DNA from: Nocardiopsaceae bacterium
GTDB lineage: Bacteria; Actinomycetota; Actinomycetes; Streptosporangiales; Streptosporangiaceae
Length of the DNA: 32,593 nt
NCBI GenBank assembly: GCA_017354375.1
Contig: JAFMRC010000019.1
Coordinates: 1-32,593 of the forward strand
Direction: 5' to 3'
Part shown: piece after piece, positions 1 to 32,593 of the stretch
Position numbering within the stretch: position 1 is the first letter of the stretch
Layout: each line of letters begins with the position of its first letter
The notes under the pieces: model-generated
The model's input: the letters and a program-made list of their open reading frames with translations, nothing else
Told to the model about the DNA's origin: nothing
The model's database searches: none
Position numbers and translations under genes: made by a program

Positions 1-115
1 CCGCTGCCCGCGACGGCGCTCGCGGCGGCCCGGCGAGCTGGAAGCCGGCCAGGAGCAGGCCGGTCATGGCCACCATGACCGCGAAGAAGACGGGGCGGGA
101 CGACGGCTCGCGCAT
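1..115 (-). CDS. Partial CDS (N-terminus only), membrane or secreted protein
   Basis: Reverse strand from ATG at 115 reads MREPSSRPVFFAVMVAMTGLLLAGFQLAG..., a hydrophobic N-terminal segment, open to the window edge. Confidence 0.5.
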   Translation of the reverse strand, partial: MREPSSRPVFFAVMVAMTGLLLAGFQLAGPPRAPSRAA

Positions 116-1132
116 GGGCTCTCCCTCGAACTCCGTGCGGCTCCCCTTTACACTGGCGTAACATTTCGCTCCCCTCCGGTCAACAGCCCCGGACCGCAGC
201 CTGAGGCCGCGCTGGCATGCGCTGCCGACCATGAGAATCTCCCCCTACCAGCACCCTGACCAGCAGCTCAGCCCCCCGATTACCTGTTGCTTTGCCTGAA
301 CTTCCGTCATTACAGGCCACGCGGATAGGCGGTGCGATCATCGCTGGGGTTCGCCGGGCCGCCCGGCGGATCGGCCAGCCCGGCGAGGAACAGGCCAACG
401 AGCCAACGGGCGTTTTGCGGCATATACCGGAACCTAAGGTTGAGGCCCTGCGGATACCCCTCCCCTCCGGGTCCCGGTAGGGGCGGAATACGCCCAGCTC
501 AAGCCGGCTCCCCTGCCACCGCGCGGGTCCGGCGGCCCTCACCAGACGGGGAATCCACCGACCGAGGTCCAGGCTTCACGGATGAGCAATCGGAGGGCGA
601 TAGCCACACCGAGGATCCTGTCGGTCAATTTCAATTTGTTTTCGGATGGATGCTGTCAGTTCATGAGTGGCTGGCCGTATGCCTTCTGGAGCAGGGATGA
701 GCGATGGCGGCGCGCCGGTGCCGGGGTATGCGGGCCGGGGGCGGGACGCATGCCCCGTTCTGCAGGGATATGCCCGGGGCGCAGGGGTGTCCAGGGCGGA
801 CCTTACCGCAGCAGGAGGTCTTCGCGTGGATGATATGTGAGCAAAGAGAGCACTTATCCTCCACGCGAGCGTGATCGCGGCCTTGCGGATACTCCGGCGG
901 GTATAACGAAGATCTTGAATTGGCAACAGAGTCACCGAGGCCCGCAAAACCCGTCTACCCGCGCGATCTCTTACCTGTACGTGACGTTCACAATCGATTG
1001 CAGCGGCTAGCTGGCGTCACGGCCCCAGGCAAGTCAGGGGCTCATGTAAAGCTCGGGGACCACGGCTAAGCATGCCGCCTGCCGGCGTCCAGGTTTTGTT
1101 CAGGAACCGGTGTAAAGCTAGTCATCCTGCGG

Positions 1133-1816
1133 TTGGATGGCTTTTACTCAAGGTCCCAGCTCACGGAACGCGAGAGAGGACAGACCGGGACGGTGCGGAG
1201 CGAGGACTCATCCGGAACGACTGCCGACGACCCGCGGTCGGCGCGGGACGGCCCGCTCGCGGACGACCTGTCGGCGCAGGAACGGCAGCAGGCGGTGCGC
1301 CAGGCGCTCTCGGAGGCCCTGCGGCTCGCGCGGCTGCAGGCCGAGGTGCTGGCCCGCCTGGACGAGGCCGACCAGGCGGGGGACGACGAGGCGGTGCTGC
1401 GCTGCCACGCCGAACTCGATGACGTAATGGCCCGGATGGCCGAAGCCGAGCGGGTGCGCGCCGGAGCGCGAGCGGCCCTGCCGCAGGACGACGACCTGGT
1501 CTGCGCGGGCTGCGGCGCCGCGGCCGAGCCCATGTACGAGACGCCGCGGCTGCTCGGCTACCGGTGCACCCGCTGCGACTGGCAGGGGGAAGACCCCGCC
1601 GCGCAAGCGGAGCGCCGACGCCTCGAGGCCAGCGACGCCGCGAGGGCGGCGATCGAGCGGACCCTCAAGTCCCTAGAGGATGCGCTCGTGATCCTGGACA
1701 GCCCCGGCAAGCGCGGCAAGAAGGCGCGCGAGGCCCGCGAGGAGGGAATCGGCGCGCTCCGGTCGTTGCACGACGACCTCACCGCGGTCCACACCCGGAT
1801 CCGCAAGGCACGGTGA
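1133..1816 (+). CDS. Hypothetical coiled-coil protein with zinc-ribbon-like CxxC...CxxC
   Basis: 227 aa ORF; CAGC...CTRC cysteine pairs in the middle, Ala/Arg/Glu-rich helical flanks; start uncertain (ATG 1133 or GTG ~1193). Confidence 0.65.
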   Translation: MDGFYSRSQLTERERGQTGTVRSEDSSGTTADDPRSARDGPLADDLSAQERQQAVRQALSEALRLARLQAEVLARLDEADQAGDDEAVLRCHAELDDVMARMAEAERVRAGARAALPQDDDLVCAGCGAAAEPMYETPRLLGYRCTRCDWQGEDPAAQAERRRLEASDAARAAIERTLKSLEDALVILDSPGKRGKKAREAREEGIGALRSLHDDLTAVHTRIRKAR

Positions 1817-1870
1817 CGCGGAACCAGGCCGCCTGCCGGAACCTGGCGGCCTAGGTCACGCTCCGGAAGC

Positions 1871-2488
1871 TCACTCAGCCACCTGGTGACCGTACGCGGC
1901 GCGGAGCGCCGCGAGGTCCGGCTCGCCGAACCGGCGGCGCAGTTCCCCGAACGCCCGCGCCTTGTCCTCCCCGAACCGGCGGACCCTCGCCGCGTACGCG
2001 TCGGCGGTGAGGAACCTCGGCGGCGACGTCTTGCTGTGGAACTTATCCGCGTACATGACCAGGGCCTCCTCGTCCGTCTCGGCGAGGTAGTCGCCCGGGG
2101 GCAGCGGCAGGCCCTGCCCGATCACATCCCCGGCGGACAGGCCAACGCCCGTATGGCAGGAGGCGAACCGGCACAACGGCTCGGGAAACCCTTCCCCTGC
2201 CAGCAGCTCGTGGCCGAGAACGCCGTGGCGCACGTAGTTATCGTGATCGAGGCGCCCGGCCTCGTCGTAGAGGCGGTACACGCCGATGTCGTGCAGCAGG
2301 GCCCCGGCCCGCGCCAGTTCGATGTCGATCCCGGAACCGGCCCGCTCCTGCAACTGCTCGGCAACGGCACACACGATCTCGCAGTGCGGATAGACGAGGC
2401 CGAACGCTTCGGATGTCGGTGCGTGCTTCTCATGCAGGCGCAGGATTTCCTTGTCGGACGGGACCCGGATGCCGGACGGGGCGCTCAC
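1871..2488 (-). CDS. HD-domain phosphohydrolase family protein
   Basis: 205 aa; LLHDIGVYRL HD motif and flanking His residues; GTG start overlaps the stop of the upstream VOC gene. Confidence 0.85.
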   Translation of the reverse strand: MSAPSGIRVPSDKEILRLHEKHAPTSEAFGLVYPHCEIVCAVAEQLQERAGSGIDIELARAGALLHDIGVYRLYDEAGRLDHDNYVRHGVLGHELLAGEGFPEPLCRFASCHTGVGLSAGDVIGQGLPLPPGDYLAETDEEALVMYADKFHSKTSPPRFLTADAYAARVRRFGEDKARAFGELRRRFGEPDLAALRAAYGHQVAE

Positions 2489-2832
2489 CCGGCCTCGCCG
2501 GTCTCGATGTACTCGAAGACGGCACCGTCCGGGTGCCTGGCGATGAGCCTGGCCCCGTTCGGCGCCGGAGCAGGCCCCTCGATGACCTCGCCGCCCGCCG
2601 ATTCCAGGGCGGCGAGCACCGGGGCGAGGCTGGCCACCTGAACCGTGGCCACCCGGTCGCGGTACGCGGCGGTGTCGCCGGCCAGCAGCAGGAACGGCCC
2701 CACCCGGGCCAGCTCCACGCCGCGGAAGCCGAACCGCTCCGCCCGCGCCTGCGCCAGTTCCTCGTACAACGGGACGGCGGCGTCGAGATCGGAGACGAAC
2801 ACGCGCGCCAGAACCTTGCTGATGTTAGCCAC
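2485..2832 (-). CDS. VOC/glyoxalase-superfamily protein
   Basis: VANISKVLARVFVSDLDAAVPLYEELAQ...HPDGAVFEYIETG; GTG start at 2832 fits the domain start better than the longer ORF. Confidence 0.75.
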   Translation of the reverse strand: MANISKVLARVFVSDLDAAVPLYEELAQARAERFGFRGVELARVGPFLLLAGDTAAYRDRVATVQVASLAPVLAALESAGGEVIEGPAPAPNGARLIARHPDGAVFEYIETGEAG

Positions 2833-2900
2833 TCCGCGCACAACACCCCCGCCACCGCTTCTATGCCGCCGCCCCCGCCAACCCGGACTCATCAAGCAGC

Positions 2901-2939
2901 GTGGAGTTTTTTAACACTTACAAAACAAAAAAACTCCAC
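2901..2939 (-). terminator. Perfect 12-bp inverted repeat, terminator-like, downstream of mgsA
   Basis: GTGGAGTTTTTT (2901-2912) / AAAAAACTCCAC (2928-2939), 15-nt AT-rich loop, 8 nt past the mgsA stop. Confidence 0.55.
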
Positions 2940-2947
2940 GTCAATGA

Positions 2948-3424
2948 CTAGGCGGGCTGGGCCGTGGTCTTGGTTGCCAGCCCATCCAGCTCCCGCTCGG
3001 GTGCGGGATCCCACGGCTCGTGCACGCGGTTCATCAGGTGCGACGAGATGATGAAGTCCGCGGTCGCCCGGTTGCAGGCGACCGGGATGTTGCATACCAC
3101 CGCGACCCGCAGCAGGGCCTTGACATCGGGATCGTGCGGGTGCGGCTCAAGCGGGTCCCAGAAGAAGACCAGCAGGTCAATCCCGCCTTCGGCGATCCTG
3201 GCACCAATCTGCTGGTCACCGCCGAACGGTCCGCTGCGAAAACAGTTGATCTCAAGGCCGAGATGGTCCTGCAGAAGGCGGCCGGTCGTCGCGGTCGCGA
3301 ACAGCTCATGCGCCGTGAGCAGGTCCAGGTTGTACCTGGCCCATTCCAGCATGTCCCGCTTCTTGTTGTCGTGTGCGATCAGTGCGATCCGCCGTCCGTT
3401 CGGCGCCGCCAGGTCGTTGGCCAC
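2948..3424 (-). CDS. mgsA: Methylglyoxal synthase
   Basis: 158 aa; [79 protein letters not shown] are characteristic; GTG start with AAGGA SD. Confidence 0.95.
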
Positions 3425-3494
3425 AAGGAATCCTTTCGAAGAGCTGGCAACGGCGCTGCCGTCCCGGTAGTCCCAACCCTCTCCGGTCCAGATG

Positions 3495-4007
3495 TCATCC
3501 CGGCTGCCTCCGTGAAGCCGGCATGTTACGCGCGGATGCCGTCCCGCGGTCAGGTTCGTACGGCGCCCAGAGCCGGTCGGCTTCCCCGGCGGCCATGCTG
3601 CCCCGGTACACGTCGATCTTGTGGTCGATGATCTTCAGGTTCTCCTGGATGTCCTCCAGCTTGGCGACGACGTCCGCGCGGTGGGCTTCCAGGAGTTCTA
3701 GCCGTTCCTGCTCGTTGCCCGGGCCGGCGGCGACCAGTTCGGCGTAGCGGCGGATGCCCTTGATCGGCATGCCGGTGGCCCTCAGCTTGGTGCAGACGAT
3801 GATCCACTTCAGGTCGAGGTACCCATAACGGCGGCGGCCTCCGGTCGTCCGGTCGGGCGGGCTGACTACCAGGCCGGCCCGCTCGTAGTACCGGAGGGTG
3901 TGCGCGCTGACCCCGGTGCGGCGGGCCGCCTCGGCGATGGTCACGCCCTCCGGCGGCACGTCCTGCGATCGCGGCTTGCCTGACGACTTCGGCTTGACTT
4001 CGAGCAT
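3495..4007 (-). CDS. MerR-family transcriptional regulator
   Basis: [70 protein letters not shown]; divergent from an MFS gene. Confidence 0.93.
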
Positions 4008-4024
4008 GCTCTAAATCTTACTGT
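3994..4024 (+). promoter_or_regulatory. MerR-type promoter (TTGACT-N19-TACTGT) with central palindrome GAGCATGCTC
   Basis: -35 at 3994-3999, 19-bp spacer, -10 at 4019-4024; palindrome 4002-4011 lies in the spacer; 7 nt between -10 and the ATG at 4032. Confidence 0.6.
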
Positions 4025-4031
4025 CACGGTC

Positions 4032-5462
4032 ATGAGTTCAACTGTGCTCTCGCCCGCCCCGCCGGGCGAGCTGACCCCGCGCCGCAAGTCGCTGGTGCTC
4101 GCGATCTGCTGTATCAGCATGCTCGTCGTCATCATGGACATGTCCGTCGTCAACGTCGCGCTTCCCGGTATCGGTCGCGATCTTCATGCTTCCGAGTCGG
4201 GCCTGCAATGGACGGTCGATGCCTACTCCCTCGTGCTGGCCGCGTTCCTCGTGCTGGCCGGATCCCTGTCCGACCGGGTCGGACGCAGGCGCGTCTTCCT
4301 GGCCGGCCTGGCGATCTTCGGCCTCGGCTCCCTGCTGTGCGGGCTGGCACCGGGCATCGGCTGGCTGATCGGGGCCCGGGCGCTGCAGGCCGTCGGCGGG
4401 ACCATGCTCAACCCGACCGCCCTGGCCATCATCGCGAACACGTTCGACGGCCCGGCCGAACGGGCGCGGGCCATCGGGATCTTCGGGTCGGTGTCGGGCC
4501 TGGCGCTCGCGTTGGGCCCGATCCTCGGCGGCGGCCTGGTCAGCGCGTTCGGCTGGCGGTCGGTCTTCTGGATCAACGTCCCGGTCACGATCACGGCGAT
4601 CGTGCTCGCCTCGCTGTACGTTCTCGAGTCCAGGGCCGGCCGGGCCCGCCGGTTCGATCCGGTCGGCCAGGCGCTGATGATCCTGCTCCTGGGCAGCGTC
4701 GTCTACGCGATCATCGAGTCCACGTCACAAGGCTGGACCTCCCCGCTCATTCTCGGCCTGCTCGCGATCGCCGCCCTGAGCGTCGCGGGCATCGTCGTCT
4801 ACGAGCCGCGCCGGGCCGACCCGCTCCTGGAACTGCGCCTGTTCCGTAGCCCGCCGTTCAGCGCGGCGATCGTGATGGCGCTGTTCGCCCTATGCGGCTT
4901 CGGCGCTTTCCTGTTCGTGACCACCCAGTACCTGCAGGACATTCGGGGCCTGTCTTCGGTGGTGGCGGGTTTGTGCCTGATCCCGGTCGGGCTGCCGGTC
5001 CTGGTCCTGTCACCGGCCGCCGGGCGGATCACCGGGAATCGGGGACCCCTGCTGCCGCTCCTCGTCGCCGGGACCGCCCTGGCCCTCGGCGGCCTCGCGT
5101 CGCTGTGGATCGGGCCGGCCACTCCCCTCGCGCTCGTGCTGGCGGTCTACCTGCTGTTCGGCATCTTCCTGGGGACCGTGAACCCGCCCATCACCAACTC
5201 GGCGGTCTCCGGGATGCCCCGGTCCATGGCCGGGCTGGCCGGGTCCCTGGCCTCCACCGGCCGCCAGGCCGGCACCACCCTCGGCGTGGCGGTCTCCGGG
5301 ACACTCGTCGCCCCGGCACTCGCCCGCGGCGGGTCCGCGTTCACCACCGCGGCCCACGGCGTGTGGTGGATGCTCCTCGCCCTCGGCGCTGGCATCGTGG
5401 CCCTCGGCCTGGCCAGCGCCAGGCTCCACCACGTCCTCTCCGCCCGTTCCGCCCGCCAATAA
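4032..5462 (+). CDS. DHA2-family MFS drug/proton transporter (EmrB/QacA-like)
   Basis: 476 aa, many TM segments; MDMSVVNVALPGIGRDLHASESGLQWTVDAYSL, GSLSDRVGRRRVFLAGL. Confidence 0.93.
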   Translation: MSSTVLSPAPPGELTPRRKSLVLAICCISMLVVIMDMSVVNVALPGIGRDLHASESGLQWTVDAYSLVLAAFLVLAGSLSDRVGRRRVFLAGLAIFGLGSLLCGLAPGIGWLIGARALQAVGGTMLNPTALAIIANTFDGPAERARAIGIFGSVSGLALALGPILGGGLVSAFGWRSVFWINVPVTITAIVLASLYVLESRAGRARRFDPVGQALMILLLGSVVYAIIESTSQGWTSPLILGLLAIAALSVAGIVVYEPRRADPLLELRLFRSPPFSAAIVMALFALCGFGAFLFVTTQYLQDIRGLSSVVAGLCLIPVGLPVLVLSPAAGRITGNRGPLLPLLVAGTALALGGLASLWIGPATPLALVLAVYLLFGIFLGTVNPPITNSAVSGMPRSMAGLAGSLASTGRQAGTTLGVAVSGTLVAPALARGGSAFTTAAHGVWWMLLALGAGIVALGLASARLHHVLSARSARQ

Positions 5463-5467
5463 ACGAC

Positions 5468-5665
5468 CCGAGTGCGCTTTTGGGCAACCTCTAGCCGGCC
5501 CGAATGCGCACCTGGCACGCTAAGGCCGGGGTGCCCCGTTTCACGCCGCTGCCCTCCCCGCTGCGAGCCGAGTGCGCTTTTAGGCCAACTCTTACCTGCC
5601 CAAGCGCGCACTTGGCACGCTAGGTGGCGGCAGGTGAGCGAACCCGAGTGCGCACCTGGCACGCT
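5468..5665. repeat. Intergenic repeat cluster, two ~54-bp units at an exact 100-bp period plus a third half-unit
   Basis: ccgagtgcgcttttgggcaac...cgaatgcgcacctggcacgct at 5468-5521 and a variant at 5568-5621; cccgagtgcgcacctggcacgct at 5643-5665. Confidence 0.8.
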
Positions 5666-5702
5666 CGGAGGAGGCGTCGGGGGCGGTGCGGGGCGGGGGC
5701 GG

Positions 5703-6152
5703 TCACTCTTCCGGCAACCGGTCGAGGAGGATATCCACCTTGCCGTCGATCGCGTTCACTTTCTCCTTCAGCGGGCCGACCTCGGCTTGCAGGAGATCCT
5801 CGAAGACGGTGTCCGCCGTGGACCGCGACGGCCCTTCGAGACCAGGCGCGTCGTTCAAGACGTCCACGAGATAGTCGTGCCGGCACCCGAGCGCGGCGGA
5901 CAGCGCCACCAAGGTCGAACGCTGCCGCTTCCTGGGCTTCTCGATATAGCGGATCGTGGTTTCGGATACTCCGCTCTCCCGGGAAAGACGAGCCAGTGAC
6001 ATGTCGAGTCTTTTCATTTCGCGATGGATAGCTCTTTCCACCGCGTCCCACCTGCCGCTCTCTGGCAGCTCATTCCTCGACAACGACAAATCCTCCGCTT
6101 TTCGCCTGCTGAACAGGCTAGCGGAACGACCGTCATTGATGACGATCCGCAC
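5703..6152 (-). CDS. XRE-family HTH regulator with C-terminal coiled-coil tail
   Basis: LDMSLARLSRESGVSETTIRYIEKPRKRQRSTLVALSAALGC HTH, then VGPLKEKVNAIDGKVDILLDRLPEE. Confidence 0.8.
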   Translation of the reverse strand: MRIVINDGRSASLFSRRKAEDLSLSRNELPESGRWDAVERAIHREMKRLDMSLARLSRESGVSETTIRYIEKPRKRQRSTLVALSAALGCRHDYLVDVLNDAPGLEGPSRSTADTVFEDLLQAEVGPLKEKVNAIDGKVDILLDRLPEE

Positions 6153-6172
6153 TCGGGCTTCGAGTAATTTTT

Positions 6173-6199
6173 AATAGTTACGGATTATCCATAACTATT
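6173..6199. promoter_or_regulatory. 27-bp near-perfect palindrome, candidate operator upstream of the XRE gene
   Basis: AATAGTTA-C-GGAT-T-ATCC-A-TAACTATT; only the centre base and one symmetric pair break symmetry; AT-rich island in a GC-rich context. Confidence 0.65.
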
Positions 6200-6381
6200 G
6201 ATGGTCCTCATAATTAGACGACACATTTCGCTAGCGGTCGACTAGCATCGACTGCATGACAGCGGTTATATTCGCGGTGAGCGTAGTGGGGTGCGCGGTT
6301 AACCTGGCCCAGGGCATCGAGTTGGCCGCGTGCTGGCGCGATCGCTGGAGAGCGCGGAAGGGCCGGAGGCGATCGCGCACG

Positions 6382-7467
6382 TCAGGAAGCGAGCCAGGCG
6401 TCGAGGGTGGCGCGGGTGGGGGCGGTCGCGGGGCCTTGGCGGGTTACCGACAGGGCCGCGGCGGCGTTGGCGCGGCGGGCGGCGAGGTCCGGAGGGAGGC
6501 CGTCGGCCAGGGCGGCCAGGAACGCGCCCGCGTGGGCGTCGCCCGCGCCGGTCGTGTCCACGGCCGCCACCGCGGGCGCGGGCACGCGAACGATCCAGGC
6601 GCCAGCGGATGAACGGCACGTTGCTACGGCTATGGGCGTAGCAACGGCACTTTCACTCCTTCCACGGAGGGCGAGGAGGCAGCCGGAGGGGCCGGTGCGG
6701 ACGATCACGTTCCTGGCGCGCCCGCCTTTCGCGGTTCCGAGGAGGGCGCGAGCGGCGTCGGCGGGATCCTCGATTCCGGTCAGGGCGACCGCTTCGCGGG
6801 CGGTGCAGCTCAGCCAGTCGCAGCGGGGCAGCACCCGGGCCAGGAGGGGGACGGGAATCTGGCCTGCGAGGGGGCCGGGATCGCAGAACAGGAGCGCCCC
6901 CGGCGGGAGGGCCGAGGCCCATTCGGCCACAACCGGGCCCGACTCCGGCGGGATGAGGCCGTAGCCGGAGATGTAGACCGCGTCGCCTTCGGTCACGGGG
7001 ATGTCGTCCATGCAGCCGGGCTCACGCGCGGATTCCGCGCCGAGCCGGGTCACGTACGCGCGCTCGGCGTCCCGCTCCACGTCGGCGTCCCGCTCCGCGC
7101 CGCCGGGCCGGCTCGCGTCACCGGGTCGGCTGAGGGCGACCGTGAAGCCCGTGTCGCGGAGCGGATCCGGGGAGCGGAAAACCTCGATGCCCTCGGCCGC
7201 CAGGGCCTCGCGGACCAGGTCCCCCCACGGTCCCGTGCCGTGCCCGCCGGCGTACAGCACCGGCAGGCCCTGGCGGGCCGCCGCGGCCATCACGCTGAAG
7301 CCACCGCCAACCGCCACCCCCGACGACTCCGCGAGGATGTCGGCGCCGGGGGCGGGGAACGCGGGTACCCGCATGGACACGTCAACGATCGCCTCGCCGG
7401 CGAACACGAGGCGACGCGGGTGCCCTCCCGGGACGGGAGGAGCCGGTGGTGACTGGGCAGGCGGCAT
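6382..7467 (-). CDS. PfkB/ribokinase-family carbohydrate or nucleoside kinase
   Basis: 361 aa; VFAGEAIVDVSMRVP, GGGFSVMAAAARQGLP, C-terminal VDTTGAGDAHAGAFLAALADG signature. Confidence 0.93.
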   Translation of the reverse strand: MPPAQSPPAPPVPGGHPRRLVFAGEAIVDVSMRVPAFPAPGADILAESSGVAVGGGFSVMAAAARQGLPVLYAGGHGTGPWGDLVREALAAEGIEVFRSPDPLRDTGFTVALSRPGDASRPGGAERDADVERDAERAYVTRLGAESAREPGCMDDIPVTEGDAVYISGYGLIPPESGPVVAEWASALPPGALLFCDPGPLAGQIPVPLLARVLPRCDWLSCTAREAVALTGIEDPADAARALLGTAKGGRARNVIVRTGPSGCLLALRGRSESAVATPIAVATCRSSAGAWIVRVPAPAVAAVDTTGAGDAHAGAFLAALADGLPPDLAARRANAAAALSVTRQGPATAPTRATLDAWLAS

Positions 7468-7494
7468 GATCCGTTAGGGATGATAATTGGTGTT

Positions 7495-8961
7495 ATGGGT
7501 CTGACCAGTGTTGAAGCGAACGGTATCAACGTGATCGCCGCCGCCGAGCGGAAGGGGACGCCGCGGCAGTTGTTCTGGCCGTGGTTCGCCGCGAACATCT
7601 CGGTGCTCGGGCTGAGCTACGGGGCGTACGTGCTGGGGTTCGGGGTTTCGTTCTGGCAGGCGTGCGCGGCCGGGCTGGTCGGGATCGTCGCGTCGTTCGG
7701 CCTGGTCGGGTTCATCGCGGTGGCGGGCAAGAGGGGATCGGCGCCGACGCTGGTGCTGTCGCGGGCGGCGTTCGGGGTGCGGGGGAACATCGTGCCGACG
7801 CTGGTGGCGTGGATCCTCAACGTCGGGTGGGAGACCGTGCTCACCGTGCTGGCGACGCTGGCGACCGCGACCGTGTTTGGGCGGCTCGGGTGGAGCTCCG
7901 GGGACGCGACCAAGGTCATCGCGTTCGTCGTGATCACCATGCTGGTCGTGGGCAGCGCGGCGCTCGGGTTCGACATGATCATGCGGCTGCAGGCCATTAT
8001 CACGGTGATAACCGGGGTGCTGACCGTCATCTACTTCGCGCTGGCGGCCGGGAAGATCCACTGGGCGGCCGTAAGTTCAACGCACTCCGGGCCGGCGCCC
8101 GCGTTCGTCGGGGCGGTCGTGCTGGTGATGACCGGGTTCGGGCTGAGCTGGACGCAGATGGCGGGCGACTACTCCCGGTACCTGCCGCGGACGGCCAGCG
8201 GGGGCGGGGTGGTGTGGTGGACGACGTTCGGGGCATCGGTGGCCCCGGTGTTCCTGCTGGGGTTCGGGCTGCTGCTCGCCGGGTCGTCCGCGTCGCTGTC
8301 GTCCGCCATCAACACCGACCCGATCGGGGCGCTGTCGGCCATCCTGCCGACGTGGTACCTGGTGCCGTTCGTGATCGTGGCCGTCCTGGGCCTGGTGGGC
8401 GGCGCGGTGCTGGACATCTACTCCTCCGGGCTGACGCTGCTGGCCGCCGGGCTGCGGGTGCCGCGCTGGTCGGCGGCGTGCATCGACGGCGTGCTGATGA
8501 TCGGCGGCACGATCTACGTGGTGTTCTTCGCGTCGTCGTTCATCGGGCCGTTCGAGGGGTTCCTGATCACTCTCGGGGTCCCGATCGCGGCGTGGTGCGG
8601 GGTGATGCTGGCGGACGTGCTGCTGCGGCGTTCTTCGTACGCGGATGATGACCTGTTCTCGGCGGCCGGGCGGTACGGGTCGGTGCGCTGGGTGCCGGTC
8701 GCCCTGCTGGCGCTGGGATCGGTTCTCGGGTTCGGGCTGGTCGTCAATTCGTACGCGTCATGGCTGTCGTGGCAGGGGTACCTGCTCGCGCCGCTGCGGC
8801 TCGGCGGGAAGACGGGAACCTGGGCGGGGGCGAACCTCGGCGTGCTGGTCGCGCTCGCGGCCGGGTTCCTCGGGTGGCTGCTTCTCGGGCGCACGGCCGT
8901 GCGGCGGCAGGAGGCAACGGCGACTGCTGCCGCCGGGGCACCTCCGAGCGCGGTCACATGA
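7495..8961 (+). CDS. NCS1-family nucleobase:cation symporter (cytosine/purine permease type)
   Basis: ~490 aa multi-TM; SVEANGINVIAAAERKGTPRQLFWPWFAANISVL, TGFGLSWTQMAGDYSRYLPR. Start placed at ATG 7495, 7 nt after a GATAAT -10. Confidence 0.88.
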   Translation: MGLTSVEANGINVIAAAERKGTPRQLFWPWFAANISVLGLSYGAYVLGFGVSFWQACAAGLVGIVASFGLVGFIAVAGKRGSAPTLVLSRAAFGVRGNIVPTLVAWILNVGWETVLTVLATLATATVFGRLGWSSGDATKVIAFVVITMLVVGSAALGFDMIMRLQAIITVITGVLTVIYFALAAGKIHWAAVSSTHSGPAPAFVGAVVLVMTGFGLSWTQMAGDYSRYLPRTASGGGVVWWTTFGASVAPVFLLGFGLLLAGSSASLSSAINTDPIGALSAILPTWYLVPFVIVAVLGLVGGAVLDIYSSGLTLLAAGLRVPRWSAACIDGVLMIGGTIYVVFFASSFIGPFEGFLITLGVPIAAWCGVMLADVLLRRSSYADDDLFSAAGRYGSVRWVPVALLALGSVLGFGLVVNSYASWLSWQGYLLAPLRLGGKTGTWAGANLGVLVALAAGFLGWLLLGRTAVRRQEATATAAAGAPPSAVT

Positions 8962-9445
8962 CCTTCGTGCCGTACATCTCGCCGAGGGGGTCGGCGAGGA
9001 GTTCCAGGCGCACGCCATCCGGGTCGCGGAAGTAGATGGACGAGCCGCTCGCCTCCTGGTACGGCACGCCCGCGTCGTCCAGCTTGCGGCGCAGGTGATC
9101 CCACTTCTGCCTGCTGACCGAGATCGCGACGTGGTTCACGTTGCCGAGCGTTTCCTGGTAAGGACCGAGGTCCAGGCCGGGGAAGTCGAAGAACGCCAGC
9201 AGGTTCCCGTTGCCCACGTCGAAGAAGAAGTGGTTCGAGCCCGGGTAGTCGCGGTTCTCGAAGATCTCGGTCATCGGGAACTCCAGGAGGCCCTGGTAGA
9301 ACTTGATCGTCTGCTCGACGTCCGAGCAGATCAGCGCCACGTGGTGGAAACCCCGCGCCGACGTCTCCGGCCGGTCCCGCGTGATGTAGGTGGCCTGCAG
9401 CCGGGCGCGCTCGGCCGCGATGGCGCCGGTGTCGATGTCGGTCAT
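8954..9445 (-). CDS. VOC-family (glyoxalase/dioxygenase superfamily) protein
   Basis: MTDIDTGAIAAERARLQ...GFHHVALICSDVEQTIKFYQGLLEFPMTEIFENRDYPGSNHFFFDVGNGN...YFRDPDGVRLELLADP; convergent overlap with the NCS1 3' end. Confidence 0.85.
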   Translation of the reverse strand: MTDIDTGAIAAERARLQATYITRDRPETSARGFHHVALICSDVEQTIKFYQGLLEFPMTEIFENRDYPGSNHFFFDVGNGNLLAFFDFPGLDLGPYQETLGNVNHVAISVSRQKWDHLRRKLDDAGVPYQEASGSSIYFRDPDGVRLELLADPLGEMYGTKVM

Positions 9446-9505
9446 GATGAGGTCCCTCCCGCGTGCTGCGCCGTGTGTCGCCCCCATCATTCCCGTCGGC
9501 GGGCT

Positions 9506-9568
9506 GGCCAGTCGTCGCCGACGTTGGGCCAGTCGTCCCTGATGTTGGGTCAGTCGTCGCTGGCGTTG
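9506..9568. repeat. 3 x 21-bp tandem repeat spanning the mgtC-type stop codon
   Basis: ggccagtcgtcgccgacgttg / ggccagtcgtccctgatgttg / ggtcagtcgtcgctggcgttg. Confidence 0.85.
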
Positions 9569-10257
9569 GAGTCGTCGGAGGTCACGGAGACCACCCCGTC
9601 CAGTTCCTCAAGGGTGGCGGCGAGCTCCGCAGCGGGCGGGCGGCCGTAGACCACCAGCACGACGCCGACGGTGCCCTGGCCCGGAAAGCGTTCCCCGGTC
9701 GATACCTGGGCGACGCTGAAGCCCTGGTTCGTGCACACCTCCAGGATCCGCCGCAGCACGCCGCGGCCGTCCATGTAGGTCACGCTCAGCGACGCCGGGC
9801 CGATGCCGATCTTCGGCAGCCGGCGGACGAGCGCGGGGAAGGCGTACAGCGCGATGAAGTACAGCGCCGTCACCGCCGCGGCTAGGCCCGCGAGCCCGCC
9901 GCCGCAGGCCATGCCGACCCCCGCCGTCAGCCAGATTGTCGCCGCCGTGGTCAGGCCGTGTACCGCGTCGCGGCGCACGATGATCAGCCCGGCGCCGAGG
10001 AAGCCGATGCCGGAGACGATCTGCGCCGCGACCCGGGACGGGTCGAGCACGATGTGGTCCGGGACCAGCACGTCGGTGAAGCCGTACTTGCTGACCAGCA
10101 TGATCAGCGCGGCGGCGACGCCGACGACGGTGTGCGTGCGCAGCCCCGCCGCCTTCTGCTTCAGTTCCCGTTCCAGGCCGATCAGCGCGGACAGGACGAA
10201 GGCAAGGCCCAGCTCGGCGAACTGGAGCAGGCCCTGGCCTCCGGAGATGTGCAGCAT
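9550..10257 (-). CDS. MgtC/SapB-family membrane protein
   Basis: LAFVLSALIGLERELKQKAAGLRTHTVVGVAAALIMLVSKYG, IVSGIGFLGAGLIIVRRDAVHGLTTAATIWLTAGVGMACGGG. Confidence 0.95.
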   Translation of the reverse strand: MLHISGGQGLLQFAELGLAFVLSALIGLERELKQKAAGLRTHTVVGVAAALIMLVSKYGFTDVLVPDHIVLDPSRVAAQIVSGIGFLGAGLIIVRRDAVHGLTTAATIWLTAGVGMACGGGLAGLAAAVTALYFIALYAFPALVRRLPKIGIGPASLSVTYMDGRGVLRRILEVCTNQGFSVAQVSTGERFPGQGTVGVVLVVYGRPPAAELAATLEELDGVVSVTSDDSNASDD

Positions 10258-10284
10258 GGCGGGTTCTTACTGGCGGGTTCTTGC
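10257..10284. repeat. 2 x 14-bp tandem duplication at the MgtC-family start codon
   Basis: tggcgggttcttac / tggcgggttcttgc (13/14 identical). Confidence 0.75.
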
Positions 10285-10331
10285 TAGCCGGGTAGGACTG
10301 TCGTATCTGGGGGTGCGCCTGGCATGCGTGC

Positions 10332-10751
10332 CTACAGGACGCGGAGCTCGACGCTGATGTTGCCGCGCGTGGCGCGGGAGTAGGGGCAAACCTGGTGAGC
10401 GGCCTCGGCGAAGTCGCGGACCTTCTCCCGCTCCAGGCCCGGGACGTGGATGACCAGGGTGACGACGAGGCCGAACGCGTCTCCCTCGGGACCGATCCCG
10501 ACCTGCGCGGTCACCGTCGAGTCGCCGAGCGGCGTATGCTGCCGGCCCGCGACCAGCCGCAGCGCGCTGTGGAAGCACGCCGCATAGCCGGACGCGAAGA
10601 GCTGCTCGGGGTTGGTCCCGGCTCCGGTACCGCCCATCTCCGGCGGCATTGCGAGGTCCAGGTCGATTCGCTGGTCGGACGTGGCGACGTGGCCGTTGCG
10701 GCCGTCTCCAGTGGACACCGCCTCCGCGGTGTATGCAACCGTGTCGGGCAT
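10332..10751 (-). CDS. Ohr/OsmC-family organic hydroperoxide resistance protein
   Basis: 139 aa; NPEQLFASGYAACFHSAL and AAHQVCPYSRATRGNISVELRV with the two conserved cysteines. Confidence 0.93.
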   Translation of the reverse strand: MPDTVAYTAEAVSTGDGRNGHVATSDQRIDLDLAMPPEMGGTGAGTNPEQLFASGYAACFHSALRLVAGRQHTPLGDSTVTAQVGIGPEGDAFGLVVTLVIHVPGLEREKVRDFAEAAHQVCPYSRATRGNISVELRVL

Positions 10752-10796
10752 ACCTGAGACTGTATCGCGGCGCCAGGCCCCTGTGCGGCATGCCCG

Positions 10797-10841
10797 CCTA
10801 TCGGACGCGCGCTTATCGGACGCGCGCCTATCGGACGCGGT
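10797..10841. repeat. 3 x 15-bp direct repeat between ohr and lacI
   Basis: cctatcggacgcgcg / cttatcggacgcgcg / cctatcggacgcggt. Confidence 0.85.
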
Positions 10842-10858
10842 GGCGAAAGCGGTTCGGG

Positions 10859-12004
10859 CTATGGGTCACCTCCCGGATCAGCGGCCATGGCGGCCGTTCC
10901 GCAGGACCTGCGGATGATCAGCTCTAGCTGATGGACGCTGTGCACGGGCGGGAAGTCCTCGCCGCCGATCCGGCGGATCAGCAGTTCCGCGGCCTCGGAC
11001 GCCATGGCCCTGATCGGCTGGGCCAGAACCGACAGCGGCGGGTCGAGTAGTTCCGACCAGTCCGGATTGTCGACGGCGATGATCGCGATGTCATCCGGCA
11101 CCCGCAGGCCGCGGTCACGGATAGCCTTCAGGGCGCCCAGCGCCATCAGGTTGTTCGCCACTACCAGGGCGCTCGGCCACGCGGACTGCCGGAGCAGGCC
11201 CGCGACCGCCTGCGTGGCCGGATCGCGGCGGAATCCGCCGTTGACCATGATCGGGTTCAGCCCGGCGCCCTCGACCGCCGCCACATACCCTTCCTGCCGC
11301 TCGCTGCCGGTCTCCACCTCAGACCGGCCACCGACGAACGCGATCCGCTGGTGCCCGGCGTCGATCAGCCGCCGCGTGGCCAGCCGCACCGACGATGCGT
11401 TATCGGCCACGATCAGGTCGGTCGTCGCGTGCTTGAGCGCGCGGTCGATGGTGACCACCGGGATGCCGAGGCTGACCAGTTGATCGATGCTGCCATCGGG
11501 GTCCGACGGGGACAGCACGATTCCGCTTGCCCGCTCGTCGGCGAGCATCCGCAGGCAGGCCTCCTGCCGGTCGGCGTCCTCATCGGTGTTGCACACCAGC
11601 ACCCGGTAGCCGTGCCTGATGGCGAAGGTTTCGATGACCCGGACCACCTCGGCGAAGTGCGGGTTCTCGATGTCCGGCACTACGACCCCCAGGGCCTCCA
11701 TGTGACGGCGGCGCAGGTTCCGGGCCAGCCTGTTTGGGCGGTACCCGAGCTCGGCGACCGCCGCGCGCACCTGGTCCCGCAGCCCGGCGGCGACGTTCGG
11801 ATCGCCGTTCAGCACCCGCGATACGGTCGCCACCGACACCGACGCCCGGGCGGCCACGTCCTTGATGCGCACCGACTGCGACCGCGGTCGTGGCTGCGGG
11901 GGTTGCGAATGCGGGGATTGCGGATGCGGGGGTCGCGGCTGTAGTGGTCGTGGCGGCGACGGCGTGCCGACCGGATCCTGTCCCGCTTCCTCGGTTCCCG
12001 TCAT
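10859..12004 (-). CDS. LacI-family transcriptional regulator with Pro-rich N-terminal extension
   Basis: SVRIKDVAARASVSVATVSRVLNGDPNVAAGLRDQVRAAVAELGYRPNRLARNLRRR and a periplasmic-binding-like C-terminal domain. Confidence 0.96.
   Translation of the reverse strand: MTGTEEAGQDPVGTPSPPRPLQPRPPHPQSPHSQPPQPRPRSQSVRIKDVAARASVSVATVSRVLNGDPNVAAGLRDQVRAAVAELGYRPNRLARNLRRRHMEALGVVVPDIENPHFAEVVRVIETFAIRHGYRVLVCNTDEDADRQEACLRMLADERASGIVLSPSDPDGSIDQLVSLGIPVVTIDRALKHATTDLIVADNASSVRLATRRLIDAGHQRIAFVGGRSEVETGSERQEGYVAAVEGAGLNPIMVNGGFRRDPATQAVAGLLRQSAWPSALVVANNLMALGALKAIRDRGLRVPDDIAIIAVDNPDWSELLDPPLSVLAQPIRAMASEAAELLIRRIGGEDFPPVHSVHQLELIIRRSCGTAAMAADPGGDP
11894..11953. repeat. 4 x 15-bp degenerate tandem repeat in the LacI N-terminal coding region
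   Basis: ctgcgggggttgcga / atgcggggattgcgg / atgcgggggtcgcgg / ctgtagtggtcgtgg; encodes a pentapeptide Pro-rich repeat. Confidence 0.75.
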
Positions 12005-12045
12005 CGGGCTGTTCCTGTCATCTAGCTGTTCCCGTCATCGGGCTA
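11995..12045. repeat. 3 x 17-bp tandem repeat at the GH172-like stop / lacI start junction
   Basis: ttcccgtcatcgggctg / ttcctgtcatctagctg / ttcccgtcatcgggcta; contains the GH172-like stop (12043-12045) and the lacI ATG (12002-12004). Confidence 0.9.
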
Positions 12046-13134
12046 GACGATCTCCAGCCCGTCGGCGTCCGGGAGGACGGGGAACGGTCCGGTGGGCAGG
12101 GTCTGGTACCAGAACGCGACGCTGGAGATGTCGTCTTGCAACGGCAGGTAGCGACCGCCGGACCGCCAGCCGAGCGCCTGCATGGTGACCCGCAGGTCCG
12201 AGCCGAAGCGAACCGGGTCCGTCAGGTGCCAGCGGTACATTCCGAACCTGCTTTGCGTGACGTTCACGTCGCTACCATCCGGGACGAAGACCTGAGGCAG
12301 ACCGGAGTACGGGGTGGTAAATGCCTGGTAGGAATTATTCACCCAGAAATTATAAGAGCCGAGAAAATAGTCTTCGGTTCCCGTGCTGGCGATCGTCGGC
12401 CAGTCGTCGTCTCCATCCAGGTAGAACTTGAGCTCCCCCTCGCCCCACCACCCGTTACTGTTGCTTCCCCAGGCAACGTAAGTGCCGACGTAGTGTCCCT
12501 GGCCACTAACCTGATCCAGGATGGCATGGACGGACCGATATGGGAGCGGGTTGCTGCGGCGGAACTGAGCGTGGAAATACGCCACGTCCTCGGCGACCTC
12601 ACGCAGCTCGTAATTGATCTGGTAGTAGATCCGTCCCGCGCTGCCGGACAGGTTCTCGAGCGTTATCCGGCAGTGTCGGCGGAACGGCATTTCCCAGAAG
12701 CAGTTCAGCGCGCTGCCCGGGTTAACGCACACTGGCAGGGACGATACCTGCGCATGCCCGCTCCAGCCGAAGCCGCCCCAGCCGGAAGCGAAGAAATCGC
12801 CGAGCGGGCACTCGACGGAAGGCTGTTCCTGGCCGTCCCAGTAGACGCGGAGCACCAGCATGCGCCACGGGCAGCCGGCCGGCGTCAGCCAGATCTGGCC
12901 GATGACACCCGGACCCTCGATGTCCGCGAGCTCCAGGGTCACGCCGGCATCGATGTCGAAGTACGGGGACACCTTCCAGCCCCGGCCCAGGTCGCGTGCT
13001 GCCGCCGATGCCGCGCCTTCCGCAGCCTGGGCGGCCGCGCCCTTGGCGCCGGTGGGGTTCTCCGGGGAAATAGCCCGCGATCGCGCGTTCACCAGGCGTG
13101 ACAGCCCGTTGATCCCGGCCATCCCATGAGTCAT
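12043..13134 (-). CDS. DUF2961 / GH172-like protein (alpha-D-fructofuranosidase or D-arabinofuranosidase type fold)
   Basis: 363 aa; GLSRLVNARSRAISPENPTGAKG, DIEGPGVIGQIWLTP, VECPLGDFFASGWG, STGTEDYFLGSYNFWVNN, GMYRWHLTDPVRFGSDLRVTMQALGW; AAGGA SD before the ATG. Confidence 0.85.
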   Translation of the reverse strand: MTHGMAGINGLSRLVNARSRAISPENPTGAKGAAAQAAEGAASAAARDLGRGWKVSPYFDIDAGVTLELADIEGPGVIGQIWLTPAGCPWRMLVLRVYWDGQEQPSVECPLGDFFASGWGGFGWSGHAQVSSLPVCVNPGSALNCFWEMPFRRHCRITLENLSGSAGRIYYQINYELREVAEDVAYFHAQFRRSNPLPYRSVHAILDQVSGQGHYVGTYVAWGSNSNGWWGEGELKFYLDGDDDWPTIASTGTEDYFLGSYNFWVNNSYQAFTTPYSGLPQVFVPDGSDVNVTQSRFGMYRWHLTDPVRFGSDLRVTMQALGWRSGGRYLPLQDDISSVAFWYQTLPTGPFPVLPDADGLEIV

Positions 13135-13182
13135 GTGGCATCCTTGTCTGCGGCCAGTCGTGGTTTATGGCCGAGGGCACGT

Positions 13183-13194
13183 GTAATCGATTAC
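13183..13194. promoter_or_regulatory. LacI-family operator candidate O2
   Basis: Perfect palindrome GTAATCGATTAC upstream of the GH172-like gene. Confidence 0.75.
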
Positions 13195-13278
13195 TCGTAC
13201 CGGAATCGTAACGGCGCGCCGAGGCTTCGTCAAGGAAACCGAGGCTCACCGCGAGCACTGCGAGATCGGCCGCGGGTG

Positions 13279-13308
13279 TTGACACCCTCGGCGGGCGATG
13301 CCTAAAGT
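13279..13308 (+). promoter_or_regulatory. Promoter of the ABC importer operon
   Basis: TTGACA (13279-13284), 18-bp spacer, TAAAGT (13303-13308). Confidence 0.65.
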
Positions 13309-13320
13309 AATCGATTACTT
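13305..13320. promoter_or_regulatory. LacI-family operator candidate O1
   Basis: 16-bp perfect palindrome AAGTAATCGATTACTT overlapping the -10 and probable +1. Confidence 0.85.
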
Positions 13321-13350
13321 CCCACTGTCAGCCAAGGCGGTGTTAGCCGA

Positions 13351-14343
13351 GTGCAACGCCTGCGAGTTCTCCTGCGCCGGACCTTCTTTTACCTGGTCAC
13401 CGCATGGATCGCGCTGACGTTGAACTTCTTCCTGCCCCGCATGATGCCGGGGAACGCCGTCGAATCGGTGCTGTCACGGCTCGAGGGCTCGGGCCCCATC
13501 ACTCCGCAGGCGATCCACGCCATGACGCTCGCGTTCGGGCTGAAGACGAACCAGTCCCTGTTCCAGCAGTACGCCGGCTACATATCCGACATCTTTCACG
13601 GGAACCTGGGAACCTCGATCAATTACTACCCGAGTTCCGTCGGGAGCGTTATCGCCGGGAGCCTCCCGTGGACCGTGGTGCTGGTCGGCCTGTCCACCGT
13701 CATCGCCTTCGTGATCGGCACCGGCCTCGGCACGCTGGCCGGCTGGCTCAAGGGATCCTGGCTCGACGGGCTCGTGCCGTTCACTACCTTGCTGTCCGGA
13801 ATGCCGTATTTCTGGTTCGGGCTCATCCTCATCTCGGTGTTCGCCGTCGGGCTGCGCGTGCTCCCCTTCAACGGCGGGGTGGGAGACGGGATCAGCCCCT
13901 CATTCACGATGTCGTTCTTCGCCAGCGCCGCGCAGCACGCCGTGCTGCCGGCCGCCACGATCGTCGTCTCCGCGATCGGCGGCTGGCTGCTAGGCATGCG
14001 GAACATGGTGGTCAGCGTCCTGGCCAGCGACTACATCGTCCTCGCGGAGGCGAAGGGCCTGCCCCGGCGGCGCATCGTCGCCGCCTACGTGGCCAGGAAC
14101 GCCATCCTGCCGAGTGTGGCGGGCTTCGCGCTGGCGCTCGGGTTCGTGGTAGCGGGATCGATCGTCACCGAGGTCGTCTTCGGCTACCCGGGTATCGGCG
14201 ACGTCCTCTACATCGCGGTGACGAGCCGGGACTATCCGCTGATGCAGGGCATCTTCCTCATCATCACCCTGGTGGTCCTGCTAGCGAACCTGCTGGCGGA
14301 CATCGTGTACGTCTTTCTCGACCCGCGCACGAGCGAGGTATAG
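13351..14343 (+). CDS. ABC transporter permease (DppB/OppB type)
   Basis: MQRLRVLLRRTFFYLVTAWIALTLNFFLPRMMPGNA...GSIVTEVVFGYPGIGDVLYIAVTSRDYPLMQGIFLI. Confidence 0.95.
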   Translation: MQRLRVLLRRTFFYLVTAWIALTLNFFLPRMMPGNAVESVLSRLEGSGPITPQAIHAMTLAFGLKTNQSLFQQYAGYISDIFHGNLGTSINYYPSSVGSVIAGSLPWTVVLVGLSTVIAFVIGTGLGTLAGWLKGSWLDGLVPFTTLLSGMPYFWFGLILISVFAVGLRVLPFNGGVGDGISPSFTMSFFASAAQHAVLPAATIVVSAIGGWLLGMRNMVVSVLASDYIVLAEAKGLPRRRIVAAYVARNAILPSVAGFALALGFVVAGSIVTEVVFGYPGIGDVLYIAVTSRDYPLMQGIFLIITLVVLLANLLADIVYVFLDPRTSEV

Positions 14344-14346
14344 CGA

Positions 14347-15279
14347 ATGACATCGGACGTCGCGGCACGGCAGGTCTCGCCGGGGATCAGCCCCCGGGAA
14401 GGAAAGACCGTCACCGGGCGCGCGATCTCGGCCCTGCGCAAATCGCGCCTGGCCACGGCGGGCGCCATCCTCGTGGGCCTGTTCATCATCATGGCGATCG
14501 TCGGACCGTACGTCGCGCCGTACAACCCGTCCGCGACGTCTGTCTACCAGCTCACGAGCCCGTCCGGACTCTATCTGCTCGGCACCACCCAGAGCGGCCA
14601 GGACGTGCTGTCGCAGCTGCTGTCCGGCGCGGGATCCTCCCTGGAACTCGGATTCCTCACCGCCGCCTTCGCGACCGTCCTGTCCGTCGTGGTGGGGGTG
14701 CCGAGCGGGTACTTCAGCGGCGTGGCCGGCGAGTCGCTTTCCTCCCTGGCCAACGTTTTCCTGGTCGTCCCCGCGCTGCCGCTCATTATCGTGATCATGG
14801 CGTACCTGCCTAACCGCGGCGTGCTGACGATGGCCGTGGTCATCAGCGTGACCGGCTGGGCCTGGGGCGCACGTCAGTTGCGAGCCCAGACGATGTCGCT
14901 CCGCCGCCGAGACGATATCGTCGCGGCCCGCGCGATCGGCGAGAAAACGTGGCGCATCATGTTCGTCGAGATGATGCCGAGCCTGCTGCCGATTATTATC
15001 TCCGGATTCCTCTTCACGACGGTATTTGCGATCGTCACCGAGGCCAGCCTGGCATTCCTTGGCCTCACCGACGTCTCCTCGTGGAGCTGGGGCACGATGC
15101 TCTACTGGGCCCAGAACGACCAGGCCTTCACCCTCGGGGCGTGGTGGTGGTACATCCCGCCGGGCCTATGCATCGCGCTCGTCGGCATGGGACTCGGCCT
15201 TATCAATTTCGGGATCGACGAACTGATAAATCCCCGGCTTAAGGTGCAGCGCAATAAGCAGAGAGGATCAGCGCGATGA
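14347..15279 (+). CDS. ABC transporter permease (DppC/OppC type)
   Basis: LLGTTQSGQDVLSQLLSGAGSSLELGFLTAAFATVLSVVVGVPSGYFSG...; EAA-like loop. Confidence 0.95.
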   Translation: MTSDVAARQVSPGISPREGKTVTGRAISALRKSRLATAGAILVGLFIIMAIVGPYVAPYNPSATSVYQLTSPSGLYLLGTTQSGQDVLSQLLSGAGSSLELGFLTAAFATVLSVVVGVPSGYFSGVAGESLSSLANVFLVVPALPLIIVIMAYLPNRGVLTMAVVISVTGWAWGARQLRAQTMSLRRRDDIVAARAIGEKTWRIMFVEMMPSLLPIIISGFLFTTVFAIVTEASLAFLGLTDVSSWSWGTMLYWAQNDQAFTLGAWWWYIPPGLCIALVGMGLGLINFGIDELINPRLKVQRNKQRGSAR

Positions 15280-16988
15280 AGCGAGGACTCTTGACTCGGG
15301 CACTGATCGTGGTGGCGGCGTGCGGGATGATGACTGCCGCCGGCTGTTCCGCACCCAAGCCGACCTCGGTCGGGCAGGCTAGCGCGGGAAACTCGGGCGG
15401 AAAGTACACCCCCATATCGGACATCGCGTCCTGCCCGAGCGGACCGCAGGGAAAGCTCAACTACGTGGGCGACATCGGCGGCCCGTACGCGCGGAACTTC
15501 AACCCGTTCACCGCGTCGGCCAACACCGCCGCGTTGCAGTCGTTCGTCTACGAGCCACTGCTGCAATACAGCCTTTCGCAGTCCCGCGTGGCCCCCTGGC
15601 TGGCGTCCAGCTACGCCTGGTCCGACGGCGGGCGTTCGCTGTCCCTCAACCTCCGGCATAACGTCAAATGGTCCGACGGCAAGCCGTTCACCAGCGCCGA
15701 CGTGGTGTTCACGTTCAACCTGCTCAAGAAGAAGCCGGCCACCAACCTCAAGGGCATCCAGTTCAGCTCGGTCAAGGCCACCGGGCCCTACTCGGTCACG
15801 ATGACGTTCGCGAAGCCCGCGTACACCCAGCTCTACTACATAGGCACGCAGTACATCGTGCCGCAGCACATCTGGGCGAAGATCGGCAATCCCAGCACCG
15901 CGCTGAACCTGAACCCGGTCGGCACCGGCCCGTACACGCTCACCAAGCTGACGACCCAGTCGCTGGTCCTGACCGCCAACCCGCACTACTGGCAACCCCA
16001 TTCGCCGTGCATCAAGACGATCGACGCGCCGCCCTATGTCTCCAACACCACGGCGGACCTGGCCATGGAGCAGGACACCGGAACCTGGGGAGGACTGTAC
16101 CTCCCCGGCATGAGCCGCTACACGAGCACTCCGGGCAACGATTACTGGAACCCGCCGACCAACGACGTCGCGCTCTACCCCAACCTCACGGAAGCGCCGT
16201 TCAACAGCCTGCCGCTGCGGCAGGCGATCAGCCTCGCCCTCAACCGGAACAAGATCGAGCAACTCGGTGAGCAGGGCGAGGAGACGCCGATCTCCAACCG
16301 CACCGGCATCATCCTGCCGCGGGACCGCAGCCAGCTCGCGCCGCGGTACGCGAAGGACGACTTCGCGCCCAGCGTGACGCGGGCCAAGTCGGTCCTGAAG
16401 GCCGCCGGCTACACGTGGAACTCAAGCGGCACGCTGCTCACCCCCGCGGGCAAGCCCGTCGCATTCTCCATCCTCGCGCCGTCGGCCTTCTCGGACTGGA
16501 TCTCCGCGGTCCAGGAGGTCACCGCGGAACTCAGCCGCCTCGGCATCAAGGCCAAGCTGGACTCGGTCCCCAACACCCAGTGGCTCCAGGACATGGAGTT
16601 CGGGCACTTCCAGATGGGGATCGAGTCGGGTCAGCTCGGCCCGAACTCCTTTTACCAGTACGACGGATGGCTCAGCAATTCGGTGCCCGTCGGCCACCTG
16701 GCCTCCACGAACTTCGAGCGTTACTCCAGCAGCAAGGCGGATTCCCTGATCAGCTCCTACCTCGGCACCCAGGATCCGGCCACTCAGAACACGGCCATGG
16801 CCGGCCTCGAAAAGATCATGGTCAACGACGTGCCGGTGATCCCGCTCTACTACGCGACGTACTGGGGCCTGTATGTCACGAAGCACATCTCCGGGTGGCC
16901 CTCGCCGTCCAACCCCTACGAAATAGCCTCGTCGTACGACACGCCGATGAACGAAGTGGTCCTGCTGCACCTGAAGTGGAAGGGCTAG
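15276..16988 (+). CDS. ABC transporter substrate-binding lipoprotein, family 5 (Opp/Dpp type)
   Basis: Lipobox-like TAAGC; LRHNVKWSDGKPFTSADVVFTFN, NPVGTGPYTLTK; ATGA overlap with upstream permease. Confidence 0.95.
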   Translation: MKRGLLTRALIVVAACGMMTAAGCSAPKPTSVGQASAGNSGGKYTPISDIASCPSGPQGKLNYVGDIGGPYARNFNPFTASANTAALQSFVYEPLLQYSLSQSRVAPWLASSYAWSDGGRSLSLNLRHNVKWSDGKPFTSADVVFTFNLLKKKPATNLKGIQFSSVKATGPYSVTMTFAKPAYTQLYYIGTQYIVPQHIWAKIGNPSTALNLNPVGTGPYTLTKLTTQSLVLTANPHYWQPHSPCIKTIDAPPYVSNTTADLAMEQDTGTWGGLYLPGMSRYTSTPGNDYWNPPTNDVALYPNLTEAPFNSLPLRQAISLALNRNKIEQLGEQGEETPISNRTGIILPRDRSQLAPRYAKDDFAPSVTRAKSVLKAAGYTWNSSGTLLTPAGKPVAFSILAPSAFSDWISAVQEVTAELSRLGIKAKLDSVPNTQWLQDMEFGHFQMGIESGQLGPNSFYQYDGWLSNSVPVGHLASTNFERYSSSKADSLISSYLGTQDPATQNTAMAGLEKIMVNDVPVIPLYYATYWGLYVTKHISGWPSPSNPYEIASSYDTPMNEVVLLHLKWKG

Positions 16989-16991
16989 GAG

Positions 16992-18023
16992 TTGACGGCC
17001 CTCCTCGAAGTCAGGGATCTCGACGTGTCCTACGGGCACGGCGAGGACACTCTGCACGCGGTCCGCGGCGCGAGCTTCAGCTTGCGCCGCGGCGAGATAG
17101 TAGGCGTGGCGGGCGAGTCCGGCTGCGGGAAGTCCACTCTGGCGTTCGCCATCGCCCGGCTGCTGCGCGGCAGCGGCCACGTCGAGGGAGGCGAGATCCT
17201 CTGGTCTGGCCGGGACCGGGAGCCGATCGACCTGGCCACGGCGGATGACGAGAGCGTGCGCCGCGTCCGCTGGTCGGACATCTCCATCGTCATGCAATCG
17301 GCGATGAACGCGATGAACCCGGTGCTCTCGCTGCGAAGCCAGATCGGCGACGTCATCAAGGCGCACGACCCGGCCGCGGGCCGACGCGAGCGCGGCCGGC
17401 GGGTCGGCGAGCTGCTGGAGATGGTCGGCATCCCGAGCGCCCGCGGGCGCGCATTCCCGCACGAACTGTCCGGCGGCATGCGGCAGCGCGCGATGATAGC
17501 GCTCGCGCTCGCGCTTTCCCCTCAGCTCGTCATCCTCGACGAGCCCACCACGGCGCTGGATGTCGTCATGCAGCGGCAGGTGCTCAGCGAGCTGAAGCGG
17601 CTCCAGGCCGACCTCGGGTTCGCGGTTCTCTTCATCACCCACGACCTGTCCCTGCTCGTGGAGATCGCCGATCGCATCCTGGTGATGTACGCGGGAACCG
17701 TCGTGGAGAGAGCCGACGCGCTTGACCTCTATCGCGCTCCGTTCCACCCCTACAGCCGGGGGCTGCTGACATCGTTCCCCAAGGTAACGGGGGTCCGCGC
17801 GGAACTCACCGGCATACCCGGCACGCCGCCGGACCTGCGCGGGCTGCCCGACGGCTGTCCGTTCCATCCGAGGTGCGCGTCCGCCATGGACGAGTGCAAG
17901 CGGGAAACGCCGGCCCTGGTGCCCCGACGCCGACCGGACGGGGAAGCCACGCCGGACGGGGAAGCCACGCAGAGCCGGGATGTCGCCTGCCTGCTGTACC
18001 AGCCGACCGGGAGGGCACAGTGA
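16992..18023 (+). CDS. ABC transporter ATP-binding protein (DppD/OppD type)
   Basis: GESGCGKST, LSGGMRQRAMIALALALSPQLVILDEPTTALDV; probable TTG start. Confidence 0.95.
   Translation: MTALLEVRDLDVSYGHGEDTLHAVRGASFSLRRGEIVGVAGESGCGKSTLAFAIARLLRGSGHVEGGEILWSGRDREPIDLATADDESVRRVRWSDISIVMQSAMNAMNPVLSLRSQIGDVIKAHDPAAGRRERGRRVGELLEMVGIPSARGRAFPHELSGGMRQRAMIALALALSPQLVILDEPTTALDVVMQRQVLSELKRLQADLGFAVLFITHDLSLLVEIADRILVMYAGTVVERADALDLYRAPFHPYSRGLLTSFPKVTGVRAELTGIPGTPPDLRGLPDGCPFHPRCASAMDECKRETPALVPRRRPDGEATPDGEATQSRDVACLLYQPTGRAQ
17934..17969. repeat. Perfect 2 x 18-bp in-frame tandem duplication in the DppD-type gene
   Basis: ccggacggggaagccacg twice, encoding PDGEATPDGEAT. Confidence 0.85.
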
Positions 18024-19018
18024 GTTCAGGCGAGGTGGTCTTGCGCGCCGAGTCGGTGAGCAAGACGTTCCGGGCGGGAAGGGGCTTCTTCCGCGGCGGC
18101 GGGCTCCACGCGGTCAGCGGCTTCTCCCTCGATCTGGTCAGGGAACGCGTGGTGGCGCTGGTCGGTGAGTCCGGTTCCGGCAAATCGACGGCCGCCAGGC
18201 TGCTGGCTGGCCTGTACGCGCCGACATCCGGTGCGATCACGCTCGCCGGACGGCGCGTCAGCGTCCGCGCCCCGGGTGCACGGCGCCGGTATGCCAGTCA
18301 TGTGCAGATCGTCCTGCAAGACCCGTTCAGCTCGCTGAACGCTTCCTACAGCATCCGGCATCACCTCGCGCGCCCGCTGCTGCTGCACGGTAACGCGGGC
18401 TCCGGGAAGCGGGCGGACGTCGAGGCACGATCGGCCGCCTTGCTCGAAGAGGTGAGCCTGACCCCCGGCCGGGACTTCCTCGACCGGTATCCGCATGAAC
18501 TATCCGGCGGCCAGCGCCAGCGAGTGTCCATCGCCCGCGCCCTCGCCGTGCGGCCGGAGGTGATGCTCGCGGACGAGCCGGTCTCGATGCTCGACGTGTC
18601 GATCCGGCTGGGAATCTTGCGGCTTCTCGGCAGGCTCACCGCCGAGCGGCGCCTCGCGCTGCTCTACATCACCCACGACATCGCCTCGGCCCGGTATTTC
18701 GCCACGGAGATCGCCGTGATGTACGCGGGCGAAATGGTGGAATACGGCCCTTCGGAAGACGTCACGCAGGCCCCGCTGCACCCCTACTCCCGCCTCCTCG
18801 TGTCCACGGTTCCCGATCCGGATCGTGCCGCCGGCCGCGGTTCCGACACGCTGGTGCGCGGCGAGCCGCCGGACCTCACGAGGCGTCTGGCGGGATGCAC
18901 GTTCGCGCCGAGGTGCCCGTTCGCGATGGACCGGTGCAGGCAGCAGGCGCCACCGCGCTTCGAGCCGAGCGGCGGGCACTGGGTCCGCTGCTGGCTATTC
19001 GACGAACAGGAGGCCTGA
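18020..19018 (+). CDS. ABC transporter ATP-binding protein (DppF/OppF type)
   Basis: GESGSGKST, LSGGQRQRVSIARALAVRPEVMLADEPVSMLDVS; GTG start overlaps the upstream stop. Confidence 0.94.
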   Translation: MSSGEVVLRAESVSKTFRAGRGFFRGGGLHAVSGFSLDLVRERVVALVGESGSGKSTAARLLAGLYAPTSGAITLAGRRVSVRAPGARRRYASHVQIVLQDPFSSLNASYSIRHHLARPLLLHGNAGSGKRADVEARSAALLEEVSLTPGRDFLDRYPHELSGGQRQRVSIARALAVRPEVMLADEPVSMLDVSIRLGILRLLGRLTAERRLALLYITHDIASARYFATEIAVMYAGEMVEYGPSEDVTQAPLHPYSRLLVSTVPDPDRAAGRGSDTLVRGEPPDLTRRLAGCTFAPRCPFAMDRCRQQAPPRFEPSGGHWVRCWLFDEQEA

Positions 19019-19020
19019 AG

Positions 19021-20825
19021 TGCCACGACGCTATTCACGACGCGAGATCCTCGGTGCGGCGGCGGGCACCACGCTGGCCATCGGCACGGCGGGGGTGGTC
19101 GCCGGGACGTCGCTGCGGAACCCCTGGATACCGGACCCGGCCGACGCCGCCGCCGCCGACATGGGCGCGGCGCATGGCACGGCAGCCGACGCGACGGCTG
19201 GTGCGGCGGCCGACGCTCCGGGCAGCACCTTCTTCTCCACCGCGTTCACCGAGTACTACGGAACCCTCGCCACCTCCAGCGATGGTGACCTGTGGGCGAA
19301 TTGCTGGGCCGACGACGGCAACATGTACGGGGCGAACGGCGATGGAAAGGGCTTCGGCGACGGGGCCGAGGCGGACGTGGTGGTCAGCAAGATCACCGGG
19401 ACACCGGAAACCGGCATCAGCGGGCAGCGGCTAGCGGCCGGCGCCGACGTGGCGAACGTGTGGGGTGACACCAGCCAGTACAACCGCAAGCCCACCGGCA
19501 TGGCCTGCGCCGACGGCGTCCTTTACCTGGCCGTGCAAGACCTGCGTTACTCCCCCAGCGCCGACGCGTTCAACGACGCGCCGAACGCCAGCATCTCGAT
19601 GTCAACCGACCACGGCACGACCTGGACGAAGACCTCCTCGCCGATGTTCACGAACGGAACCTTCACCACGATCTTCTTCCTGGACTTCGGCCAGAACGGG
19701 GCGAACGCGGTTCCCGCGCTGGGGTCGGACGACGGCCAGTACATCTACGCCTACGGCCTCGACGGCAACTGGCGCTGCTCGTACTCCGGCACGGCGCCTG
19801 ATCCGGTGAGCGTGTACCTGGCCCGGGTTAAGCCGGGCCAGCTACAAGACGTCTCCGCGTGGCAGTTCTTCACCGGGATGAGCGGCTCAAGCCCATCGTG
19901 GAGCGGCACGATCGGCGACAAGCAGCCGGTGCTCACCGACACCCGCCGCCTGTACCCAGGCCCCCTGCTGAGGACCACGGCTCCCAACAACGGCCCCACC
20001 GACTTCACCGTGATCTCGCAGGGCGGGGTGGTCTACAACGCGCCGCTGCGGCGCTACCTCTACACCTCCTGGACCGAGTACACCTTCGAGTTCTACGAGG
20101 CGCCCCAGCCGTGGGGACCGTGGAAGCTGTTCTTCAGCCACGACGCGGGCGGGTACCCGTGGTTCGGCACCGGCAGCACCGAAGGCGGCCCGAAGAACGG
20201 CGGGTACGCCGCTACCATCCCGTCGAAGTTCATCAGCTCCGATGGCCGCGACATGTGGCTCCAGTCGAACTGGTTCGTGAACGTCGCGTCCGGCGCGTCA
20301 GACTACAACTTCAACCTGCGCAAGATGCGCTTGTCCCCCTACCAGTCGTCGCAGCCCTCCAACCCCGCCGATCCGTCGAATAACATCGCCCGGACCGGCG
20401 CCAGCGTGACGCCGACCGAGAAGAGCGCCCACTACGGCAACTGGCAGTACTACAACGACGGCGACACCACGCAAAGCGAAGACAGCTGGGACAACTCCAG
20501 CAAGACCAGCGACTGGTGGGGCTACACCTTCGATACCAGCTACCACTTCGACCGGGTCGTCTACACCACCGGGACGATGTTCAGCGACGGCGGCTGGTTC
20601 TCCTCCGGGTTGCAGGTTCAGGTCCGGCAGGACTTCGCCTGGGTCAACGTCACCGGCCTGACGATATCGCCGGACTACCCGTACGACGACACCGCCGGGA
20701 CGAACAAGGCCTACACCATGACTTTCGACGCGACCTGGGGCGACGGCATCAGGATCATCGGTACCCCCGGGGGAGCCTCTACCTTCACCTCGATCGCGGA
20801 ACTGGAGGCCTACTACGCGGGGTGA
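19021..20825 (+). CDS. Tat-exported DUF4185-like beta-propeller (candidate glycosidase) with C-terminal discoidin/CBM-like domain
   Basis: VPRRYSRREILGAAAGTTLAIG Tat-type signal; DGDLWANCWADDGNMYGANGDGKGF, SMSTDHGTTWTK, SQGGVVYNAPLRRYLYTSWTE; C-terminal NIARTGASVTPTE...STFTSIAELEAYYAG. Confidence 0.65.
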
Positions 20826-20859
20826 GCCGCCCGGTTGCCCGAGGTGCCCGTCGGGCGGC
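20826..20859 (+). terminator. Stem-loop after the DUF4185-like gene
   Basis: GCCGCCCG (20826-20833) / CGGGCGGC (20852-20859). Confidence 0.4.
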
Positions 20860-20919
20860 GGTACACTGCGACCTGCGCGTAGCCAACGTGTGACCTTTTC
20901 CGTGCACAATGTTTCGCAG

Positions 20920-20993
20920 GCGCCAGTAGCTCAGTCGGATAGAGCAGCTGCCTTCTAAGCAGCGGGCCGCGGGTTCGAATCCTGCCTGGCGCG
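20920..20993 (+). tRNA. tRNA-Arg (anticodon TCT)
   Basis: GCGCCAG/CTGGCGC acceptor, GCTC/GAGC D-stem, GCTGC-CTTCTAA-GCAGC anticodon arm, GCGGG-TTCGAAT-CCTGC T-arm; CCA not encoded. Confidence 0.97.
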
Positions 20994-21475
20994 CTTACCT
21001 GGCTTGGCTTTCCTGCTCTTGGTACCGGTTCCGTTCCCGCTTCAGTATCCGCCCCGGAGGTGGGAGGACGCTTGGCGGAAGCTCCGGACTTCCTGAGCGC
21101 CGCCGCCGTCGGCAAGGATTACGGCGTGATGGCTGAAGCGCCCCGGTGAGCGGATGACCGGATATTCCGCGTATCGACAGGTTCCTTTTTGCCACGCTTG
21201 TCGTGATTCGTGCCGCTGCCCGGTGCGCCTGGCCGACACGTTCCCGGCCTGCCGACAGGCGGTCCCCCGCGGGAGCCACGTCTTTTGGCGAATGACGGCC
21301 CCACAAATGCCGCGAACCGGACGCGTTTAGGACCCTCATGCACCAAAAGTCGATCCCGGGCCGGGCACGACGGGAAGCCAGGGCCGTAGCAACGGGCCGT
21401 TGACGCCAGGTCCCCTTCCGGTAAGCCAATAGGATCGCCTGAACGGCGTCACCGGCGGGAAACCTGCGAGCCTTT

Positions 21476-21529
21476 CGCAACGTCACGGGCGCCCGCAACG
21501 TCGCAGGTACCCGCAACGTCGCAGGGCCG
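21476..21529. repeat. 3 x 18-bp tandem repeat downstream of the methyltransferase stop
   Basis: cgcaacgtcacgggcgcc / cgcaacgtcgcaggtacc / cgcaacgtcgcagggccg. Confidence 0.85.
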
Positions 21530-21540
21530 TGCAATTTGCA

Positions 21541-22347
21541 TCAGGGCTTGCGCGCGACGCCTCCGTACTCGAAGAACTCCTCGGACTGCTCCTCTTCCCT
21601 GCCGTCCGGGTGCCATTCGGTGGCCTTCACCAGGCCGGGTGGCACGACCTCCAGGCCCTGGAAGAAGCTGGCGACCTCTTCCCTTGACCGCACACGCCCC
21701 CAGTGTCCTCTGGTCGACTCGACGCCGAACCTCGTCATCCTCTCGCGGGACTCCGGGGTGTCGGCGGTGAGGTGGGATATCGCGAGGTAGCTGCCCGGGG
21801 AGAGGTGGTCCACCATCCGGCGGACCATGCCGTCGGGGTCGCGGGCGTCGGGAATGCAGTGCAGGAAGCTGACGTACAGGACCGCGACGGGCTCGTCGAA
21901 GTTGATCAGGCGCCGGGTCTCGGGGTGACCGAGGACGAGGTCGACGTCGCTGGCGTCGGCCTCGATGAAGGCGGTGCTGTCGTCCTCGGCCATCAGGGCC
22001 TTGACGCGCCCGTGCGCCAGGACGACCGGGTCGATTTCCACGTAGACGACCTTGGAGCCGGCCCCGGACTCCCGGGCGACCTGGTGCACGTTGTTCTGGG
22101 TGGGCAGGCCGCTGCCGTGGTCGATGAACTGGCGGATGCCGCATTCACCGGCCAGGTAGCGCACCACTCGTTCCAGGTAGCGGCGGTTGTTGCGAGCCAG
22201 CGCGAAGCTTCCTGGCATCAGGTCCTCCGCGGCCTCGGCCGCCCGGCGATCGACCTCGTAATTGTCGGTGCCGCCCAGCATGTAATCATACAGCCGCGCG
22301 ATGCTCGCGGTCCGTGTGTCGATCTCGGGAAATTCGTCCGGCTCCAT
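21541..22347 (-). CDS. DUF574-type SAM-dependent methyltransferase
   Basis: FPEIDTRTASIARLYDYMLGGTDNYEVDRRAAE, ARNNRRYLERVVRYLAGECGIRQFIDHGSGLPTQNNVHQVA; start ATG 22347 (22386 possible). Confidence 0.93.
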   Translation of the reverse strand: MEPDEFPEIDTRTASIARLYDYMLGGTDNYEVDRRAAEAAEDLMPGSFALARNNRRYLERVVRYLAGECGIRQFIDHGSGLPTQNNVHQVARESGAGSKVVYVEIDPVVLAHGRVKALMAEDDSTAFIEADASDVDLVLGHPETRRLINFDEPVAVLYVSFLHCIPDARDPDGMVRRMVDHLSPGSYLAISHLTADTPESRERMTRFGVESTRGHWGRVRSREEVASFFQGLEVVPPGLVKATEWHPDGREEEQSEEFFEYGGVARKP

Positions 22348-22676
22348 CGCCGCCGTCTCCTCCGTTTCCTCGCGTCTTCTTCGCATTGCCCGGGTGCCGA
22401 CGCCGGGGGGAGCTGCCGCCGGAGGGAACCCGGAAGCCGGGTTCCCTCCGGCGATGTTCCTAACCTGCTGGCGTACTTGCCGTTCTTCACGCCGGCGGTG
22501 AAGGCATCCCACGCGCCGTGGGCGAACGTCAGCGCCGGGCCCGCGGGATCCTTGGAGTCACGAACCGCCACGATAGGCGACAGGCCGCCCCCGACCTCCA
22601 CGCAGTTGGTCGCCCCGCCGCTGTAGGTGCTCTTGCGCCATGCGGCCCGGGGCCACGACCAATCCCAGTTTGTCAT
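22218..22676 (-). CDS. DUF397 protein with an unusual C-terminal readthrough extension
   Basis: WRKSTYSGGATNCVEVGGGLSPIVAVRDSKDPAGPALTFAHGAWDAFTAGVKNGKY is DUF397; AAGGAGG SD before ATG 22676; no stop at the usual domain end. Confidence 0.75.
   Translation of the reverse strand: MTNWDWSWPRAAWRKSTYSGGATNCVEVGGGLSPIVAVRDSKDPAGPALTFAHGAWDAFTAGVKNGKYASRLGTSPEGTRLPGSLRRQLPPASAPGQCEEDARKRRRRRRWSRTNFPRSTHGPRASRGCMITCWAAPTITRSIAGRPRPRRT
22417..22453. repeat. Perfect 17-bp hairpin with 3-nt loop at the DUF397/methyltransferase junction
   Basis: CGCCGGAGGGAACCCGG-aag-CCGGGTTCCCTCCGGCG. Confidence 0.9.
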
Positions 22677-22717
22677 ATAATTTCCTCCTTCCTGATTTTC
22701 GCCTGCCTGTGTTGACC

Positions 22718-22776
22718 GGTTCCCGGTCGACCAGAGCCGATCGGGAACCTTCTAGCCAGAGCCCCCTGGCTAGAAG
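22718..22776. terminator. Two adjacent hairpins between the XRE-DUF5753 and DUF397 genes
   Basis: GGTTCCCGGTCG/CGATCGGGAACC (22718-22749, one mismatch) and CTTCTAGCCAG/CTGGCTAGAAG (22749-22776, perfect). Confidence 0.6.
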
Positions 22777-23666
22777 CTGCCCGAGTACCTGAGCGCATAG
22801 CTCCGCATCATCACCTGCGAGTCCTCGGGTGACAGCGCCCTGGCCTGCAGTGATCCCCAGATCTCCTCGTATCTGCGCAGTTCCTCGGGTCGTTCGAGGG
22901 TGATCGCGTTCATCGCGCTTTCCAGGTGGACGATTCCGAGGTCGCCCTCGTCGGGGAACGTCAGGATCTGGAACGGCCCGGCCATGGACGGGTGCGCGCC
23001 GGTGTTGAACGGCAGGACCTGCACGGTCACGTTGGCCGGGTCGCGCTCCTTGGCGAGCACCTCGATCTGCTCGTGCATGACCTCGTTGCCGCCCACGGCC
23101 CTCCGCAGCACCGCCTCGTTGATGATGTAGCTGGCAAGCAGCGAGGCTCCGGGCTCACGCAGCACGTCCTGGCGGCCCAGCCGGATCTCCACCCGCCGGT
23201 CGATGTCGGCAGCCGTCCAGCCCGGCTGCCAGGCGCGCATGACGGCACGCGCGTAGGCCTCCGTCTGCAACAACCCCGGCACCAGTTCCGGCTCATAGGA
23301 ACGGATGGCCCGTGCCTCCGTCTCCAGGCCGATGAGGTTCGCCAGCGCGTTAGGCATGACGCCGCTGGTGAAAGACTGCCACCAGCCACGCTCGGTGGCC
23401 CTTCTGGCCATGTCGAGCAGCTGATCGCGCGATGCCTGATCCTTCATCTTGTACACGTCGAGCAACTTCCGCAGGTCGGAGGTGGTGATCCCGACCTGCC
23501 GATTCTCGATCCGGGACAACTTCGACGGCTGCCAGCCGAGGTCAGCGGCCACATCCTCGATCAGAAGCCCGGACTCATGACGCAGTCGCCGGAGCTCGGC
23601 GGCCAAGCGGCGCCGACGCATCGTGGGAGATGCCGCCACGCCAATCACCTCTCTCGCGCAAGGCAA
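22770..23666 (-). CDS. XRE HTH regulator with DUF5753 (Scr1/WhiJ-like)
   Basis: RRLRHESGLLIEDVAADLGWQPSKLSRIENRQVGITTSDLRKLLDVY; YEPELVPGLLQTEAYARAVM; VTVQVLPFNTGAHPSMAGPFQILTFPD. Confidence 0.93.
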   Translation of the reverse strand: MPCAREVIGVAASPTMRRRRLAAELRRLRHESGLLIEDVAADLGWQPSKLSRIENRQVGITTSDLRKLLDVYKMKDQASRDQLLDMARRATERGWWQSFTSGVMPNALANLIGLETEARAIRSYEPELVPGLLQTEAYARAVMRAWQPGWTAADIDRRVEIRLGRQDVLREPGASLLASYIINEAVLRRAVGGNEVMHEQIEVLAKERDPANVTVQVLPFNTGAHPSMAGPFQILTFPDEGDLGIVHLESAMNAITLERPEELRRYEEIWGSLQARALSPEDSQVMMRSYALRYSGSF

Positions 23667-23900
23667 ATTGCTTGTCGAGAACTACTTGCGTTCACCGGGC
23701 AACAGACTACATGATGGCTCACGGCGCATTTGCGTGCGAACAGACCCGAGCCGGGTCCCGGGAGACGACAGGTACCTCGGGAGCCCGATCGATGCGAGGT
23801 GGGCGTGCACACCCAGGGCCAGGTACAGGCCGTAGCAATCGAGCTACTTAACGCAGCGAGAGCGGCCCCCGGGGACAGGAAGGCAGCACCAGGGGACAGG

Positions 23901-24386
23901 ATGGTGAGCAGGACAGCCAACCCGTCGGCTACAACCTCGCCAGCTACCACGCGGCCGCTGCGTCGCGCGTTCCGGGGCGAGCCCGGCCAGGTGCCGCTGG
24001 CGCGGGACTTCGTTCGCCGTTACCTGGCCGACGCCGCCTGCCCGGCAGAGGCGGCACAGGATATCCTGGTGTGCACCAGCGAGCTAGCCACCAATGCGGT
24101 ACTCCATAGTCGCTCTGGGCATCCAGGCGGATATTTCACCGTGGAAATTGCCATCTGCCGACAAGACCTGCAAAGCAGGCAAGATGGACACAACGGACGT
24201 GGCGGGCAGTGGGTGCACGTGGCGGTTGAGGACGCCGGCGGCCCCTGGGCGGAGCGAGGCACCGGCGACAGCTGCACCGAATGCGGTCGCGGGCTGCACA
24301 TCGTCTCGGAATTGTCGGCGGACATGGGAATCACCGGCGGCATGTCCGGCCGGACCGCCTGGTTCCGCAGCCCCGCCATAATCTAG
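23901..24386 (+). CDS. ATP-binding protein (RsbW-like HATPase_c_2)
   Basis: PLARDFVRRYLADAACPAEAAQDILVCTSELATNAVLHSRSGHPGG...GRGLHIVSELSADMGI; start uncertain (ATG 23901 favoured). Confidence 0.85.
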   Translation: MVSRTANPSATTSPATTRPLRRAFRGEPGQVPLARDFVRRYLADAACPAEAAQDILVCTSELATNAVLHSRSGHPGGYFTVEIAICRQDLQSRQDGHNGRGGQWVHVAVEDAGGPWAERGTGDSCTECGRGLHIVSELSADMGITGGMSGRTAWFRSPAII

Positions 24387-24396
24387 ACCCGCGGGA

Positions 24397-25554
24397 TCAC
24401 CGGCGCTCGGCGCGTTCCCTGGCGTGGCGCTGCGTGGCGGCGGCGATCGCGTCGCTGGCGCCCTTGTCGAGCTCTTCCCACCGGGACACCGCATGATCCC
24501 GCGCCGCGGCCAGCCGGTCGGTGCTGCCCTGGAACCGCGGCTTGACGTGATTGGCGAACAGCTCGTAGCTCTTCAGGGTCGCGTCATGCCTGGCCCACTC
24601 GTGGTGCATGAGCAGGTACGAGCCGAACCCGCCGGACTGCTTCACCAGCCGCTCGATCTGGGCGACCGCCTCGTCGGGCGTGCCGATGACGCCGAGGCCG
24701 GTCTCGTTGACCCAGGCCACGCGCTCGTCGAAGGTCTTGCCCGCGGCGCGGAAGTGCGGCGCCGCGATGACGTCCTGGGTGTATTCGGCGAACGCGTCGA
24801 GGCCGTAGCGGACATCCTCGATCGCCTGCTCCTTGGTCTCGGCCAGGTGCATCGGACCGACCAGCCGCCATTTACCCCGGTCCGGGACGTGGCCGAACTC
24901 CGGGCCTCGCTCGGCCATGACGTCCCAGTGCAGCGCCAGCGCGTCGAATCCCGCCTGGGCGGTCGCGCCGACGGACATCAGGTGGATGCCGTGCTTGGCG
25001 GCGACCCTGGGTCCCGTCGGCGACGCGATCGCCGCGACCGTGATCTCGAAGTCGCTGTAGGGCGCGTACTGGGTCCGGGCGTCTACCAGCCGGTACCGGC
25101 TGGTAGACGCGGTCACCGCCTCACCCCGCAGGATCGCCATCAGGACGTCGACGTCCTCCTCGAACGCGGTCCGCTGCTCCTCCAGGGTGATGCCGATCAT
25201 CGTGGCGTCGGTGGGCAGCGCCCCCGGGCCGAGCCCCAGCATGAACCGGCCGCGCAGCAGCCGGTCGGTGAACAGCGCCCGGTCGGCCACCCACAGCGGG
25301 TTGTGATACGGGACCGAGATCACGCCCGTGCCCAGCTTGATGTTCCTCGTCTGGCTCGCCGCCCAGGCGATGAAGATGAACGGGTCCGGTATCAGCTCGT
25401 GCCCGCCCGAGTGGTGCTCCCCGATCCAGGCCTCGTCGAAGCCGAGCGTGTCCATGTGCCTGAGCACGGCGAGGTCGCGCTCGTAGGCCGCGGTCGGATC
25501 CTGGCCCACCGGGCAGTGGAACGGCGCCATGAACGTCCCGAACTTGAGCGACAT
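24397..25554 (-). CDS. LLM-class flavin-dependent oxidoreductase (luciferase-like)
   Basis: MSLKFGTFMAPFHCPVGQDPTAAYERDLAVLRHMDTLGFDEAWIGEHHSGGHE...RGRFMLGLGPGALPTDATMIG; GAGGGAG SD. Confidence 0.93.
   Translation of the reverse strand: MSLKFGTFMAPFHCPVGQDPTAAYERDLAVLRHMDTLGFDEAWIGEHHSGGHELIPDPFIFIAWAASQTRNIKLGTGVISVPYHNPLWVADRALFTDRLLRGRFMLGLGPGALPTDATMIGITLEEQRTAFEEDVDVLMAILRGEAVTASTSRYRLVDARTQYAPYSDFEITVAAIASPTGPRVAAKHGIHLMSVGATAQAGFDALALHWDVMAERGPEFGHVPDRGKWRLVGPMHLAETKEQAIEDVRYGLDAFAEYTQDVIAAPHFRAAGKTFDERVAWVNETGLGVIGTPDEAVAQIERLVKQSGGFGSYLLMHHEWARHDATLKSYELFANHVKPRFQGSTDRLAAARDHAVSRWEELDKGASDAIAAATQRHARERAERR
25079..25110. repeat. 32-bp perfect spacerless palindrome inside the LLM CDS
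   Basis: GCGTCTACCAGCCGGT|ACCGGCTGGTAGACGC. Confidence 0.95.
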
Positions 25555-25702
25555 CGCCAGCTCCCTCGCACATCCGCGTCTTTCCACACAAGACGCTCAT
25601 CCGGCGAATGTCAAACCCGGAACCGGACTACGCCCGGTTCAGAACGCAGTGCTTCCCGGGGGACACCCCCGGACCCCCGGAAACCCCAAACCCGCTTATA
25701 CC

Positions 25703-25745
25703 GAACGGAGCGGCGGTGACTGCTGACGTCACCGCCGCTCCGTTC
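25703..25745 (-). terminator. katG terminator-like hairpin
   Basis: GAACGGAGCGGCGGTGAC-tgctgac-GTCACCGCCGCTCCGTTC, perfect 18-bp stem, 8 nt past the katG stop. Confidence 0.8.
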
Positions 25746-25752
25746 CGGGATA

Positions 25753-28468
<2,716 letters not shown>

Positions 28469-28475
28469 GCTCCGA

Positions 28476-28505
28476 AAGGTAACACCCTTAACGCGAACGG
28501 TTCAA
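28476..28505 (-). promoter_or_regulatory. furA-katG leaderless promoter
   Basis: Minus strand TTGAAC (28505-28500), N18, TACCTT (28481-28476), N7, ATG (28468). Confidence 0.6.
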
Positions 28506-28617
28506 GGGAACAAATCACACAAGTTTGTATTTCCCACCACTTCTCCCGGAAAGCGTGCTTCCGGGAAATACGCGGCCCTCGGTCTTGGTTGCCCTCCCTG
28601 AGGGAAGGAACTGGGTC

Positions 28618-29856
28618 GTGCCGAATACCTCCATCCACCTCGCCGTGGCCCTGGACGGGGCGGGCTGGCATCCCGCCGCCCGGCGGGAGCCGGATGCCCG
28701 GCCGCGCGAGCTTTTCACCGCCGGGTACTGGGTGGGCCTCGCCCGCGAGGCCGAAGCCGGCCTGGTGGACTTCCTGACGATCGAGGACTCCCTCGGGCCG
28801 CGGCCATGGGGAGGGGTCGCGCCGTGGCCCCCCGTCGCCGGGACGCGGGCCGGGGATATCCCCGGACGACTCGACGCGGTGCTCCTCGCCGCCCGGATCG
28901 CGCCGCTGACCCGCCACATCGGCCTGATTCCCGCGGTCGTCACCACGCACACCGAGCCGTTCCACGCCTCCACCGCGATCGCGACCCTGGACTACGTCAG
29001 CGAGGGCCGGGCCGGCTGGCGGCCCCGGATCTCCTCCTCCCGCGACGAGGCCGCGCACTTCGGCCGCCGCGCGTTTCCCGCGCTCGGACGTAGTCCGAGC
29101 GCAGGCCGCGACGATGAGGCCTTCGCGGCGCACGAACGCGACCTGTTCGACGAGGCCGCCGACTACGTCGAGGTGGTGCGCAGGCTCTGGGACTCCTGGG
29201 AGGACGACGCGGTGATCCGCGACGTCCCGACCGGCCGGTTCATCGACACCGACAAGCTGCACTACATCGACTTCGAGGGCCGGTGGTTCAGCGTCCGCGG
29301 CCCGTCCATCACGCCGCGCCCGCCGCAGGGCCAGCCGGTCGTCGCCGCCCTCGCGCACGCCGAGGTTCCCTACCGGTTCGCCGCCCGCGCCGCCGACGTC
29401 ATCTTCATCACCCCGCGCGACCCCGCCCACGCCGCCGAGATCATCTCGGAGATCAACGCCTTTGCCGCCGAACGGATCGGGGCGCCTCCTTCGGTCTACG
29501 CCGATCTCACCGTCTTCCTCGACGACCAGCCGGGTGCCGCCGCCGCCCGCAGGGCGCGCCTCGACGACGCGGTCGGCCAGGAGTACCGCTCCGACTCGGC
29601 GATCATCACCGGAACCCCGCCCGAGATCGCCGGCCTGCTGCTGGAGTGGCGGGCCGCGGGCCTGGACGGGTTCCGGCTCCGGCCGGGCACGCTCCCCCAC
29701 GACCTGGAGCGGATCACCCGCGGCCTGGTCCCCGAGCTCCAGCGGCGCGGCGCGTTCCGCTCCTCCTACGGGGTTCCCGGGCGAGAAGGGGAGACCCTGC
29801 GCGAGCGCCTCGGCCTCGGCCCCCGCCCGGCCAACCGCTACGCGGAGGTGCCGTGA
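28618..29856 (+). CDS. LLM-class flavin monooxygenase 1 of 3
   Basis: VPNTSIHLAVALDGAGWHP...VDFLTIEDSLG...TATLDYVSEGRAGWRP; GTG start with upstream GGGAAGGAAC. Confidence 0.88.
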   Translation: MPNTSIHLAVALDGAGWHPAARREPDARPRELFTAGYWVGLAREAEAGLVDFLTIEDSLGPRPWGGVAPWPPVAGTRAGDIPGRLDAVLLAARIAPLTRHIGLIPAVVTTHTEPFHASTAIATLDYVSEGRAGWRPRISSSRDEAAHFGRRAFPALGRSPSAGRDDEAFAAHERDLFDEAADYVEVVRRLWDSWEDDAVIRDVPTGRFIDTDKLHYIDFEGRWFSVRGPSITPRPPQGQPVVAALAHAEVPYRFAARAADVIFITPRDPAHAAEIISEINAFAAERIGAPPSVYADLTVFLDDQPGAAAARRARLDDAVGQEYRSDSAIITGTPPEIAGLLLEWRAAGLDGFRLRPGTLPHDLERITRGLVPELQRRGAFRSSYGVPGREGETLRERLGLGPRPANRYAEVP

Positions 29857-31184
29857 CCAAGCAAGTCATCCTGGGCGCGCATTTCCCCGGCGTCAACAAC
29901 CACACCGTGTGGACCGACCCGGCGGCGGGTTCCCAGATCGCGTTCTCCTCGTTCGCCCACCTGGCCCGCACCGCCGACGCGGCAGGCTTCGACTTCTTCT
30001 TCCTGGCCGAGGGGCTGCGGCTGCGCGAGCAGCGGGGCAAGATCCACGACCTGGACGTGGTCGGGCGGCCGAACACCATGACCGTCCTGTCCGCCCTCGC
30101 CGCCGTCACCGGCCATCTCGGGCTGATCGGGACCATCCAGGCCACCTACAACGAGCCGTACGAGATCGCCCGGCAGTTCGCCACCCTGGACCACCTGTCC
30201 GACGGGCGGGCCGGCTGGAACGTCGTGACGTCGCCGGACGCGTTCACCGGGGAGAACTTCCGGCGCGGCGGCTACCTGGACCGCGGGGACCGCTACGTGC
30301 GGGCCGCGGAGTTCGTGCAGGCCTGCCGTGAGCTGTGGGAATCGTGGACGAGGGACAATCGCCCCGATCCGTTCCGGATAAAGGGGTTGAATTTCGACAT
30401 TTCCGGCATCTTCACGGTTCCCCGCAGCCCGCAGCTCCACCCGGTGATCTTGCAGGCCGGAGACTCCGACGGCGGGCGGGAGTTCGCGGCGCACAGCGCC
30501 GACGCGGTCTTCACCCGGCACGCCAGCTACGATGCCGGGCGCGCGTTCTACGCCGACGTGAAGGGGCGGCTGGGCCGGTACGGGCGGGCGCCGGAATCGC
30601 TGAAGGTGCTGCCGGGCGCGGGCTTCGTGCTGGGCGACACCCCCGCGGAGGCCGCCGAGCGGGTCCGGTACGTGCGACGGCAGCAGGTGTCGCCGCAGAC
30701 CGCGATCATGCTGCTGGAGCAGGTGTGGAACACCGACCTGTCGGCGTTCGACCCCGACGGGCCGCTGCCGCCGTTCGACCCCGACCCTTCCGCCGAGTCG
30801 ATCATCCAGGGGCGGGCGCGGATGTACGACGACCCGGTCGCGGTCGCGCGGAAGTGGCGGGCGGTCGCCGAGGAGAAGAAGCTCTCGATCCGGGACCTGA
30901 TCATCGAGGTGACGCGCAGGGAGACGTTCTCCGGAACGGCCTCGCAGGTCGCGGAGGCGATTAACCGCAGCGTCCAGGACGACGCCTGCGACGGGTTCAT
31001 CATGGTGCCCTACCTCATCCCGGACGGGCTCGACGAGTTCGCGGCGAAGGTCGTGCCGCTGCTGGCCGAGCGGGGCGTGTTCCGGAGCGAGTACGAGGAG
31101 GGGACGACGTTGCGGGACCGGATGGGGCTCGGGCCGGCCCGTCCGGCGCCAGACTGGGCCGCGGCCCGCCGGGAGGGCATGTGA
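29853..31184 (+). CDS. NtaA/SnaA/DszA-type FMN-dependent monooxygenase, 2 of 3
   Basis: ILGAHFPGVNNHTVWTDP...FDFFFLAEGLRLREQRG...QFATLDHLSDGRAGWNVVTSPDAFTGENFRRGGYLDRGDRYVRAAEFVQACRELWESW; GTGA overlap with gene 1. Confidence 0.95.
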   Translation: MTKQVILGAHFPGVNNHTVWTDPAAGSQIAFSSFAHLARTADAAGFDFFFLAEGLRLREQRGKIHDLDVVGRPNTMTVLSALAAVTGHLGLIGTIQATYNEPYEIARQFATLDHLSDGRAGWNVVTSPDAFTGENFRRGGYLDRGDRYVRAAEFVQACRELWESWTRDNRPDPFRIKGLNFDISGIFTVPRSPQLHPVILQAGDSDGGREFAAHSADAVFTRHASYDAGRAFYADVKGRLGRYGRAPESLKVLPGAGFVLGDTPAEAAERVRYVRRQQVSPQTAIMLLEQVWNTDLSAFDPDGPLPPFDPDPSAESIIQGRARMYDDPVAVARKWRAVAEEKKLSIRDLIIEVTRRETFSGTASQVAEAINRSVQDDACDGFIMVPYLIPDGLDEFAAKVVPLLAERGVFRSEYEEGTTLRDRMGLGPARPAPDWAAARREGM

Positions 31185-32332
31185 CTCCGCTATCGATTCT
31201 CGATCTCGCGCCGGTCACCGAGGATTCCTCGCCCGCCGAGGCGCTGCGGAACACGATCGACCTGGCCCGCAAGGCCGAGGCCGCCGGGTATCTCCGGTAC
31301 TGGGTGGCCGAGCACCACTTCGCGCCCGGGGTCGCGGCGTCGGCTCCCGCCGTCCTCATCGGCGCGATCGCGGCCGCCACCTCCCGGATCCGGGTCGGCT
31401 CCGGGGCGGTGCAGCTCGGGCACCAGACCCCGGCGGCCGTGGTGGAGGCGTTCGGCACGCTGTCCGCGCTGTACCCGGGGCGGATCGACCTTGGCCTTGG
31501 GCGCAGCGGGCAGCGGCGGACCGAGGAGCGCAAGCGGGCGGCGCGGCGGGCCGCCTCCGGCGAGGCGCCGCCGCCCCCCGAGGCGAAGGTCATCGACGGG
31601 CTGCTCATCCCCGGGAAGTACTCCCACTCCCACCTGCTGACGTCGCCGCGGCCCGCGGTGGCGGCCCGGCTGCTGCAGCAGCCCGGGGCCCAGACACCGG
31701 ACTTCGGCGACCAGGTGGACGACATCCTGGCCTTCCTGGCCGGGACGTGGCGGTCGGAGGACGGCATCACCATGGAGACCGTTCCCGGGACGGGATCCGA
31801 CGCCGAGGTGTGGATCCTGGGGTCGAGCGGCGGGCAGAGCGCGCGGGTCGCCGGCGCCCTCGGGCTGCCGTTCGCCGCGAACTACCACGTGTCGCCCGCG
31901 ACCGTGCTGGAGGCCGTGTCGGCCTACCGCGACGCGTTCAGGCCGTCGTCCGTGCTGCGGCGACCGCACGTGCTGGTGTCGGCGGACGTCGTGGTCGCGC
32001 CCACCGACGCTGAGGCCAGGGAGCTGGCCGCGCCGTACGGGCTGTGGGTCCGGTCCGTCAGGTCCGGCGACGGGGCGATGCGGTTCCCGTCTCCCGCCAC
32101 GGTCGCGGCGGAACCGTGGACCGACTCCGACCGGGCGCTGGTCGCCGACCGGACCTCCACCCAGTTCGCGGGCTCGCCCGCCAGCGTGGCCAAGCAACTG
32201 CGGGTGCTGCGAGACGCCACCGGCGCCGACGAGCTGCTCGTCACCACGATCACCGGCCGGCATTCCGACCGGGTGCGCTCATTCGAGTTGCTGGCCCGCG
32301 AGTGGAGCGTAGAGCCACGGGAACGTATTTAG
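31181..32332 (+). CDS. LLM-class flavin monooxygenase 3 of 3
   Basis: LSILDLAPVTEDSSPAEALRNTIDLARKAEAAGYLRYWVAEHHFAPGVA...LYPGRIDLGLGRSG; GTGA overlap with gene 2. Confidence 0.93.
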   Translation: MTPLSILDLAPVTEDSSPAEALRNTIDLARKAEAAGYLRYWVAEHHFAPGVAASAPAVLIGAIAAATSRIRVGSGAVQLGHQTPAAVVEAFGTLSALYPGRIDLGLGRSGQRRTEERKRAARRAASGEAPPPPEAKVIDGLLIPGKYSHSHLLTSPRPAVAARLLQQPGAQTPDFGDQVDDILAFLAGTWRSEDGITMETVPGTGSDAEVWILGSSGGQSARVAGALGLPFAANYHVSPATVLEAVSAYRDAFRPSSVLRRPHVLVSADVVVAPTDAEARELAAPYGLWVRSVRSGDGAMRFPSPATVAAEPWTDSDRALVADRTSTQFAGSPASVAKQLRVLRDATGADELLVTTITGRHSDRVRSFELLAREWSVEPRERI

Positions 32333-32487
32333 CATCAAAAAACACCGATTATTCACAAGTTCCACCTTTACGGCGGAGTCTGCCCCACGTTAATGTCCGT
32401 ATGGCGTATTAACCAGATATGCCGCGACAGGCGGCAGGGCTGCGCAAGGGCGCGTGGCCCCCACCTCACGACGAGGGGAGCTTGTGA

Positions 32488-32593
32488 ATGGCAATACGAC
32501 GACGCTGGCCCATCATGCTGGCCGGCTTGGCCGTCGCCGCCGTCCCGGCGGTGACCATGGCCGCGGCCGGCACGGCCGCGGCGGCCCCCGAGC
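32488..32593 (+). CDS. Partial CDS, secreted protein N-terminus
   Basis: GAGGGGAG SD; MAIRRRWPIMLAGLAVAAVPAVTMAAAGTAAAAPE signal peptide, open to the window edge. Confidence 0.7.
   Translation, partial: MAIRRRWPIMLAGLAVAAVPAVTMAAAGTAAAAPE

Follow-up and report, generated by a model that had tools for sequence, protein, structure and literature searches.

Mycobacterial cell walls have D-arabinan as their hallmark polymer, and genes encoding enzymes able to cleave it were reportedly first identified only in 2023. The 32,593-nucleotide stretch of Nocardiopsaceae DNA analysed here (the window) pairs two candidate glycan-degrading proteins with an importer of a family usually annotated 'peptide/nickel', which raises the question of which glycan, if any, this cluster serves, and whether the importer belongs to the same pathway. 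The original prediction, made from the sequence alone, proposed an arabinan- or fructan-directed system. Our analysis suggests that the cluster is probably a D-arabinan utilisation locus, combining export, cutting, import, GH172 digestion and LacI control.

Two divergent operons and their shared spacer

The cluster comprises two divergent operons, lacI–GH172 running left and oppB–oppC–SBP–oppD–oppF–GH183-like running right, with a 216-bp spacer common to both (Table 1). Gene order and strands were as originally described, with LacI and DUF2961 on the minus strand and OppB, OppC, SBP, OppD, OppF and a DUF4185-like protein on the plus strand; re-inspection of the ORFs and the sequence agreed. 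The right-arm junctions, put at -4 to +3 nt, measured +3, -4, +3, -4 and +1 nt in order, the OppF start being taken as the GTG at ~18020, with a 4-nt overlap with oppD. The propeller gene, by contrast with its predicted start at 19021, begins at the GTG at 19020; the frame from 19021 is ruled out by stops.

Table 1. Coordinates, strands and supporting evidence for features of the cluster
Feature	Position	Strand	Evidence
LacI-family transcriptional repressor	10859..12004	-	Pfam LacI 3e-17, Peripla_BP_3 3e-35; DNA-binding domain from ~residue 45
GH172 (DUF2961), ExoMA1 type, predicted exo-alpha-D-arabinofuranosidase	12043..13134	-	PF11175 6e-90; PDB 8ic8 7e-124
Candidate LacI operator 1, palindrome GTAATCGATTAC	13183..13194	.	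Genome site search
Candidate LacI operator 2, palindrome AAGTAATCGATTACTT	13305..13320	.	Genome site search
OppB/DppB-type permease, GTG start	13351..14343	+	PF00528 9e-36; Opp2B/Opp4B NCBIfam below cut-off
OppC/DppC-type permease	14347..15279	+	PF00528 1e-16, OppC_N 2e-10
SBP_bac_5 solute-binding lipoprotein, lipobox-like TAAGC	15276..16988	+	PF00496 2e-62
OppD/DppD-type ATPase, TTG start	16992..18023	+	ABC_tran 3e-25, oligo_HPY 1e-18
OppF/DppF-type ATPase	18020..19018	+	ABC_tran 9e-30, oligo_HPY 6e-19
DUF4185/GH183-like beta-propeller, predicted Tat export (SRREIL), C-terminal beta-sandwich	19020..20825	+	PF13810 42.5 bits, propeller part

The spacer holds two copies of the perfect palindrome GTAATCGATTAC, which are the only sites in the 5.6-Mb genome when up to one mismatch is allowed. 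The first, nested in a 20-bp near-palindrome (ACGnGTAATCGATTACnCGT), precedes the GH172 start by ~48 nt, and the second precedes oppB by ~30 nt. A palindrome with a AATCGATT core also precedes GH172 in two other loci (L053 and L058), and a 10-bp palindrome, AAATCGATTT, does so in a third (L061). The paired palindromes are candidate LacI operators, at which LacI would repress both arms until a D-arabinose-related inducer is present.

The GH172 enzyme and the choice of glycan

Assignment of the second left-arm gene to GH172 was borne out by the HMM comparison, in which the DUF2961 profile scored 301 bits against a Pfam cut-off of 27. The closest PDB sequence match is ExoMA1 (8ic8, E = 7e-124), a proven exo-alpha-D-arabinofuranosidase in which Asn at position 253 excludes fructofuranose; alphaFFase1 is far weaker (1e-39). 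The window enzyme is similar to ExoMA1 over its full length and carries both catalytic glutamates, Glu232 and Glu254 (roles in PMC10115798), which are invariant across 35 aligned GH172 sequences. Its Asn262 corresponds to ExoMA1 Asn253, a position occupied by Asn in 24 of the 24 ExoMA1-type sequences of the alignment and by Gly in alphaFFase1. Like ExoMA1, and in keeping with its previously noted leaderless look, the protein has no visible signal peptide (an alternative ATG start lies at 13122). In a tree of 35 sequences it clusters with homologues from Candidatus Avimonas and Haloplasmataceae, apart from ExoMA1's Microbacterium branch. These similarities point to an ExoMA1-type enzyme with predicted exo-alpha-D-arabinofuranosidase activity.

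A fructan target (levan, inulin or difructose anhydride) would make the GH172 protein an alpha-D-fructofuranosidase and have the propeller act on fructan. Although the GH172 family includes alphaFFase1, which has difructose dianhydride activity, beta-propeller fructanases are among the weaker Foldseek matches and GH32 occurs in some related SBP loci, this reading is very unlikely given the far closer match to ExoMA1, the presence of Asn262, the recurrence of the propeller clade with D-arabinan PUL parts and a Pfam search that found no GH32 in the window cluster. With a GH172 that belongs to the ExoMA1 clade and bears Asn262 at the fructofuranose-excluding position, the original choice between arabinan and fructan moves to D-arabinan, which is well supported as the target.

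A divergent GH183-like propeller

The propeller protein is a remote DUF4185/GH183 member, recognised above the Pfam cut-off only when its domain is searched in isolation: DUF4185 (PF13810) gave no match at E<=1e-3 with the whole protein, whereas the propeller region by itself reached 42.5 bits against a cut-off of 39.5 (42.3 bits in the genome search). Sequence searches of the PDB that used either the propeller by itself or 3-sequence and 41-sequence profiles returned nothing or only short Asp-box sialidase matches. We set aside a sialidase interpretation because EndoMA1 ranks first in the search with the full fold. In that search, an AlphaFold2 model (pLDDT 93.8) matched EndoMA1 (8ic1) first among PDB entries (E = 1.2e-19, TM 0.46–0.51 over two domains), with M. 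tuberculosis AraH2 also among the matches, upholding the predicted DUF4185/GH183 assignment. The match agrees with a propeller fold like that of EndoMA1, putatively also 5-bladed.

EndoMA1 (GH183; 8hhv/8ic1) and the window protein share the fold, an Asp pair 18 residues apart, an Arg (Arg252, conserved in the homologue alignment) and a C-terminal beta-sandwich, but are only ~15% identical in the structural alignment. Of the catalytic acidic residues, the Asp pair is kept: Asp90 and Asp108, equivalent to the nucleophile and acid/base pair D33 and D51 of EndoMA1, are invariant in 41 of 41 homologues, and of three alignment modes, two align both residues and one displaces D33 by a few columns. 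The third carboxylate is not kept: three alignments set Gln334 opposite EndoMA1 Glu243 (hhalign puts a gap at that site), and all but one of the 41 clade members have Gln there. EndoMA1 E243A and E243Q mutants are nearly inactive; in Dysgonomonas DgGH4185b, a mutant of the corresponding Glu is still active (PMC10115798), and because that enzyme does not need it, we do not hold this carboxylate to be family-defining. The C-terminal glycan-binding domain suggested earlier has a counterpart in an F5/8-type-C-like match, albeit one that is weak and sub-threshold, and which suggests a domain different from that of EndoMA1.

The propeller falls in the clade of MIAR_33220, a protein of the Microbacterium D-arabinan locus that gene order puts between ExoMA1 and EndoMA1; MIAR_33220 proved insoluble, and the 2023 paper called its function elusive. 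Both D-arabinose and an extract of mycobacterial walls induce that locus, which degrades LAM and arabinogalactan (AG). We infer that the propeller belongs to a divergent GH183-like clade with putative endo-D-arabinanase activity. Its substrate might instead be a D-Araf glycan other than mycobacterial AG or LAM, such as D-Araf-decorated pili or LPS or other actinobacterial D-arabinans, with specificity shifted in the Gln clade. Presence of MIAR_33220 within, and its induction with, a LAM/AG-degrading locus makes this rather improbable, even though Gln is nearly universal in the clade, some GH183 enzymes cut P. aeruginosa PA7 pilin oligosaccharides (PMC10115798) and the clade is carried by Streptomyces, Paenibacillus and Kribbella.

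The clade recurs in actinobacteria, Firmicutes, Archangium and others. Mapping of clade neighbourhoods by tblastn and a codon-based gene caller (high-GC DNA) placed an ExoMA1-type GH172 in 23 of 80 named loci and a CUT1 sugar importer in 42; 27 had no other PUL parts nearby, and a single locus (L039), which lacks GH172, had an Opp importer. In the window's own genome, GH172 occurs at two loci, and of three DUF4185 matches two exceed the cut-off. Since copies in this genome are few and the pairing recurs in many unrelated ones, the association of GH172 with the GH183-like protein is not attributable to chance. The propeller was not found in seven same-genus genomes; in one same-genus genome, GH172 is split over two contigs with no cluster around it. 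One other genome in the phylum sample had a strong GH172 match, adjoining a CUT1 importer, and the viral contigs and phage records searched contained no relative.

The Opp-type importer and comparison with known systems

Pfam recognises a complete Opp/Dpp set: an SBP_bac_5 protein, two BPD_transp_1 permeases and two ABC_tran plus oligo_HPY ATPases. Oligosaccharide import is favoured because the SBP's nearest relatives are located in glycosidase operons (neighbours in the 20 nearest class loci include GH1, GH32, GH35, GH4, GH3, GH9 and NamZ) and its best PDB matches are mostly sugar binders, including the chitin-oligosaccharide SBP 1zty and the mannoside SBP 4pfu of the same SBP_bac_5 family, suggesting that the protein is an oligosaccharide binder. 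A Thermotoga cellulose-binding SBP is reported to be an adaptation of the oligopeptide-binding fold. That the importer is instead a peptide or muropeptide transporter, merely sharing an operon with two glycosidases, is highly improbable: its genes and the propeller gene form a single tight transcription unit, classical peptide SBPs are far weaker PDB sequence matches, and even the relatives whose NamZ and PIG-L-type neighbours suggest muropeptide-sugar uptake adjoin glycosidases. Those neighbours and the usual annotation of SBP_bac_5 systems speak in favour of the peptide or muropeptide reading. An Opp importer for glycans is less odd than first implied, because close relatives are linked to glycosidases; it is nevertheless rare in D-arabinan loci, where CUT1 is the rule, and with 1 of 80 clade loci carrying Opp and 42 CUT1, the transporter is the unusual part of the window locus. 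The literature searched reported no sugar-binding SBP_bac_5/Opp system for D-arabinan, nor anything else tying Opp to this glycan.

In the proposed D-arabinan pathway, the GH183-like propeller would leave the cell through the Tat pathway and cut alpha-linked D-arabinofuranan outside, releasing oligosaccharides from the arabinogalactan or lipoarabinomannan of Mycobacteriales-type walls or from another D-Araf polymer. The lipid-anchored SBP_bac_5 protein would catch these, OppBCDF would bring them in, and cytoplasmic GH172 would take off terminal alpha-D-Araf units; the fate of free D-arabinose in this scheme is putative. The originally predicted direction of flow matches the pathway proposed for Microbacterium arabinogalactanolyticum, with exported endo-enzymes, ABC import and cytoplasmic GH172 (PMC10509167). 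The genome, 86.9% complete, yielded no GH116 (exo-beta-D-arabinofuranosidase); the control for this Pfam search did match, in Synechococcus. Two of the empty searches for pathway parts had no positive control, among them that for a PUL-type D-arabinose isomerase, which was not found in this 86.9% complete assembly; the best FGGY kinase homologue, only 33% identical, lies elsewhere in the genome. A more speculative possibility, which we consider doubtful, is that the MIAR_33220-type Gln clade constitutes a functionally separate subfamily of GH183, cleaving with a preference of its own and coupled here to an Opp importer of longer or branched D-arabino-oligosaccharides than CUT1 takes up, in which case GH116 would not be needed.

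The locus joins a GH183-like/GH172 enzyme pair to a different importer family and points to a recurring GH183 clade beyond the characterised enzymes. Homologues that may be soluble make the function of MIAR_33220 directly testable, and an SBP that binds D-arabino-oligosaccharides, if this proves true, would be a useful probe.

The closest comparison is with the system characterised in 2023, from which the window locus differs in importer family and in propeller branch. The Microbacterium arabinogalactanolyticum PUL (PMC10509167; locus L102) has four GH183 genes, GH116, an FGGY kinase and an isomerase, whereas the window cluster has one GH183-like gene and is without GH116, isomerase or kinase; of the GH183, GH172 and ABC importer that mark this type of PUL, all are present in the window, but the importer is Opp-type with SBP_bac_5 rather than CUT1 with SBP_bac_8. 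Common to both are a secreted GH183 protein, a cytoplasmic GH172 (ExoMA1 in Microbacterium), a LacI regulator and an ABC importer, and the Microbacterium PUL itself holds, in MIAR_33220, a homologue of the window propeller.

Cluster layout and the GH172 enzyme

Inspection of sequence and gene calls reproduced the predicted gene order, strands and tight junctions; the last gene was correctly placed but starts at GTG 19020, not 19021. Pfam confirmed the LacI domain, found DUF2961 (GH172) in the left-running gene as proposed, and identified the components of the Opp-type importer: two Opp-type permeases, an SBP_bac_5 solute-binding protein (SBP) and two oligo_HPY ATPases. The DUF4185 assignment of the last gene, which encodes a propeller protein, stood in part: the full-length protein gave no match at E ≤ 1e-3, whereas residues 1–462 alone scored 42.5 bits (Pfam cut-off, 39.5 bits). 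GC content was 65–70% in cluster genes and 68.7% across the window, and flanking genes called within the window (MgtC-like, SAM methyltransferase and others; Pfam) had no tie to the cluster.

Coordinates of the cluster and of compared features
Feature	Position	Strand
lacI	10859–12004	-
GH172 gene	12043–13134	-
GTAATCGATTAC, first site	13183–13194	
GTAATCGATTAC, second site	13307–13318	
oppB	13351	+
SBP gene	15276–16988	+
Propeller gene	19020–20825	+
Propeller homologue, Microbacterium arabinogalactanolyticum	L102:10025–11122	
Propeller-clade gene to Opp-type importer, Paenibacillus	L039:9890–21288	

In a PDB search, the window GH172 best matched 8ic8, the exo-α-D-arabinofuranosidase ExoMA1 of M. 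arabinogalactanolyticum (E = 7e-124), with the difructose dianhydride enzyme αFFase1 far behind (E = 1e-39). Two conserved glutamates are assigned as catalytic in DgGH172c (Al-Jourani et al., PMC10115798), and Araf-versus-Fruf selectivity is ascribed to ExoMA1 Asn253 (Gly299 in αFFase1; Shimokawa et al.). Alignment of 35 GH172 sequences showed the expected retention of catalytic acidic residues (Glu232 and Glu254, at the published positions) and placed Asn262 at the Asn253 position; all three residues were common to 24/24 ExoMA1-type sequences. For the other GH172 type present in the compared loci, this alignment shows a gap where the Asn would be, so the Asn contrast between types is uninformative. 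The window GH172 has no apparent signal peptide, in line with its leaderless appearance. Elsewhere in this genome (G000 C324, C109 and C529; loci L024, L025 and L023) are a second DUF2961 protein, a large one (~1,100 aa), and two more DUF4185-type matches, of 210 bits and 37 bits, the latter under the cut-off.

The 216-bp spacer between the GH172 gene and oppB holds two copies of GTAATCGATTAC, the only such sites in the 5.64-Mb genome with up to one mismatch allowed, which are candidate operators for the cluster's LacI. In L053 and L058, too, GH172 is preceded by palindromes built on a AATCGATT core, and in L061 by the 10-bp AAATCGATTT; no comparable palindrome was found upstream of GH172 in L102 (the M. 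arabinogalactanolyticum D-arabinan PUL), L098 or several other loci checked.

The propeller protein and its clade

The propeller carries an N-terminal Tat-type SRREIL motif, read from its sequence. Its AlphaFold2 model (41 homologues as input; mean pLDDT 93.8, pTM 0.93) best matched the endo-D-arabinanase EndoMA1 (8ic1, E = 1.2e-19) in a structure search, with Mycobacterium tuberculosis AraH2 (8an0) and BACOVA_04882 (4hbs) lower, amid sialidases and GH43/GH32 propellers; TM-scores were modest (0.46–0.51), probably because two domains were aligned jointly. Catalytic acidic residues were partly retained: Asp90 and Asp108 occur in 41/41 homologues with the 18-residue spacing of the EndoMA1 pair D33/D51, but the third carboxylate is replaced. 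In EndoMA1, changing E243 to Ala or Gln removes nearly all activity; this residue aligns with Gln334 in three MAFFT modes and with a gap in hhalign. Because a mutant of the comparable Glu in DgGH4185b remains active (Al-Jourani et al., PMC10115798), Gln334 is compatible with catalysis, yet marks the clade as divergent. In L005 and L018 (G062 C15), the propeller gene seems frame-shifted directly after the first catalytic Asp motif, through assembly error or as a pseudogene.

In L102, from strain JCM9171, a homologue lies between ExoMA1 and EndoMA1 (recognised by match to PDB chains), making it MIAR_33220 by locus-tag order. MIAR_33220 was insoluble and left unassayed in the original work; D-arabinose and an extract of mycobacterial walls each raise expression of the GH183 genes of this locus >10-fold. 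Since the assignment rests on gene order, a naming mix-up is possible. Several Microbacterium loci (L083, L092, L097, L098, L099, L100 and L104) have 65–93% identical relatives adjoining GH172, contrary to PMC10509167, which reports the homologue absent from D-arabinan PULs of other Microbacterium species. The predicted mature MIAR_33220 (~37.7 kDa, pI 4.27) roughly agrees with the size and pI by which that study sought its purified native endo-D-arabinanase, and may be that enzyme.

A scan of genome contigs returned 80 clade loci, L102 included. In raw counts uncorrected for kinship (many loci are from Kribbella, Streptomyces, Nocardia and Microbacterium), neighbourhood maps held ExoMA1-type GH172 in 23, both CUT1 permeases in 42, an isomerase or kinase in 16, a further GH183 in 19 and no scored PUL part in 27. 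Six Nocardia loci (L026, L027, L028, L032, L033 and L034) have the propeller with no GH172 or transporter nearby; because Nocardia walls contain D-arabinan, these proteins could possibly remodel their own wall.

An unusual importer

Only 1/80 loci, L039 from Paenibacillus sp. Root444D2, has an Opp system, and it has no GH172; the propeller-clade gene there is followed on the same strand by a two-component-like pair and the importer, whose SBP is distant (~23%). Candidatus Avimonas GH172 groups with that of the window, and those loci (L061) have an SBP_bac_1 protein nearby. The window is thus unusual among clade loci in its transporter. The 397 phylum genomes sampled, including the window's own, yielded one more strong GH172, adjoining a CUT1 importer.

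Best PDB sequence matches of the window SBP include the chitin-oligosaccharide SBP 1zty and 4pfu, which binds mannosides; scores for classical peptide binders are much lower, although several top entries carry 'peptide' names. Its closest homologues in the class are ≤38% identical. The 20 homologue loci inspected had Opp genes, frequently with LacI or ROK-type genes plus glycosidases nearby. Among ten neighbours, nine were carbohydrate-related by Pfam (GH1 twice, GH32, GH35, GH4, GH3, GH9, NamZ and a glycoamylase-like protein) and one was a collagenase; as these were picked by eye, the nearby glycosidases lend support but do not amount to a test for enrichment. In L144 and L151, SBP_bac_5/Opp operons adjoin PIG-L/GNAT-like genes and one for a NamZ-type exo-N-acetylmuramidase, which Pfam confirmed in L144, suggesting a muropeptide-sugar uptake variant of this importer clade.

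Neither GH116 nor a PUL-type isomerase was found in the window's genome (580 contigs, 86.9% complete; two of the empty searches lacked a positive control), and its FGGY kinases are distant in sequence and located away from the cluster. Family assignments and the enzyme pairing are strongly supported, and from these we infer a locus of the known D-arabinan-using type, in which the usual importer is replaced and the propeller, from a divergent GH183 clade, has a predicted activity.
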